From assembly GCA_937935075.1 (NCBI GenBank), contig CALGYB010000028.1, positions 1-60,812 of the forward strand: DNA of 60,812 bases, given 5' to 3'. This document shows, in pieces, positions 1-60,812 of this stretch (positions within the stretch are counted from its first letter, which is position 1; every line of letters begins with the position of its first letter). The translations under genes and the position numbers were made by a program. The notes below the pieces were generated by a model, which saw nothing but the letters and a program-made list of their open reading frames with translations, ran no database searches and was not told the DNA's origin. This DNA is from an uncultured Roseiflexus sp. (GTDB taxonomy: Bacteria > Chloroflexota > Chloroflexia > Chloroflexales > Roseiflexaceae).

Positions 1-32
1 GCCAGCGATTGACGCGGTTCAATCCGTTCGCT

Positions 33-71
33 GCCCGGCGTTGGCTGAGCCGGTCGAAGCCAACGCCAGGC
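33..71. repeat. Imperfect inverted repeat, dispersed palindrome
   Basis: Arms GGCGTTGGCT (37-46) and AGCCAACGCC (58-67) are perfectly complementary around an 11-base loop, and pairing extends to 33-71 with one mismatch. The core GTTGGCTGAGCC-GTCG recurs in the opposite orientation at about 37363-37390, so this is a dispersed intergenic palindrome and not a gene-specific terminator. Confidence 0.6.
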
Positions 72-123
72 AAAACGCGCTTCCACCCATAATTTTTATG
101 GATGAATGAGTCCACTGCAAAAA

Positions 124-444
124 GGCTGAACCACCAGGGACTCGAAGCGCACGAAGGGGAATAAAAAGGTGAATAAACATGAAGTGCATTTCCTTTGTGT
201 GCCTTTGTGACCTTCGTGGAAGTCATGGAAGGCTGAACCACCAAGGACCCGAAGCGCACGAAGGGGAATAAAAAGGTGAATAAACATGAAGTGCATTTCC
301 TTTGTGTCCCTTGGTGGCCTTCGTGGAAGTCATGGAAGGCTGAACCGCCAAGGACCCGAAGTGCACGAAGGGGAATAAAAAGGTGAATAAACATGAAGCG
401 CATTTCCTTTGTGTCCCTTGGTGACCTTCGTGGTTGCTTTTTGC
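124..444. repeat. Three tandem copies of a 107-bp repeat
   Basis: The word GGCTGAACC starts at 124, 231 and 338, so the period is exactly 107 bases. Copies are near identical except for the end of the third, which diverges into the 5' flank of the next gene. Each copy carries a GA-rich half (CGAAGCGCACGAAGG) and a half that is roughly its complement (CCTTTGTGTCCCTTGGTG), so each unit can fold back on itself. Nothing else is seen in the first 500 bases. Confidence 0.9.
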
Positions 445-501
445 CGTGAAGTCATCAATCGAATCACTGTCAGGGTTTCGTCAAGGGGAAAAGAGATTGC
501 T

Positions 502-1803
502 ATGAAACCTGCTTATCTTGCGCTCATGCTGATGGCGCTGCTCCTGTCATCCTGTTCAGCGAGCACAACGTCCGTTCCTGATGCGACGCCTGCGCCAACG
601 ACTGTTTCCCAACCTGTCGCCGAACCGACGGCGACACCGTCGGTCGGCGACGAGCCGACCGCAGCCGCCGCCACTCCCGGCGTTACCGGGCCGACCGCGA
701 CAGCGCCGGCGATTGCAACGCTCGACCCGCGCGCCCTCGATACTGCCGGGATGGAAGAGTGCGATCTTCTGACCAATTCTGACTTCAGCGCCTTGCTGGG
801 TCAGACTCCTGTCGATAACGTTCCCGAAGCCGAGTTGACCAAGACGGCCTGTTACTACACCTTCAGCAGCGGGCAGACGTTCTATGTCACCGTCAGAACG
901 GCACTGCCTGGCGAACAGATTTATGACGCCAACCTGCAATATCCCGACTTTGCCGCAGGATCGGAATCGCTCACGTTGGGAACGATTGCGATCGTCAAGC
1001 AAGATGGCGACCGCGTGCTCATCGACGCTGTGATCAACGGCTGGTATGTAGAGGTAAGCGGAAGCGGCTTCGATCCGCAGACGGTGATCAACCTCGCACG
1101 CCTGTTTGAAGAGCGACTTGTCCCCTATTATCCGCCGCCGGATGTTGCGGCGACTGCCACGCCTGCTGCGCAAGGCGATGCCGCCGGGGCGTGCCGGAAT
1201 ACGTATTACCCCGTCGCGCAGGGGGCATCGTGGCAATACCAGTTCAGCGGCGTAACCAGCGGCACGTTCACCCGAACCCTGACCGCCGTCCGCGCCGACG
1301 GGTTCGACGACCAGGACACGTTCAGCGCCGGCACGACCCGCACCGGCAATTGGGCCTGTCAAAACGGCGATCTCATTGCCCTCACCCCATTCTCCGGAGG
1401 TCCGACGGTGAATGCCGACGGCATGCAGTTTGATTTCACCGTCGAGTCGAACGACGGCATCACCTTCCCTGCCGATCCGCAGCCGGGGCGGACGTGGACG
1501 CAAACCATCGTCTATCTCGGTCAGCAGAATGTCGGCGGCACGACGATCCAGTCCCGCAATGTGCTGGAGAACTCGTGCAAGGTCGGCAACATCGAGACGG
1601 TCAACGTTCCTGCCGGTGAGTTTCAGGCGCTGCGGGTGGACTGCGCCACGAAAATCGACATCTTTATCTCCGGCACGCTCGCATTCACGCTCAACAGCAG
1701 CAGCGCAGTCTGGTACGCGCCGGGTGTGGGAATGGTCAAATCGAGCGGCGCGAGCGACATGGGTTCCACCGAAATCGTTTTGCTGTCGTACCGCATACCC
1801 TGA
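502..1803 (+). CDS. Two-part lipoprotein of unknown function
   Basis: A 433-residue exported lipoprotein. It starts [10 protein letters not shown] and has a hydrophobic signal ending in the lipobox LLSSC, so it should be acylated at that Cys and anchored to the membrane. A Thr/Pro/Ala-rich linker of about 60 residues follows, then a first globular part with a Cys pair (EECDLL...TACYY) and a second part after a further Thr/Ala linker that starts [12 protein letters not shown] and has several Trp and Cys residues. The open frame extends upstream to 409 into the 107-bp repeat, but the ATG at 502 has a GGGGAA ribosome site and begins the signal peptide. No enzyme motif is visible. The first part resembles DUF3558-like lipoprotein domains only loosely, so function is not assigned. 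Confidence 0.8.
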
Positions 1804-2146
1804 CGCTCGAAATCTGTGTTCAAGGTAGGAGGTGAAACTGCGCAACTCAGACACCTGTGGCGACAATACCGCCTGCGTTCGTCATAGAGCACGCAGGTCG
1901 GAATTCATTCCGACCTGCGCTGCGACACTGCCGCCGCGCCAGTTAAGAACCAGTCACAGGACGACGATGGCAACGGTGCGGGCGCTACGACGCCGACGCA
2001 TATGAACAAGGGGTGGAATGAGGCGATGTCTTTACTCATTGTGATGCGGTGATTGACACGGCGCAAAGCCCGTCTCGCGCCATAAGCGAGGCTGCTAGCA
2101 CGAACACCACCATCTTCAACTCACATTGTCACAAGGAGGCAAACCT
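1804..2146. other. Intergenic region with one palindrome
   Basis: 343 bases without a credible gene. It holds the palindrome at 1892-1919. A TTGACA hexamer lies at 2053-2058, but I see no convincing -10 box at the right distance. An AGGAGG ribosome site stands just before the next start codon. Confidence 0.5.
1892..1919. terminator. Perfect 13-bp palindrome, possible terminator
   Basis: CGCAGGTCGGAAT (1892-1904) pairs exactly with ATTCCGACCTGCG (1907-1919) around two bases. There is no T-run, so it is either a factor-dependent or stem-only terminator, or a dispersed palindrome. It shares the GCAGGTC...GACCTGC core with the palindrome at 4681-4705. Confidence 0.4.
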
Positions 2147-4624
2147 ATGAAACGCACTCCTCTTCGGCTTCTCGCCGCGCTGCTGGTTTTGCTCTTCCTG
2201 ACCAGTCAGAGCGCACGTCCCGCCTACGCAGCATCCTACACCGTCAACTCGCTGAATGACACCATCGCCAACGACGGCGCTTGCACCCTGCGCGAAGCGA
2301 TTCAAGAAGCCAACAATGGCGCCGACACCGACTGTCCCGGTTCGCCAAGCTCTGCCAACGACACCATCACCTTCAGCGTCAGCGGCACGATCACGCTCGT
2401 CTCGACGCTGCCCAGTATCGTGAGCGGACAAGGGACGCTGACGATTGACGGCAGCGGGCAGAACGTCACCATTAGCGGCAACAACGCTGTGCGGGTGATG
2501 ATCGTGGACAGCGGCGCGAACCTGACCCTGCAAAACCTGACCATCACGCAGGCAAGCACCCCGTTGAGCGGCGGAGGCGTTGCCAATTCTGGCACGCTGA
2601 CCGTGAGGGATAGCGCCTTCTCGAACAACACAGCGGGCAGCGGCGGCGGCATTGTCAATTTGAGCAGCGGCACGCTGACCGTGAGGGATAGCGCCTTCTC
2701 GAACAACACAGCAAACACCGGCGGCGGCATTGACAACGCTGGCGGTACACTGACCGTGATCAACAGCACCTTCTCCGGCAACAACGCTACCACTCTCGCT
2801 GGCGGCGGCGGCATCAGAAACAGCGGCACGCTGACGGTCACCAACAGCGTCTTCCTCAGTAACAACTCTCCCAGCGACGGCGGCGGCATCAGAAACAACG
2901 GCACGCTGACGGTCACCAACAGCACCTTCTCTGTCAACAGCGCCACCGGCGGCGATGGCGGCGGCATCTACAACAACTCCAGCAGCGCGCTCACCGTGAT
3001 CAACAGCACCTTCTCCGGCAACTTGGCCGGCAACAACGGCGGCGGCCTCTGGAACAACGGTGCGCTAAATGTGACCAACAGCACCTTCTCCGCCAATAGC
3101 ACCAACAATGGCGGCGGCGGCATCTACCACAACGGTGGCGGCGCGCTCACCGTGACCAACAGCACCTTCTCCGGCAACAGCGCCTTGCCTGGCAACGGCG
3201 GCGGCATCGTCACCTTCGGCAGCGCGACGATCAAGAACACGATCATCGCCAACAGCGCGAGCGGCGGCGATTGCGTCGGAACGTTGAGCGGCACAAACAA
3301 CAACAATCTCATCGAAAACAATACCAGCGCCTGCGGATTGACGAACGGCGTGAATGGCAACATCGTCGGGCAGGACCCCAACCTCGGCACATTGATCGGC
3401 TCACCCGCCTACTTCCCGCTCAATCCCGGCAGCCCGGCGATCGATGCCGGTGACAACGCCACCTGCGCCGCCGCGCCGGTCAACAACCAATCGCAAAACG
3501 GCGTGACCCGCCCGCAGGACGGCGATGGCGACAGCACGGCGATCTGCGACATCGGCGCGTATGAGCGTACCCTCCAGCCCGCCAGTTATATCGTCAATAC
3601 GACGAATGACAATACGACGCCCGGCGACAGCCTGTGCACCCTGCGCGAGGCGATCCTGGCGGCGAACAACGACTCTGCCTACAACAGCAACAGCGGTTGC
3701 GGTCCCGCCAGCAGTCTCAACGACACCATCACCTTCAGCGTCAGCGGCACGATCACGCTCACCGCGACCCTGCCGAACATCGTGAGTGGGCAGGGCACGC
3801 TGACGATCGACGGCAGCGGACAGAACGTCACCATTAGCGGCAACAACGCTGTGCGGGTGATGTGGGTGAACAGCGGCGCTGACCTTACCCTGCGCAAACT
3901 GACCATTGCTGACGGTAAAATCACTGGCGCAGACGGCGCTGGCGTCGCCAACTTCGGGACGCTCATCGTGGACCGCATGACCTTTGCGAATGGCAGCGCC
4001 GCCGCCGGCGGCGGCATCGCCAATTTCTCTGGCGGTACGCTGCTGGTGAGCGATAGCGCCTTCACCGGCAACAGCGCCTCGACCGGCGGCGGCGGCATCG
4101 CCAATTATGGCGGAGCCACGGCGTCGGTGGCCAACACCACCTTCTTCACCAACACCGCCACCGGCGCTAGCGGTGGCGGCGGTCTCTGGAACAACGGCAC
4201 GCTCGCGGTCAATAACAGCACCTTCTCCGCCAACAGCGCCTCGCCTGGCGGCGGCATCCGCATCGCTGGCGGCAGCGCGACGCTCAGAAACACCCTCATC
4301 GCCAACAGCGCGAGCGGCGGCGATTGTGTCGGGACGCTGAGCGGCACGAACAACAATAACCTTATCAAAGACACTGGCGCGAACGCCTGCGGTTTGACCG
4401 ACGGCGCGAACGGCAACATCATTGGGCAGGACCCCAACCTCGGCGCGCTCACCGGTTCGCCCGCCTACCTCCCGCTCACTGCGGGCAGCCCGGCGCTCAA
4501 CGCGGGCGACAACGCCTCCTGCGCCGCCACCGACCAGCGCGGCGTCTTCCGTCCACAGGGAGGCCGGTGTGACATCGGGGCGTTCGAGATGGTGTTCGTG
4601 TCGCTGCCCCTTGTGGTTCGATAA
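2147..4624 (+). CDS. Secreted CSLREA-domain beta-helix surface protein
   Basis: An 825-residue secreted protein. After a signal peptide ending near AYAA it has a CSLREA-type domain with the signature ACTLREAIQEAN, followed by many short repeats such as NSTFSGN and GGGI, the pattern of right-handed parallel beta-helices seen in polymorphic outer-membrane proteins and adhesins. The whole CSLREA-plus-helix module then repeats from about residue 485 (LCTLREAILAAN). Parts of the two modules are nearly identical at DNA level, for example around 2350-2510 and 3720-3880, indicating recent internal duplication. It ends in VSLPLVVR, a tail I associate with extracellular Chloroflexi proteins. The ATG at 2147 has a perfect AGGAGG site seven bases upstream. 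Likely a cell-surface or adhesive protein; the ligand is unknown. Confidence 0.85.
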   Translation: MKRTPLRLLAALLVLLFLTSQSARPAYAASYTVNSLNDTIANDGACTLREAIQEANNGADTDCPGSPSSANDTITFSVSGTITLVSTLPSIVSGQGTLTIDGSGQNVTISGNNAVRVMIVDSGANLTLQNLTITQASTPLSGGGVANSGTLTVRDSAFSNNTAGSGGGIVNLSSGTLTVRDSAFSNNTANTGGGIDNAGGTLTVINSTFSGNNATTLAGGGGIRNSGTLTVTNSVFLSNNSPSDGGGIRNNGTLTVTNSTFSVNSATGGDGGGIYNNSSSALTVINSTFSGNLAGNNGGGLWNNGALNVTNSTFSANSTNNGGGGIYHNGGGALTVTNSTFSGNSALPGNGGGIVTFGSATIKNTIIANSASGGDCVGTLSGTNNNNLIENNTSACGLTNGVNGNIVGQDPNLGTLIGSPAYFPLNPGSPAIDAGDNATCAAAPVNNQSQNGVTRPQDGDGDSTAICDIGAYERTLQPASYIVNTTNDNTTPGDSLCTLREAILAANNDSAYNSNSGCGPASSLNDTITFSVSGTITLTATLPNIVSGQGTLTIDGSGQNVTISGNNAVRVMWVNSGADLTLRKLTIADGKITGADGAGVANFGTLIVDRMTFANGSAAAGGGIANFSGGTLLVSDSAFTGNSASTGGGGIANYGGATASVANTTFFTNTATGASGGGGLWNNGTLAVNNSTFSANSASPGGGIRIAGGSATLRNTLIANSASGGDCVGTLSGTNNNNLIKDTGANACGLTDGANGNIIGQDPNLGALTGSPAYLPLTAGSPALNAGDNASCAATDQRGVFRPQGGRCDIGAFEMVFVSLPLVVR

Positions 4625-4680
4625 TCGGCGGCGCGACCGACGGGTCCGGTCTGTGCCCTGCCCGGCGCGACAGAATCCGT

Positions 4681-4705
4681 CGGGGCAGGTCTCAGACCTG
4701 CCCCG
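4681..4705. terminator. 12-bp palindrome between genes
   Basis: CGGGGCAGGTCT and AGACCTGCCCCG form a perfect stem around a single base. It lies just after the beta-helix gene and before the -10 box of the next gene, so it may end transcription, but no T-run follows. Confidence 0.45.
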
Positions 4706-4737
4706 GCTCGGTGTGTGCGAACACCGTAAATCTGTGG

Positions 4738-4743
4738 TACTAT
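4738..4743 (+). promoter_or_regulatory. Possible -10 box TACTAT, short leader
   Basis: TACTAT lies nine bases before the ATG at 4753. A transcript from it would have a leader of only a few bases. The -35 region is weak, so this is tentative. Confidence 0.35.
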
Positions 4744-4752
4744 ATCAGCACT

Positions 4753-6150
4753 ATGTTGTGCTTTTGTTCACAAGCGCGACGATGGCTTGCAGCCGGTGCG
4801 CTCTTCGCACTCCTGACGCTGGCTGCTGCGCCGTCCGCCTCGGCGCACGTCGGCGACGCCGGTCCGGTCCAGACAATCGTGATGGATGCCGGTCCCTATG
4901 AACTGGCGGTCACGATGACCATCCCCCCCGCCCTTCCCGGACCGCTCCTGGTCGATATCGTTCCCGACGGCGAACCGCTGCCCGAGGTCTTCGAGATGCG
5001 CCTGACGCGCTACGGTAGCCCGTTCCCCGAAAAACCGGCGGCGTTGCTGAGTCTCAACGGCGCGCTCAGCGTGACCACCCGCCTCGACATTGACGTCCCT
5101 GGCGATTGGGAGGTCGAAATCGTTGCGCGCGGCGCTCCCGGCGAGGCGATCATGCGCATTCCTGTGACGGTGTTTCAGCCGCCGCTGCCGCCAACCACCG
5201 TTCCGCTGGCGGTTGCGCTGGGGGTGCTGGTTGTCAGCCTGCTGGCAGGCGCTGCGGTCGGCGCCGGCGGGCGCCATACCCGCCCCGGCTTTGCCGGCGC
5301 GCTTCGCTTGTTGAACTATGCCGCCTTTGCTGCGGCAACGGCGTCAGCCGTGCTTGCCTGGCTGCAATTTACGCCGCTTCAGGCGGAGACGACGCCTGCC
5401 GTGCCGACCTACAGCGGCGGCGCGCCGCACATCAACCTGCTGCTGGCCACCGAGCCGCAGACTCCGGACGCTGGCGCGCCGCTTGTTATGACCCTCGACC
5501 TGCGCGATGGCGCTACCGGCCTGCCTGCCGATGATCTCTCGCCACACCACGATGCGTTGCTGCACCTCGCCGTCGTCGATGACAGCGGCGGGTTCTTTGC
5601 GCATATGCACCCTGCCCGGATCGCGCCAGGAGTGTATGCGGTCACCCTGATCCCCGATCGTCCTGGCACATACACCGCGTATGCCGAACTCATGCGGCAC
5701 GGCGGCAGTTTGCAGGTGGTCACGGGGCGCTTTGCGGTCGGCGGGCAGGTGCAGATCGACACCGCCCCGCCGCCTGCGCCTGGATTGGGGGTGCGCTCAA
5801 TAGGTGATCTGACGGTCGAGGTGCGCGCGCAACCCGCACCGCTGCGCAGCGGACAGTTGACGACTCTCTCGGTGATCGTGAGTGATGCCGATGGTCCGGT
5901 GCGTGATCTGGAACCCTGGTTGGGCATGGGCGGGCACCTGATGATGCGGCATGTCAGTGAGGCGCTATTCAGCCACATTCACGCTGCTGCGCCAATGGCT
6001 GCGCCTGGCAGTACGCTGCGCTACGGACCCGAACTGCGCTTTGTGCACAACTTCCCGCGTTCTGGCGTCTACCAGGCGTGGTTCCAGTTCCGCCGCGCCG
6101 GTCAGGTCATTACGGTTCCGGTAACGCTCGACGTAGAAGCGGCAAAATAG
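4753..6150 (+). CDS. Exported membrane protein with HxHP-type domains
   Basis: A 465-residue membrane-anchored protein. It has a signal peptide ending at AHVG, an extracytoplasmic beta-rich domain, a transmembrane helix (about 155-180), a second hydrophobic stretch (about 190-205) and then two similar beta domains. The first contains HHDALLHL...FFAHMHP and a PGTYTAYAEL strand; the second contains GGHLMMRH...FSHIHAAAP and PRSGVYQAWFQF. This His/Met-rich arrangement resembles YtkA/FixH-like and copper-associated exported proteins, so metal binding is plausible but not shown. The start is set at 4753 because it begins the signal sequence. The gene directly downstream also encodes a YtkA-like lipoprotein, 12 bases away, so the two probably form one unit. 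Confidence 0.75.
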   Translation: MLCFCSQARRWLAAGALFALLTLAAAPSASAHVGDAGPVQTIVMDAGPYELAVTMTIPPALPGPLLVDIVPDGEPLPEVFEMRLTRYGSPFPEKPAALLSLNGALSVTTRLDIDVPGDWEVEIVARGAPGEAIMRIPVTVFQPPLPPTTVPLAVALGVLVVSLLAGAAVGAGGRHTRPGFAGALRLLNYAAFAAATASAVLAWLQFTPLQAETTPAVPTYSGGAPHINLLLATEPQTPDAGAPLVMTLDLRDGATGLPADDLSPHHDALLHLAVVDDSGGFFAHMHPARIAPGVYAVTLIPDRPGTYTAYAELMRHGGSLQVVTGRFAVGGQVQIDTAPPPAPGLGVRSIGDLTVEVRAQPAPLRSGQLTTLSVIVSDADGPVRDLEPWLGMGGHLMMRHVSEALFSHIHAAAPMAAPGSTLRYGPELRFVHNFPRSGVYQAWFQFRRAGQVITVPVTLDVEAAK

Positions 6151-6162
6151 ACGGGTTGGTTC

Positions 6163-6567
6163 ATGTTCCATCGAACGGTACGCTTTCGTCCTCTGGGAGC
6201 GCTCCTGCTCCTCATACTGTTGCTGCTCTCCGGGTGCGCAACGGACGGGCCATCGACCGTGCAGACTCTGAGTTACAATGTGACCCTGACGCTCGAAGAG
6301 CGGCGCATGGGAGAACATCCTGCCATCGTCACCATTGAGCGCCGTGAAGGCGTGCAACCCGGACCTATCGAGTCGGTCAGCATTGTGCCGATGATGCGGC
6401 AGCATGGTATGGCATCGCCGGAAGTCATCGCCCAACCGCTGCCGGATGGCCGCTACCGCGCTGATGGGTTGCTCTTCTCGATGGATGGCGACTGGCAGAT
6501 TGAGGTCTATATCGACCGCAGCGATGCGCGGGAAATCGCAACGTTTCAGGTGCGGGTGTGGCCGTGA
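6163..6567 (+). CDS. YtkA-like lipoprotein
   Basis: A 134-residue lipoprotein with a hydrophobic signal and the lipobox LLSGC. The mature domain is one beta-sandwich with PMMRQHGM, PLPDGRYRADGLLFSM and GDWQIEVY, the pattern of YtkA-like (FixH-related) domains. The Met/His-rich segment would suit binding of copper or another soft metal, as proposed for relatives; this is inference. It lies 12 bases after the larger HxHP-type membrane protein and probably shares its transcript. Confidence 0.75.
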   Translation: MFHRTVRFRPLGALLLLILLLLSGCATDGPSTVQTLSYNVTLTLEERRMGEHPAIVTIERREGVQPGPIESVSIVPMMRQHGMASPEVIAQPLPDGRYRADGLLFSMDGDWQIEVYIDRSDAREIATFQVRVWP

Positions 6568-6652
6568 CTCCCGGCGATGACCGTTACCTGAGTCTCCCTT
6601 CTACGCCACGAATTCGGTTGTTGATCAATGCAGATCCAGAAAGGCGCAGGCT

Positions 6653-7888
6653 ATGACCAGGACTGTCGTGCTTGTAGGAGCGTTGGACACGAAGGGTAGG
6701 GAGTTCGCTTTTGTGCGTGATCTCATCGCGCAGCGCGGCTTGCAGACGCTGGTGGTGGATTTCGGGGTGATGGGTGAACCAGCATTTTCACCCGACATCT
6801 CGCGGGCTGAGGTGGCGGCGGCAGGCAACGGCGACCTGTCCGTGCTGGCGGACGGTCATCACAAAGACGAAGCCATGCGGGTCATGGCGGAAGGGCTGGC
6901 GAAGGTCGTGCGGCGTCTGTACGATGAGGGCCGACTGCATGGCATTCTGGGCATGGGGGGATCGGGTGGAACATCGATTGCCACGGCAGCCATGCGTACC
7001 CTGCCGGTCGGCGTGCCCAAGGTCATGGTCTCGACTGTCGGCGGCGGCGATGTCTCCGCTTACGCCGGCACGAAAGACATCACTTTTCTGCCGTCGGTGG
7101 TGGATGTTGCGGGGATCAATCGCATCAGTCGCGCCATCTATACCAATGCCGCCGGCGCTATCAGCGGCATGGTCAGCATGGAAACGCCACAGGCGACAGA
7201 AGATGCTCCCTTGATCGTCGCTTCGATGTTTGGCAACACGACGGTTGCAGTGGACAATGCGCGCAGTATTCTCGAAGCAGCAGGGTACGAAGTGCTCGTC
7301 TTCCACGCCACCGGCACGGGCGGTAGAGCGATGGAGGGACTGATCGCCGACGGCTATATTACAGCATCGCTCGACATAACAACAACCGAACTGGCTGACG
7401 AGGTGTGCGGCGGGGTGTTGAGCGCCGGACCGGAGCGGTGCCTGGTGGCAGCGCGCGCCGGCATTCCGACGGTGCTGGTCCCCGGCTGCGTCGATATGGC
7501 CAACTTCTGGGGCATCGACACCGTTCCTGAAAAGTACCGCGATCGCAAACTGTATCAGTGGAATCCAAACGTCACGCTGATGCGCACCAACGTTGAAGAG
7601 AACATCAGGATCGGTGACATGCTCGCCCATGCTGCGAACGAATCGCGTGGACCTGTCGCTGTTCTGATCCCGCTCAAGGGCGTCTCGATGCTGGACAGTC
7701 CCGGTGGCGATTTCTGGGATCCAGAGGCGGACAGCGCCTGTTTCGAGACGATCAAGCGTCATCTGAAGCCGGGTATTCCATACATTGAAATTGACGCCAA
7801 CATCAACGACCCGGCGTTTTCGAGCCAGGTCGCCCGAACTCTGCTGGACCTGATTGCACGGACCGGCCAGACCGGTCAGGAGGCGTGA
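6653..7888 (+). CDS. UPF0261 / Tm-1-like ATP-binding protein
   Basis: A 411-residue cytoplasmic protein of the UPF0261 family. The N-terminus [19 protein letters not shown] and the Gly-rich loops GMGGSGGTS and [12 protein letters not shown] are characteristic. The family is the bacterial counterpart of the N-terminal half of the tomato Tm-1 protein, which binds a tobamovirus replication protein; the normal enzymatic role is unresolved. It is followed one base later by a TIM-barrel gene matching the other half of Tm-1, so the two products very likely work together. The start at 6653 has a purine-rich site (AAGGCGCAGG). Confidence 0.88.
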
Positions 7889-7889
7889 T

Positions 7890-8723
7890 ATGGCATTCAC
7901 TCGTGAGGACATCCTTCAGCGACTGCGGGCGCAGATCGCTGCCGGCAGGCCGATTGTCGGCGCCGGTGCGGGGACGGGCATTTCTGCCAAGTTCGCAGAG
8001 GCAGGCGGGGCCGACATCATTATCATCTACAATTCGGGACGGTACCGCATGGCCGGGCGCGGCTCGCTCGCTGGATTGCTGCCCTATGGCGACGCGAACG
8101 GCATTGTGGTCGAAATGGCGAGCGAAGTGCTGCCGGTTGTGAAGCGCACGCCAGTGCTCGCCGGTGTATGTGGAACCGATCCGTTTCGCCTGATGCCGAT
8201 ATTTCTCAAGCAGTTGCGCGAGATCGGCTTTTCCGGCGTGCAAAACTTTCCCACGGTCGGGCTGATCGACGGCAACTTCCGCGCCAACCTGGAAGCCACC
8301 GGCATGGGGTACGACAAGGAAATCGAAATGATCCATCTGGCGCATCAGATGGACATGTTTACGTCACCCTACGTCTTCGACGCCGATCAGGCGCGCGAAA
8401 TGGCGCGCGCCGGCGCCGATCAACTGGTGGCGCATGTTGGTCTGACCACTTCGGGAAGCATCGGCGCCGGCGTCGCCATGACTCTCGATGAGGCGATCGA
8501 GAAGGTCATGGAGATCGCAGAAGCCGGACGACAGGTACGTTCCGACATCATTGTGATTTGCCATGGCGGTCCGTTCGATGAACCCGATCAGGTCGGCATC
8601 GCTCTAAAGCGCATGCCGGGCATTGCAGGCTTCTTTGGCGCATCGAGCATCGAGCGCCTGCCCACCGAACGCGCCATTCGCGCTCAGGTCGAGGCATTCA
8701 AAAACCTGTCGCTGGCATCGTAA
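7890..8723 (+). CDS. TIM-barrel protein, PEP hydrolase-like family
   Basis: A 277-residue TIM-barrel protein related to the C-terminal domain of plant Tm-1 and to proteins annotated as phosphoenolpyruvate hydrolase family. Signature stretches are [38 protein letters not shown] and [12 protein letters not shown], arranged as alternating strands and helices. It starts at 7890 after GGTCAGGAGG; the stop of the upstream gene lies one base earlier, which indicates an operon and probable translational coupling. The reaction is not known with certainty. Confidence 0.87.
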
Positions 8724-8736
8724 CCCGCCGCCAGGT

Positions 8737-8839
8737 GATGACCGTCACCCACACCAGCGCGCCCCGTGCGCGGCGCCTGCCCGCCGCCGCCGGACACGCT
8801 CCGGGACGCATCGCCCGCTCCTGCGTGGTGACGGTCATC
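8737..8839. terminator. Inverted repeat between converging genes
   Basis: GATGACCGTCACC (8737-8749) is exactly complementary to GGTGACGGTCATC (8827-8839), with 77 GC-rich bases between. The pair fills the gap between two converging genes and could form a large bidirectional termination hairpin. No T-run is present. Confidence 0.45.
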
Positions 8840-8852
8840 TGCGCCAGGGCTG

Positions 8853-10412
8853 TCACACCCTGAACGTCACCGTCAAGCGCCCGAATTGCAGGCGTGCGCC
8901 ATCTTTCAGCGGGTGCTGCGCGCCGGGTTCGATCCGCATGCCATCCACCCGCGTATAGTTTGTGCTGCCCAGATCGACGATCGACCACTGCCCGCCGCTA
9001 TGGATCAGGCGCGCATGCTGGCGACTCACACCACCGCTTTCGCCGCCGAAGGGGGTCAGGTCGATCTCCGGGTGAATGCCGCTGATCGGGTCTTCGCGTC
9101 CGATCGTGATCTCCGCCTTGTCCATTGGAATGGGGATTTCCCCCTGTCCGTCGTCAAACACGAGACGCGCACCGACCGGCGGCGCCAGCACGGTCACAGC
9201 GGTTGCCTGAAGATCTGCATCCGCAGGCGGCTCGGTCACCGTCACAGCCGTATTGGACACGGGCGGCGCAGTGAACGGCAATGGTACAGCCGGCGGGATT
9301 GGCGGAGGCGCCGGTGGCGGCGCCGCAGGTTCAGCGACCGGCGCTGGCGGCGCAGCAGGTTCAGCAACAACTTGCTGCTGCGGCGGCGCTGCTGGTACAG
9401 ACGCTTCGGCAGCCGGCGCAGCGACGCCGAGCGCTGCCAGTTCCGCCTGCGCTTTCGCCCGCGCCTCACGCGCTTCATCCAATGCCAGGGTCACAGCGTG
9501 GGGCGTCGCCGCGCCAAACGTCGCCTGTATCTGCTCGAGTTGCGCAATGATCTGCTCCTGTCGCGCAATCTCGTCGTTGAGCGCAGCAACGACGGCCGGA
9601 TCAACAGGCGGCGGCGGCGGTTGCAGTGCGTCGAGTTCGGCTTGCGCCTTTGCCCGCGCCTCACGCGCTTCATCCAATGCCAGGGTCACAGCGTGGGGCG
9701 TCGCCGCGCCAAACGTCGCCTGTATCTGCTCGAGTTGCGCAACAATCTGCTCCTGTCGCGCAATCTCATCGAGCAGCGCCTGGCGTTTCGCTTCATACTC
9801 CGCCTGCGCATCAATTGCAGGGGCTGTCGGGGTAGGCGACGGCGGGGGCGCAACCGCTTCGACCGGCGGTTCACCAGGGGCTTCTGGTGCGGCTGGCGCA
9901 GCCGGCGGGGTTGGTGGCGGCGCTGCTTCGATCAGCGTGGGCATAGGTGGCTCGAAAGACGCTGGTGGAGCGACTTCGGGCGCAGGAGCAGACCATGGCG
10001 CTGCGGGCGCTGCGGCGGTAGGCGCGTCGGCAATCGACGGCGCCGGCGCAAGCGCCGCGCCACACGCATCGCAGAACCGATCGCCGGGCATGGTCTGGTG
10101 ACCACAGGCCGGGCAGATCGAACCTGCAACCGGCATCGCCGGCGCCGCCATCAGGGTTGGCGCATCAATGCTGACCGGCGCTGCCTCCACGCTGGCAGGC
10201 GGTGTCGCGGTCAGCGGTATGCCGCACTCTTCGCAGAATGCCTGCCCGGGAAGCACCTGGGCGCCGCAAGACGGACAGATCTGAGGAGTCGCGGCAGGCG
10301 GCGCCGCTGATACCGATGGAACAGGTCCACTTGGTTCGAGTCGTGCGCCGCACTGCTCGCAAAAACGGTTCCCCGGCTCGTTGAGAGCGCCGCACGTTGG
10401 ACACGTGATCAT
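8853..10412 (-). CDS. Triple zinc-ribbon, coiled-coil, FHA-domain protein
   Basis: A 519-residue cytoplasmic adaptor. Three double-CxxC zinc ribbons stand at the N-terminus (CPTCG...CEQCG, CPSCG...CEECG, CPACG...CDACG), followed by a long Pro/Ala-rich linker, two near-identical 65-residue coiled-coil units (IARQEQIVAQLEQIQATFG) and a C-terminal FHA domain with ITIGRED, SRQHARL and STNYTRVDG. FHA domains bind phosphothreonine, so this is the likely reader of the kinase encoded in the same operon. The ATG at 10412 is chosen because a GGAGG site sits seven bases upstream; a TTG lies six bases further up. Last gene of a five-gene minus-strand cluster. Confidence 0.88.
   Translation of the reverse strand: MITCPTCGALNEPGNRFCEQCGARLEPSGPVPSVSAAPPAATPQICPSCGAQVLPGQAFCEECGIPLTATPPASVEAAPVSIDAPTLMAAPAMPVAGSICPACGHQTMPGDRFCDACGAALAPAPSIADAPTAAAPAAPWSAPAPEVAPPASFEPPMPTLIEAAPPPTPPAAPAAPEAPGEPPVEAVAPPPSPTPTAPAIDAQAEYEAKRQALLDEIARQEQIVAQLEQIQATFGAATPHAVTLALDEAREARAKAQAELDALQPPPPPVDPAVVAALNDEIARQEQIIAQLEQIQATFGAATPHAVTLALDEAREARAKAQAELAALGVAAPAAEASVPAAPPQQQVVAEPAAPPAPVAEPAAPPPAPPPIPPAVPLPFTAPPVSNTAVTVTEPPADADLQATAVTVLAPPVGARLVFDDGQGEIPIPMDKAEITIGREDPISGIHPEIDLTPFGGESGGVSRQHARLIHSGGQWSIVDLGSTNYTRVDGMRIEPGAQHPLKDGARLQFGRLTVTFRV
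9447..9768. repeat. 195-bp in-gene tandem duplication
   Basis: The segment around 9447-9573 recurs 195 bases later at about 9642-9768 with very few changes. It encodes two adjacent 65-residue coiled-coil units of the FHA protein. High DNA identity, including third positions, indicates a recent duplication or gene conversion. Confidence 0.85.
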
Positions 10413-10439
10413 TCCCAATCCTCCACATGCTTCAAGAGG

Positions 10440-11678
10440 CTATTCTTCCAGTTTTTGCGTCAGGCGCCGGGTGGCGTAGCGCAGTTCTTTCTGGCGTTCG
10501 GCGCTCATCGCCTGACCCTGATCGAGTTGCTCCGCCTGCTCGGAGACTTTTTGCGCCAGTTCGAGTTCTCCCAGATCGAGCAGTCGCGTCGCTGCGGCGC
10601 GCAGTTTCTGAGTGGCGCCCGACAGATTGCCCGCCTCGGCTTCAGAAAGCGCGCGTGTCTGCAATTTGAACGCTGTCACCTTCTCGACCAGGTTCATCAC
10701 ACGCGGGTCGTATGCCGCTTTTGCCGGGTCGGTGACGAATTCGAGCAGAACATCCTGTTTGATCACCTGCTCCGAACCGCCAACCGGCGTGTAGTGGAGT
10801 TCAGCCTGCGCAATCCGAAAACTCCCCGCTTCGCGCGCCGGAACCATCATGTCAATGACAACGCTCGATGGCGCATCGGTCTCGATAGTCCCCAGACGCA
10901 CCGCAATTTCGCTATCGCCAATCGGCTGGTAGCCAAGGTTGGCGATGATCGGGCTGGTGCGGTGCACGGCGCGTGGCGTTGCGTCACGCACCAACCGCAG
11001 CAGCAGACGCGCGTCCTGTGCCACGGTGCCCTGCGCTGCGCGCACCGCATGCTGGAAGAACGTCGTAATCTGCGCCGGATCGGCGATGTAATCCGACAGT
11101 CCGCCAGTGGCTTCGGCGATGTCGTCGAGCAATTTTTCGTTCCATTCTGCGCCAAGACCGAGCGCCGTCACCCGCACGTTGTCGCGCGCCAGTTCCTGCG
11201 CCAGCGAACGGCAGCGATCCTCATCGCCCCACGTCTGTCCGTCGGTCAACAGCAGCATAGCGCCAACCCGTCCGGGGTCATGGTTCTTGCGCAGTTCCAC
11301 AATGCCGGCCGCCATCCCGCCCGACATGGCGGTGCCGCCGGCTTCCTCGATAGCATCGATCTGCGCTTTGAGCGCATCGCGGTCGGTGGCGAACGTTGCG
11401 GGCACGAGCGTCTGCACCGTGTCGTCGAACAGCACAATCGCAACAATATCCTGCGGCGTCAGCGTGTCGATGACCCGTTTTGTCGCCTCCTTCAGCGCCG
11501 CAAGTTTCGCGCCCTGCATCGACCCGGAGCGGTCGAGCACCAGGCAGAAGTTGAGCGGCGCTTTTTCGGCGACCGTCGACGCCTGCGCTTCCACGAGCAG
11601 ATATGCCACCTGCGGCGATGCGCTGGCAACCAGCGGCGCGCGCCCCCACGTGCACGTCAGCGTGACCCCTGTGTTCAT
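10440..11678 (-). CDS. VWA-domain protein
   Basis: A 412-residue protein with a von Willebrand factor A domain. The metal-ion-dependent adhesion motif is intact: DRSGSM, a conserved Thr/Ser segment (GGTAMSGGM) and LLLTDGQTW. The arrangement resembles the inter-alpha-inhibitor-like VWA class, with an all-beta part and a C-terminal helical part (about 310-410). It has no zinc ribbon, unlike the other four products of the operon, and no signal peptide, so it should act in the cytosol. Of two adjacent ATGs the second (11678) is better spaced from GAGGAG. Its place with a kinase, phosphatases and an FHA protein suggests an effector or scaffold. Confidence 0.85.
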   Translation of the reverse strand: MNTGVTLTCTWGRAPLVASASPQVAYLLVEAQASTVAEKAPLNFCLVLDRSGSMQGAKLAALKEATKRVIDTLTPQDIVAIVLFDDTVQTLVPATFATDRDALKAQIDAIEEAGGTAMSGGMAAGIVELRKNHDPGRVGAMLLLTDGQTWGDEDRCRSLAQELARDNVRVTALGLGAEWNEKLLDDIAEATGGLSDYIADPAQITTFFQHAVRAAQGTVAQDARLLLRLVRDATPRAVHRTSPIIANLGYQPIGDSEIAVRLGTIETDAPSSVVIDMMVPAREAGSFRIAQAELHYTPVGGSEQVIKQDVLLEFVTDPAKAAYDPRVMNLVEKVTAFKLQTRALSEAEAGNLSGATQKLRAAATRLLDLGELELAQKVSEQAEQLDQGQAMSAERQKELRYATRRLTQKLEE

Positions 11679-11744
11679 CATGCTCTCCTCGCGCATTCGT
11701 CCAAACAGATCTGGCTCGCCCACTCGAGCGTGCCCGGCAACTGC

Positions 11745-13124
11745 CTAACTGCTCGTCCATCCCACCAGCACAAAAATGCCACAGCACAACAGACCGGTCA
11801 CCAATCCGGTTGCAACGGCAACGATAGCATGCTGGCGACCTCTGATCGTCTTTTGGGTCGCAGGCGAGAGCAGCGCGATCAATCCGAGCAGGAATGCGAG
11901 CGGTCCGGTGGCGAACGGCAGGAATGCTATCACATAGCCGGCGCCGGCCAGTTCACTGTCGATGCCGGTCGTTGCGGCGCTGATGACAACGAGGATCGTG
12001 GCGAACCCCATGAGCAGCACACTGAAAATGCCGATCCAGCGACCGGCATTGGCGACGCCGGTGGTCGGCAATGGCGCAGAGAGCGGTTGCGCTGACGCGC
12101 TGCCAGGGAGAGACGATGAGATCGGCGTCGTTTGCCCGACGGCGCCAGAGACTGCCATCCCCGGGTACGCCATCTCGGTTGGCGCGTCCGTCTGAAGGAT
12201 AACCTGCTGATTGCTCGTCAATGCCTGGTAGAAGGCGCGTACATCGTGGAACCGTGCATTGGGATCGGCATTGACCGCGCGCGCAATCGCGTCGGAGATG
12301 TGTTGCGGAATTGCGGGGTTGACCTGATTGGCGGGAGGCAACCGAAACGGCGTGCGTGTCGGGTCGTAGCCGGTCAACAGTTGATGCAGCAGCACGCCAA
12401 GCGAATAAATATCGGCGCGCGGATCGGTCTGGCTCTGCCCATACTGTTCGGGAGCGCTGTACCCCAGCGTGCCGAATGCCTGTGTGTCGCGTTCCTTGCC
12501 GGGTTTGAAAATGCGCGCAATGCCGAAGTCGACGAGTTTGATACGACCATCGGGCGTCAGCATCACATTTGCCGGTTTCAGGTCACGGAAGATAATGGGC
12601 GTGGGTCGGTTGTGGAGATAGTCCAGCACATCGCAGATCTGGCGCGCCCAGTCGAGAACGCGCGGTAAGGCGAAGGGAAGACCTTCACGACGCGCAATAG
12701 CCAGGAGCGAGTCGCCAGGCACGAACTCCATCACCAGATACGCCTTGCCATCCTGCTCGAAGTGATCGACCACCTTCGGCAGTCCAGGGTGTGAGAGACC
12801 GGCAAGCAGTTCGGCTTCGCGTTGGAACGCCGCGCGCGCCTCTTGCAGTTCCAGTGGTCCGGTAATTTGCGCCTGGCTCATCTCTTTGATTGCCCAGGTC
12901 ACCGTGCTGAGACGCAGATCGCGCGCGCGATAGACGGCGCCCATGCCGCCCTGCCCCAGTTTTTGCTCGATGACGTAGCGCCCCTGAAGAACCGTTTGCT
13001 GCGGTATGGCGCCGGGTGGTGCAGACTGCGATGACGATGCAGGGACGCCTGACAGTCGGGCGCCGCACTCGACGCAGAACGGTGCGCCGTCGTCATTGAG
13101 TGCATTACAGAAAGGACATCGCAT
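11745..13124 (-). CDS. Zinc-ribbon Ser/Thr protein kinase, membrane-anchored
   Basis: A 459-residue Hanks-type kinase. It opens with a zinc ribbon (CPFCN...CVECG, residues 3-21). The kinase domain (about 49-300) has the glycine loop LGQGGMGAVY, Lys80 in WAIKEM, the catalytic loop FRDLKPAN (Asp181, Asn186), DFG at 199-201 and APEQYG, so it should be active; His of the usual HRD is Phe. After a linker come three hydrophobic segments at the C-terminus (about 360-459), which should anchor it with the kinase domain in the cytosol. It starts four bases after the stop of the upstream phosphatase gene, so the two are probably translationally coupled. Confidence 0.92.
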   Translation of the reverse strand: MRCPFCNALNDDGAPFCVECGARLSGVPASSSQSAPPGAIPQQTVLQGRYVIEQKLGQGGMGAVYRARDLRLSTVTWAIKEMSQAQITGPLELQEARAAFQREAELLAGLSHPGLPKVVDHFEQDGKAYLVMEFVPGDSLLAIARREGLPFALPRVLDWARQICDVLDYLHNRPTPIIFRDLKPANVMLTPDGRIKLVDFGIARIFKPGKERDTQAFGTLGYSAPEQYGQSQTDPRADIYSLGVLLHQLLTGYDPTRTPFRLPPANQVNPAIPQHISDAIARAVNADPNARFHDVRAFYQALTSNQQVILQTDAPTEMAYPGMAVSGAVGQTTPISSSLPGSASAQPLSAPLPTTGVANAGRWIGIFSVLLMGFATILVVISAATTGIDSELAGAGYVIAFLPFATGPLAFLLGLIALLSPATQKTIRGRQHAIVAVATGLVTGLLCCGIFVLVGWTSS

Positions 13125-13128
13125 ATAT

Positions 13129-14919
13129 TCAGTACGACTCGAAGAATGCCAGAATGACAGCGATATTATCGTCGCCGCCGGCGGCGTTGGCTGCGTCGAT
13201 CAACGCCCGGCACGCCGCCTGCGGATCGGGGTTTGCGGCAATGATGTCCGCCATTCGCTCGTCACGAACCATTTCCCACAACCCGTCGCTTGCGAGCAGC
13301 AGCCCATCCCCTGGACGCAACCGTTCGACAAAGACATCGATATCGATATTGGGTTTGTCTCCCAACGAACGCAACACCGCATTCCGTTGCGGGTGGGTGT
13401 AGACCTCATCAGGTGTGATCTGTCCGAGATCGACCAGGCGCTGCACCAGCGAGTGGTCGCGGCTGATGCGCCGCAGTTTTCCCTCCCGCAACAGATACGT
13501 TCGACTGTCGCCAACGTTGCCGATAATGGCACGATCACCGGCGACCAGCGCCAGGGTTATGGTTGTTCCCATATCATTTCCGCGACTGCGTGCTTCACGC
13601 ATGACGTAGTCATTCGCCTGAAGGACGGCGCGTCGCACAATATCGCGGAGCGTGTTTTCCTTGTCCTGTGCGTCGGCATCCACCGTCGGCGCAAGATATT
13701 CGCGCTGCACCAGTTCCAGCGCGCCGCGCAGCGCCAGATCCGACGCCACCTCACCGGCGCTATGCCCGCCCATCCCGTCAGCCACGATGAACAGGCTCCA
13801 GACACGCGGTTGATTCTGGCGGATCAGGCGCAGGTCGAACGCCAGCAGACTGTCCTCATTCAGGTCGCGCACGCGGCCGGTGTCGGTGGCGGCGCCGAAC
13901 CGTACCCGCAGCGGTGTTGGCGCAGTATGGTACGCGATGATCAGATCGAACCGCTGCGCCAGTTCAGCCGGATCGGTCAATTGGCCGGTACGGATTTCGC
14001 GCAGCATATCGGCGAGAGGCGGTGCGGCATCGCGCGTTGCATCGTTCTCGTCGAGGCGCCGGGTGGTGCGCGGGGTTGCTGTCAGCGTTTCGAGGAGATT
14101 CGCCAGGTGCAACAGATCGGTTGCGGCGTCTTCTCTATCTGCCCGGTGCAAACTGCGCACCTTCCGCAGGCGCGTTGCATGGGTTGCTGTGATGTCCAGA
14201 TCCTCCGGCTCGATGGCGCCGAGTGCAAAGCCCTGCTCGTGCAGCAACGTCATCAGACGCGCCAGATCGCGCCCGATGAAGAAGGCTTCGAGTTCGCTGA
14301 GCGGCAGTGTGAGCGACGTTGGCGGCGTTGCGGGAGTAAGCGTCAGCGTTTGATCACCATCACTCACCTGATCCCAGATGGAAGGAAAGAAGGCGAGCGT
14401 GTCGGCATCGGCGATCTGTGGCACAAGCGCCAGACCGGTCGGCGCGCCTGTCGTGATCTGTCCCCGGTAGCGACGACCGTCGAGCGCCGCGCCGCACTGC
14501 GTGCAGAATGCCTCTCCCGGTTCGTTGAGGGTTGTATCGCACGACCAGCAGCGCCGCCATGGCTGGCGATCAAGCGCCTCGATCTCGTCGTCGGACAGAG
14601 CGATGATTTCGTAGCGACCCGCAAATAGTTTGGGTTCTCCCGGAGCGGCAGACGGCGCTTCCATGGCATGCTCCTTATCGCAATGCGTCGGAGACGCAGG
14701 ACCCGATGTGGACGATGATGGCGGTTCGTGGGACGGCGTGGCGTGCTCTGCAACGGTTGGGAGAGGACCAGCGGGAACGGCGAGTAATTGCGCCGCCAGC
14801 CAGGTATCATCGTCGGACGACGAGCGTTCGGCTGCAAGCGGTTGAGCGCAGCGCAGGCAGTAGCGGGCATTGTCGCGGTTGAGTGCGCCGCACGATTGGC
14901 AAATAAGAGGCATAGGCAC
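13129..14919 (-). CDS. Zinc-ribbon pseudokinase-PP2C phosphatase fusion
   Basis: A 596-residue protein. Zinc ribbon 1 is at 7-24 (CQSCG...CLRCA) and a second at 124-142 (CWSCD...CTQCG). The C-terminal PP2C phosphatase (about 338-595) has its metal-binding motifs: DLNEDS, VADGMGGH, GDSRTY, ASDGLWE and GGDDNI. Residues about 100-325 look like a decayed kinase: GRYEIIAL at the start, LHEQGFALGAIEPEDLDI where an LH.G..H.DIKPEN loop would be, and TDLLHLANLLETLT like helix F, but without the catalytic Asp, the DFG or the glycine loop. The start is GTG (14919) or ATG (14913); neither has a strong ribosome site. It probably removes phosphates placed by the neighbouring kinase. Confidence 0.88.
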   Translation of the reverse strand: MPMPLICQSCGALNRDNARYCLRCAQPLAAERSSSDDDTWLAAQLLAVPAGPLPTVAEHATPSHEPPSSSTSGPASPTHCDKEHAMEAPSAAPGEPKLFAGRYEIIALSDDEIEALDRQPWRRCWSCDTTLNEPGEAFCTQCGAALDGRRYRGQITTGAPTGLALVPQIADADTLAFFPSIWDQVSDGDQTLTLTPATPPTSLTLPLSELEAFFIGRDLARLMTLLHEQGFALGAIEPEDLDITATHATRLRKVRSLHRADREDAATDLLHLANLLETLTATPRTTRRLDENDATRDAAPPLADMLREIRTGQLTDPAELAQRFDLIIAYHTAPTPLRVRFGAATDTGRVRDLNEDSLLAFDLRLIRQNQPRVWSLFIVADGMGGHSAGEVASDLALRGALELVQREYLAPTVDADAQDKENTLRDIVRRAVLQANDYVMREARSRGNDMGTTITLALVAGDRAIIGNVGDSRTYLLREGKLRRISRDHSLVQRLVDLGQITPDEVYTHPQRNAVLRSLGDKPNIDIDVFVERLRPGDGLLLASDGLWEMVRDERMADIIAANPDPQAACRALIDAANAAGGDDNIAVILAFFESY

Positions 14920-14940
14920 ACTATGATCACATACGCATTA

Positions 14941-16272
14941 TCATCCGAACGACGACCGTCTTCCGCCCTCGATACGCACCATCACCACACTGATGTTATC
15001 TCGCCCGCCACGCTCGTTCGCCAGGCTGATAAGGCGGGTTGCTGCACGCTCAATGTCCGGGTCACTCAGGGCGATCTGAGCGATTTCCTCATCACGGACA
15101 TGATTGACCAGCCCATCGGAGCAGAGCAGGACAATGTCTCCCGGTTCGAGCGCTTCGGAACGGGTATCGACATCGACCGACGGATCGGTTCCGATGGAAC
15201 GGTAGAGAATGTTGCGTTGCGGATGAGTGCGCGCCTGTTCTGGCGTCAACTGACCAATGTCAACCAGGCGCGCCACCAGACTATGGTCGGACGTCAACTG
15301 CGCGGCAGACGCCCCATCGTCGGTGACGCCGTTCAGGTTCAGCAGATACGCGCGCGAATCGCCGACCGACGCGATATGCAACCGGTCGCCGACAATCAGG
15401 GCAATCGTGAGCGTGGTTCCCATCCCGCGGCGCGCAGCATCGGCGTGCGCCACATCATAAATCCGGCGATTGGCGGCGCGCACGGCGTCCCGCAGCAATG
15501 CCCGCCACGTCTCATCGGTTGGCAGCGGGTGGTTGGCCGACTCGCGTTCAAGATAGGCGCGACTCACATCGGCGGCGAGATGACTGGCGTACTCGCCCGC
15601 CGCCGCTCCGCCCATTCCGTCGGCGACCAGGCAGAGGTACGCTTTCTGTCGATCAGGCAGGTCAATCTCGCCGGTGTACACGGCATCCTGGTTCTGCTGG
15701 CGCACCCGACCAGTATCGGTGCGCGCGACGATCTGAAGTGTGAACGTGCGTGGTTGCACAGGTCCGACTCCATAGTGTGGCGTGGCATCGAGCAATGCGC
15801 CGCATCGCTGGCAGAAACGTGCGCCGGCTCGATTACCGCTGCCGCATGATGGGCAGGCGATATCGAACGTGCGCAGCGCAGGCAGTCGCCTGGTAACGCG
15901 GATGGTAGTGCGCCCCTGCGCCAGTTGCTGCGACAGACTGCGCATAATCTGCGACAGTTCATCAATCGCACGCGCTGCCTGCTCGCGGGTGACGGCATCG
16001 CTGCTGTTGAGCCCGCGCTTCCACCATTGCACGCTCGATTCTACCACGTTTATCAGTTCACGCAGATCGAGCGTATTGTCGCTGATCTGCAAACGTTTAC
16101 CGTGCGCACGGTCGAACCGCAGCGCTCCTTCGATAGGCGGGTCACCGGTTTCCGCCGGTGGCGATACCGGGTGTTGCAACGGCGGCGATTGCGGCAACGC
16201 TCGCCCGCACTTTGGGCAAAACCGCGATCGTGGCATGACCGTTGCGCCACAGAATGGACAGCGCGCGCTCAA
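14941..16272 (-). CDS. Double zinc-ribbon PP2C phosphatase
   Basis: A 443-residue protein and the first gene of the minus-strand signalling cluster. Zinc ribbon 1 is at the N-terminus (CPFCG...CPKCG), followed by a helical stretch (about 65-120), zinc ribbon 2 (CPSCG...CQRCG, about 139-158) and a PP2C domain (about 178-435) with QNQDAV, VADGMGG, GDSRAY, CSDGLVNH and GGRDNIS, so the metal-binding Asp residues are present. The start is TTG at 16272 with GGAGG five bases upstream and Cys codons of the ribbon immediately after. It lacks the kinase-like insert of the next gene. The two phosphatases are clear paralogues. Confidence 0.9.
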   Translation of the reverse strand: MSARCPFCGATVMPRSRFCPKCGRALPQSPPLQHPVSPPAETGDPPIEGALRFDRAHGKRLQISDNTLDLRELINVVESSVQWWKRGLNSSDAVTREQAARAIDELSQIMRSLSQQLAQGRTTIRVTRRLPALRTFDIACPSCGSGNRAGARFCQRCGALLDATPHYGVGPVQPRTFTLQIVARTDTGRVRQQNQDAVYTGEIDLPDRQKAYLCLVADGMGGAAAGEYASHLAADVSRAYLERESANHPLPTDETWRALLRDAVRAANRRIYDVAHADAARRGMGTTLTIALIVGDRLHIASVGDSRAYLLNLNGVTDDGASAAQLTSDHSLVARLVDIGQLTPEQARTHPQRNILYRSIGTDPSVDVDTRSEALEPGDIVLLCSDGLVNHVRDEEIAQIALSDPDIERAATRLISLANERGGRDNISVVMVRIEGGRRSSFG

Positions 16273-16307
16273 TCAGTCCTCCGCCCCACGAGAAACGCCT
16301 CGATTCA

Positions 16308-16313
16308 AGTATA
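16308..16313 (-). promoter_or_regulatory. Extended -10 promoter of the signalling operon
   Basis: Read on the minus strand, TGC-TATACT gives an extended -10 box about 35 bases before the TTG start at 16272. A clear -35 is not seen. It is back to back with the plus-strand promoter at 16330-16357. Confidence 0.5.
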
Positions 16314-16329
16314 GCATGCCGGTTTCGTT

Positions 16330-16357
16330 TTGACATCTCTTCGTGACCGACTACAAT
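16330..16357 (+). promoter_or_regulatory. Sigma-70-type promoter of the ROK gene
   Basis: TTGACA (16330-16335), 16 bases, TACAAT (16352-16357). This predicts a leader of about 40 bases for the ROK gene that starts at 16404. Confidence 0.7.
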
Positions 16358-16403
16358 GGTGCAACCTGTTTGTTCAGCGATCCACAGGAAAGCCGGTTTG
16401 ACT

Positions 16404-17450
16404 ATGAGTGTGCAACGATACGTCTACATTGGCGCCGATGGCGGCGCCACGACCTCCAAGATCGGTGGTGTTTGGGATGATGGGACGGTAATTTCCACCA
16501 ATCTGTTGCAGCAGCCAACAGGTTCGGTGAACGGTCCGGCGGCGGTGGTGCACGGATGGGTCGAGGCGATTACCGGGTATCTCGCGCAGTATGGGTTGGC
16601 ATGGGATCAGGTGCGCGGCGTTGGTCTTGCCATCCCCGGTCCGTATGAGCGATTCGGCGTTCTTGGTCGCTCGCCGAACCTGCCGGAGAGTTTCGCCGGG
16701 TTCGATCTGTATGGCGCCTTCAGTACCGCCCTGGCGGAACGCGCCGGTCGCCCCATCCCGCTGGCTTTCGGCAATGACGGCAATATGGGCGGGGTCGCCG
16801 AAGCGCAGCATGTGCGGGGGAACAGCAATGCAACCGTCGTTATGCTGGCGCCGGGCACCGGTTTGGGATGCGCCTACATCGGGCGCGACGGTCTGCCGCT
16901 CGATGGCGACTCGTTGAATGGCATGGAAGCCGGACATATGCCGGCGCCGCTGCACCTGCTCGATGTCCGGCCTTACCCCTGCGGCTGCGGTCGAACATGG
17001 GGATGCTTCGAGGTCTATACGACGCTCTCCGGTCTGCCCTATTTGCTGGAAGAGCGATTGCCACGCTACCCGGATCACGAACTGGCAACCTCGGCGCTCA
17101 GTATGCGCGAACGCGCGTTCCGGCTGCGTGGGCTGGCGCAGCACGGCGATTCGCTGGCGCTGGAGATTTTCGATTTTCAGGCGCGTGCGTTGGGGTTACT
17201 CGCGGCAACCCTGGCAATGGCGCTCGATATGCAGTATGTCGTCGTCGGCGGCGGCTTGATGGACCCCGAAGCGACGACTGCCGCGTTCCGCGAACGCTAC
17301 CTGCGCATCGTGCGCGAAACAGCCGACGCCTACCTCTGGGCGCCGCAGCGCGGCTTCCTGACGATCGTTCCGGCAGCGCTGGGCGACCTGTCGCAGGCGA
17401 TTGGCGCTGCGCTGACCAGCCTGTATCAGCAGCGCGCCGCTCATGGCTGA
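16404..17450 (+). CDS. ROK-family sugar kinase (glucokinase-like)
   Basis: A 348-residue cytoplasmic kinase of the ROK family. It has the phosphate loop IGADGGATTSK, a sugar-binding segment GNDGNMGGVAEA (catalytic Asp in the ND pair), LAPGTGLGCAYI, GMEAGHMP and a zinc-binding CGCGRTWGCFE. This supports ATP-dependent phosphorylation of glucose or a related hexose or N-acylhexosamine; the exact substrate cannot be read. The ATG at 16404 is used because the conserved domain begins six residues later and AGGAAAG stands upstream. It is a single gene with its own promoter. Confidence 0.85.
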   Translation: MSVQRYVYIGADGGATTSKIGGVWDDGTVISTNLLQQPTGSVNGPAAVVHGWVEAITGYLAQYGLAWDQVRGVGLAIPGPYERFGVLGRSPNLPESFAGFDLYGAFSTALAERAGRPIPLAFGNDGNMGGVAEAQHVRGNSNATVVMLAPGTGLGCAYIGRDGLPLDGDSLNGMEAGHMPAPLHLLDVRPYPCGCGRTWGCFEVYTTLSGLPYLLEERLPRYPDHELATSALSMRERAFRLRGLAQHGDSLALEIFDFQARALGLLAATLAMALDMQYVVVGGGLMDPEATTAAFRERYLRIVRETADAYLWAPQRGFLTIVPAALGDLSQAIGAALTSLYQQRAAHG

Positions 17451-17488
17451 ACCCTGGCGTTGGTTGTGAAACCTTTCCGTCAGGTTTC

Positions 17489-17517
17489 TTGACAATGATG
17501 CGCGATACTGCTATGCT
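17489..17517 (+). promoter_or_regulatory. Promoter of the ribXY operon
   Basis: TTGACA (17489-17494), 17 bases, TATGCT (17512-17517). The predicted start of transcription, about 17524, coincides with the first bases of the FMN riboswitch. Confidence 0.8.
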
Positions 17518-17525
17518 ATGGATAC

Positions 17526-17655
17526 GATCTTCGGGGCAGGGTGAAATTCCCGATCGGCGGTGATGTGCAGCATACTGCACCAGCCCGCGAGCCGCAAGGC
17601 AGGAGACCGGTGCAAATCCGGCGCCGACGGTTACAGTCCGGATGGGAGAAGATCG
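17526..17655 (+). ncRNA. FMN riboswitch (RFN element)
   Basis: The conserved RFN core is readable: an outer GATCTTCGGGGCAGGGTG strand that pairs with GGGAGAAGATC at the end, then GAAATTCCCGATCGGCGGT, AGCCCGCGAGC, ACCGGTGCAAATCCGG and GACGGTTACAGTCCGGATG. It binds flavin mononucleotide and normally shuts off downstream genes when FMN is plentiful. A promoter lies directly upstream and an intrinsic terminator 120 bases downstream, ahead of a riboflavin transporter operon, consistent with control by transcription attenuation. Confidence 0.96.
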
Positions 17656-17773
17656 GCGAGCATGGCAGTTTCTTGATCATGGTCGCGGTTATGCGCGCGT
17701 AACCGCCGGATCATGCGAGAGGCCCTATCAGGCGTTGCGTACAGCGCATACGCCTGGTTCGCTACAACAATGC

Positions 17774-17804
17774 CCCGAAGCCATGTGGCTTCGGGTTTTT
17801 GTTT
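17774..17804 (+). terminator. Intrinsic terminator of the FMN riboswitch
   Basis: CCCGAAGCC - ATGT - GGCTTCGGG (17774-17795) followed by TTTTTGTTT. It lies between the aptamer and ribX, so it is the likely regulated terminator. The 110 bases between aptamer and hairpin should hold the competing antiterminator, which I did not resolve. Confidence 0.88.
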
Positions 17805-17911
17805 CACACAATCTGGCCTGTTGCCGGCGCAGGTTCGGATCTGTGTGCGGCAGCCTGCTCCCGTCACCTTCCCCCATCTCCCCCTGCCTCGTATCACATG
17901 CGAGGTGTCTC

Positions 17912-18739
17912 ATGGTCAACGAACAACATCTGCCGCTGCGATCCGACCGATCGCTCCGAATAACCGCCAGGACTGTACGCCGACGCTCCGCGCGTCTGCC
18001 GGTCTGGTTGAACCTGACGCTGGCGCTGGTCATCTTCCTGATTGGCTGGCAGACCCTGGTGACGATCCAGAACTACCCGCCATTCATTCTTCCCGCGCCA
18101 ACGCTGGTGTTCCAGCGCCTGGCGACGGAACTTGCAGGCGAAACCTTGCCGCGCCATATCGCGGTCACCGTTTCTGCTGCACTGAGCGGTTTTGGCATCG
18201 CTCTGGCGATCAGTCTGTCGCTTGGCTACATGCTGGCGCATGTGCGCGCCTTTGATCGGGTGCTGACCCCGCTGCTCGCCGCCAGTCAGGCGGTGCCGAT
18301 TGTGGCGGTGGCGCCGCTCATTGTGCTGTGGGTCGGTGTGGGGATGGAGTCGCGTGTGCTGGTGGCGACGCTTGTAACCTTCTTTCCGATTCTGAGCGCA
18401 ACCATTGTCGCATTCCGCAGCGTTCCGCGCGAGTTGATCGACATGGCGCGGATCAGTGGCGCGAACCGCTGGCATCTGCTGCGCTATGTGGAATTGCCGC
18501 TGGCGCTGCCGGGCATCTTCGGCGGCGTCAAAGCCGGGCTGGCTCTGGCGACGACCGGCGCGGTCGTTGGCGAGTTCGTCGGTGGGCGCGATGGACTCGG
18601 CGCGCTGATCAACATCGCGCGCGGTTTGTTCGATACGCCGCTCATGTTCGTGTCGCTGACCGTGCTGGCGGGTATCACGCTGATCCTGTTCCTGATCGCG
18701 CTGGTGATTGAACGCCTGTTGATTACCTGGGAGGCATAA
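17912..18739 (+). CDS. ribX: Riboflavin ABC transporter permease RibX
   Basis: A 275-residue inner-membrane permease of the BPD/SsuC-like class, with about six hydrophobic helices and the cytoplasmic EAA-type loop RELIDMARISGANRWHLLRYVELPLALP. Homologous permeases of nitrate/sulfonate/taurine systems look alike; the riboflavin assignment rests on the FMN riboswitch upstream and on the ribY partner, a combination known from Chloroflexi. The ATG at 17912 has GAGGTG upstream. ribY starts two bases after its stop. No ATPase gene is adjacent, so one encoded elsewhere must power it. Confidence 0.88.
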   Translation: MVNEQHLPLRSDRSLRITARTVRRRSARLPVWLNLTLALVIFLIGWQTLVTIQNYPPFILPAPTLVFQRLATELAGETLPRHIAVTVSAALSGFGIALAISLSLGYMLAHVRAFDRVLTPLLAASQAVPIVAVAPLIVLWVGVGMESRVLVATLVTFFPILSATIVAFRSVPRELIDMARISGANRWHLLRYVELPLALPGIFGGVKAGLALATTGAVVGEFVGGRDGLGALINIARGLFDTPLMFVSLTVLAGITLILFLIALVIERLLITWEA

Positions 18740-18741
18740 CG

Positions 18742-19785
18742 ATGCAACGCCTGGTTGTTCTCCTGATGCTGATGTTTGGGTTGATAGCAGCCGGATGTGG
18801 CGCAACGCCAGCCGCAGCGCCGGCCACGCCGGCCGCCGCAACGACGCCGAACGGGTCTGCGGCGCTGCGCCCGGTTGTGATGGGATTTCCGTACATTCCG
18901 AATGTCCAGTTCGCCCACTTCTACCTGGCAGACGCCAAAGGCTACTACGAAGCCGAAGGACTCGACGTGTCCTTCGACTATAACTTCGAGACCGACGTGG
19001 TGCAGCGTGTAGCGCAGGGGACGTTGCAGTTCGCGCTGGCGTCGGGCGACTCGGTGCTGCTGGCGCGCTCGCAGGGGTTGCCGGTCGTGACCGTGATGAC
19101 CAACAGCCAGCGCTTCCCTTCCGTGCTCTTCAGCAAAGCGGAAGCGAACATCACCACGCCGCAGGACCTGACGCGCGATGGGGTGACAGTTGGCATTCCA
19201 GGGCGCTTCGGCGCCAGCTGGGTCGGGCTGCTGGCGCTGCTCTATGCTGAGAATATCCCGCGGGAAGCGGTCGATATCCAGGAGATCGGCTTCACGCAGG
19301 TGGCAGCGGTTAGCGAGGGGAAGGTGACCGTGGCCATGGGGTATGGCAACAACGAACCGATCCAGCTCGAACGGCAGGGCATCCCGGTGAATGTCATCCG
19401 GGTCGCCGATTACTTTCCGCTGGCTTCCGACGGGCTGATCACCGGCGAGCAACTGATGACCGGCGAGTCCGACACGGTGCGTGGATTCGTGCGCGCGACC
19501 CTGCGCGGCATGGCGGATGTGATTGCCGATCCTGACGCCGCATTCACCACTGCGCTCGACTACATCCCCGAACTCAAGAACGCCGATCAGTCGACGAAAG
19601 ACTTGCAGCGCGCCGTGCTCCAGGCGACGCTGGAGTACTGGCAGAGCGACAAGACGAAGACCGAGGGGCTGGGGTTCTGCGACGAGACGAACTGGCGCCA
19701 AACCTACGTCTTTCTGCGCGAGAGCGGACTGCTGGCAACCGATGTGGACGTGACAAAGGCGTTCACCAATCAGTTCATCAAGTAG
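18742..19785 (+). CDS. ribY: Riboflavin-binding lipoprotein RibY
   Basis: A 347-residue substrate-binding lipoprotein of the NMT1/THI5-like fold. The signal peptide ends in the lipobox IAAGC, then an Ala/Thr/Pro linker, then VVMGFPYIPNVQFAHFYLADAKGYY and EGLDVSFDYN, typical of this fold. It should capture riboflavin (or a flavin precursor) outside the membrane and hand it to RibX. A GGAGG site precedes ATG 18742. Specificity is inferred from the FMN riboswitch and operon structure; thiamine-precursor binders share the fold. Confidence 0.88.
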   Translation: MQRLVVLLMLMFGLIAAGCGATPAAAPATPAAATTPNGSAALRPVVMGFPYIPNVQFAHFYLADAKGYYEAEGLDVSFDYNFETDVVQRVAQGTLQFALASGDSVLLARSQGLPVVTVMTNSQRFPSVLFSKAEANITTPQDLTRDGVTVGIPGRFGASWVGLLALLYAENIPREAVDIQEIGFTQVAAVSEGKVTVAMGYGNNEPIQLERQGIPVNVIRVADYFPLASDGLITGEQLMTGESDTVRGFVRATLRGMADVIADPDAAFTTALDYIPELKNADQSTKDLQRAVLQATLEYWQSDKTKTEGLGFCDETNWRQTYVFLRESGLLATDVDVTKAFTNQFIK

Positions 19786-19804
19786 ACGGCGGGATTACAT
19801 GAGG

Positions 19805-19835
19805 GGATCGAGGGGAACACCATCACCCTCGATCC
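19805..19835. terminator. Hairpin after ribY
   Basis: GGATCGAGGG and CCCTCGATCC form a perfect 10-bp stem with an 11-base loop, 20 bases after the ribY stop. No T-run follows, so termination is only likely. Confidence 0.4.
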
Positions 19836-19850
19836 ATTGACAGGCACGTA

Positions 19851-20116
19851 TTACTCGCCACGCGAATCGATGTCGAGCGGCAGCGCTTCAATCTCTGCAA
19901 TGAGCACTGGCAGATTGGGACGCTCAAAGCTTATAGTGGGCGCCGGGATGCGATGATGCTTGATATCAGGTGTACGTGCTTATGGTGCGGAAAGGTAGTC
20001 GCTAAGGTTGGATCCTGGGGATGAGGAAAGTCATCGTACCAATAGATCTTTTCATTGGCTCGGTACACTTCATAGCCATATGCAGCAATGAGTCTGCAAG
20101 AATCGACAACGTCGCG
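19851..20116 (-). pseudogene. Frameshifted DUF6516 (TumE-like) toxin remnant
   Basis: Reading the minus strand gives [21 protein letters not shown], then [13 protein letters not shown], where the frame shifts by one base near 19970 and continues as [20 protein letters not shown] and VLIAEIEALPLDIDSRGE before the stop at 19851. Joined, these match DUF6516 proteins, toxins of TumE-like toxin-antitoxin modules. A single missing C in a CCT codon explains the shift. The N-terminal start is also missing: the remnant runs in frame with the antitoxin-like gene upstream, suggesting an internal deletion. It is not expected to make a working toxin. Confidence 0.65.
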
Positions 20117-20344
20117 CTGCATCAGTTGTGCGTCATAAGCGCGCTTGCGACGCAACCATGTTTCATAAATGCCTTTCCATCAGCTGAAATCAGCGCGGGT
20201 CTTGTCATAATCGTCGTAGCGAGCGAGCCGACCTGCTGTCAGGGCAGTATAAAAATCCGCGCTGAGCACGCCATACTTTTCCTCGTAAAGAGTCAGGCGA
20301 CGCTCCAGGAGCTTCATCTCAATAACTAATTCGTGAATATCCAT
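20117..20344 (-). pseudogene. Antitoxin-like partner with a nonsense codon
   Basis: Starts MDIHELVIEMKLLERRLTLY and continues EEKYGVLSADFYTALTAGRL, the usual pattern of small helical antitoxins paired with DUF6516 toxins. After ADFS a TGA at 20180-20182 interrupts the frame, which then continues [20 protein letters not shown] as expected for the family; a C-to-T change in CGA would create this stop. The short 54-residue product might still be made. It lies just upstream of the decayed toxin in the same direction. Confidence 0.55.
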
Positions 20345-20494
20345 AGCGTACCTTATCTCTGTACAAGGTTTACCCGCCATGTACTTATCTGCGCCTGCCT
20401 GCGGATATCACCGATGAACAGTTCGCATATTCACGAGTTATAGATCACCGCCTGCCCGTTGTAAAGAAAGACGAAGTTGCACGACCCTGCATCG

Positions 20495-20523
20495 TTGACA
20501 TTGCGCCCGCCTCAGTGTAGGAT
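20495..20523 (+). promoter_or_regulatory. Promoter of the acyltransferase gene
   Basis: TTGACA (20495-20500), 17 bases, TAGGAT (20518-20523), with GATAAT overlapping three bases on. It lies about 60 bases before the start codon at 20581. The rest of the 236-base gap from 20345 shows nothing else. Confidence 0.6.
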
Positions 20524-20580
20524 AATGCAGCGGCGGCGCTCGCTGCCGCTTTCCGAGTCTATCCGCTGATATGAAGCGAC

Positions 20581-22041
20581 ATGCGAGTAGAGCAGACTAT
20601 GGCAGCGCGACGAACTGAGGCATTTTCCAGCGCCGACGCCGCGTGGCTACGGATGGAAGATCCGACAAACCTGATGATGATCACCGGCGTGCTGATGTTT
20701 GATGAGCCGCTCGATATTGCACGGCTCCATCGGGTTATCGAAGAGCGTCTCCTCGTGTTTGATCGCTTTCGGATGCGGGTCAAATCGGAGCGTTCGCCCA
20801 ATGCGCCGCCGGAATGGGAGTTCGACCCGTATTTCAACCTCCATGCCCATATTCACCGGATCGCGCTGCCTGCGCCAGGAGGCAAGCGCGAGTTACAGGC
20901 GCTGGTCAGCGATCTGATGAGCACGCCGCTCGATTTCAGCAAACCGTTGTGGCACTTTCATATTGTCGAAAATTACAATGGCGGCAGCGCCGCTCTCTGC
21001 CGGTTGCACCACGCTATTGCCGACGGGATCGCGCTGGTGCAGGTGCTCCTCTCGTTGACCGATGAGCAGCGCGATGTTCCGCCTGCTGTCGCTGGCATCA
21101 GGCGCAGAGAGGGTGATAACAATCCTATCGAGGCGTTCCTGCTGCCGGCCATCCGATCATTGAGCAATACACTGGCAAGCGCCGGGGCGCTGGTCAACGA
21201 AAGCCGCGAACTGCTGGAAGACCCCACGCGCATGATCGACGTGGCGCGCACCGGGTTTAGCGGCGCGCAGGCGTTGAATAAACTGCTCTTTATGCCTCCC
21301 GATCCGCCGACACTGTTCAAAGGAGCGCTCGGCGTCCAGAAACGCGCCGCCTGGTCAGAGCCGATCCCGCTTGACGACGTCAAACGTGTTGGCGGAATGT
21401 TTCGCTGTACCATCAACGACGTCCTGCTGAACGCGGTTGCCGGGGCGCTGCGACGCTATATGCTAGGCCGCGGCGCTATCGTCGATGGTCTCAACATTCG
21501 CGCTGTGGTTCCGGTCAATCTCCGTCCGCCGGGACCGATCACCAGACTCGGTAATCATTTCAGCCTGGTGTTCCTCGACCTGCCGGTGGGGATTGAAGAC
21601 CCGTTTGATCGCCTGCTGGAACTGAAGCGCCGTATGGAGGGTATTAAGAGTTCGCCCGAAGCTGCCATCGCCTTTGGCATTCTCAATACCATTGGCGTTA
21701 TGCCGCAGCAAATGGCGGAATTGGTTGTCGATATCTTTGGCAGCAAGGCGACGGCTGTTATGACGAACGTCCCCGGTCCGCGGCAGCGCATCTATCTCGC
21801 AGGCAGCCCGATCCGCCAGATCATGTTTTGGGTGCCGCAGGCGGGGCATCTGGGTTTGGGTGTCAGCATCTTCAGTTATGCCGGCGACGTGTTGATCGGT
21901 ATTGCGGTCGATGCCGGTCTGGTCCCGGATCCAGACACAATCGTCGAAGCGTTCCACGCCGAGTTCAGCGACCTGCTGCGCCTGGCGCGGATTGTCACCG
22001 GCGACGCAGCGCCCGAATATGCGCGTGCTGCGGGGAAATAG
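20581..22041 (+). CDS. Wax ester synthase/diacylglycerol acyltransferase-like protein
   Basis: A 486-residue protein of the WS/DGAT (O-acyltransferase) family. The catalytic motif HHAIADG (HHxxxDG) is intact about 140 residues in, and the C-terminal half has the family's NVPGPRQRIYLAG and VPQAGHLGLGVSIFSYAG segments. Members join fatty acyl-CoA to long-chain alcohols or diacylglycerol, giving wax esters or triacylglycerol storage lipid at the membrane. ATG 20581 is used; ATG 20599 is an alternative. The downstream lipoprotein gene starts only five bases after the stop. Confidence 0.88.
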   Translation: MRVEQTMAARRTEAFSSADAAWLRMEDPTNLMMITGVLMFDEPLDIARLHRVIEERLLVFDRFRMRVKSERSPNAPPEWEFDPYFNLHAHIHRIALPAPGGKRELQALVSDLMSTPLDFSKPLWHFHIVENYNGGSAALCRLHHAIADGIALVQVLLSLTDEQRDVPPAVAGIRRREGDNNPIEAFLLPAIRSLSNTLASAGALVNESRELLEDPTRMIDVARTGFSGAQALNKLLFMPPDPPTLFKGALGVQKRAAWSEPIPLDDVKRVGGMFRCTINDVLLNAVAGALRRYMLGRGAIVDGLNIRAVVPVNLRPPGPITRLGNHFSLVFLDLPVGIEDPFDRLLELKRRMEGIKSSPEAAIAFGILNTIGVMPQQMAELVVDIFGSKATAVMTNVPGPRQRIYLAGSPIRQIMFWVPQAGHLGLGVSIFSYAGDVLIGIAVDAGLVPDPDTIVEAFHAEFSDLLRLARIVTGDAAPEYARAAGK

Positions 22042-22046
22042 CATCC

Positions 22047-22697
22047 ATGGGTCGCTGGCGCATGGTTTGCAGATATCGACGCGCAGCACCGGCGCTCTGG
22101 CTCATTCTGACGCTACTGGTCGCGGCGGCGTGTAGCCGGGCGCCTGCCGTCGGCGACGCGACGATTGCTGCGACAACGGCGCCTTCGCCAACAGCCGGAG
22201 CGTCCTCCTCTTCAGGCGCATACCCGGCGCCAGAAGCAGCGTACCCGGCGCCGACGGTTGTGGTTGTTGCGCCATCGATTGGGGGAACAAACGCGCCGGA
22301 AGCAACGGTTGTTCCCGACGCGATTATTGAGATTGTTATTGGTGAGCATCGCCTGGAAGCCGAGGTGGTCGCCACGCCGGAGAAGCGGAGCGTTGGGCTG
22401 ATGTTCCGTGACGTTCTTCCCGAAAATCGTGGCATGCTCTTCGTCTTCGCCGGTCCCTACACCGGCTCATTCTGGATGCGTAATACGCGCATTCCGCTTT
22501 CGATTGCGTTCATCAGCCAGGAACGGCGCATCCTCAATATCGAAGATATGCAACCGTTCGATGAGATCACACAGCACGCTCCGCAAGGAGCAGCATTCTA
22601 CGCGCTCGAAGTGAATCAGGGATGGTTTGCAATGCGTGGCATTCAACCTGGCGACGAAGTCGTGTTCGAACTGCCGCCAGATCTGATCGTGAGGTAA
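22047..22697 (+). CDS. DUF192 lipoprotein
   Basis: A 216-residue exported lipoprotein. The signal peptide ends in the lipobox VAAAC, followed by a low-complexity linker containing the twice-repeated AYPAPE/AYPAPT. The DUF192 domain starts near residue 100 with IEIVIGEHRLEAEVVATPE, then RSVGLMFRD, GMLFVF and SFWMRNTRIPLSIAFI. DUF192 is a small beta-rich domain of unknown function, found alone and exported in many bacteria. The gene begins five bases after the acyltransferase stop. Confidence 0.85.
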   Translation: MGRWRMVCRYRRAAPALWLILTLLVAAACSRAPAVGDATIAATTAPSPTAGASSSSGAYPAPEAAYPAPTVVVVAPSIGGTNAPEATVVPDAIIEIVIGEHRLEAEVVATPEKRSVGLMFRDVLPENRGMLFVFAGPYTGSFWMRNTRIPLSIAFISQERRILNIEDMQPFDEITQHAPQGAAFYALEVNQGWFAMRGIQPGDEVVFELPPDLIVR

Positions 22698-22716
22698 GAA
22701 CCGGCGAGGTGGTATC

Positions 22717-22917
22717 ATGAAGCAAGAGATTGATCCCCGTGAGAAAGCAAATGTTGTACGTCGTATGGTCCGATCAGGGACGGAATTGCCATACGAAAAG
22801 CGCGAGGCACTACTGCGGCTGCGTCAGCGCGTCGAGCAACTCTGGCAGAAACGCGAAGAAGCCCAGGCGAAGCGCACCAACGACTCCAACACAACGACTG
22901 AAACCCCCAACTCTTGA
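22717..22917 (+). CDS. Small hydrophilic protein
   Basis: A 66-residue protein, charged and mostly helical (PYEKREALLRLRQRVEQLWQ), with a Thr/Asn-rich tail and no recognised domain. A GAGGTGG site precedes the ATG at good spacing, and it follows the DUF192 gene by 19 bases, which supports expression. Its stop codon TGA merges with the heptad CCCCTAACCCCTAA that fills the gap to the converging gene. Confidence 0.55.
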   Translation: MKQEIDPREKANVVRRMVRSGTELPYEKREALLRLRQRVEQLWQKREEAQAKRTNDSNTTTETPNS

Positions 22918-22931
22918 CCCCTAACCCCTAA
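22918..22931. repeat. Two CCCCTAA heptads at a stop codon
   Basis: CCCCTAACCCCTAA sits between converging genes and overlaps the TAG stop of the minus-strand gene. The same string TGACCCCTAACCCC recurs near 24792. It belongs to the heptad family whose largest array lies at 34726-34921. Confidence 0.7.
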
Positions 22932-23296
22932 TTCGCCTGCCTGCCGACTGCTCCTGAACCGATCTTTTGCGCCAGTTCGTCGTTGGGGGTCTGGCGCAGC
23001 AGGGTCATCAGATGATCGGCAGTAATCGGTCCTTCTTCGAGCAGAGAACAGATCAGCGTCGCGCGCAACTCACGCATATCGCGCGCCACAACCCGAAACA
23101 TTTGCGCAAACTGTGCGTGATACCACTCGTTGTGTCGTCGCAATTCCGCCAGTTCGTCCTGGAGTTGCGCAATAAGGATGGTCTGATGATTGAGCGCGCG
23201 CTGCATATCGAGGAGTGCACTGGCAACCAGGCTCATCTGGTCAGGGGTCAGTGAATGGAAGTAGGGTGGAAGACCATTAGACAACTCGGATTGCAT
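22928..23296 (-). CDS. Coiled-coil protein of unknown function
   Basis: A 122-residue, mostly helical protein. A coiled coil (MQRALNHQTILIAQLQDELA and onward) is followed by a helical C-terminal part that looks like a small winged-helix or helical bundle (LICSLLEEGPITADHLMTLL). No family is recognised. The ATG at 23296 is preferred because GGAG lies seven bases before it; the frame stays open to 23353. On the minus strand TTGTGA, 18 bases, TATGCT lies upstream as a possible promoter. Confidence 0.6.
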   Translation of the reverse strand: MQSELSNGLPPYFHSLTPDQMSLVASALLDMQRALNHQTILIAQLQDELAELRRHNEWYHAQFAQMFRVVARDMRELRATLICSLLEEGPITADHLMTLLRQTPNDELAQKIGSGAVGRQAN

Positions 23297-23455
23297 AGGC
23301 GTCTCCGAAGAACATTGATTCGGACGCCCAGCGGGGCGCCGCAAGGATAGCATAGCACCCCTTCCCGGAGAGTCACAACGTGACCTTGGTACTACTTTGT
23401 TACAATCTGGTAAAAACCGGTCGGAAATAATCAGGATGCCGTAGTGACATTCTCG

Positions 23456-24136
23456 TTATCGGGGAATACGCCCGTGCGACGCCAGTGCATCAGCGGCGCG
23501 GGTGGTCTCCGGCAGGCGATAGCGGGTCACGCACGCCATGACGAAGTGAATTGCCGTCTCCAGCGAGACGCGGTGCCCAATGGAGACGTAGACCGGTCGC
23601 ACACCGGGTCGGGTGCGCACTGCTGCTCCTACAACTTCATCGTGATCGCGCAGCGGCGTCCATGCGCCGCGCACATCGGGCAGAGGACCGTAAGCGCCGA
23701 TCAGCACGGATTTAGCACATCCGATTGACGGCAGATCGGTGAGGACGCCGAGGTGGCAGGCGATGCCACAGCGCCTTGGATGCGCCAGACCGTGTCCGTC
23801 ACAGATCAGCAGATCGGGCGTAATACGCAGGTTTGCAAGCGCATCGAGCACAGCAGGCGCCTCACGAAACGAAAGGTAACCGGGAACATACGGGAAACTG
23901 ATCTGCCGACGTGCAACTGCATAATCAATGACATCCAGTGACGGAAATGCCAGCGCCACAACCGCTGCCAGCGCGCTGTCGCCGCTATACCCTGTATCGA
24001 CCCCTGCAACCGTGCGGATTGGTCCGAAGGCATCGTGAGTGATGACCTGCGCGCGTATCTGCTCCTGTATGGCGCGCGCCTCATCGAGATCGGCGGGCCA
24101 GGAATGATTGGCGGATGTCTTCATGGCTGCACCCAT
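23456..24136 (-). CDS. nfi: Endonuclease V
   Basis: A 226-residue DNA-repair nuclease that cuts near deoxyinosine in DNA. The hallmarks are present: AGVDTGYSGD with the first metal-binding Asp, FPYVPGYLSFREAP (the Pro-Tyr-Val-Pro-Gly wedge and Glu) and DLLICDGHGLAHPRRCGIAC with the second Asp. The length is typical. ATG 24136 immediately follows the TAG stop of the upstream gene, so translation is probably coupled; a second ATG at 24124 is an alternative start. Confidence 0.93.
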   Translation of the reverse strand: MGAAMKTSANHSWPADLDEARAIQEQIRAQVITHDAFGPIRTVAGVDTGYSGDSALAAVVALAFPSLDVIDYAVARRQISFPYVPGYLSFREAPAVLDALANLRITPDLLICDGHGLAHPRRCGIACHLGVLTDLPSIGCAKSVLIGAYGPLPDVRGAWTPLRDHDEVVGAAVRTRPGVRPVYVSIGHRVSLETAIHFVMACVTRYRLPETTRAADALASHGRIPR

Positions 24137-24604
24137 CTAATGACGCAGATCATCCGGCAGGCGTTCCAGCCACCCTGCATCCAGCACACCCCACAGCCCA
24201 AGCATGATTGCTTCAGCCGCGTCGTGGCGGAGCGCCGTCGGTCGCGGCGCACCTGACCAGGCGATGACTCGCCGCGCCAGCGTCTCGGCAATACGTTTTG
24301 CCTGATCGCCATTGCGTTGCTCGCGTTCGTACAGCAGCGCGCGCCGCCAGGTTTCGGCGCTGACCACGCGGACGGCCATGCCGCGCCGTCCGGCTTCTCG
24401 CATCCAGATATCCGCCAGTGGTCCGCCCCCTTCGATATAGACCCATTCCAGGTCCATCGGCTCAGCCAGAACGCCAGCGACGCCGCGCCGCAGGCGAGCA
24501 GCGCTGCCGAAATTGTGCGACCCATAGCGGCGCAGTTTGCCGTCGTCGCCGTACACAGCGAAGCCGGTGCGCAACCCCAGATCGATGGCCAGTAACGAGG
24601 GCAT
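24137..24604 (-). CDS. RuvC-like (RNase H fold) nuclease
   Basis: A 155-residue protein with the RuvC/RNase H fold: AIDLGLRTGFAVYG carries the first Asp, VYIEGGG the Glu, and RHDAAEAIMLGLW the C-terminal Asp. It may act on branched or damaged DNA, which fits the endonuclease V gene directly downstream. The start at 24604 is chosen because MPSLLAIDLG begins the domain; the frame extends to 24670, but a TATAAT box sits only six bases before this ATG, suggesting a leaderless transcript. Confidence 0.75.
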   Translation of the reverse strand: MPSLLAIDLGLRTGFAVYGDDGKLRRYGSHNFGSAARLRRGVAGVLAEPMDLEWVYIEGGGPLADIWMREAGRRGMAVRVVSAETWRRALLYEREQRNGDQAKRIAETLARRVIAWSGAPRPTALRHDAAEAIMLGLWGVLDAGWLERLPDDLRH

Positions 24605-24610
24605 AGCGCC

Positions 24611-24616
24611 ATTATA
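24611..24616 (-). promoter_or_regulatory. -10 box TATAAT giving a leaderless mRNA
   Basis: On the minus strand TATAAT is followed by six bases and then the ATG at 24604, so transcription would begin at or next to the start codon. No good -35 is seen. Confidence 0.5.
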
Positions 24617-24811
24617 GTCGAAGTCGCATGCAATTGGATCTTGACACACATGTTCCGGTGTGGTATACAAGAGGTAAGAAGGTTAGAGGTGTGAAGGTTG
24701 CGACGTTGTACCGCAACATTGCGAGGCGTTGCACGTTACCCGTTGAACGTTTCAGGTGGAAGATTGCAGGGTAGGAAGGAGTTCCTGACCTGTGACCCCT
24801 AACCCCGATCT

Positions 24812-24874
24812 GGTTCTCGGTTCTCAGTTCTTGGTTCTCAGTTCTTGGTTCTCAGTTCTTGGTTCTCAGTTCTC
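24812..24874. repeat. Nine heptads of AGTTCTC/GGTTCTT type
   Basis: Exactly 63 bases made of nine 7-base units: GGTTCTC, GGTTCTC, AGTTCTT, then alternating GGTTCTC and AGTTCTT, ending AGTTCTC. It ends 16 bases before the ATG of the next gene, on its sense strand. The rest of the 24605-24890 gap holds only the promoter above and a TGACCCCTAACCCC string. Confidence 0.92.
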
Positions 24875-24890
24875 TTCATGCAGGTACGAG

Positions 24891-25436
24891 ATGAACACAC
24901 TGGCAACGAGCGACATTCCCCAGGCAGATGTGTTGTGGCACGTGGCGCGTGTTCCAGAGGCGATTGTGCGCGGGCACACGACGCATGAGGCAATCGGCGC
25001 CTATCTTGGCGCAAAGGGGCAGCGTCAGGGTCTCTATTATGCTCAAGCGGCGCGCGTGCTCGGTCTGGTGGGTGAGCCAGAGGAGGACGGGACGGTGCCG
25101 CTGACGCCCTACGGTCGGGCATTTGCCCAATATGATCGTTCTGCGCAAAGCACCGCGTTGCGCCGTTTGTTACGCGAACAGGAGCCGACCCGCTCGGTCC
25201 TGCGCGCCATTCGTGAGCGCGGCGGCCTTGATTACGACGGTATTGCCGCTGTGTTGCGCCAGCTTGCGCCACTGGCGGAAAGCACGGCGCGTCGTCGGGC
25301 GCATACCGCCGCTGCCTGGCTCGTCGTTATCGGTCTTGCCGCCTGGCGCGACGGAAAACTCGTGGCTGTCAGCGCGCCGCCAGAGAGCATGGGATGGACA
25401 GTAGCGCGGCGCCGGGCTGGCAGCACCGCGTGGTGA
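24891..25436 (+). CDS. Winged-helix-like protein
   Basis: A 181-residue protein. The N-terminal half looks like a winged helix: THEAIGAYLG, then QRQGLYYAQAARVLGLVGEP and LTPYGRAF, a pattern found in N-terminal domains of restriction and repair proteins (DUF7226-like; tentative). The C-terminal half, ATLR-like with TARRRAHTAAAWLVVIGLAAW, may be a second DNA-binding unit. The ATG at 24891 has AGGTACGAG upstream; the frame stays open upstream through the heptad array, which is not likely to be translated. Function unknown. Confidence 0.6.
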   Translation: MNTLATSDIPQADVLWHVARVPEAIVRGHTTHEAIGAYLGAKGQRQGLYYAQAARVLGLVGEPEEDGTVPLTPYGRAFAQYDRSAQSTALRRLLREQEPTRSVLRAIRERGGLDYDGIAAVLRQLAPLAESTARRRAHTAAAWLVVIGLAAWRDGKLVAVSAPPESMGWTVARRRAGSTAW

Positions 25437-25452
25437 TCTCCCTGTTCGTCTC

Positions 25453-27483
25453 TTACCCATTCGGTTGCGGCGATTCGCCGGGGTTCTGCTCAGGTTGTGG
25501 TTCAACTCCGGGCGGTGGCGGCGGTTCGGCGGGTTGCTCAGCCGGTGGCGGTGCGGGTTGCGCCGGTTGCTCACCTGGGGGGAACGGGATGATCGGCCTG
25601 CCGTCGGGACCGATGTCGGCAGGGTTCAGAGTATAAATGTTGGGCCATGGTCGGAAGCGGGTGCGGAATAACTCAGGCGGACGCGGCACACCATTCTCTA
25701 CCACCAGACGATACACATCAATGGTCATACCGCCACGCGCCTTATCGGTGTGCTTAATCGTACCCTGCGGCACTTTGGGATCGGCGACAAATACCGGCTC
25801 AGTTGGCGCGGGTGTGCGATCATACACTTTGTGAGTCAGATCAACTGTCCGATCAGGCTTTGTGCCGTACAGCTCAATCTGTGCCACACCGGTCCTCGGG
25901 TCCGACCACGCCTGGATCAGCAGCCACGCGCCGGTATCATTCATAAACTTCAAGTCCGGTCCACCGGTAAAGATCGTCGCGTCGAGACCGGGACCATTCC
26001 CGCGGGGACCGAGAGCATATTTGTCGTACCAACTGATGTAGAACGAATGTCCCCAGCGTTCGGTGATCGGCAATCCTGCCCAGAAAGCGGCACGGAACAG
26101 CGTGGTCGAGTCCTGGCAGATGCCGCCGCCGAACTCCTGCTGCGTCCGGTTTTGAATGATCGCCGCGCCCTGGACAAATCCATTGGCGGCATTGATCTGC
26201 CCGATGTTCTTGTTGAATGAAAACTCTTCGCCGGGTGCAATCAGCAATCCATTCAGCAGTTGCATACCGACGCCGATGTTATGCACACGATAGGCTGCTG
26301 AGCCGGTGAAATCGCTTTTGCCGACGCTCACCAGTTCACGGATGCCTAGTTGATGGAGGTTGGCTTCGGTGATCGGCGGATCAGTGGCGACCATGGGCAG
26401 TTCAAGCGTTCTGTCGCGCCCGGTGAGTGCGGCGAGCACCATATCACGGGCGCGCGTTTCATCGAGACGCAGCCCTGGCTTGCCAGGTTTGGTAATCTTG
26501 AGATTGCCGTTGTTCCACGCCACACGCGGGCGGGTGCCCGGTTTCTCGGTTTCGACCGCAATGTGATGAATGCGTTGTTCGATGGCGCTCTGGTTGAGTG
26601 TCACGGCAATCTTGTCACCTTCGTCCGAAGGAACGCGCTCGATAATGATCAGATCCGCAAGTTCACTGACCGTCCATTCATACTCATTTTTCCCCACCCG
26701 CAGCAACAGCGGACCCTGAAGGATCGTCTCGATTTGTGATCGTGCTGCAGCGACGGCGGCATCGTCGAGGCGGGGCGGCAATTCACGGGTCTGAAGCGGA
26801 ATGGTGGCAGGCACAAACGCCTGCAATTGCTGTGATATCTGCGTTAGAGTTGCATCGACCAGCACCTGTCGACCGATCACCGAGCCGACAATCGCCACCT
26901 GCTCGCCATCGAGACGCACCTGGGCATCGGCGGGGGCGCGCTCGATCTCGCGCGCCAGTTGCGCCAGGTACGCCTGGGCTCGCATTTCGTCGTATGAGAC
27001 GCGCAGCGGGACTTCGAGACCATGCTGCCAGATTGCGGTCATTTCCTGCACATCATCGATCAGTCCATTGCCGCGCCCGGCATTGTATGCCATCTCGACG
27101 GCGCCGCGAAAATCGAACGTCATCCCCAGATCGTCGAGGGTTGGCGTCCACTGGCGGTCGCCATACGTGATGATCAGCGGTTGACGGAGGAACGCTTCAT
27201 AGCGCGCCCGTAGCGCGTCCTCCGCCTGGCCCGGCGTCATCTCACCCACTGCAATGCCCTGGATCGAAATATTCGGATAGATTCGCCCTTCATACGACCG
27301 ATGGATGTACGCCACACCACCTGCAAGCCCCAGCACGATAAGCGCAAGCACTGCAAGCGCAAACCACAGCCATCGGTGGTCACGACGGCGCGGTCGCTGT
27401 ACGCGTGGGCGCACTACGGCCGGAAAGCCCTCACGCTCTGCCGTCTCGGCTGTTGAGGAGAAGTGAACGCGGTCAGCCGACAC
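25453..27483 (-). CDS. VanW-family exported protein
   Basis: A 676-residue membrane-anchored protein. One transmembrane helix (about 35-60) is followed by two repeated domains of the peptidoglycan-binding type that precede VanW (NISIQGIAVGEMTPGQAED and onward), then a VanW domain with GKSDFTGSAAYRVHNI, PGEEFSFNKNIG, GGGICQDSTTLF and HSFYISWYD, and a Pro/Glu/Gln-rich tail. VanW proteins are cell-wall associated, with unknown function. The start is the GTG at 27483 because an exact GGAGG site lies five bases before it; upstream codons in the same frame have no ribosome site. Confidence 0.87.
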   Translation of the reverse strand: MSADRVHFSSTAETAEREGFPAVVRPRVQRPRRRDHRWLWFALAVLALIVLGLAGGVAYIHRSYEGRIYPNISIQGIAVGEMTPGQAEDALRARYEAFLRQPLIITYGDRQWTPTLDDLGMTFDFRGAVEMAYNAGRGNGLIDDVQEMTAIWQHGLEVPLRVSYDEMRAQAYLAQLAREIERAPADAQVRLDGEQVAIVGSVIGRQVLVDATLTQISQQLQAFVPATIPLQTRELPPRLDDAAVAAARSQIETILQGPLLLRVGKNEYEWTVSELADLIIIERVPSDEGDKIAVTLNQSAIEQRIHHIAVETEKPGTRPRVAWNNGNLKITKPGKPGLRLDETRARDMVLAALTGRDRTLELPMVATDPPITEANLHQLGIRELVSVGKSDFTGSAAYRVHNIGVGMQLLNGLLIAPGEEFSFNKNIGQINAANGFVQGAAIIQNRTQQEFGGGICQDSTTLFRAAFWAGLPITERWGHSFYISWYDKYALGPRGNGPGLDATIFTGGPDLKFMNDTGAWLLIQAWSDPRTGVAQIELYGTKPDRTVDLTHKVYDRTPAPTEPVFVADPKVPQGTIKHTDKARGGMTIDVYRLVVENGVPRPPELFRTRFRPWPNIYTLNPADIGPDGRPIIPFPPGEQPAQPAPPPAEQPAEPPPPPGVEPQPEQNPGESPQPNG

Positions 27484-27828
27484 GTAAACCTCCAGTACAA
27501 CAACGTTGCCAGGAATGTCTGAAACCCGGCAAAGGGACACTTTGAGGAAATCGAGATGCGCGTCTGCGGTGAGATGCCAGAGACCGTCTCACAGGGACGC
27601 TGTACCACTATACTTCAAACAGGCGTATACTGTCAATGATCAGAAACTGATAGATGTGGTATACTCCACCTATACTCGCAATAAACAGGATGTCGAGCAG
27701 GCGCTGACGTACTACGTCTTCGTCGTTTACACCGTGACGCTGGCGGACATCCGTTCAGACCTGCGTTGCGATGGGATCGCTGAGAACCTCCTGGATTGCA
27801 TGTTGTCTGTCGTGAAGGATACAGATCT
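27484..27828. other. Divergent promoter region
   Basis: 345 bases between divergent genes. It contains the minus-strand promoter at 27607-27636 and three TATACT-like strings near 27626-27680, one of which may serve the plus-strand gene. A GAAGGA site lies before 27829. No coding sequence is apparent. Confidence 0.5.
27607..27636 (-). promoter_or_regulatory. Promoter of the VanW gene
   Basis: On the minus strand TTGACA (27636-27631), 18 bases, TATAGT (27612-27607). It predicts a leader of about 115 bases before the GTG start. Confidence 0.7.
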
Positions 27829-28464
27829 ATGCCTGATAATGGTATGACTGAACTCGATCTCCTGGTCGGGTCGATGTTTACCACCCTCCCTGACGAGGAT
27901 CGTGAAAGTTACGAGGCGGAACGTGAGTGGTTAACCGACGTGCAGAATCTGCTGCGTGATGAGGGGGTGGAAGTCGATCTGCTGGCGAACCCCGGCGTCG
28001 AGATCTGGGAAGGCGGCATCGAGCGGTATCACGATCTCTTCCTGCTGCGCCTTATCGCAGTGTATCTGGAAAACGGTCAGGATATCACGCCGTTGCTGGC
28101 GCCAGGTTTCGAGTTTGATGAAGAACCCGACCCAATGCTGGCGGCTATCTGGGAGGATGAACAAACGACACGCTTCCCGCACTTGATCAAGCATCAGGGT
28201 GAAGGCGGCTATTACCTGCCGGTCGATTTTCCGGAGCCGATCTGGATCGAGGAAGAACCGGCGGATGATGAGGACGAGCCGACTACGGAGTCGGTGGTCA
28301 GTTTTGGTTCATCGACGGCGCTTCAACGCGAACTGGTCGAACTCGAAGGAATGCTGGATCAGGCAGGCGTGAAATTGGAACACCCGGTTCGTCGCTGCCT
28401 GGGTGTGCTGCGTGAAGCCGCCGATGTGAGTGTTGCCAATGGTCTGCCGATCATTGTGTGGTGA
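27829..28464 (+). CDS. Acidic protein of unknown function
   Basis: A 211-residue acidic, soluble protein without recognised domain. Helical N-terminal part (MTELDLLVGSMFTTLPDEDR), a middle rich in Asp/Glu with EEPADDEDEPTTE, and a helical end (ELEGMLDQAGVKLEHPVRRC). No signal or membrane segment. AAGGAT precedes the ATG. It converges on PEP carboxylase across a shared palindrome. Confidence 0.6.
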   Translation: MPDNGMTELDLLVGSMFTTLPDEDRESYEAEREWLTDVQNLLRDEGVEVDLLANPGVEIWEGGIERYHDLFLLRLIAVYLENGQDITPLLAPGFEFDEEPDPMLAAIWEDEQTTRFPHLIKHQGEGGYYLPVDFPEPIWIEEEPADDEDEPTTESVVSFGSSTALQRELVELEGMLDQAGVKLEHPVRRCLGVLREAADVSVANGLPIIVW

Positions 28465-28512
28465 TGCCGGCGCTGCCCGATGTTCGCCGATCATCAGCAC
28501 TGGAGGCGTTGG

Positions 28513-28539
28513 TTGAGACGTTGCATTGCAACGTCTCAA
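28513..28539. terminator. Bidirectional terminator between converging genes
   Basis: TTGAGACGTTGCA and TGCAACGTCTCAA form a perfect 13-bp palindrome around one base, midway between two converging stop codons. It could stop transcription from both sides. Confidence 0.65.
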
Positions 28540-28543
28540 TCAG

Positions 28544-31354
28544 TTAGCCGGTATTCATCAACCCTGCCGCCAGGCCGCTGATGCTCAACAGGATTGCATC
28601 TTCGATTGCGCCGTGGTCTGGTGTGTCGGGTGCGGCGCGCAGGCGACGCATTAGTTCGATCTGAAGGTAACTCATCGGATCGATATACGGGTTGCGGCGC
28701 TGGATCGAGTGTTGCAGCACCAGGGCGTTATCGAGCAGGCGTTCGGTTCGCGTAATCTGACGGATCATCCGGCTGGCGCGTTCGTACTCTTCGCGGATGG
28801 CGGCAAATATGGCGGCTGCCGCATGCTGATCGGGCGCCAGTTCCGCATAGCGCGATGCGATATGAAGATCGGCTTTGCCCAGAATCATCTGGGCATTGTC
28901 GATCATGACGCGGAAAAAGGACCATCTGGCGTACATCTCCTGCAGGAGCGCCATGCGGTCGATAGCGGACCCCGACGTATCACCCTTCTCGTACACAAAT
29001 GTTTCGAGTGCAAACCCCAGACCATACCAGCCCGGCAGGGTATGCCGGCTTTGCATCCAGCTGAACACCCACGGAATGGCGCGCAGGTCTTCGATCCGTT
29101 CGGTATTACGGCGACTGGCTGGACGGCTGCCGATGTTCAGGCGACTGATTTCGGCTATTGGCGTCACATGGCGGAAGTATGGCACAAAATCGGCGCGCTC
29201 ATAGACCAGGGCGCGGTAGTGGCGCTGTGAGCGTGCAGCCAGCCGTTCAAGCGCCTGCGTCCACTCATCGGGAGGATCATCGCGCTGGAGCAGACCGGCA
29301 CGCAACGCGGCATTCATCACCTGCTCGACATGCCGGTGTGCCAATAACGGCAGTCCATACCGATCAGCAACCACTTCGCCTTGTTCGGTAATCTTGATCT
29401 GATTGCCGATGCTGCCGGGCGGCTGCGCCAGAATTGCGTGGTTCGCCGGTCCTCCGCCGCGCCCGATCGCGCCGCCGCGCCCATGGAACAGGCGCATCCG
29501 AATACCGTGGCGTCGCCCAAAATCGCGCAGTTTGCGCTGCGCCTGGTAGAGCGCCCAGTTGGCGGCTGTGTACCCCACATCCTTGTTGCTGTCGGAATAG
29601 CCGATCATGACTTCCTGGAGATGACCGCGCAGCGCCAGGTGATCGCGGTAGACCGGCAGGCGCAGACATGCCTCGAGCACCGTGTCGCAACTCTCCAGGT
29701 CGGCGCCGGTCTCGAAGAGCGGCGCAACATTCAGGCGACTGAAACGAAACGGGCGGAACAGCCCTGCCTCTTTTGCCAGGAGAAGCGGCGCCAGCACATC
29801 GCTTGCTCCGCGCGTCATGCTGACAATGTAGGTCTCGATGGCTTCGGGACTGAGACGGTCAAGGATTGCGGCGACGGCGCGGAATGTGGCAATCACCTCG
29901 ACCGTATCGGGCGAGTAGTCGAGATGGGTTGGGATGAGCGGACGCGGGTTGGCGATTTCGCGTGACAGCAGTTCGATCCGTTCGGTTTCATTGAGTGCGG
30001 TGTAGTCGGCGCAGACGCCGGCGGCTGCCAGGACTTCGGCGAGCGCGGCAGTGTGGCGTTCACTATGTTGTCGAATATCGAGCGTCGCCAGATGAAGCCC
30101 AAAGACCTCCACCTGACGTATCAGATCGCGCAGTGCGCCATCGGCGACGATGGCGGCATTGTTGGTGCGCAGGCTATGCTCGATCACGTTCAGGTCGTCG
30201 AGCAGATCATTGCGGCTAAAATAGGCGCCCTCCGGCAACAGGTCGGATCGTCCCCAGTCGAGCGACACAGTTCGGGTGTAGTCGAGGGTGCGGAGCAGTT
30301 TCTCACGAATATAGGTGCATTTCTGGCGGTAGAGTTCATAAGGGTTGCGTCGCGCCAGCAAATCGGCGACATCGGGAAAGAGCGCGGCGTCACGCGCAAG
30401 CGACGCGCGCAACTCGTTGCTGACCGGCGCCTGCCGCGCGGACTGGCCAAGGCGATGGCTGAGTTCTTCGATAGCGGCGATATGCTGTTCGATAGCGGCT
30501 ATGCGCATCATACGAACTGCCTGAATGGTGACCGTGTGCGTGACGTTGGGATTGCCATCGCGGTCGCCTCCCATCCATGCGCCATAGCGTAGCAGCGGCG
30601 GCACGCGCCATTCGTGATTCGGATAGGTGATGCGAAGTGCATATTCCAGCTCACGGTAGAGGCGCGGGATCAGGTCGAACAGTCCGCTTTCAAAATAGAA
30701 CATCCCGTTCTTGACCTCATCGATCACCGTCGGTTTGACAACCCGCACTTCATCGGTCTGCCACAGCGAAACGATCTCTTCACGAATGCGCATTGTGTTT
30801 TCTTCGAGCGCGAATCCGTGCAGATCGCCGGTTCGCTGGTCGAGCAGCGTCGCAAGCCGGCGCACTTTCTCCAATGCCGTGCGACGGCGCGCTTCGGTCG
30901 GATGAGCGGTGAAGACCGGTTGAATGCAGGCGGTATCGAGCCATCCCTGAACGGCGGCCGCAGGAATGCCGTGTGCATCGAGTTCGGCAACAGCGGCGGC
31001 AATGGACTCGGACCGCGGCGTGTCTGGATGTTTTCGCTCGCGGTCGCGCAAAACCCAGATGCGCTGCATCTGTTCGGCGAGATTGACAAGCAGGAAGTAG
31101 GCGTTGAACGCTTTGATGACGGTCTGGATCTCGGCAACGGACATCTGAGATGTCAGCGTGCGCAGTTCGGCATCGGCGCGATCCGGTGCGCCGTTGCGCA
31201 GATCCTTTCCCAGCGTCCGCAGTCGTTCGACCAACTGGAATGCGGCTTCGCCCGCCTGCTCGCGGACAACGTCGCCCAACAGGTTGCCGAGGAAACGGAT
31301 CGTTGCTGAAAGGCGCTCGCTTTCGCCGCGACGGTTGTGCGATGGATGTGTCAT
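28544..31354 (-). CDS. ppc: Phosphoenolpyruvate carboxylase
   Basis: A 936-residue cytoplasmic enzyme that carboxylates PEP with bicarbonate to oxaloacetate, supplying the TCA cycle and, in Chloroflexi, autotrophic CO2 fixation by the 3-hydroxypropionate route. Conserved sites are intact: VFTAHPTEARRRT with the catalytic His, GGDRDGNPNVT, IGYSDSNKDVGY, FHGRGGAIGRGGGP and the C-terminal MNTG. Length is normal. The start at 31354 is selected from homology; the upstream frame runs through a heptad repeat ending 10 bases before the ATG, and no classical ribosome site is visible there, which is unusual. Confidence 0.96.
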   Translation of the reverse strand: MTHPSHNRRGESERLSATIRFLGNLLGDVVREQAGEAAFQLVERLRTLGKDLRNGAPDRADAELRTLTSQMSVAEIQTVIKAFNAYFLLVNLAEQMQRIWVLRDRERKHPDTPRSESIAAAVAELDAHGIPAAAVQGWLDTACIQPVFTAHPTEARRRTALEKVRRLATLLDQRTGDLHGFALEENTMRIREEIVSLWQTDEVRVVKPTVIDEVKNGMFYFESGLFDLIPRLYRELEYALRITYPNHEWRVPPLLRYGAWMGGDRDGNPNVTHTVTIQAVRMMRIAAIEQHIAAIEELSHRLGQSARQAPVSNELRASLARDAALFPDVADLLARRNPYELYRQKCTYIREKLLRTLDYTRTVSLDWGRSDLLPEGAYFSRNDLLDDLNVIEHSLRTNNAAIVADGALRDLIRQVEVFGLHLATLDIRQHSERHTAALAEVLAAAGVCADYTALNETERIELLSREIANPRPLIPTHLDYSPDTVEVIATFRAVAAILDRLSPEAIETYIVSMTRGASDVLAPLLLAKEAGLFRPFRFSRLNVAPLFETGADLESCDTVLEACLRLPVYRDHLALRGHLQEVMIGYSDSNKDVGYTAANWALYQAQRKLRDFGRRHGIRMRLFHGRGGAIGRGGGPANHAILAQPPGSIGNQIKITEQGEVVADRYGLPLLAHRHVEQVMNAALRAGLLQRDDPPDEWTQALERLAARSQRHYRALVYERADFVPYFRHVTPIAEISRLNIGSRPASRRNTERIEDLRAIPWVFSWMQSRHTLPGWYGLGFALETFVYEKGDTSGSAIDRMALLQEMYARWSFFRVMIDNAQMILGKADLHIASRYAELAPDQHAAAAIFAAIREEYERASRMIRQITRTERLLDNALVLQHSIQRRNPYIDPMSYLQIELMRRLRAAPDTPDHGAIEDAILLSISGLAAGLMNTG

Positions 31355-31364
31355 ATGTGGGGGG

Positions 31365-31400
31365 GAGAACTGAGAACTGAGAACTGAGAATTGAGAACTG
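31365..31400. repeat. Five GAGAACT heptads upstream of ppc
   Basis: GAGAACT x3, GAGAATT, GAGAACT and one base, with exact 7-base period. Read on the ppc sense strand it is AGTTCTC, the same heptad as at 24812-24874, again ending 10-16 bases before a start codon. The remainder of 31401-31678 shows nothing notable. Confidence 0.9.
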
Positions 31401-31678
31401 ATTTGCAAGGCGCAACGTTCAATGCACACCAGCAGTCGTGTCGTGGATGCATGACTGCGCCCTGGCATCAGCAGCCCCGGCGGGGTTTTCGCGTGCGGTG
31501 AGCACCGTCAGTATTGTACATTGGTGCAGTTCATTATAATAATATCATCCCACATTTTGCTTGCTGCTCGATAACTAGGGATGATAAGCCAGTGCGGCGA
31601 GGATGAAACCTACGGCAGGACGGTGAGCGCAACAAGAACTATCCCCTGCATATCCGCTGCAACCTACCGCATCTCGTA

Positions 31679-32128
31679 TCACCCATTCCTTGTGTCGGGC
31701 AAGTGATCAACAGTTTCTACCATAAGCTGTTTGATCGCGTTGTGGGCCTGGGTAATGTCATCAAGAATGGATTGAAGCTTATTCCAGTCCAGCAGGAAGC
31801 TATAAATTTTGGTCGCAACATGACGAAATGCCATAAGACGCTCGATAACAGCGAAGAGATTATCGTCATGTGGTGGCAGGGCAATTTGGCGAAAGAGCTT
31901 AATAGTCTCTTTATGTGATGCCGATCCAACTGGTATTGGGTAACGCAGGTATTTTAACATCCGAATCATCAGATGTTCGATCGCATTGTAATATCCAACA
32001 CATTCATACGCCAGTGCCGCCAATTTTACGTGCTGATCAACCGTAATTTTCGCCGTGGTCGTGATGTTGCCATACACTTTTTCCAGATTTTCATATGCTA
32101 TTTCCTGACGCAACTCAGGATTGCGCAT
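31679..32128 (-). CDS. HEPN-domain toxin-like protein
   Basis: A 149-residue all-helical protein of the HEPN/HepT-like type that partners a nucleotidyltransferase. It has YECVGYYNAIEHLMIRML and MAFRHVATKIYSFLLDWNKL, matching the HepT-like group with a C-terminal FRHxxxxxY segment. In active HEPN RNases a RX4-6H motif is expected; here no His follows the Arg of FRH at the usual distance, so activity is uncertain. Its start overlaps the upstream nucleotidyltransferase gene by 14 bases, typical of toxin-antitoxin operons. Confidence 0.75.
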   Translation of the reverse strand: MRNPELRQEIAYENLEKVYGNITTTAKITVDQHVKLAALAYECVGYYNAIEHLMIRMLKYLRYPIPVGSASHKETIKLFRQIALPPHDDNLFAVIERLMAFRHVATKIYSFLLDWNKLQSILDDITQAHNAIKQLMVETVDHLPDTRNG

Positions 32129-32432
32129 AAAGGAGCTTCCCTTCTGTCAGGATGCGGGTACGGAAGTACCCGTGTGTGTCCTTTAGTACGACAAGGCTAA
32201 TCGGTCGATCAATCGCCATCATACATTCAGCTAAGGTGCGAAAATACGCTTGATCGGGAATACCTTCCACGCAGATGTCAATATCGGAGTCAGGTCGGTA
32301 GTCGTCTCGAGCCAATGAACCGTACACAATAATCTTCTGCGCGCCACGCCGGGTCAGAATGGATGAGATTTTCTGCAAATCACGGATCATCTCAGGCGGC
32401 ACATGGCGTTCATCTAAGATCATACGTTCCAT
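32115..32432 (-). CDS. MNT-type nucleotidyltransferase antitoxin
   Basis: A 105-residue minimal nucleotidyltransferase. The motif IIVYGSLARDDYRPDSDIDI gives the GSxxR loop and the two metal-binding Asp of DxD. MntA proteins of HEPN/MNT modules silence the HEPN toxin by adding AMP to it; that role is inferred from pairing with the overlapping downstream gene. The usual third Asp is not obvious. The start at 32432 was used; no strong ribosome site seen. Confidence 0.82.
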   Translation of the reverse strand: MERMILDERHVPPEMIRDLQKISSILTRRGAQKIIVYGSLARDDYRPDSDIDICVEGIPDQAYFRTLAECMMAIDRPISLVVLKDTHGYFRTRILTEGKLLYAQS

Positions 32433-32457
32433 AGCAGCACCATTCTACGTGAAGATG

Positions 32458-32550
32458 CTACACTTTCAACACGTATGTGAGTAAATCGGGCGTCATTCGC
32501 GTTGCGTGCAGGACTTCGCGCGGGATTTCAATCACGGCCGTGCGCTCCAT
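32458..32550 (-). pseudogene. Fragment of a UPF0175-like antitoxin
   Basis: A 30-codon open frame with AAGGAT upstream encodes MERTAVIEIPREVLHATRMT and PDLLTYVLKV. The first part matches the N-terminal pattern of UPF0175 antitoxins (VEIPxEVLxAxRMxPEE), which normally run to about 80 residues. It ends early and lies 25 bases before the MNT gene on the same strand, so it is probably a remnant, though a small peptide could still be made. Confidence 0.45.
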
Positions 32551-32595
32551 ACCCGATCCTTTCGTTGGAGCGGTAAGGGAATGGTCACTGGCATT

Positions 32596-32601
32596 ATTAT
32601 A
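32596..32601 (-). promoter_or_regulatory. -10 box TATAAT upstream of the TA genes
   Basis: TATAAT on the minus strand, 17 bases downstream of TGTGAT, a weak -35. It could drive the UPF0175-like fragment and the MNT/HEPN pair. The remaining bases to 32840 contain no gene I can support. Confidence 0.4.
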
Positions 32602-32840
32602 GCACTGAACGATGGTAAATCACACGTAGCTTCTGCGTTGTCGTTGGCACGCTGCGCCTGCGGGTTTGAACGGACGCGGAACGATAGTATCCGGCGAGAC
32701 GAACCACCGAGCGCGAGGTCGTCGTATTGCGCATCGTCATCCAGTGCGGATGGCGGGTCGGATGTACGGGTGCGAATACGTCGAGCGCGCCGGTGGCGTA
32801 ACCCTGTCTGGTCACGTGCATTGTCCAGCGTTCAACCCGC

Positions 32841-33743
32841 CTACTTCCGCAACCGCGGATCGAGAGCATCGCGCAAGCCATCGCCAACGAACGAGAAACT
32901 GAGCATGATCAGAGCGATCAGGAGAGTGGGAAGCAATCCCATGTGCCAGTAGACGCGGATGTAGGCGAACGAAGCGCCGACCATCTTGCCAAGGCTGGCG
33001 GTTGGCTCATTGATGCCAAGCCCCAGGAAGCTGAGACCGGCTTCGGTAAAAATGGCCGTGGGAATGCCAAGCGTGACGGCGATAATCAGGGGCGTGAGCG
33101 CGTTCGGCAGCAGATGACGCCAGGCAATCTGGAGAGGCGGAATGCCCAGAGTGCGCGCGGCTTCGATAAACTCTTTCTCGCGTAACGAAAAGAGTTGGGC
33201 GCGGGTAAGGCGACAGATGTCAACCCACCCGATCAGCGCGATCGCCAGGATAACATTGAACAAACCGCCGCCGAAGATCGAAATCAGGAACAATGCAAAC
33301 AACAATTGCGGAATAGCGGTGAACAGTTCAACAATCCGCATGACAAAGAAATCGACCCATCCGCCCAGGAAACCCGCGCTCAGTCCCAGAATCGCGCCGA
33401 TGACCAGTGCAATCGCCTGCACCGAGATGCCGATGATCAGCGAGGTGCGCACGCCATGGATCAGGCGTTTCAGCATATCGCGCCCGACATCGTCGGTGCC
33501 CAGAATGTATCCCGCCTCGCCGGGGAACTTGCGCGCGTCGATGGGACGGGCGAAATTCGGCTGCGGCGCCAGAATGTCGGCGAAGATGCCGAGAAACACC
33601 AGGAACCCGACGACGATCAGCGCTCCCATCGCCAGTTTGTTCTTCGAGAAGCGGATGGCGGCGTCGCGCCAGAGATTGCTGGGAGGGCGCGACATGATGG
33701 GATCGATGGCAGTAACAGCCTTGTTCGAGACAATCGCGCTCAT
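32841..33743 (-). CDS. Oligopeptide-type ABC permease OppC/DppC
   Basis: A 300-residue inner-membrane permease with an N-terminal cytoplasmic stretch, about six helices, and the loop EAARTLGIPPLQIAWRHLLP that docks on the ATPases. LGTDDVGRDMLKRLIHG near residue 75 is typical of OppC/DppC. It follows the OppB gene by 19 bases; AGAGAGGG precedes its ATG. Peptides, nickel and some sugars use this family, so the substrate is open. Confidence 0.9.
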   Translation of the reverse strand: MSAIVSNKAVTAIDPIMSRPPSNLWRDAAIRFSKNKLAMGALIVVGFLVFLGIFADILAPQPNFARPIDARKFPGEAGYILGTDDVGRDMLKRLIHGVRTSLIIGISVQAIALVIGAILGLSAGFLGGWVDFFVMRIVELFTAIPQLLFALFLISIFGGGLFNVILAIALIGWVDICRLTRAQLFSLREKEFIEAARTLGIPPLQIAWRHLLPNALTPLIIAVTLGIPTAIFTEAGLSFLGLGINEPTASLGKMVGASFAYIRVYWHMGLLPTLLIALIMLSFSFVGDGLRDALDPRLRK

Positions 33744-33762
33744 AGCCCTCTCTTATTGTGGC

Positions 33763-34692
33763 TCAGGACAGTTTGATACGTGGGTCGATGACCGTGTAGA
33801 GCAGGTCGGTAATCAGGTAGACCAGCCCCCACAGTGCGGCGATCAGCAACATCAGCGCCATAATCATCGGGTAGTCGCGGTCGAGGACGCTTTCGACGAA
33901 GAATTTGCCCAGGCCCGGTACGCGGAACATTGTTTCGACGAAGATGGTGCCGGTGATCAGGTCAGGAATACGCGGACCGAGAACCGTAACGATTGGAATG
34001 AGCGCATTTTTGACGGCGTGGCGCATCACGACCATCCGTTCAGCCAGCCCTTTGGCGCGCGCCGTCCGAATATAATCCGCTGTAAAGACATCAACCAGGC
34101 TGGCGCGGGTGTAGCGAGTGGCAATGCCCATAGGACCCAATCCCAGTGCGATCATCGGCATAATCACCTGTCGCCAGTCGTCGCCCCACCCGCCGAGTGG
34201 CAACCACTGCAATTCAACCGCAAAAACCAGGATCAGCCACAGCGCAATCACAAAGTTAGGCACCGTCAGACCGAGCGTGGCGATGAATGTTACAACATAA
34301 TCCAGGAAGCTATTCTGCCGTATTGCCGCCAGAATACCGAGCAGAACGCCGCTGCCGAGCGCCACGACGACGGTGATGCCGCCAAGGGTGATACTGATGG
34401 GCCAGGTGCGCCCGATGACCTGTGCAACGGTTTCGGTCGGGCTGGAGAATGAGTATCCGAAGTCGCCGCGCAGCGCATTGGCCATGTACCTGAGATACTG
34501 GATGTGCAGCGGCTGATCAAGGCCATATTTGCGAAGAATGTTTTCCTTTGCAGCAGGCGGCAGCGGCATGTTCGGCTCGTCGAACGGGCCTCCCGGCGTA
34601 GCATGCATGAGCAAAAACGCTACAATCGACACCAGAAAAAACACAAACGCCAGCCCTGCCAGCCGCTGAACGACATACGCCACCATGAGCAA
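33763..34692 (-). CDS. Oligopeptide-type ABC permease OppB/DppB
   Basis: A 309-residue inner-membrane permease with six helices. The opening helix ([20 protein letters not shown]), the periplasmic [20 protein letters not shown] loop and the EAA-type loop [20 protein letters not shown] are characteristic of OppB/DppB. It pairs with the OppC-type gene downstream. It is separated from the binding protein gene by the heptad array at 34726-34921. No ATPase genes lie nearby. Confidence 0.9.
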
Positions 34693-34725
34693 CTCCTGTG
34701 GGTTAGGGGTTGTGGGTTATGATCT

Positions 34726-34921
34726 CTAGTCCTTAGTCCCTAGTCCCTAGTCCCTAGTCCTTAGTCCCTAGTCCCTAGTCCTTAGTCCCTAGTCCCTAGT
34801 CCCTAGTCCTTAGTCCCTAGTCCCTAGTCCTTAGTCCCTAGTCCCTAGTCCCTAGTCCCTAGTCCCTAGTCCCTAGTCCCTAGTCCCTAGTCCCTAACCC
34901 CTAATCCCTAACCCCTAATCC
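34726..34921. repeat. 28-unit heptanucleotide array, G-rich on the mRNA strand
   Basis: Twenty-four consecutive heptads (CTAGTCC or TTAGTCC) occupy 34726-34893, then CTAACCC, CTAATCC, CTAACCC, CTAATCC to 34921, abutting the TAG stop of oppA. Within the first part the TTAGTCC variant occurs at units 2, 6, 9, 13 and 16 (spacing 4, 3, 4, 3), a higher-order period of seven heptads (49 bases). On the minus strand, which is the operon's mRNA sense, it reads GGGACTA repeats with runs of three G every seven bases. Confidence 0.95.
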
Positions 34922-36817
34922 CTACCTCGGCGGCGCCTTGCGATACTTTGTCACCTCATTGCTGATGTACAGCGTCTGCAGCGAGTCGCTCATCGAGGTG
35001 AAGCCGGGCCATTGCAATCCGGCGAAACCGGCGACATTCGGTTCGAAGCACTCGCCGACGACATACGGCTTGTAGATGTCAGCGACGGTGCGGTGGTAGA
35101 TGAAGACCGCCGGCGCTTCTTCGCAGAGCAACCGCTCGGCATCCTGAAAAATCTTGATGCGCTCTTCCTGATCGGTCATCTCTGCGGCTTTCAGCACCAT
35201 CTCATCGAACGTCTTATTGAACCAGTTGTGGCGACCGGTGCTGAGCCAGACGCCAAGCATATTCGACGGATCGAGGAAGTCGATGCCATACGACACCATG
35301 CCGAACTGGATCTGTGTCGGCTTGGCATTGATTGCGTCCATAAAGGTCTTGAACTCTTTGTTCGAGACCTCGACTTCAATACCGTACTCCTGTGTGATCG
35401 CCGCTGCAATCGCCGCCGCGAGCGCCTGGCGGATCTGCGGCTCGTTGCGCAGCCAGAGGGTCAGTTTGGGGAAGCCCTTCCCCCCCTCATAACCGGCTTC
35501 CTTCAGCAACGCGCGACCACGTTCGGGATCGTACCGCTGAATATCCTTCAGCCCTTCGGAGTTCGACGCCGGAAAACCGGGCATCAGGAACGAGTATGCC
35601 GGGATGCCCTGCGTTGGCGTGATGATTGTCTTGATCAGCGTATCGCGATCAACGATATGGCTGAACGCCTGGCGCACGCGCACATCGTTAAACGGCGGAT
35701 TCTGGCAGTCGAAGAAGAGATAGTCGGTGCGGAAGTCGGCGGCTGTCAGGCGTATCTGTTTCGAGAGTTCGGGATCACGCGCGATGATTTCATTATCGGC
35801 AGTCTGCAACTGCTCGCCGGTTACGCGGTCCACTTCGCCTGCCTGATACCCGGCGAACATGGCCTCCGGTCGCGCGGCGATCTGGACGACCCGCTCAACG
35901 CGCGGACGGTTCGTGCCTTTGTACGTTGGGTTGATCTCGAACACCACCCGCTCGCCGGGCTTGAACTCCTTCAGCAGGTATGGTCCGCACGAAATCGTCT
36001 TTGCCGGGTCGGCGGTATAGAGACCTGAGCCGAACTCTTTCAGCTTGGCGGCGCTCAACACTTCGCTATACACCAGTTTTGCCGGGAGGAAGGGAGCGGG
36101 CGTTTCGGTTTCGATCACCAGCGTATTGGCATCTTTGGCAGTGACTCCCAGTTCTTCCAGCGGCAGTTCCCCGGCAACACACTTATCCCAGTTCTTGATC
36201 GCACCTGGCGCACTGTAGTACCAGGCGAAGTCCCAGGCGTGCTTTGGATCGGCGGCATAGCGGAAGGTCGCCACGAAGTCTTCCGCCGTTACCGGCGTGC
36301 CATCGCTCCAGACAAGGTTGGGGTCGAGGTTGAATGTCCAGACTTTACCGGTCTCATCGGAGGACCAGGAGAGCGCAGCCGCCGGTTGAACCTGGAAATC
36401 CTTGTTCAGGCGCACGAGCGTATCGCCGGTCAGGTTGGTGATGCTGCCAAATCCGCCCGACTTGTAGATGGTTTCCATCTGGTTGGGGCTGGTAAAGTCG
36501 GCGGTGATGTCGAAGTAGACAACGAATGCCTGATGCTCGAGAGGTGCTGCGTCTGCTGGCAGCGTGACGCCGAGCGAGTTGGTGACGGCGCCGGCTGGCG
36601 CGGCAGTGGCGGCTGGCGCGGTGGTGGGCGGAGGGGTTGGCTGCACCGGCGCCAGCGTGGGAGCAGTCGTAGGCGGCGGGACGGTTGCAGGCGGGGAGGT
36701 TGGGGCAGTAGCGCCGCCTCCGCCGCCGCAGGCGGCGAGCGCTGCGGAACCGACGCCAATAGCGGCAGCGCGCAGGAATGCGCGCCGCGTCAGACGTGAT
36801 CGGGAGGGCTGGTCCAT
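34922..36817 (-). CDS. Peptide-type ABC substrate-binding lipoprotein
   Basis: A 631-residue exported substrate-binding protein of the OppA/DppA (SBP_bac_5) family. A twin-arginine signal (TRRAFLRAAAIG) with the lipobox LAAC suggests folded export by Tat and lipid anchoring. A Pro/Ala/Thr linker is followed by the family's large two-lobed domain with VWTFNLDPNLVWSDGTPV, TAEDFVATFRYAADP and DVRVRQAFSHIVDRDTLI. It captures peptides or similar ligands for the OppB/OppC permeases downstream. AAAGGAA stands upstream of its ATG. Ligand not readable. Confidence 0.9.
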   Translation of the reverse strand: MDQPSRSRLTRRAFLRAAAIGVGSAALAACGGGGGATAPTSPPATVPPPTTAPTLAPVQPTPPPTTAPAATAAPAGAVTNSLGVTLPADAAPLEHQAFVVYFDITADFTSPNQMETIYKSGGFGSITNLTGDTLVRLNKDFQVQPAAALSWSSDETGKVWTFNLDPNLVWSDGTPVTAEDFVATFRYAADPKHAWDFAWYYSAPGAIKNWDKCVAGELPLEELGVTAKDANTLVIETETPAPFLPAKLVYSEVLSAAKLKEFGSGLYTADPAKTISCGPYLLKEFKPGERVVFEINPTYKGTNRPRVERVVQIAARPEAMFAGYQAGEVDRVTGEQLQTADNEIIARDPELSKQIRLTAADFRTDYLFFDCQNPPFNDVRVRQAFSHIVDRDTLIKTIITPTQGIPAYSFLMPGFPASNSEGLKDIQRYDPERGRALLKEAGYEGGKGFPKLTLWLRNEPQIRQALAAAIAAAITQEYGIEVEVSNKEFKTFMDAINAKPTQIQFGMVSYGIDFLDPSNMLGVWLSTGRHNWFNKTFDEMVLKAAEMTDQEERIKIFQDAERLLCEEAPAVFIYHRTVADIYKPYVVGECFEPNVAGFAGLQWPGFTSMSDSLQTLYISNEVTKYRKAPPR

Positions 36818-36853
36818 ACGCTGTCGTTCCTTTCCATACGCTGAAATGCGGGG

Positions 36854-36885
36854 AATCTATCACGTTGCATACACGCATGCAACGT
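36854..36885 (-). promoter_or_regulatory. oppA promoter overlapping a palindromic operator
   Basis: On the minus strand TTGCAT (36882-36877), 17 bases, TAGATT (36859-36854). The palindrome ACGTTGCAT - six bases - ATGCAACGT (36885-36862) covers the -35 and most of the spacer, the placement expected for a repressor site. The leader would be about 30 bases. Confidence 0.5.
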
Positions 36886-37362
36886 TTCCTTCACGCTGCC
36901 GCCGATATGGTGCAGCGTCGGGAACGGAGTAGAACCTGTCTCAGATTGGACAATCATTGGGTACGTCAAAACTGCGCCTGCGCGGCGCATCGACGCCATC
37001 CTGGACGTCAGCAGCATTGTTTGGGAACAACCGCTCTCGGGAACATCCGCCTGAAGTGCAGAGTGAAGAAATGATAACATTACCTCAATCGCTTGTCAAT
37101 GCCAGGTTAAGAGGCGGATCTTACGCTGCGCCTGGGAGCGCGGGCGTTGCGCCCGACAGTGATGAGTGACGAGTGACGAGTTGCCTGCCCGTGTCTGTTC
37201 CTGCTGCGACTGGAAGCGCGGACTTGCCGTCCTTCGAGCGTGCCCGCGCGGTTACTCGTTCCCGCTGCGCCTGGGAGCGCGGGCGTCTCGCCCGCATACG
37301 CATAATAGAGCGATCAACAGAGGTGTTGCACAATAATTGCCTGTGTTGAGCGTCTGGCGGCG

Positions 37363-37390
37363 GACGTTGGTTGCGACAGGCTCAGCCAAC
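37363..37390. repeat. Second copy of the dispersed GTTGGCTGAGCC palindrome
   Basis: GACGTTGG and CCAACGTC pair across GTTGCGACAGGCTCAG. The inner part is the reverse complement of the element at 37-67, with one base different. Confidence 0.6.
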
Positions 37391-37411
37391 GTCATCGCTC
37401 CACAATTGCCC

Positions 37412-37556
37412 GCGCAGGCGGGCTGAATCCGCCCTACGTCTGTGCGGCGCACCCGCTCGAGGCTGCGCAGGCGGGCTGAATCCGCCCTACGTCTGTGCGG
37501 CGCACCCGCTCGAGGCTGCACGGGCGGGCTGAAGCCCGCCCTACGTCTGTGCAGTA
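37412..37556. repeat. Three tandem 53-bp REP-like units
   Basis: GCGCAGGCGGGCTGAATCCGCC starts at 37412 and 37465, and its variant GCACGGGCGGGCTGAAGCCC at 37518, an exact 53-base period. Each unit has a GGCGG/CCGCC hairpin around GCTGAA followed by CTACGTCTGTGC. Confidence 0.85.
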
Positions 37557-37682
37557 CAGTCAGGCCGATCCCGGTATGAGCCACATGTGCTACACTGCTC
37601 AAAAGCACGGAAGGAACGCAGCAGACGCCCCCTGCTCGTAGAAGGTCCGTCGACATTGATGCCATAGTATGACGAGGGAAGC

Positions 37683-40600
37683 ATGGCTCCACAAGGGTAC
37701 TACCGCTGGCCAACAATCCATGGCGACACCGTCGTATTTGTCTGCGAAGACGATCTCTGGTTGGTCCCGGCATCAGGCGGCGTGGCGCGACGGTTGACCG
37801 CCAACCCCGGCAGCGTCTGGTCGCCGGCGCTATCGCCGGATGGATCGCTCCTGGCGTTCGTCGGGCGCGACGAGGGACCTGGCGAGGTGTTCGTGATGCC
37901 TGCCGAAGGCGGCGAGGCGCGGCGCCTGACGTTTCTCGGCGCAACGATGCGAGTCTGTGGTTGGAGTCGCGACAGTCGTGAGATTCTGTTCGCCAGTTCC
38001 GCCAGCCTGCCGTTTTCGCGCATGGCGTTGCTCTATGCCATCAGCGCCAATGGCGGTGAACCGCGTCTCCTGCCGACCGGTCCGGCGGTTACGATCTCGT
38101 ATGGACCAACCGGCGGCGCGGTGATTGGGCGCAACGAGATCGATCCGGCGCGCTGGAAACGCTACCGTGGCGGGCGGACCGGCGATGTGTGGGTCGATCT
38201 GGATGGAACCGGCGAGTGGCGGCGCCTGATTGCGCTGCCGGGCAATATTGCCATTCCTCTGTGGGTTGGCGAGCGCATCTATTTTGTCGCCGATCACGAA
38301 GGGGTCGGCAACCTCTACTCCTGCCTGCCGACCGGTGAAGACCTGCAACGTCATACCTGGCATCGCGAGTATTACGCGCGTTTCCCATCCACCGATGGAC
38401 GGCGGATTGTGTATCACGCCGGCGCCGATCTGTACCTGTTTGATCCCGCAACCAACACATCGCGTAAAATCGAGGTGGAACTGCACAGCCCGCGCACGCA
38501 ACGGAAGCGTCGTTTTGTCGATCCGGCGCGTTTCCTTCAGAGCGTCGCTCTGCATCCCGACGGTCATGCAATCGCCGCAGTCGTGCGCGGCAAGCCGTTT
38601 ACCTTTGGCAACTGGGAAGGCGCGGTGCTCCAGCACGGCGATCCTGGCGCTGTGCGTTATCGCCTGGCGGACTGGCTGCCCGATGGACGGCGGATAGTCG
38701 TGATCAGCGATGCTGCTGGCGAGGAAATGATCGAGATCCACCCGGTTACATTTGGCAATGGCGCACAACAGGCGATGTCTGCTGATACAGGCGCTTCAGG
38801 CGCGGCGTTTTCCCCGTTTGATGAACCGGTGCGCCTGGAAGGTCTCGACATCGGACGACCGATGTCGCTTGCGGTGTCACCCAAAGCGCCGCTCGTCGCC
38901 ATCGCCAACAACCGGAATGAACTGTTGCTCGTCGATCTGACTGAGCGAACGGTGCGACTGCTCGACCGGAGCCGGCATGCCTCGATGGCTGGCATCGCCT
39001 GGTCGCCGGACGGACGCTGGCTGGCGTATGGCTTTTGGGAAACACAGCAGACATCGGTCATTAAGTTGTGCGAGGTGTCCACCGGAACAATCACGCCGGT
39101 CACGCGACCGGTGCTGATCGACCGATCACCGGCATTCGATCCGGAAGGCAAATACCTCTACTTTATCTCGTACCGCGATTTTGATCCGGTGTATGATGAG
39201 ATGCACTTCGATCTCGGCTTTCCACGCGGAGCGCGTCCATTTCTGGTGACGCTGCGCGCCGATCTGCGCTCGCCATTCGTGCCAGGACCGCATCCGCTCG
39301 ATCAGGCGCCGCCGAAGACGCCGGCGAGCGAAGCAAAGCCGGCAAACGAGGCAGGAAGCGAAGCGGGCGTGACCGAGGGATCAACGAAAGGAACGGCAAA
39401 ATCTGAACCGACGATCAGCATCGATCTGGAAGGAATTACCGACCGGGTTGTGGCATTCCCGCTGCCGGTCGGGCGATACGGGCAGATTGCTGGCATTCCG
39501 GGCAAGGCGCTCTTTACTGTCTTCCCGATTGAAGGCGCGCTCGGTCAATCTCGCATGCCGGGCGATGCCGCGATTGCGCGCGGACGCCTCGACGTGTACG
39601 ATTTCGAGACCCTCAGCAGTGAGACGCTCATCGATGGCGTTGCGTCGTTTCGCCTTTCCACCGACTCAAAGACGCTGATGTATCGCGCCGGCAACCGGGT
39701 GCGCGTCGTCAAGGCGGGTGAAAAGCCAAAAGACAATAGCAGCGAGCCGGGACGGAAGAGCGGTTGGGTTGATCTGTCGCGCATCAAACTGATGATTTCA
39801 CCGCCTGCCGAGTGGACGCAGATGTATCGTGAAGCCTGGCGGTTGCAGCGCGATCACTTCTGGACGCCTGATATGTCGGGGGTGAACTGGTTGGCGGTGT
39901 ACCAGCGCTATCTGCCGCTGCTGGAGCGGGTCGTCACGCGCGGCGAGTTCTCCGATCTCTTGTGGGAAATGCAAGGAGAACTGGGCACGTCGCACGCCTA
40001 CGAGTATGGCGGCGACTACCGCCCGGAACCGCGTTACAGTCTTGGCAAACTGGGCGCCGATCTGCGTTACGACGCCGAAACCGACAGTTATGTCGTCGAG
40101 CGCATCATCTCCGGCGATGTGTGGGACGCACGCGCCAGTTCGCCGCTGGCGCGCCCTGGCGTCAACATTCTGCCCGGTGATCGCCTGATCGCAGTCGGCA
40201 GTCGGCGCGTCGGGCGCGGGGTATCGCCGCATGAGTTGCTGGTCAATCAGGCAGAGAGCGACGTCTTGCTGACATTCATGAAAACCGATGGAACACTCCG
40301 CGCAGTGACCGTCAAGGCGCTGCGTGACGACACGCAGGCGCGTTACCGGGAGTGGGTGGAGCGCAACCGCAAGGTAGTGCACGACGCAACGGATGGGCGC
40401 GTCGGGTATCTTCACATTCCTGATATGCAGGCGTATGGGTATGCCGAGTTTCACCGCGGCTTCCTCGCCGAAGTGGTGCGTGAGGGATTGATCGTCGATG
40501 TGCGGTATAATGCGGGTGGTTTCGTATCACCGCTGATTGCCGAGAAACTGGCGCGCAAGCGTCTGGGATATGACATCTCACGCTGGGGTGAACCGGCGCC

Positions 40601-41048
40601 GTATCCGCCCGAGTCGGTGATGGGACCAATGGTGGCGATCGTCAATGAAGCTGCCGGTTCTGATGGCGATATCATCAGCCATGTCTTCAAGATGATGAAA
40701 CTCGGTCCATTGATCGGCAAGCGCACCTGGGGCGGGGTTATCGGTATTCGTCCGCGCGACACGCTGATCGACGGCGGAGTGACGACGCAACCGGAGTTTT
40801 CGTTCTGGTCGGCGGAGGTTGGCTGGCAGTTGGAGAACCACGGCGTCGAACCGGATATCGAAGTCGAGATGCGACCGCAGGATTACGTGGCAGGCGCGGA
40901 CCCGCAACTCGAACGTGCCATCACCGAGGTGCTGCGCCTGATGAGCGATAATCCGCCCCGGTTGCCGGAGTTTGGCGAACGACCGCGCCTGCCGTTGCCT
41001 GGAGAGGAACGCGACGAGGGAACGTTTGGACGTGACCGCTCAGGCTGA
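37683..41048 (+). CDS. Tricorn-like protease
   Basis: A 1121-residue cytosolic protease of the Tricorn family (peptidase S41). The N-terminal half is a beta-propeller of PD40-type repeats (SPDGSLLAFVGRDEG, SRDSREILF, SPDGRWLAYGF), followed by a linker rich in Ala/Glu/Ser (about 540-580), the tricorn C1 domain, a PDZ domain (about 800-890) and the serine-protease domain. Candidate catalytic residues are His771 (GTSHAYEYGG) and Ser993 (NEAAGSDGD). Tricorn cuts peptides released by the proteasome or other large proteases. GAGGGA precedes the ATG. Size is typical. Confidence 0.93.
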   Translation: MAPQGYYRWPTIHGDTVVFVCEDDLWLVPASGGVARRLTANPGSVWSPALSPDGSLLAFVGRDEGPGEVFVMPAEGGEARRLTFLGATMRVCGWSRDSREILFASSASLPFSRMALLYAISANGGEPRLLPTGPAVTISYGPTGGAVIGRNEIDPARWKRYRGGRTGDVWVDLDGTGEWRRLIALPGNIAIPLWVGERIYFVADHEGVGNLYSCLPTGEDLQRHTWHREYYARFPSTDGRRIVYHAGADLYLFDPATNTSRKIEVELHSPRTQRKRRFVDPARFLQSVALHPDGHAIAAVVRGKPFTFGNWEGAVLQHGDPGAVRYRLADWLPDGRRIVVISDAAGEEMIEIHPVTFGNGAQQAMSADTGASGAAFSPFDEPVRLEGLDIGRPMSLAVSPKAPLVAIANNRNELLLVDLTERTVRLLDRSRHASMAGIAWSPDGRWLAYGFWETQQTSVIKLCEVSTGTITPVTRPVLIDRSPAFDPEGKYLYFISYRDFDPVYDEMHFDLGFPRGARPFLVTLRADLRSPFVPGPHPLDQAPPKTPASEAKPANEAGSEAGVTEGSTKGTAKSEPTISIDLEGITDRVVAFPLPVGRYGQIAGIPGKALFTVFPIEGALGQSRMPGDAAIARGRLDVYDFETLSSETLIDGVASFRLSTDSKTLMYRAGNRVRVVKAGEKPKDNSSEPGRKSGWVDLSRIKLMISPPAEWTQMYREAWRLQRDHFWTPDMSGVNWLAVYQRYLPLLERVVTRGEFSDLLWEMQGELGTSHAYEYGGDYRPEPRYSLGKLGADLRYDAETDSYVVERIISGDVWDARASSPLARPGVNILPGDRLIAVGSRRVGRGVSPHELLVNQAESDVLLTFMKTDGTLRAVTVKALRDDTQARYREWVERNRKVVHDATDGRVGYLHIPDMQAYGYAEFHRGFLAEVVREGLIVDVRYNAGGFVSPLIAEKLARKRLGYDISRWGEPAPYPPESVMGPMVAIVNEAAGSDGDIISHVFKMMKLGPLIGKRTWGGVIGIRPRDTLIDGGVTTQPEFSFWSAEVGWQLENHGVEPDIEVEMRPQDYVAGADPQLERAITEVLRLMSDNPPRLPEFGERPRLPLPGEERDEGTFGRDRSG

Positions 41049-41108
41049 CGCATTCGTTCACCCGTCAGTCTAACCGCAGAGGCACAGAGGGCGCGGAGGA
41101 GACTGTTC

Positions 41109-41168
41109 ATTCGCCAGCGCATTCGCGTATTCGCTAACGCATTTGTGTATTCGCTGACTCATTTGTTC
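41109..41168. repeat. Three degenerate 20-bp repeats
   Basis: ATTCGCCAGCGCATTCGCGT, ATTCGCTAACGCATTTGTGT and ATTCGCTGACTCATTTGTTC follow each other with a 20-base period, ending just before the methyltransferase start. An ACCGCAGAGGCACAGAGGG motif, seen in intergenic repeats of many bacteria, lies at 41074-41092. Confidence 0.6.
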
Positions 41169-41175
41169 ACGCGCT

Positions 41176-41994
41176 ATGCCGGGCATTTCATTCGACCGAG
41201 CCGTCGATTACTACGACGCGACCCGCGGCTATCCGCCGGGCGTCGCTGCGCAATTGCGCGACGCGATTGTTGCAACGCTTCAACTGAAGCGGCATGCACG
41301 GCTCCTCGAAGCCGGGGTTGGAACAGGGCGCATTGCGCTTCCCTTCATCGAGGCAGGGTACTTCTATGTCGGCGTTGATCTCTCACGGCGCATGATGAGA
41401 CAACTGCGCCAGAAACTCGATGGACGACGCCATTCGACATATCTGGTGTGCGGCGACGTTATGCATTTGCCGCTGTCCGATGCGGCGTTCGATGCCGCAG
41501 TCATGGTGCATGTGCTGCATCTGGTGGAAAACTGGCGGCAGGTGTTGGACGAAGCGCGCCGTGTGTTGCATTCACAGGGCGCAATCGTGATCGCCAGCGA
41601 TGAGCGCGACGGGCAAGAAGGCGCCCCCCCTACGCCACGCGCACAGGTACAACAGGCATGGTCGGCGATCCTGGACGAACTGAACGTTCCACCCGATCAG
41701 CGGCGTGATGGCGCGCCGCACGGTCTGGACGACCGGTTTCAGGAGCATCTCCAGATGCATGGCGCTGCGGTGGAACGTCTGACGCTGCTCACCTACCGCC
41801 AGCATCCGCAAACGGTGCGTTCTGTAGCGCAGCGATACCAGGAGCGAATATACAGCAGTTGCTGGGTGTTATCGGATGACATTCACGCCGAAGCGGCGCG
41901 GCGGTTGCAACGCTGGGTCGATGCCCATCCCGATCCTGATGCGGTGCACGAACCTCCGGCGCAGATCGATGCCATGATTGCACGCTGGAACTAG
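41176..41994 (+). CDS. SAM-dependent class I methyltransferase
   Basis: A 272-residue methyltransferase with the Rossmann fold: motif I LLEAGVGTGRIALP, GVDLSRRMM, and motif III/IV CGDVMHLPLSDAAFDAAVMV. The opening FDRAVDYYDATRGYP is shared with ubiquinone/menaquinone-type and small-molecule methyltransferases. It transfers a methyl group from S-adenosylmethionine; the acceptor is unknown. It is a single gene after the tricorn-like protease. No clear ribosome site precedes the ATG. Confidence 0.85.
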   Translation: MPGISFDRAVDYYDATRGYPPGVAAQLRDAIVATLQLKRHARLLEAGVGTGRIALPFIEAGYFYVGVDLSRRMMRQLRQKLDGRRHSTYLVCGDVMHLPLSDAAFDAAVMVHVLHLVENWRQVLDEARRVLHSQGAIVIASDERDGQEGAPPTPRAQVQQAWSAILDELNVPPDQRRDGAPHGLDDRFQEHLQMHGAAVERLTLLTYRQHPQTVRSVAQRYQERIYSSCWVLSDDIHAEAARRLQRWVDAHPDPDAVHEPPAQIDAMIARWN

Positions 41995-42013
41995 GGGAGT
42001 GCTCAGAGCGGAA

Positions 42014-42039
42014 TAAAAAATGGAGGGCATACGCCCTCC
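42014..42039 (-). terminator. Intrinsic terminator of the DUF2892 gene
   Basis: On the minus strand GGAGGGC - GTAT - GCCCTCC is followed by ATTTTTTATT, 25 bases after the stop of the small membrane protein. A complete rho-independent terminator. Confidence 0.88.
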
Positions 42040-42063
42040 CGCCTCTTCGTCGAGGTCGCAACG

Positions 42064-42279
42064 TTACTTGTTGCTGCTTCCAGACGATGCCGTGTTGACG
42101 TGCAGCAGCGCGTAGAGCGGGCAGAAACCGGTGACGGCGCTGACGATCAGCAACACCGCAATGACCGTGAGCACAATCTGCCAGATGCCGGTCAGTCCGA
42201 AGAAGCCGAACAGAAACATCAACAGACCAACACCGAGGCGAATGTCGCGATCAAAGACGCTTTCATTGACGGGTAACAC
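42064..42279 (-). CDS. DUF2892 small membrane protein
   Basis: A 71-residue membrane protein with two hydrophobic helices (LGVGLLMFLFGFFGLTG and VLTVIAVLLIVSAVTG) around a short loop and the FCPLYALL motif of DUF2892 (YgaP C-terminal-like) proteins. These are often found near rhodanese and redox genes; function unknown. The start is GTG at 42279 with GGAAGGGGG upstream. It has its own intrinsic terminator. Confidence 0.82.
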   Translation of the reverse strand: MLPVNESVFDRDIRLGVGLLMFLFGFFGLTGIWQIVLTVIAVLLIVSAVTGFCPLYALLHVNTASSGSSNK

Positions 42280-42375
42280 GATGTCCCCCTTCCAGGATGT
42301 GGTAAAGTGGCGGTAACCTTGTGCGGTTCATCACAAAGAACCGACGCCTCTAGTATACACATCCGGGCAAACGTA

Positions 42376-42393
42376 TTGTAAAATTCTTCACAA
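42376..42393. promoter_or_regulatory. Rex-like or CRP/FNR-like operator
   Basis: TTGTAAAATTCTTCACAA differs by one base from the palindrome TTGTGAA-N4-TTCACAA bound by the NADH-sensing repressor Rex; it also fits TGTGA-N6-TCACA of the CRP/FNR family with one change. It lies between the divergent DUF2892 and aminotransferase genes, 35 bases from the latter's start. Confidence 0.5.
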
Positions 42394-42428
42394 TCCTGGG
42401 TGGTGATTTCATAACTAAAGGAAGGACC

Positions 42429-43517
42429 ATGCACGACACAATCGTTTTCACTCGAGGCGTTCCGCCAACCGAAGCATTTCCGACGGCGCAGATCGCCGAA
42501 TGCCTGGCGACGGCGGTCGAATCCGACGCAGCGGTCGTGTTGCAGTACGGTCAGCAACCCGGCTACGCGCCGTTGCGATCTCTGCTCGCTGCGGAGTATG
42601 GCGTGACAGACCATGAGATTATGGTCGCCAACGGATCATTGCAACTGCAAGACCTGCTGGCGGCGCATCTGGTGCGTCCTGGTGCGACCGTTCTGACGGA
42701 GCAGCCCAGTTACGACCGTGCTATCACGACGTTTCGGCGTCGTGGCGCGCGGGTGGTCGGTATTCCACTCGAGGCGGACGGTCTCGATGTGATGCGCCTG
42801 GAGGCTGAGGTTAAGCGCCAGACGCCGGCGTTTCTCTACATGGTGCCCGACTTCCAGAACCCGGCTGGCGTGACGACATCGCTGGAGAAACGACGTGCCA
42901 TCCTGGAGATCGCCGGGCGGCACGGTTTCTGGGTTATCGAGGATATTCCCTACCGCCTGCTGCGCTATCGGGGCGAAAGCGTCCCAATGATGCGCGCGAT
43001 CAATCCGGATCGGGTGATTACGATCACGTCATTCAGCAAACTTCTCAGCCCTGGCATGCGCGTGGGGTATATGGTTGCGCCATCGTCGCTGGTGGCAGCG
43101 GTGACGAAGGAAGGCGAGAACACCTATTTGTCTCCAGTGCTGCCGACGCAGGCCGCCGTGGCTGAGTTCATCCGGCGCGGCTGGATGATGCCAAATATCG
43201 AGCGTTTGAAGGAACTGTATCGACCACGCTGGGAGGCGATGCTGAGCGCGGTGCGACGCTACCTGAAGGACGTCGCTGCTTCTGAGCCGGATGGCGGCTT
43301 CTTTGTGAGCGTGACCCTTCCGGCTGACGCCAATACCCGTAATCTTGTCGCCCGCGCGAAGGAGATCGGTCTGGTGCTGACCGAGGGACAGGCGTTCTTC
43401 GCCGATCCTGACGAAGGTCCGGCGCCGGACGGCGAACGCTTTGTGCGCCTGCCGTTCTGCGCCGTCACGCCGCAGCAGATCGATGAAGGCATGCGCCGCC
43501 TCGCATCACTGCTGTGA
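42429..43517 (+). CDS. PLP-dependent aminotransferase (class I/II)
   Basis: A 362-residue aminotransferase of the fold-type I family. Signature parts are ANGSLQLQDLLAAHLVRPG, TEQPSYDRAI, MVPDFQNPAGVT (Asn and substrate contacts), VIEDIPYRLL (Asp pairing with the PLP ring N) and SFSKLLSPGMRVGY with the Schiff-base Lys. It most resembles 2-aminoadipate/MocR-type aminotransferases (LysN-like) but lacks a DNA-binding domain. The amino acid substrate cannot be told. AAGGAAGG precedes the ATG. Confidence 0.87.
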   Translation: MHDTIVFTRGVPPTEAFPTAQIAECLATAVESDAAVVLQYGQQPGYAPLRSLLAAEYGVTDHEIMVANGSLQLQDLLAAHLVRPGATVLTEQPSYDRAITTFRRRGARVVGIPLEADGLDVMRLEAEVKRQTPAFLYMVPDFQNPAGVTTSLEKRRAILEIAGRHGFWVIEDIPYRLLRYRGESVPMMRAINPDRVITITSFSKLLSPGMRVGYMVAPSSLVAAVTKEGENTYLSPVLPTQAAVAEFIRRGWMMPNIERLKELYRPRWEAMLSAVRRYLKDVAASEPDGGFFVSVTLPADANTRNLVARAKEIGLVLTEGQAFFADPDEGPAPDGERFVRLPFCAVTPQQIDEGMRRLASLL

Positions 43518-43535
43518 GCGATGTGACCGTCGCCT

Positions 43536-44333
43536 TTATGCCTCGTTATTGACGGCGAGGAGATACCCTTTGCCACGCACATTGAGGATGTAGCGCGGCG
43601 AACTGGGATCAGGCTCCAGTTTCTGGCGCAGGTGATGGATATGGGGCTTGATCAACTCGCCCGCTTCCAGATCACTGGCATCGTATCCCTGAGCGCACTT
43701 CACCAGCTGGCTGTACGACAGCATCGTGCCAGCGTGCTCTGCCAGGCAGAGCAGCACCCGGAACTCGGTCGGCGTCAGCGCCAGCGTGCGCCCGCCAAGC
43801 GTCGCAACCTGACGCCATGTGTCGAGTTGCAACTGTCCAATCACAATCGTGCGCTCAGCCTGCGCCGCCGGAGACATCTCAACGGTGGCGGCGACTGAGC
43901 CGCGCAGCTCCTGGACTGCGGCGTCCACCGCGTTGAGCAGCGCGCGCCGGCGCTGCTCAGCGGCGTGCGCCTGCAACGCCGCCTGAATGCGCTCGAGCAC
44001 CTGTGATGGCTCGGTGTTTTTCAGCAAATAATCGAAAATGCCGTGCCGCAATCCTTCGATGGCGGTTTCGAGCGAACCATGCCCGGTCAAGATGATGATC
44101 GCAGCATCCGGATGACGCGCCCGGGCCGCCGTCACCACCTGCATCCCGTCGATGCCGGGCATTTTGAGATCGACAAGCAGCAGATCGAACGTTTGCTCGT
44201 CAAGGAGCGCAATGGCTTCAGCACCACTGGAAGCAGTCGTCACCTCATAGCCTGCGCGTGTCAGCATTGCGCCCAGCGTCAACCGAATATTGGCTTCATC
44301 GTCAACCAGCAGTATTCGCTCCGACTGGCTCAT
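43536..44333 (-). CDS. OmpR-type response regulator
   Basis: A 265-residue regulator. The receiver domain (1-120) has the acidic pair in VDDEAN, the phospho-acceptor Asp in LLVDLKMPG, Thr in ILTGHGS and Lys in YLLKNTEP. A helical linker (about 120-165) leads to an OmpR-type winged helix with LTPTEFRVLLCLAEH and VRGKGYLL. No histidine kinase gene is adjacent, so it is an orphan. Its promoter has an overlapping palindrome (44429-44446). Confidence 0.9.
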   Translation of the reverse strand: MSQSERILLVDDEANIRLTLGAMLTRAGYEVTTASSGAEAIALLDEQTFDLLLVDLKMPGIDGMQVVTAARARHPDAAIIILTGHGSLETAIEGLRHGIFDYLLKNTEPSQVLERIQAALQAHAAEQRRRALLNAVDAAVQELRGSVAATVEMSPAAQAERTIVIGQLQLDTWRQVATLGGRTLALTPTEFRVLLCLAEHAGTMLSYSQLVKCAQGYDASDLEAGELIKPHIHHLRQKLEPDPSSPRYILNVRGKGYLLAVNNEA

Positions 44334-44400
44334 AGTCTCCCCTTTCAGCGGCGCGTTGCGTCCGTGGCGCCATCGAACAGATGCACGTTCTGTTCGATGG

Positions 44401-44446
44401 ATGGTAGCACCAAAGGTGGATAGATGTCAACTCATGATTGTGAGTT
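44401..44446 (-). promoter_or_regulatory. Promoter and operator of the orphan regulator
   Basis: On the minus strand TTGACA (44430-44425), 18 bases, TACCAT (44406-44401). A perfect palindrome AACTCA - N6 - TGAGTT (44429-44446) overlaps the -35, which suggests repression, possibly by the regulator itself. Confidence 0.6.
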
Positions 44447-44672
44447 TGAAACTTATGCCTGAAAAGCATCTAGTAATTGCCCACCTTTTGTAGTATACTG
44501 AAAAGGACTGAAAACTATCTTGTGATAAAATCCACAATCGGTGACATAGGGTGATATGCCGACCCTGAGAGGCTCCTTCCACGCACGCAGGAAGCCCATG
44601 TCGGCGGGAGCGTTTTTGCGCAGGCTGGCGGGTAAGGTCGCTGACGACCCTAGTTCAAGAGGAGGCAGGTCA
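44447..44672 (+). other. Long leader of the winged-helix gene, with hairpin
   Basis: A TATACT box (44494-44499) suggests a transcript with about 170 bases of leader. In it GCCGAC (44558-44563) pairs with GTCGGC (44600-44605), enclosing CTTCC/GGAAG around ACGCACGCA. GGGAGCG and TTTTT (44612-44616) follow, so it could act as an attenuator. No known riboswitch class is recognised. Confidence 0.35.
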
Positions 44673-45065
44673 ATGATCGACCAGAGCGTGCGTTCGTTGC
44701 TCGAGGGAGTGATCGATACGCCTCTCAAACTGCAACTGGTGCTCATGTTTGCCGAGCACCAACACTTGCGCGCTACTGCGGCGCAGGTGGCGGACCGGAT
44801 CTATCGTGATATCTGGAGCACGCGCGAGGCGCTGCGCGAACTGGCGGAGAGCGGGGTGCTGTCTGAAACGAACGGTAAAGATGGGCCTCAATATGCCTTT
44901 TGCCCATCGGGTGAGCTGGCAGAGCCGATCCGTCGGTTGATGCTCTGTTATAATGAGCCATTGGAACGCGATCTGATCCATCGCACGCTGCGCGAGATAG
45001 CCGGAGATGCATCTTATCGTCGGGCGGTTCGGATGGGCATTGCTTTTGAAAGCCTGAGTTTCTAG
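44673..45065 (+). CDS. Winged-helix transcriptional regulator-like protein
   Basis: A 130-residue protein with a central winged helix (TAAQVADRIYRDIWSTREAL, then LAESGVLSETNGK and a short wing), resembling MarR/ArsR-like DNA-binding domains. It probably regulates the molybdopterin oxidoreductase gene 14 bases downstream or itself. The start at 44673 has an ideal AGGAGG; the frame stays open further upstream over the leader. No metal-binding or ligand motif is seen. Confidence 0.7.
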   Translation: MIDQSVRSLLEGVIDTPLKLQLVLMFAEHQHLRATAAQVADRIYRDIWSTREALRELAESGVLSETNGKDGPQYAFCPSGELAEPIRRLMLCYNEPLERDLIHRTLREIAGDASYRRAVRMGIAFESLSF

Positions 45066-45079
45066 CGATCTGGAGCCAT

Positions 45080-45700
45080 ATGTCTGAAGTGCTGAAGAAG
45101 AAAAAAGCCAGCCGCACTCCCCCCGATAAGCGCGATCGTGTGCCTCCCGGTCAGTATGTTACGGAAAAGTTTCCGGTTCTTCACTATGGCGAGGTTCCCA
45201 TCTACCCTCATGTCGAGAGTGACTGGGACTTGCGCGTCTGGGGAGAAATCGAGGCGCCGGCGCGTTTCAGCTTTGCCGAGTTCCGCGCTTTGCCAACGAT
45301 TACCGTTACGACCGATATTCATTGCGTGACGCGCTGGAGCAAACTCGACACCCACTGGGAAGGCGTGCAGTTCAGGGAGTTTCTCAAGCATATACCGCCG
45401 CTCAAGTCGTCTGCCAGGTATGTTATGGCGCATTGCGAGCATGGGTTTACGACAAATGTGCCGCTCGACGTGCTGCTGGAGGACGATGCGCTGCTGGCGT
45501 ACAAGTATGAGGGAGAGGAGTTGACGCCGGAGCATGGCTATCCGCTGCGCTTGCTGACGCCGCATAAGTATTTCTGGAAGAGCGCCAAATGGCTGCGCGG
45601 CATTGAGTTTATGGCAATGGATCGCCCTGGCTTCTGGGAGCGCTATGGTTACAACAACAACGCCGATCCCTGGAAGGAAGAACGCTACGCGGAGGAGTAG
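45080..45700 (+). CDS. Sulfite oxidase-like molybdopterin oxidoreductase
   Basis: A 206-residue protein of the sulfite oxidase/YedY (oxidoreductase molybdopterin-binding) family. The Cys that binds molybdenum is in IHCVTRWSK, followed by HWEGVQFREFL, AHCEHGFTTNVPLD and GYPLRLLTPHKYFWKSAKW, the usual order. No signal peptide is visible, unlike periplasmic YedY, so it may be cytoplasmic. The preceding regulator-like gene ends 14 bases before. Substrate unknown. Confidence 0.88.
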   Translation: MSEVLKKKKASRTPPDKRDRVPPGQYVTEKFPVLHYGEVPIYPHVESDWDLRVWGEIEAPARFSFAEFRALPTITVTTDIHCVTRWSKLDTHWEGVQFREFLKHIPPLKSSARYVMAHCEHGFTTNVPLDVLLEDDALLAYKYEGEELTPEHGYPLRLLTPHKYFWKSAKWLRGIEFMAMDRPGFWERYGYNNNADPWKEERYAEE

Positions 45701-46112
45701 GCTTTCCCCTCATCCCTCCGCCTCTGCCACGCAAGATTTTCACGAGCCAGCGGTTTTTGTCGCGTCACGAAGCCTTTTTCCGCCTCACCCCTTGCCCCCT
45801 TTCCAGCGACGCTGGAAGGGGGACAAGTCGTTCTGGTGACCAAAAACGAGTAATGCAACATAAGGGTTCGCCAGAAAATATCGATGCCTGTGAGCGCCCC
45901 CTTCTCCCTCGCTGTGGGAAGAAGGGGGAGTTGTAGCGTAGCGATACCTGAAACGGATGATGCAACGGACGGGGTCGCTGCCTTCGCTCCTGTGGCGGGC
46001 GCAGGCGACGGTCGTGTGGGAGGCGCAGGATACGAGTGCGCCGACAAGAACTCTGATGACGTCTGCACTCTCGGCGCGCAGTTGGACGTGATCGTCACCT
46101 GTTGGAGGGGAA
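45701..46112. other. Intergenic region with two strong hairpins
   Basis: 412 bases between converging genes. CTTGCCCCCTTTCCAGC and GCTGGAAGGGGGACAAG (45791-45827) form an imperfect stem; CCCCCTTCT (45897-45905) and AGAAGGGGG (45920-45928) a perfect one. Neither has a T-run. They may end transcription from either side. No gene is supported. Confidence 0.55.
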
Positions 46113-47030
46113 TCACACCAGATATGGCCGCAGCACGTTGCGCGCCAGCAGGAAACCGCGCTTCACCAGTTCCTCGGTTCCCTCGAATTTGCGATCCTCG
46201 TGTTCGATGCTCAGCACAAAATCATAGCCGACGGCGTAGAGCGCGGCGATAAACCGATCCCAGCGCACCTCGCCAAGCCCCGGCAGGCGCGGGACCTGCC
46301 ATCCCATACCGGCGGACATAACACCGTGCGCGTACAGTCCGTCGCGGTTGATCTCCATGTCTTTGGCGTGGACGTGGAACAGGCGGTCTTTGAACTCGTA
46401 CACGGCGCGTTCGTAGTCGATCATCTGCCAGACGAGGTGGGACGGATCGAGGTTCAGTCCAAAGTTTTCGTCGGGGATAATGCGGAACATTTCGCGCCAG
46501 ATTGCCGGTGCGTGCGCCAGGTTCGTTCCGCCGGGCCATTCGTCGTAACTGAAGATCATCGGGCAGTTCTCGATGGCGATTTTGACGTTGCGGTCGCCAG
46601 CGTAGCGCACCAGCGGGGGCCAGACGGCAGCGAATTGCTCCAGGTTGTCGGGCACGTTCTTCGTCTGGTCACGCCCGATGAACGTGCCGACCACGCCGAT
46701 GCCGAGTTTGCCGGCGGCGTCGATGACCTTCTTCAGATGCGCGTTGACCTGCGCGCGATGCTCCGGGTCGGGATGCAGGTTGTTCGGGTAATAGCCAAGC
46801 GATGAGACCGTCAGCCCGGTGCGCGCCATCAGGTCGCGGATTTCAGCCGTGCGCGCGTCGGTCAACGTTTCGACATCGATGTGGCAGACGCCGGCGTACC
46901 GTCGTTCTTTGCCCGAACCGGCGGGCCAGCAGGCGATTTCGATGGCTTCAAAGCCGTTTGCGGCGCCCCATGCGGCACATTCTTCGAGTGAGAGATGTGG
47001 CAGCGCAGCGGTGAAGAATCCGAGTTTCAT
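46113..47030 (-). CDS. Sugar phosphate isomerase/epimerase-like TIM barrel
   Basis: A 305-residue TIM-barrel protein of the xylose isomerase-like/AP endonuclease 2 superfamily. Metal-binding residues are visible as IAIENCPM (Glu), NLDPSHLVW (Asp, His), FHVHAKD (His, Asp) and LSIEHED (Glu). Members isomerise or epimerise sugars or inositol derivatives. It follows the Gfo/Idh/MocA dehydrogenase gene by 71 bases on the same strand, a pairing common in sugar or inositol catabolism. The exact substrate is not readable. Confidence 0.85.
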   Translation of the reverse strand: MKLGFFTAALPHLSLEECAAWGAANGFEAIEIACWPAGSGKERRYAGVCHIDVETLTDARTAEIRDLMARTGLTVSSLGYYPNNLHPDPEHRAQVNAHLKKVIDAAGKLGIGVVGTFIGRDQTKNVPDNLEQFAAVWPPLVRYAGDRNVKIAIENCPMIFSYDEWPGGTNLAHAPAIWREMFRIIPDENFGLNLDPSHLVWQMIDYERAVYEFKDRLFHVHAKDMEINRDGLYAHGVMSAGMGWQVPRLPGLGEVRWDRFIAALYAVGYDFVLSIEHEDRKFEGTEELVKRGFLLARNVLRPYLV

Positions 47031-47101
47031 TGATGCTCTCCTTCAAGTCCAAAGACTCGATCGTTCCCATGACTGGCGGCAGCCCCGGTTGTTCCGGCGT
47101 C

Positions 47102-48250
47102 TCAGCGTTCGATGGCAACCCAACGCTCCTCACGCGCACTGCGCAGGATCGCTTCGCCCAACAGCAGTTCCTCGTGTCCATCGGCGAATGTTGGATAATC
47201 GGGCGCGGCTGGCGGCGCACCGGCGGCAACGGCGCGGTAGACCGCTTTATAGAGTTGCTTGAACGTGTCGGGGAAACCTTCGGCATGCCCGCCGGGATAG
47301 TCGGTCGCGCCGCGCGCTGGGGGCATGAGGAGCGCCGGATCGCGCAGCAGCAACCCGCTGGCGGTCTCGCGTCGTCCCAACCACAACTCCTCCGGTCGCT
47401 CCGAATCCCATGCCAGCGATGAGCGTTCGCCATCGATCTCGAAACTGAGCCGGTTCTTGCGCCCTGGACTGACCTGCGACACCGTCAGCACGCCGCGCGC
47501 TCCACTGGCGAAGCGCAGCAGAATACTGGCGTAGTCTTCGGTATGGATGGGTTGCTCAATGGTCTCGGCAACGGTCACTTCCTTGCCGGTAAACGTATCG
47601 ATCGGTCGGGTCGGCTTGCGGCGTACCGGAATGAACGTTGCCAGATCGGCCAGAACGGCGCTCACCTGCTCGCCGGTAATGAACGTTGTCAGATCGAGCC
47701 AGTGCGAACCAATATCGGCAACGGCGCGCAATTCGCCGCCGAGTTCCGGTTCCAGCCGCCAGTTCCAGTCGGTTGGCAGCATGAGCCAGTCCTGCAGGTA
47801 CGACCCCTGGATGATGCGTGTGGCGCCGATCTCGCCTGCCTGCACCAGCGCGCGCGCATGCTGGCAGAGCGGGTAGAAGCGGATATTGAAGTTGACAGCG
47901 TGGACAATCCCTGCTTCGTTAGCCAGGCGCAGCAGTTCCGCCGATTCGGCGGAGGTCATCGCCAGGGGCTTTTCGCAGACCACGTGCTTGCCGGCGGCGA
48001 TTGCCGCTTTGACCTGCGAGAAGTGCAGGTGATTGGGGGTGGTGATATGCACGACCGTCACGCGCGGATCGGCGAGCATCTCCTCGAAACCGGCATAGAC
48101 GTGAAGACCGAGCGCGTCGGCTTTGGCGCGGGCGCGTTCCACACTCGAGCCGACGACGCCAAGCACCGGGATGCCAAGCCGACGCAGCGCCTCGACATGC
48201 ACCACGCCGATGAATCCTGTTCCGACTACAGCGGCGGCGATCTCTGTCAT
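47102..48250 (-). CDS. Gfo/Idh/MocA-family oxidoreductase
   Basis: A 382-residue NAD(P)-dependent dehydrogenase. The N-terminal Rossmann part has [31 protein letters not shown] and CEKPLAMT (the EKP catalytic Lys); the C-terminal alpha/beta half has [20 protein letters not shown] with the catalytic DIGxH. It probably oxidises a sugar or cyclitol; the isomerase-like gene downstream supports a catabolic pathway. ATG 48250 is used because GAGGTG precedes it; a GTG lies 12 bases upstream. Confidence 0.88.
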
Positions 48251-48308
48251 AGAGCACCTCACTCTTGGGAGATTGGCGATGCCTGATTTTCCCGCGATTG
48301 GCGTCTCC

Positions 48309-48314
48309 TGTCAA
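48309..48314 (-). promoter_or_regulatory. Possible -35 of the dehydrogenase gene
   Basis: TTGACA on the minus strand, 17 bases before GAAAAT, a weak -10, and about 60 bases before the ATG at 48250. It would be back to back with the deoC promoter. Confidence 0.4.
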
Positions 48315-48334
48315 GAATAGCAGGCGTATCGTGG

Positions 48335-48359
48335 TACAATCGCATTGTGTCTGGACACA
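48335..48359 (+). promoter_or_regulatory. deoC -10 box with palindrome at the start site
   Basis: TACAAT (48335-48340) is followed by TGTGTC-TG-GACACA (48346-48359), a perfect palindrome that would cover the transcription start, as an operator would. The -35 is poor. Confidence 0.45.
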
Positions 48360-48377
48360 GTGCAAGGAGACCTTCCC

Positions 48378-49124
48378 ATGACCGACATCTCGCTCGAGAC
48401 CCTGACCTACGAACAGGTGGCGAAGACGATCGATCACTCATTGTTGCGCCCCGAACTGACGACCCAGGAAGTTGCTGCCGGGTGCGATCTGGCGCAGCGC
48501 TACCATACCGCGTCGGTCTGCGTCAAACCATGCGATGTGCCGCTGGCGGCGCGCCTGCTGGCGGGTAGTGATGTCGCAGTTGGCACGGTCGTCGGTTTTC
48601 CGCATGGCAGCCACGCAACCGCCGCCAAAGTCTTCGAGGCGCGCCTGGCGATCGAACAGGGCGCAGTTGAACTCGATATGGTGATCAACATCGGCTGGCT
48701 GCGCTCCGGGCACGATAACGACGTGCTCGAAGACATTCGCGCTGTGGTGATTGCAACCGAAGGCCGGGCGCTGGTGAAGGTCATTCTGGAGAACGCCTAC
48801 CTGAACGATGCCGAGAAAGAGCGCGCCGCGCGCCTGGTGGAGCAAGCCGGCGCGGATTTCGTCAAAACCTCGACCGGTTTCGCTCCGTCTGGTGCAACCA
48901 TCCCCGATCTGATCCTGATGCGGCGTAGTGTTTCGCCGCAGGTGCAGGTGAAAGCGGCTGGCGGGGTGCGCACCCTCGATGCGCTGATCGATGTGTTGCG
49001 CGCCGGCGCAACGCGGGTCGGCGCGTCGGCGACTGCCGCCATCCTCGATGAGTTCTGCCGGCGCAAGGGATTGCCGGTGATCGGCGAAGGGGCGGCGCCG
49101 CCGGTGACGCCGGGGACGTACTGA
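48378..49124 (+). CDS. deoC: Deoxyribose-phosphate aldolase
   Basis: A 248-residue class I aldolase that splits deoxyribose-5-phosphate into acetaldehyde and glyceraldehyde-3-phosphate in deoxynucleoside breakdown. The Schiff-base Lys is in FVKTSTGF, the assisting Lys in VKAAGGVRT, with IDHSLLRPE and ELDMVINIG also typical. AAGGAG precedes ATG 48378. It is a stand-alone gene, opposite to the dehydrogenase gene. Confidence 0.94.
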   Translation: MTDISLETLTYEQVAKTIDHSLLRPELTTQEVAAGCDLAQRYHTASVCVKPCDVPLAARLLAGSDVAVGTVVGFPHGSHATAAKVFEARLAIEQGAVELDMVINIGWLRSGHDNDVLEDIRAVVIATEGRALVKVILENAYLNDAEKERAARLVEQAGADFVKTSTGFAPSGATIPDLILMRRSVSPQVQVKAAGGVRTLDALIDVLRAGATRVGASATAAILDEFCRRKGLPVIGEGAAPPVTPGTY

Positions 49125-49480
49125 TACTCATGCGCGGTCATTCGTACCATACTGCCGGGGCGCGCAGCGGGACGTTCGGGCGCTGCGGGCGAAAGCCCTC
49201 GCTGAGGCAAGTGGAAGCCTCGCTGGGGCTGCTGATGCCAATGCGACGTCATGCGCCCACGACCGCCAACGCGTGTTGTAGAGCGTTACGCCTTGCGAAC
49301 CGAGCGTTCGATCTTGTCTGACTGACCGCAAGTTAGTATAAGATCACAAGCACAGTTACGATACTGGCACGATTCCGCGTCAATATTGTCATGGTTTTGC
49401 GCAATAGCGCTTGCTATACTCGTCTGCGATATGCGCGCAACTTCGCGCGTCCCCCTTTTTACATGCAAGGAGCGCTGGCC
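49125..49480. other. Intergenic region before the PAS-STAS gene
   Basis: 356 bases. TGC-TATACT (49412-49420) forms an extended -10, giving a leader of about 55 bases, and AAGGAG stands before the ATG. The remainder is AT-richer than its surroundings but shows no gene or repeat. Confidence 0.5.
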
Positions 49481-50458
49481 ATGACGATTGAGCAGAGCGA
49501 TGCTGGCATTTTATTTCCCCGAAGCGACGGAATGGACGCATATGCGCGCGAACTTGAGCGCCGTATCAGCGATCTGCAATATCAGCTGGCGCGCGACGCC
49601 GCAGAACTGGAACGTTTGCGCACATTGACGGATGGTTATGAGCGCACTGCTGCCATCCTGCGCACGCTCGCCGACAACATTCCAGACTGGGTGCTCGTCA
49701 AGGATCGTGACCATCGATACCGTTTTGTCAATAAAGCGTATGCTGAATCGCTCCATATGCATCCTGACGAGATGTTGGGGAAAGACGACATCGAACTGGG
49801 ATTCCCGGAATACAACGTGAAGGGCGATCCCGAACGCGGCATTCGCGGCTTTTGGGCGGATGATTGCCAGGTAATGGAAAGCGGAGAACCGCTGATTATC
49901 CCTCATGATATTGCAACGCTCAATGGCGAGGAGCATATCTTTTTCACCTCGAAACTCCCGCTGAGGGATGCACACGGTGAGATCTGGGGCGTACTCGTCC
50001 TCTGCCATGATGTGACCGATCAGCACGCAGCATTAGCAGCGAAGCGTCAGAGTCTCGAACACGAGGCGTTGATCGCAGCGCAACAGGCGGCGATTCGTGA
50101 GTTGTCCACACCGCTCATTCCGGTAGCGGACGGTGTTGTGGTAATGCCAATTATCGGAACGGTCGAAAGTATGCGCGCCTTGCAGATCATGGAAACGTTG
50201 CTCACCGGTATCACGCAGCATCATGCACACACTGCATTACTGGACATCACAGGCGTTCAGGTGATCGATACGCAGATTGCGGCTGCACTGGTGCGTGCGG
50301 CGCAGTCGGCGCGCCTCCTGGGGACGGACGTGATTCTCACCGGCATTAGCCCCGAAGTGGCGCAAACCCTGGTCCACATCGGCGCCGACCTGAGTGCGCT
50401 GAAAACGCACAGCTCATTGCAGCGCGGCATCGCGTATGCGCTCCAGCGGCAGCGATAG
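49481..50458 (+). CDS. PAS-STAS stress-response sensor (RsbR-like)
   Basis: A 325-residue cytosolic protein. A short coiled coil (about 20-50) leads to a PAS domain (about 55-185: ADNIPDWVLVKDRDHRYRFV, HPDEMLGKDD, VTDQHAAL) and a C-terminal STAS domain (about 215-320) with LIPVADGVVVMPIIGTV, LLDITGVQVID and ILTGISPEVAQTLV. This is the layout of RsbR-type stressosome proteins, with Thr residues that can be phosphorylated. No RsbS, RsbT or sigma-B-like gene is adjacent. It may sense a small molecule or redox state through PAS. Confidence 0.88.
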   Translation: MTIEQSDAGILFPRSDGMDAYARELERRISDLQYQLARDAAELERLRTLTDGYERTAAILRTLADNIPDWVLVKDRDHRYRFVNKAYAESLHMHPDEMLGKDDIELGFPEYNVKGDPERGIRGFWADDCQVMESGEPLIIPHDIATLNGEEHIFFTSKLPLRDAHGEIWGVLVLCHDVTDQHAALAAKRQSLEHEALIAAQQAAIRELSTPLIPVADGVVVMPIIGTVESMRALQIMETLLTGITQHHAHTALLDITGVQVIDTQIAAALVRAAQSARLLGTDVILTGISPEVAQTLVHIGADLSALKTHSSLQRGIAYALQRQR

Positions 50459-50545
50459 CGCTGTTGCAGGTTTGCCGCGCGGCGCTTCCTGTCGGCTCGC
50501 AATGGCGATCTGACAGGAGTCGACGCCGTGCGGATCTCCAGGGCG

Positions 50546-50551
50546 TATAAT
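50546..50551 (+). promoter_or_regulatory. -10 box TATAAT giving a leaderless mRNA
   Basis: A perfect TATAAT lies seven bases before the ATG at 50559, so transcription would start at the initiation codon. No convincing -35 hexamer is present. Confidence 0.55.
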
Positions 50552-50558
50552 AGTTTGT

Positions 50559-51644
50559 ATGACAGGCAATTCGCGTTCCATGCCGCGTTTTTGCGCCTTC
50601 TGCGGCGCCGATCTGCCGCCCGGTGAACCGCGCTTCTGTATTGAGTGCGGTCAGCCGGTCGAGCCGATTGAGCAGAGCGAAGAGTCTGCGCCCGATACTC
50701 CTGCGGCGACCGGACCTACCGTGCGTCTGGCGAATGCGCGCACCGAACAGACAGTGATCGGCGGGACGGTCAAACTGCCGTCGTCGGGGGCTGTACCGCC
50801 GGGGTTGTGGTTTGCTCCTGAGTTGCCCGGTCCCGATGACATTGTCGCCGTGTATGCGCCGTTGCGCGCGATTGTTGGCGGTTGGAGCGGCTTGATCGAG
50901 CATGGCTGGAAGAAATGCGGTCAGGAATGGGCTGACGACGGAACCAGCCGCATGCTGGTGCGCTTCACGGTCGAGCGCGTCTGGTTCGCCGCGCCAGGGG
51001 CCGCGCACAATATGCGCCTGATGGTGCAGATCGGCGCTGTGGCGCACGCCGATGAAGGGCGCACCCGGCGCGGGTTTCGCTACCGGATCGGCGCCGATCC
51101 GCCGATGGACGTCGCTGCTGCCTGGTGGGTCGAGGGAAACGCGCCACGTTTCGATCTGTCGGCGCCGCAGATACAGATCATGGCGCCGCCGCGGATCATG
51201 CGGGTGTCGGATTTTCGCGAAACGGTGCGCCGGATGAACGCGCGCGAGGCGGAAACCTGGGCGCGGCAGGGAGAAGTTCATGGGTTGTTCCGCATGCTGC
51301 ACAGTGCACAGCAACGCACCCCGGTCGGGCGCGGCATTCCGCTGCTCGAAGTATCGCCGCTCGGCGCATGGCTGCGGCTCGGCGGCGTGGTTGGGCGGCT
51401 TTACCGGGTGCAAATGTTCCGTCCACTCGTCTGTGATGCATCCGCCTGGAAGCGCCTCAAGCAGCGGATCGTTCAGGAAGCGGCGGATCTTGGTCTCGAT
51501 ATGAAGACGGACGCAATCATCGAGTGGTGGCTTGATCGCGAAGGATACGATGGTGCGCTCTTCGAGCGCAACGCGCATCCCTATGGCGGCGGTCGGGCCG
51601 TGATCGCCTTCCGCCGCAGTCAGATAACCCTGATTGAAGGATAG
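50559..51644 (+). CDS. Zinc-ribbon protein of unknown function
   Basis: A 361-residue soluble protein. It starts with a zinc ribbon (CAFCG...CIECG, residues 12-31), a linker, then a large domain (about 75-355) of unknown type, rich in Trp and Arg (WSGLIEHGWKKCGQEW, RMLVRFTVERVWF). The ribbon resembles those in the phospho-signalling operon at 8.9-16.3 kb, so it may belong to the same system; this is inference. No Shine-Dalgarno site is present, consistent with the leaderless promoter. glgA follows after 15 bases. Confidence 0.65.
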   Translation: MTGNSRSMPRFCAFCGADLPPGEPRFCIECGQPVEPIEQSEESAPDTPAATGPTVRLANARTEQTVIGGTVKLPSSGAVPPGLWFAPELPGPDDIVAVYAPLRAIVGGWSGLIEHGWKKCGQEWADDGTSRMLVRFTVERVWFAAPGAAHNMRLMVQIGAVAHADEGRTRRGFRYRIGADPPMDVAAAWWVEGNAPRFDLSAPQIQIMAPPRIMRVSDFRETVRRMNAREAETWARQGEVHGLFRMLHSAQQRTPVGRGIPLLEVSPLGAWLRLGGVVGRLYRVQMFRPLVCDASAWKRLKQRIVQEAADLGLDMKTDAIIEWWLDREGYDGALFERNAHPYGGGRAVIAFRRSQITLIEG

Positions 51645-51659
51645 AGGAGAAGCATACCC

Positions 51660-53189
51660 ATGCCACGACCCAAACGCACCCGCGCAGCGCAGGCTGCCTC
51701 CGCGCCGCAGGAGGGACCGACGCTGCGGATTGCCATGATCGCATCGGAATGCGTCCCGTTTGCCAAGACCGGCGGGCTGGCGGATGTGGTGGGTTCGCTG
51801 CCGAAGGCGCTGCGCGCGCTGGGGCACGATGTGATTGTGATTATGCCGCTCTACGGCATCATTAACCGCGAACGCTACGCTATTCGCCCATTCCTGGCGC
51901 CGATGGGGGTCTGGATGGGCGATGTCGAAGAATGGTGCGCCGTCCATACCACAACCGTCGATGGTGTGCCGGTGTTTTTCATTGAGTCCGATAAATATTT
52001 TGCGCGTCCGGGGTTGTACCACGACGCCGATTACAACGATTATCTCGATAATCCGCGCCGCTTCGGCTTCCTGACCCGCGCCGGGTTGCAACTCTGCATC
52101 GATATGGGGTTTCGCCCCGACATTGTCCATAGCCACGACTGGCAGACGGCGCTGGCGGCGGCGTACCTCAAAATCTGGCACTGGGACCATCCGCTGCTCG
52201 GCGGCGCCGCCAGCGTTTTGACCATCCACAACATCGCGTATCAGGGCGTGTACGATGCATCGCACTATCCGTACCTGGGGTTGCAGTGGAGCAATTTCAC
52301 GCCCGACAAGTTCGAGGATCACGGGCGGATCAATTTTCTCAAAGGCGGGATTCAGTACTCTGATATGCTCAATACCGTCAGCCCGACGTATGCGAACGAG
52401 ACGCGCACCCCCGAAGGCGGGCATGGATTGGCGATGTATCTGAATGACCGCGGCAGCGCCTACCGCGGCATCCTGAACGGCGTCGATTACACGCAGTGGA
52501 ATCCGGAGACCGATCCGCTCATCCCGGCGCGCTACAGCGCCAGTAATCCGGCAGGTAAGGCGATCTGCAAACGTGAATTGCAACTGCGAATGGGGCTTGA
52601 ACCCAACCCAAACATCCCGATTGTCGGCGTGGTGAGTCGTCTCGCACATCAGAAGGGACTCGATCTGCTGGCGGGCGCCATCGAGGGTTTGGTGCAGAAT
52701 GCGCTGGTCCAGTTCGCCATCCTTGGCGCCGGCGACAAAGGGCTGGAGGGGTACTACGGTCTGCTGCCGGTTCGTTTCCCCGGTCGAGTTGGCAGTTTCA
52801 TCGGCTACGACAATCAACTGTCGCACTGGATCGAGGCGGGGAGCGATTTCTTTGCCATGCCGTCGCGCTATGAGCCGTGCGGATTGAACCAGATGTACTC
52901 GCTGCGCTATGGGACGCTGCCGATTGTGCGCGCCACCGGCGGCCTGGAAGATACGGTGCAGCAGTACGACGAACGCACCGGCGCCGGCACCGGCTTCAAG
53001 TTCTATGAGCCGAGCGTCCACGCAGTCTACTATACGATTGGCTGGGCGATCAGCACCTACTTCGACCGGCCGCACCACATGCAGCAGATGATTCAGACGG
53101 CGATGGCGCAGGATTTCTCGTGGGAGCGCAGCGCCAGAGAATATGTGCAGTTGTATCGTGAGGCAATAGCGCGCAAGCGCGGGATGTGA
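51660..53189 (+). CDS. glgA: Glycogen synthase (ADP-glucose type)
   Basis: A 509-residue GT5-family enzyme that transfers glucose from ADP-glucose to growing glycogen. Motifs: ECVPFAKTGGLADVVGSLPK with the KTGGL sugar-nucleotide loop, HSHDWQTALAAAYLK, HNIAYQGVYD, SRLAHQKGLDLL and RYEPCGLNQMYSLRYGTLPI with the catalytic EPCG. It has an N-terminal extension of about 20 residues. GAGGAG precedes the ATG. The next gene, a polyphosphate kinase-type enzyme, overlaps or follows directly, so storage of carbon and phosphate may be co-expressed. Confidence 0.94.
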   Translation: MPRPKRTRAAQAASAPQEGPTLRIAMIASECVPFAKTGGLADVVGSLPKALRALGHDVIVIMPLYGIINRERYAIRPFLAPMGVWMGDVEEWCAVHTTTVDGVPVFFIESDKYFARPGLYHDADYNDYLDNPRRFGFLTRAGLQLCIDMGFRPDIVHSHDWQTALAAAYLKIWHWDHPLLGGAASVLTIHNIAYQGVYDASHYPYLGLQWSNFTPDKFEDHGRINFLKGGIQYSDMLNTVSPTYANETRTPEGGHGLAMYLNDRGSAYRGILNGVDYTQWNPETDPLIPARYSASNPAGKAICKRELQLRMGLEPNPNIPIVGVVSRLAHQKGLDLLAGAIEGLVQNALVQFAILGAGDKGLEGYYGLLPVRFPGRVGSFIGYDNQLSHWIEAGSDFFAMPSRYEPCGLNQMYSLRYGTLPIVRATGGLEDTVQQYDERTGAGTGFKFYEPSVHAVYYTIGWAISTYFDRPHHMQQMIQTAMAQDFSWERSAREYVQLYREAIARKRGM

Positions 53190-53191
53190 TC

Positions 53192-54799
53192 ATGCTCGAA
53201 CAGGTCGATCTGACCCTGACACTCAGCAAGCGCGACTACCGTCAACGCCTCGTCGATCTCCAGATGCGCCTGTACGACATGGAACAGGCGCTGTTCGAGG
53301 CGCGTATTCCGGCGCTGTTCGCCTTCGAAGGGTGGGCTGGCGCCGCGAAGGTGCGCACGATCAGCGCCATTACCCGTCGGCTCGACCCGCGTGGCCTGCG
53401 CGTCTATTCGATCACACCGCCGCGCACATATGAGATGCAGTATCCCTGGCTGTACCGTTTCTGGCTGAAAACGCCGAGTTACGGTCAGATTGCGATGTTT
53501 GATCGCTCGTGGTACCGCCATGTGCTTGGCGAACGGGTACGTGGCGAATTGAGCGTCGCCGACTGGCGCGCGCGGTGTGAAGATATTGCGGCGTTCGAGC
53601 GCCAACTTGCGGACGATGGCGCCGTGATTCTGAAGTTCTGGCTCCACATTTCGCAGCGTGAACAGGGGCGACGATTCAAGAAATTGCTCAGCGACAAAAC
53701 GACCGCCTGGCAGGTGACCGAAGAGGATCTGTGGCAGCATCGCCACTACGAACGGGTGCGTGATGCGGTCGAGGACATGATTGCGCGCACCGACACCCCC
53801 TATGCGCCCTGGATCATCATTCCGGCGACCTGTGGGCATTATGCGCGTGTGGCGGCGTTTGAGGCGATCCTGAGTGCGCTTGAGGCGCGCATCGGGAGGC
53901 GACCGGTTATTGATGTGGACTCTGATGTACGTGAAGAACTGCTCGATTCGCGTGGCACGTCTTTTCGCCGCAGTCTCGATGTCTTGCGCACCCGTGGCGC
54001 GCGTCCGCTATCGCCTGTCGGGAATGGCGCGCCCGATGGGACGTTCGCAGGCGCATCGCCGTTGCCTGGCGGCATCAGCATTCTCCGGCGCGTTGATCTG
54101 AGCCAGCGCCTGGATCCCAGGAAATACACCCGGAAACTGAACCGACTCCAGGCAAAACTGCGCCTTCTCGGTTTTCAGGTCTATCTTCAGAAGCGTCCGG
54201 TCGTCGTGGTCTTTGAGGGATGGGACGCTGCCGGAAAAGGAGGAACGATCCAGCGCATCACCGAAAAACTCGATCCGCGCAGTTATGTGGTGCATGCGAT
54301 TGCCGCGCCGACCGGCGACGACAAGGCGCATCACTATCTCTACCGCTTCTGGCGGCGGCTGCCGCCGCGCGGTCAGATCGCCGTCTTCGACCGCTCGTGG
54401 TACGGCAGGGTGCTGGTAGAGCGCGTCGAGGGGTTCGCCCGTCCAGATGAATGGCAGCGCGCCTATGCCGAGATCAACGAATTCGAGCGGCAACTGGTTG
54501 AGTTTGGTACAATTGTTGTGAAGTTTTGGCTGCATCTCAGCCCCGAAGAGCAGTTGCGACGCTTCGAGGAGCGGCAGTCGATCCCGTACAAAGCCTGGAA
54601 ATTGACCGAGGAGGACTGGCGCAACCGCGAAAAGTGGCCGCAGTATGAGGCGGCGGCGGATGAGATGCTGCTGCGCACCTCAACGCCTGCCGCACCGTGG
54701 ACGATTGTCGAAGCCGAGGATAAGCGATTTGCACGGATCAAAGCGCTGCGCACGCTGGTGCGACGGCTGGAAGCGGAGTTGGGTCGGGTGAAACTGTAG
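53192..54799 (+). CDS. Two-domain PPK2 family phosphotransferase
   Basis: A 535-residue protein made of two PPK2 domains, as in polyphosphate:AMP phosphotransferase (Pap). The C-terminal domain is complete: Walker A FEGWDAAGKGGTI, then DRSWYGRVLVERVEGF. The N-terminal copy has FEGWAGAAKVRTI in place of Walker A, with the D and GKGG changed, while DRSWYRHVLGERVRG is kept, so it is probably inactive in catalysis. It makes ADP (or another NDP) from polyphosphate. It starts within three bases of the glgA stop; GTG 53186 is an alternative start. Confidence 0.88.
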   Translation: MLEQVDLTLTLSKRDYRQRLVDLQMRLYDMEQALFEARIPALFAFEGWAGAAKVRTISAITRRLDPRGLRVYSITPPRTYEMQYPWLYRFWLKTPSYGQIAMFDRSWYRHVLGERVRGELSVADWRARCEDIAAFERQLADDGAVILKFWLHISQREQGRRFKKLLSDKTTAWQVTEEDLWQHRHYERVRDAVEDMIARTDTPYAPWIIIPATCGHYARVAAFEAILSALEARIGRRPVIDVDSDVREELLDSRGTSFRRSLDVLRTRGARPLSPVGNGAPDGTFAGASPLPGGISILRRVDLSQRLDPRKYTRKLNRLQAKLRLLGFQVYLQKRPVVVVFEGWDAAGKGGTIQRITEKLDPRSYVVHAIAAPTGDDKAHHYLYRFWRRLPPRGQIAVFDRSWYGRVLVERVEGFARPDEWQRAYAEINEFERQLVEFGTIVVKFWLHLSPEEQLRRFEERQSIPYKAWKLTEEDWRNREKWPQYEAAADEMLLRTSTPAAPWTIVEAEDKRFARIKALRTLVRRLEAELGRVKL

Positions 54800-54808
54800 G
54801 AGCCTGCC

Positions 54809-55108
54809 ATGCGCCTGAGTGAAGACAAAATCCGCCGGATTGCCGAGCGGTTGCACGATGAACTGGAGCAGCGCGGACTGGTGACATACAAGGATCCGCG
54901 TGGCGTGACGCCGGCGATGGGGCGCGCCGCGCGCGTCAAGGCGATCTACGATTTCATCGTTGCCGATCTGAAGATCGAGGACGAGATCGATGCTGAAGTC
55001 GAGCGCATTCTGAGCACCTATTCGCGCGAAATCAAGGGTACCGAGCGCGATATTCTCTTCCGCAAGCATAAGGAAGAAGTTGCACGCAAACGGGGGTATA
55101 TTTTGTGA
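54809..55108 (+). CDS. DUF507 family protein
   Basis: A 99-residue, mostly helical, charged protein of the DUF507 family: MRLSEDKIRRIAERLHDELE, FIVADLKIEDEIDAEVERIL and FRKHKEEVARKRGYIL. The function of the family is not known. AGGAG precedes the ATG, and the gene follows the PPK2 gene by nine bases, so it is the last of the glgA operon. Confidence 0.85.
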   Translation: MRLSEDKIRRIAERLHDELEQRGLVTYKDPRGVTPAMGRAARVKAIYDFIVADLKIEDEIDAEVERILSTYSREIKGTERDILFRKHKEEVARKRGYIL

Positions 55109-55147
55109 TGATGTATCCGTGTTCTTACACGCCATCCATAGAAAACG

Positions 55148-55156
55148 TGCTATAAT
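55148..55156 (+). promoter_or_regulatory. Extended -10 promoter of tRNA-Lys
   Basis: TGC-TATAAT, a perfect extended -10, lies 33 bases before the tRNA. The -35 region has no clear match, as expected for extended -10 promoters. Confidence 0.65.
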
Positions 55157-55188
55157 ATATCAGGAGCGGCGAGTTCCCCCATCACAAT

Positions 55189-55263
55189 GGGCTGGTAGCT
55201 CAGAGGTAGAGCAGCGGTCTTTTAAACCGATGGTCGTGGGTTCGATCCCCACCCGGCCCACCA
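55189..55263 (+). tRNA. tRNA-Lys (anticodon UUU)
   Basis: A complete cloverleaf: acceptor GGGCTGG with CCGGCCC, D-arm GCTC/GAGC, anticodon loop CTTTTAA with TTT at 34-36, T-arm GTGGG-TTCGATC-CCCAC, and an encoded CCA. It reads AAA/AAG Lys codons. The first anticodon-stem pair is G-A. No duplicated 3' end is seen nearby, so no sign of an integrated element. Confidence 0.97.
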
Positions 55264-55278
55264 CCTCACATCGTTGAT

Positions 55279-57417
55279 ATGACCTCCTCCCCTCTCCCAC
55301 TGCGCAAAAAGATCATCGAGGTCGCTTTTCCGTATGAAATAACTGGCGTTGCCGCTTCCCGCGAAGTGGCGGCATCTCCACGCTTCCCGGACACCATGTA
55401 CCACTGGTGGCCCCATCAACCGCTCGCGCTGTGCCGTGCGGCGCTTTTCGCCGCAATCATTGACGATCCAGATCAGCCGGATGTGCCGAAGTCGCTGTTC
55501 CGGTTGATCGATGCCCTGCCGACCCCGCAGAATGCTGGCTCCGCGTGGCAGGCGTTGTCCCTCGGCGAGCAGCGCCGCCAGAAGGTGCTGGGGTTTATTG
55601 AGCGACTGGCACAGCCGGAAAGCCTGAGCAGTGATCAGGTTCTGAATGCTGCCCGCGCGCTCGTTCATGCTGCGGTTGCCGATGATCCTCCGCCGGTTTA
55701 CGATCCGTTCGCCGGCAGCGGCAGCATTCCGCTCGAGGCGCAACGCCTGGGACTCACCGTGGATGCCTCGGATCTCAATCCGGTCGCCGCGCTGATGAAT
55801 CGAGCGCTGATCGATCTACCGCCGCGTTATGCCGGTCTGCCGCCGGTCAACCCGGAAATGAGGAGCGGGGGGGTAGACGTGAGGAAAGCGGAAGAAGGGA
55901 AGCAAGAAGCGCTCGAGTCATTCCCCTCTGCTCACTTCTCCAAAGGCGCGCACGGACTGGCTGCTGATGTGCGCTTCTTCGGGGCGTGGATGCGTGATGA
56001 AGCGCAGCGTCGGGTCGGGCATCTGTTCCCAAAGATCGAACTGCCTTCGCGGTATGGCGGCGGGGAAGCGACGATTATCGCCTGGATCTGGGCAAGCACG
56101 CTGCGTTGCCCGAACCCTGGTTGTCGCAACGATATTCCACTGGCGCGATCGTTCGTGCTCGATGATCGTGAGGGGAGGAAAACCTGGGTCGTACCACGCA
56201 TAGGAGAGCGGTATTCGCGTCACGAAGGAGAACTCCTTTTTGACCTTCAGCGCGGCAAAGGGTCACCGCCTGCGGGAACGATCACCCGGCAGGGTGCGCG
56301 ATGCCCCTTCTGCGGTCGGCGCATTGCGCACGACGAACTGCGCGCTGCGGGTGTCGCCGATCAGATGAGCGCGGAATTGATGGCAATTGTCGTAGAGAGC
56401 GGAGAAGGACTGATCTATCTTGAACCGTGCGACTCCTTCGGACGCATCACGCCGCAGACGAAACCGGCCTGGACGCCGGATACGCGACTGACCGCCAACC
56501 CGCGTTGCGTGGACCTGCCGGACTACGGGTTCACCACCGTCGCCTCGCTTTTTACCTCGCGGCAACTTGCCGCCCTGGCGACTCTCAGCGACCTGATCGA
56601 TGATGTGCGCGCGTCTGTCTTGCTCGAAGCAGAACAATGCGCTGACCGCGATGCAGCGGCGTATGCCGATGCCGTGGCGACGTACCTGGGGCTGGCGATC
56701 GGCAAAACGGCGGATGTTGCGTCGAGCCAGTGCCGCTGGGATGCCAGGACGCAACGGATCATTCCTGCGCTGGCGCAAGGCGCGCTGCGGATGAACTGGG
56801 AGTATGCCGAAGGCAACCCGTTCAGCGACTCCACCGGCGGATTCATGCATCAGGTCGAAGCCCTGGCGGGGGTTCTGGAAGCGCTCGATCCGGCGGGTGA
56901 CGGCAAGAGCATGCAGCAGGACGCCGCTGGCTTCACGATTGCGCCCACTGCCAGAGGGCTGGTCTGCACCGAACTGCCGCATCCCGACAGTCTGCCGCTC
57001 GCGGAAGTGAGTGACTTCTTCTATGCCTGGCTCCAACCAGGGTTGCAGGCGATCTATCCCGACTTGTTCGACACTCCGGCGACGCCGAAGGCGACCGAAC
57101 TGGTCGCCGATCCATCGCGCCACGGCGGCGTCGAAGCAGCGCAGCGCTTCTTCGCAGAGCGGTTCCGCGCCGTCTGCACACGCCTCAAAGAGGCGCAGCT
57201 TCCCGCCTATCCGCTGGTTTTGTTCTACCCTTCTGGCAAGGGCGCCGACTCTGAGTCTGTTTCCGCTAAGGGCGAAGCGCGGCATCCGTCAGTTTCTGTC
57301 GATCTGCCCACACTCCTGAGTGAGGCGGGGCTGACAGTGATTGCCGCGTGGGATATTCGTTTGCACGATGCAATCTCCGGTGGACGCCCCTCGCTGACGA
57401 TCTTCGTGTGCCGTTGA
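55279..57417 (+). CDS. DUF1156 methylase-like protein without DPPY motif
   Basis: A 712-residue protein resembling DUF1156 adenine-specific DNA methylases. The N-terminal signature RKKIIEVAFPYEITGVAASR and HWWPHQPLALCRA matches with changes (usual HLWWARRPLA). Motif I VYDPFAGSGSIPLEA (140-154) and DLNPVAA (165-171) are intact, and two CxxC-like zinc sites (CPNPGC, CPFCG) are present. Where family members have a TDPPYYD-like catalytic motif before LSDFFYVWL, this protein has TELPHPD (564-570) before VSDFFYAWL, so methyl transfer is doubtful. It follows tRNA-Lys with no ribosome site visible. DUF1156 enzymes occur in anti-phage gene clusters, but none of the usual partners (such as DUF499) is here. 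Confidence 0.75.
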   Translation: MTSSPLPLRKKIIEVAFPYEITGVAASREVAASPRFPDTMYHWWPHQPLALCRAALFAAIIDDPDQPDVPKSLFRLIDALPTPQNAGSAWQALSLGEQRRQKVLGFIERLAQPESLSSDQVLNAARALVHAAVADDPPPVYDPFAGSGSIPLEAQRLGLTVDASDLNPVAALMNRALIDLPPRYAGLPPVNPEMRSGGVDVRKAEEGKQEALESFPSAHFSKGAHGLAADVRFFGAWMRDEAQRRVGHLFPKIELPSRYGGGEATIIAWIWASTLRCPNPGCRNDIPLARSFVLDDREGRKTWVVPRIGERYSRHEGELLFDLQRGKGSPPAGTITRQGARCPFCGRRIAHDELRAAGVADQMSAELMAIVVESGEGLIYLEPCDSFGRITPQTKPAWTPDTRLTANPRCVDLPDYGFTTVASLFTSRQLAALATLSDLIDDVRASVLLEAEQCADRDAAAYADAVATYLGLAIGKTADVASSQCRWDARTQRIIPALAQGALRMNWEYAEGNPFSDSTGGFMHQVEALAGVLEALDPAGDGKSMQQDAAGFTIAPTARGLVCTELPHPDSLPLAEVSDFFYAWLQPGLQAIYPDLFDTPATPKATELVADPSRHGGVEAAQRFFAERFRAVCTRLKEAQLPAYPLVLFYPSGKGADSESVSAKGEARHPSVSVDLPTLLSEAGLTVIAAWDIRLHDAISGGRPSLTIFVCR

Positions 57418-57532
57418 TGAGGGGATGTTGACTGGCGAGCGCCTGCCTGGGGAATGCGCGGCCGCCGAACGTCCCGCCTTTGCAGGGACAAGTCCCTGTG
57501 TCTGCCCGCTGCCATGCCCCAGGAAAACGCCC

Positions 57533-58144
57533 CTACAGCGTTTCGTCGGGCGAACCCGCGAAGAAGTGGGCGACCTGGGCGCGGAATGGCAGCGTCGGTG
57601 ACAAAAGCGTGCCATCAGGGGCAATGGCGAAGACCTCAAGAAAATCGCCAGTAACCGGATCGGGGCGGGTGCATACCAGGACATCGCGCTCAGCCGGGCG
57701 CACGATCCAGTACTCCGGCAACCCAGCGCGCGCATATGCCGCGCGTTTGATTTCCGTATCGGTCTCGGGATTGGACGGCGACAGCACCTCGACAATCAAG
57801 GCAGGCACGCCATTGATGCGTCGATCATAGATCATGCTGCGATTATCATTGCGCACAACGACAATGTCGGGTTGCACCGGATCACACCCCGGCATACGCA
57901 CACCAATCGGCGCCCATGCGGTCAGACCAATGCCCGGACGGTCAATCTGTTCCACCAGCAGCAGCACGATCTGGCGAACGATCCACTGGTGAAAAAAACT
58001 CGGCGCAGTGGTCACAAACAGGACTCCGTCGATGACTTCATACCGGTTGCCGTCATCCGGCAGAGCAGACCAGCGCTCATAGTTCCAGCCCGTATCGATT
58101 GAGCGTAGCGACGGCACGGCGGGAAAGGGTGTGACGGTCGTCAT
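57533..58144 (-). CDS. Uma2-family putative nuclease
   Basis: A 203-residue protein of the Uma2 (DUF820) family, with a PD-(D/E)XK nuclease fold: RYEVIDGVLFV (Glu), PDIVVVRN (Asp), PALIVEVLSPS (E-x-L in the ExK place) and IKRAAYARAGLPEYWIV. These proteins are frequent, often in many copies, in cyanobacteria and Chloroflexi, and are thought to be mobile-element-related nucleases, but their role is unclear. AAGGAGG is ideally placed before ATG 58144. Confidence 0.88.
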   Translation of the reverse strand: MTTVTPFPAVPSLRSIDTGWNYERWSALPDDGNRYEVIDGVLFVTTAPSFFHQWIVRQIVLLLVEQIDRPGIGLTAWAPIGVRMPGCDPVQPDIVVVRNDNRSMIYDRRINGVPALIVEVLSPSNPETDTEIKRAAYARAGLPEYWIVRPAERDVLVCTRPDPVTGDFLEVFAIAPDGTLLSPTLPFRAQVAHFFAGSPDETL

Positions 58145-58239
58145 CGCTCCTCCTTGCGCGCAGTGTGACGATGCCTCCATTCTACCACGGCGATAGCGCA
58201 GTGTGGGACTGTTTGGCACAACCGCTTCCTCCGCCGATT

Positions 58240-58258
58240 TCTTGACCAGATCTTGAGC
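58240..58258 (+). promoter_or_regulatory. Direct repeat, possible response-regulator site
   Basis: TCTTGACC (58240-58247) and TCTTGAGC (58251-58258) have an 11-base period, the spacing of sites bound by OmpR-family dimers, about 80 bases before the DUF305 gene. An OmpR-type regulator is encoded 700 bases downstream. Confidence 0.4.
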
Positions 58259-58334
58259 TTTTGCAGAACAGGGATTGATCTGGACAGGGTAGACTCTCGC
58301 GGTATCGTAATAATCGGTGTTGGAGGAAAACTGT

Positions 58335-58943
58335 ATGACACGCATGGTCTCGATAAGCCTGATCGTTCTTCTTGCTGTGCTGATCGCCGCATGCAGCAAT
58401 GCGCCGCAGGCGGCGACCGGTCCATCAAGCGCCCCGACGTCCCAGAGCATGTCCGGGATGGATCATTCCGCCATGATGCCAGGCGAAGGGAGTGCGCCAT
58501 ACGACGCGCTCTTTATCGACAGCATGATTATGCATCACGAAGGCGCTATTGGAATGGCGCGGCAGGCGCTCGAGTCTGCTGAACGTCCCGAAGTTCGGCG
58601 ACTGGCGGATGCGATTATCAGCACGCAGCAGCAAGAAATAGGCGCGATGCGTTCCTGGCGCGCCGTATGGTATCCTGATCTTGCGCCGACGGTTGGCTTG
58701 GGCATGGAGATGGGTCCGATGATGGTTGCCGACGGACCGGCGCCGTTCGATCAGCGTTTTATCGAAGCCATGATCCCGCACCATGAAGGCGCTATTGCTA
58801 TGGCGCGCGATGCGCTTCAGCGTGCAGAGCGCCAGGAAATAAGGGATCTGGCGCAGACCATTATCACGGCGCAGGAGGCGGAGATCGTCCAAATGCGAAC
58901 CTGGCTCAAAGAGTGGTATGGTATCGAGTATGCAAACAAGTAA
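58335..58943 (+). CDS. DUF305 lipoprotein with two HHEGAI motifs
   Basis: A 202-residue lipoprotein. The signal peptide ends in the lipobox IAAC, then a Met/His-rich stretch (SMSGMDHSAMM) and two copies of the DUF305 helical motif: MIMHHEGAIGMARQALE and MIPHHEGAIAMARDALQ. DUF305 is a four-helix, ferritin-like domain often linked to copper or other metal stress. GGAGG stands eight bases before ATG 58335. The two-component genes that follow, after 34 bases, probably control it. Confidence 0.85.
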   Translation: MTRMVSISLIVLLAVLIAACSNAPQAATGPSSAPTSQSMSGMDHSAMMPGEGSAPYDALFIDSMIMHHEGAIGMARQALESAERPEVRRLADAIISTQQQEIGAMRSWRAVWYPDLAPTVGLGMEMGPMMVADGPAPFDQRFIEAMIPHHEGAIAMARDALQRAERQEIRDLAQTIITAQEAEIVQMRTWLKEWYGIEYANK

Positions 58944-58977
58944 TGCCTGATAAGTTCTGAAACCGGTGACAGTCGTG

Positions 58978-59670
58978 ATGGCAAGAACGTTGTTGATCGT
59001 CGAAGACGAAGATCGTCTGCGTGACCTGTTGCGCGGCTATCTAGAACGTGAGGGGTTTCGCATCGTGCTGGCGGGTGACGGTATGCAGGCGTTGAGCTTG
59101 GCGCGCAGTGAACGACCGGACCTGGTGGTCCTCGATCTGATGCTGCCCGGCATCGATGGACTTGAGGTATGCCGCAGGCTGCGCACGTTCTCGGATGCCT
59201 ACGTGCTCATGCTGACGGCAAAAGCCGGGGAGATCGATCGCGTCATTGGTCTGGAAGTCGGCGCCGATGACTATCTCACCAAGCCGTTCTCGCCTCGGGA
59301 GTTGGTGGCGCGGGTGCGAGCGATGTTGCGTCGTCCACGTAATGCTGGCGATGTGCCGGGGCCGCCGCTGTTGCAGTTTGGAGTATTGACGATCGATGCT
59401 GCCCGTCACGAAGTGTTGCTTGCAGGTGAGTCGCTCAAACTGACCAACCTGGAGTATACGTTGCTCAGTGTCCTGGTATCGGCGCCTGGTCGTGTCTTTA
59501 CCCGCTCGCAACTGCTCGAGCGCGTGTGGGGCAACGACTATTTCGGCGATGATCACGTCATTGATGTGCATATCGCCAATCTGCGGAAGAAGCTGGGGGA
59601 TGATCCAGCGCGACCAACGTTCATCATTACTGTGCGCGGCGTCGGCTACCGGTTTGGAGACGGATTGTGA
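58978..59670 (+). CDS. OmpR/PhoB-type response regulator
   Basis: A 230-residue regulator. The receiver has EDED at its start, the phospho-acceptor Asp in LVVLDLMLPGIDG, Thr in MLTAKAGE and Lys in DDYLTKPFSPREL. A winged helix follows with LTNLEYTLLSVLV, HVIDVHIANLRKKLG and VRGVGYRFG. Its stop overlaps the kinase start by one base (TGATG). Paired with the DUF305 lipoprotein, it likely senses envelope or metal stress. ATG 58978 is used. Confidence 0.94.
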   Translation: MARTLLIVEDEDRLRDLLRGYLEREGFRIVLAGDGMQALSLARSERPDLVVLDLMLPGIDGLEVCRRLRTFSDAYVLMLTAKAGEIDRVIGLEVGADDYLTKPFSPRELVARVRAMLRRPRNAGDVPGPPLLQFGVLTIDAARHEVLLAGESLKLTNLEYTLLSVLVSAPGRVFTRSQLLERVWGNDYFGDDHVIDVHIANLRKKLGDDPARPTFIITVRGVGYRFGDGL

Positions 59671-60803
59671 TGACGCTTTCCGGGTTTCGTAGATTGTATG
59701 GACGCCTCTTTCTGGCGCACGTGCTGGTGATTGCCGCTGGCGCCGTCACGCTACTGGCTGTCACGCTGCTTACGGCGCACACACTCCACGATCAGTTGAT
59801 GGTCGTGTGGCTTGGACCCGATGCCGCATGGACGACTGATCCCGCCATGGCGGAAATGGAGCGTGCAACGAACGCGGTATTCGAGGCGGCAATGATCCAG
59901 GCGCTGCTCATCAGCGGCAGTACGGCAATGGTTGTTGCAGTCGCGGTCAGTTCGCTGGCGTCGCGTCGGATGGCGCTGCCGATCCAGAATCTGCTGCGCG
60001 CCAGTCAGCGGATCGCTGCCGGGCGTTACCACGAACGTGTGCTGCCGACCGGGAGCGATGAACTGGCCGTGCTAGCGCAGCAGTTCAATGTGATGGCTGA
60101 AGCCCTGGAGCACGCCGAGCGTCGTCGGGCGGCGCTCATCGGCGACATCGCCCACGAATTGCGCACGCCGTTGGCAACCATCGAAGGGTATGCCGAAGGT
60201 GCGCTGGACGGCGTGGTGGCTACCGATGGCGCAACCTGGGCGCTCATTCTTGATGAAGTTGGACGGCTGCGGCGGCTGGTTGCCGATCTGCAGGAACTGT
60301 CGTGCGCCGAAGCGAAGCAACTGCCGCTTCATCTGGCGCCGATATCGCCCGCTGCGCTGGTCGAACGCGCCACGGCGCGCCTGAAACCGCAGTTCGACGA
60401 TAAAGGCGTCACCCTCGCCTGCACCGTTTCCACGAATCTGCCACTGGCGCTGGCGGACGCCGATCGGGTGACCCAGATTTTGATCAATCTGCTCGGCAAT
60501 GCGCTCCAGCACACCCCGGCAGGCGGACATGTCGATGTAACAGCCTGGACGGAATCAGGGAGTATCTGGTTTCGGGTACGTGATACCGGTGCAGGAATCG
60601 CTGCCGAACACCTGCCGCATCTCTTCGAGCGATTCTATCGGGTGGACAAATCGCGCACCCGCGCTACGGGCGGTGCTGGCGTGGGGCTGACAATCTGCAA
60701 GGCTCTGGTGGAGGCGCACGGCGGGTGTATCTGGGGCGAAAGCGAGGGATTAGGACGCGGCGCGACATTTACCTTCACACTGCCGGTGTATCGGCGGGCC
60801 TGA
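59670..60803 (+). CDS. Sensor histidine kinase
   Basis: A 377-residue membrane sensor kinase. Two transmembrane helices (about 15-37 and 75-100) enclose a short, about 40-residue extracytoplasmic loop; a HAMP domain, the HisKA box (HELRTPLATIEGYAEG) with the autophosphorylated His, and the ATPase domain with N box LINLLGNALQHTPAGG, G1 DTGAGIAAEHL, F box FERFYRV and G2 GGAGVGLTI follow. It phosphorylates the regulator encoded just upstream. The gene ends nine bases before the window edge. Confidence 0.94.
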   Translation: MTLSGFRRLYGRLFLAHVLVIAAGAVTLLAVTLLTAHTLHDQLMVVWLGPDAAWTTDPAMAEMERATNAVFEAAMIQALLISGSTAMVVAVAVSSLASRRMALPIQNLLRASQRIAAGRYHERVLPTGSDELAVLAQQFNVMAEALEHAERRRAALIGDIAHELRTPLATIEGYAEGALDGVVATDGATWALILDEVGRLRRLVADLQELSCAEAKQLPLHLAPISPAALVERATARLKPQFDDKGVTLACTVSTNLPLALADADRVTQILINLLGNALQHTPAGGHVDVTAWTESGSIWFRVRDTGAGIAAEHLPHLFERFYRVDKSRTRATGGAGVGLTICKALVEAHGGCIWGESEGLGRGATFTFTLPVYRRA

Positions 60804-60812
60804 TCATAACGT

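Follow-up and report, generated by a model that had tools for sequence, protein, structure and literature searches.

A PP2C phosphatase of an uncultured Roseiflexus sp. that carries a zinc-ribbon-interrupted region of kinase ancestry, a predicted pseudokinase

Our results support the view that a gene in the window (the whole stretch of DNA that was analyzed, 60,812 nucleotides from an uncultured Roseiflexus sp.) encodes a PP2C phosphatase whose middle region, residues 94-340, is of kinase ancestry and can be regarded as a pseudokinase, predicted from its sequence to be catalytically dead. The product consists of a zinc ribbon, a linker, a kinase-like region of about 245 residues, and an intact PP2C domain. 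Strand and coordinates of the open reading frame are as given in an earlier, sequence-only reading of this DNA; comparison with orthologs places the true start probably at the ATG at 14913. The features of the gene are as follows.

13129..14919, minus strand: protein with zinc ribbon, predicted pseudokinase and PP2C domain, 596 amino acids; the open reading frame starts with GTG at 14919
14848..14901, minus strand: N-terminal zinc ribbon, Cys 7/10/21/24 (Pfam Zn_Ribbon_1, 35.9 bits)
13900..14640, minus strand: predicted pseudokinase region, residues 94-340 (hhalign, PDB profile search, AlphaFold2/Foldseek/VIA-align)
14494..14550, minus strand: second zinc ribbon, Cys 124/127/139/142, at the position of the β2-β3 loop (alignment A1 and model)
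14191..14223, minus strand: catalytic-loop equivalent LGAIEPEDLDI, residues 233-243, HRDxxxxN lost (kinase alignment and sequence)
14158..14166, minus strand: DFG equivalent RKV, residues 252-254, metal-binding Asp lost (kinase alignment and sequence)
14056..14073, minus strand: PRTTRR motif, residues 283-288, in a loop that follows helix F and is modeled with low confidence (alignment and model)
13138..13899, minus strand: PP2C domain, residues 341-594, metal ligands kept (NF033484 above its cutoff)

Searches of Pfam and NCBIfam found nothing between the N-terminal and C-terminal domains besides a further zinc-ribbon match spanning roughly residues 123-144, and the window protein by itself matched neither Pkinase in Pfam nor any kinase among the PDB sequences. 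Taken alone, these single-sequence searches would have led us to discard the kinase idea wrongly. A single-sequence query of the genome contigs returned five close relatives only. From 60 related genomes we gathered orthologs and aligned their middle region, which gave an alignment of 38 ortholog sequences (A1) and a second one to which nine kinase-like distant sequences were added (A2). When compared by hhalign with a profile of 58 kinase domains, A1 matched at 96.9% with the zinc ribbon and at 97.1% without it, and the C-lobes alone matched at 96.0% (A1) and 97.3% (A2). Comparison with the neighboring kinase alone gave 95.9% and 97.9%. Sixty column-shuffled versions of each profile reached 4.8% at the maximum (2% or less for the C-lobe), and negative controls with VWA, FHA, and PP2C profiles reached at most 5.1%. 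The N-lobe of A1 alone matches kinases weakly (10%); the match is clearer in relatives, at 75% for the A2 N-lobe without its zinc ribbon against the same profile and at 92.7% for the N-lobe-only relatives described below. Against PDB sequences, the A1 and A2 profiles found mainly kinases, besides zinc-ribbon proteins and a few weak others, and the pseudokinases ROP5, VRK3, RYK, and ROR1 were among the best matches (E about 0.001-0.02). Among 1186 ORFs, a zinc-ribbon-free profile matched, outside its own family, only kinases or other kinase-derived proteins. The zinc ribbon is excluded as the cause of the kinase match, which persists after its removal. Some orthologs also display subthreshold matches to Pkinase or PK_Tyr_Ser-Thr (best E 1.7e-4). 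By sequence profile, the region is related to Hanks-type kinases (hhalign 96-97%, with the PDB profile matches). The profile search had been proposed in the sequence-only reading, which described a phosphatase fused to a dead kinase, and with kinases and pseudokinases found, controls near zero, and the catalytic motifs lost, that description is borne out.

The structure prediction proposed in the same reading was in part confirmatory: the model matched kinases, but its N-lobe was of low confidence. The AlphaFold2 model of residues 93-341 was built from five sequences, the distant orthologs being left out, and its mean pLDDT was 65. Its secondary structure runs in the order β1, β2, zinc-ribbon segment, β3, β4, β5, and helix E, which has 22 residues, and continues with β7, β8, helix F, and two C-terminal helices; helix C is missing and the activation segment is nearly absent. 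The assignments made from the sequence hold in the model, with GRYEIIAL as β1, LHEQG...EPEDLDI at the position of the catalytic loop, and TDLLHLANLLETLT as helix F (residues 264-280 in the model). In a Foldseek search, the best 50 rows were all kinases, with PknB at the top (E 1.4e-4). VIA-align superposed the C-lobe of the model on YabT with Z 12.5 (rmsd 3.2, 119 residues) and on PknG with Z 11.7, whereas strands β1-β5 of the N-lobe were predicted at low confidence and superposition on kinases over the whole length was poor. Because of the low-confidence N-lobe, a bilobal kinase fold in residues 94-340 is indicated rather than proven by the model. Modeling the region together with PP2C gave a poorer result (pLDDT 55), which was set aside; with one model this shallow and the other this poor, no domain interface can be read from them.

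The residues expected of an active kinase, the β3 Lys, the HRD Asp, and the DFG Asp, are all missing from the window protein. The Gly-loop, the catalytic Asp, and DFG had already been reported lost in the sequence-only reading, and the β3 Lys is now added to that list. The most distant orthologs (group f2) keep the HRD and DFG aspartates as GD and RDA, as would be expected from a stepwise decay of catalysis. This raises the possibility that the pseudokinase binds a nucleotide or another small ligand and that a metabolite, not a docked protein, gates the phosphatase. Pseudokinases can bind nucleotides, and the f2 aspartates are in keeping with such a role, but the window protein itself retains neither Gly-loop, β3 Lys, HRD Asp, nor DFG Asp, and we consider gating by a metabolite unlikely. 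Nucleotide binding by pseudokinases is discussed in PMC12599244.

The residues invariant in 38 of the 38 orthologs (A1) include Arg284, Thr286, and Arg310. The first two sit in a PRxTRR-like motif, where the loop after helix F is disordered in the model, and the PRTTRR motif of the window protein may be a phospho-site or docking motif. Among close relatives, the pseudokinase has a dN/dS of 0.09-0.18 and PP2C one of 0.08-0.15, indicating that both are under purifying selection. Kinase homology, loss of the catalytic motifs, and maintenance by selection, which together characterize a pseudokinase, are therefore all found in this region. That it is instead a passive, functionless relic, gradually disappearing since a kinase-PP2C fusion died, seems very improbable. 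Its dN is roughly double the value for PP2C, and relatives in other Chloroflexota families have no C-lobe at all, both of which would fit a relic; the low dN/dS, the presence of a full-length A1 match in 38 of 40 Chloroflexales genomes of the phylum sample, and the invariance of the zinc ligands and of Arg284, Thr286, and Arg310 across the order argue against it.

The proposal that a zinc ribbon interrupts the N-lobe also stands: Cys 124/127/139/142 are invariant in the 38 orthologs and fall at the position of the β2-β3 loop. The best evidence for placing the ribbon in that loop comes from relatives in which only the N-lobe piece remains; once its ribbon is taken out, this piece aligns to the kinase N-lobe with a probability of 92.7%, against a null maximum of 1.2%. 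Further Chloroflexota families (f20, f36, and f39) have such proteins; in these, the front part (β1-β2, zinc ribbon, β3, β4-β5) is followed directly by PP2C, and all four Cys are kept there with the remaining kinase part gone. Chloroflexota PP2Cs of this kind, with only a zinc-ribbon-bearing remnant of a kinase N-lobe ahead of PP2C, were seen at L112-L118. This conservation might suggest that the ribbon is a sensor, the metal or redox state of its Cys4 site reshaping the N-lobe and switching PP2C, with the rubredoxin domain of PknG as the analogy. PknG likewise has a Cys4 site joined to a kinase, and its C-lobe is among those matched by our model; it differs in being an active kinase with the rubredoxin N-terminal rather than inside the N-lobe. 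Zinc ribbons are found in most of the operon proteins, where they may be merely structural or docking elements, and the pseudokinase-PP2C proteins of Deinococcus, of cyanobacteria, and of Chloroflexota f29/f57 have no embedded ribbon; a zinc sensor thus appears quite unlikely.

The PP2C domain is supported as a competent-looking Ser/Thr phosphatase, since its sequence retains all of the metal-binding motifs (NED, DGMGG, SDG, and GDDN) and scores 233.6 bits against NF033484, the Stp1/IreP-type PP2C, whose curated cutoff is 230. The NF033484 model covers the catalytic domain alone (232 positions), whereas about 340 residues precede PP2C in the window protein. PRK14559 (NF011149, 642 positions) resembles the window protein in layout, being a long protein that begins with zinc ribbons, continues with an extended middle region, and ends in PP2C, and matches to some orthologs of the window family begin about 60 positions ahead of PP2C; the window protein itself, at 112.2 bits, stays below the cutoff of 374. 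This model was above its cutoff in 1 of 14 control genomes.

The gene lies in an operon with small gaps, in the order PP2C, pseudokinase-PP2C, kinase, VWA, FHA, which is kept across much of the Chloroflexales. Its neighbors are the following.

14941..16272, minus strand: two zinc ribbons and PP2C, without a pseudokinase (domain search)
11745..13124, minus strand: zinc ribbon, active-looking Ser/Thr kinase (AIK, FRDLKPAN, DFG) and hydrophobic C-terminal segments
10440..11723, minus strand: VWA protein (domain search)
8853..10418, minus strand: three zinc ribbons and an FHA domain (domain search)

The sequence-only reading had the pseudokinase serve the neighboring kinase, and this part came out less well supported, as several Chloroflexales genera retain the VWA and FHA neighbors with no kinase in the operon slot. 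A kinase-like protein without HRD (L122, 257-1699, plus strand) lies about 3 kb upstream of one kinase-lacking operon. In f20 and f36, the order is PP2C, active-looking kinase, N-lobe-PP2C, VWA, FHA.

Searching plasmids with the window protein turned up PP2Cs of Deinococcus and of cyanobacteria with unannotated N-terminal halves, and these halves match kinases at 98.0% (Deinococcus) and 97.2% (cyanobacteria); the cyanobacterial set itself does not match the window family directly by profile (0.1%). On plasmid 3 of Deinococcus radiodurans (L134, 3296-5146; WP_010889593.1), an unannotated pseudokinase precedes PP2C in a VWA-kinase-FHA operon, the order in Deinococcus being VWA, kinase, FHA, pseudokinase-PP2C. 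Plasmids of Tolypothrix, Gloeothece, Trichormus, and Nostoc (L135-L139) carry VWA, FHA, and pseudokinase-PP2C, mostly with a kinase, and f57 has VWA, FHA, pseudokinase-PP2C, kinase. Two further Chloroflexota proteins (L120 and L121) join a fuller pseudokinase to PP2C, and in one of them Pkinase is above the Pfam cutoff. In a PP2C tree, the window family groups with the N-lobe-only proteins (support 95/93), and the Deinococcus and cyanobacterial proteins group with L120 and L121 (support 99/97). Despite this split, the fusions of Chloroflexales may have a common origin with those of Deinococcus, cyanobacteria, and Chloroflexota f29/f57, as a single clade was not rejected (p-AU 0.37); domain transfer is possible as well. 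In the same genome as the window, two other kinase-like proteins have lost their catalytic motifs, one with DnaJ-type Cys repeats (L077; G000:C41, about 10584-11183) and one followed by WD-type repeats (L081; G000:C48, about 27574-28002).

The recurrence of this pairing in three bacterial phyla, mostly in similar kinase/VWA/FHA clusters, suggests that we are probably dealing with a genuine regulatory arrangement rather than a remnant in decay. We lean toward the interpretation that an active phosphatase uses its pseudokinase as a noncatalytic docking or allosteric module. The pseudokinase would dock a partner, most likely one of the operon proteins, and would thereby position or switch the adjoining PP2C. 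By one route, modeled on the reported case of MviN and FhaA (PMC12599244), the operon kinase would phosphorylate the loop with the invariant Thr286 and the FHA protein would read it; the complex on which the kinase acts would in turn recruit the phosphatase or gate it. A phospho-switch through Thr286 cannot be general, since the motif is absent from the N-lobe-only relatives. More tentatively, pseudokinase-PP2C could be a standard part of a widespread kinase-phosphatase-VWA-FHA module, in which the dead kinase copy recognizes its cognate kinase or the FHA/VWA complex, perhaps as a kinase-pseudokinase heterodimer, and in which, in Chloroflexota, a ribbon would have taken over part of the N-lobe to the point that some lineages retain nothing but this piece.

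An account from 2005 (PMC1262709) describes kinase-PP2C fusions in Pseudomonas and Deinococcus, which resemble the window protein in combining PP2C and a kinase-like domain in one polypeptide. In the Pseudomonas fusions, which were treated as composite kinase-phosphatases, PP2C is N-terminal to the kinase domain, whereas the window protein has its kinase-like part on the N-terminal side, and this part is dead and has a zinc ribbon inserted in it. MviN (ActPs3) is a bacterial pseudokinase that has lost all three motifs and is linked to an FHA protein; it belongs to a membrane protein of cell wall synthesis, not to a phosphatase, and the passages of PMC12599244 that concern it describe no zinc ribbon. 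For the bacterial pseudokinase families on record (ActPs1-3, GLW, CP1, DYD, and DLHK), the passages found in that 2025 review name no PP2C fusion or zinc insert. Clusters in which kinase, PP2C, and VWA genes adjoin, as they do here, are described in PMC7159879 (VWA/PP2C/zinc-ribbon kinase clusters), where the account of the PP2C presents it as catalytically active and mentions no pseudokinase in it. A 2025 survey found about 90% of bacterial PP2Cs to be single catalytic domains; it records zinc ribbons for Chloroflexota and Cyanobacteriota, and Pkinase domains chiefly for Pseudomonadota (PMC12088040). In the open-licence literature, we found no description of a bacterial pseudokinase-PP2C protein, nor any account of a pseudokinase whose N-lobe contains a zinc ribbon. 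The proteins add an apparently undescribed group, in a region left blank by standard annotation, to the little-studied bacterial pseudokinases. The basis on which a bacterial PP2C is paired with its kinase is often obscure, and pseudokinase-PP2C, conserved over one order and recurring in three phyla, including the experimentally tractable D. radiodurans, in a similar gene setting, provides a direct way to ask.

Elsewhere in the window, a gene that by its sequence resembles ROK-type sugar kinases (16356-17450, plus strand) is divergent from the operon. An FMN riboswitch (RF00050, 104.3 bits; 17523-17657, plus strand) lies just upstream of genes for an ABC permease and a substrate-binding protein (17642-19785), which, because of this position, probably encode a transporter of riboflavin or a precursor.
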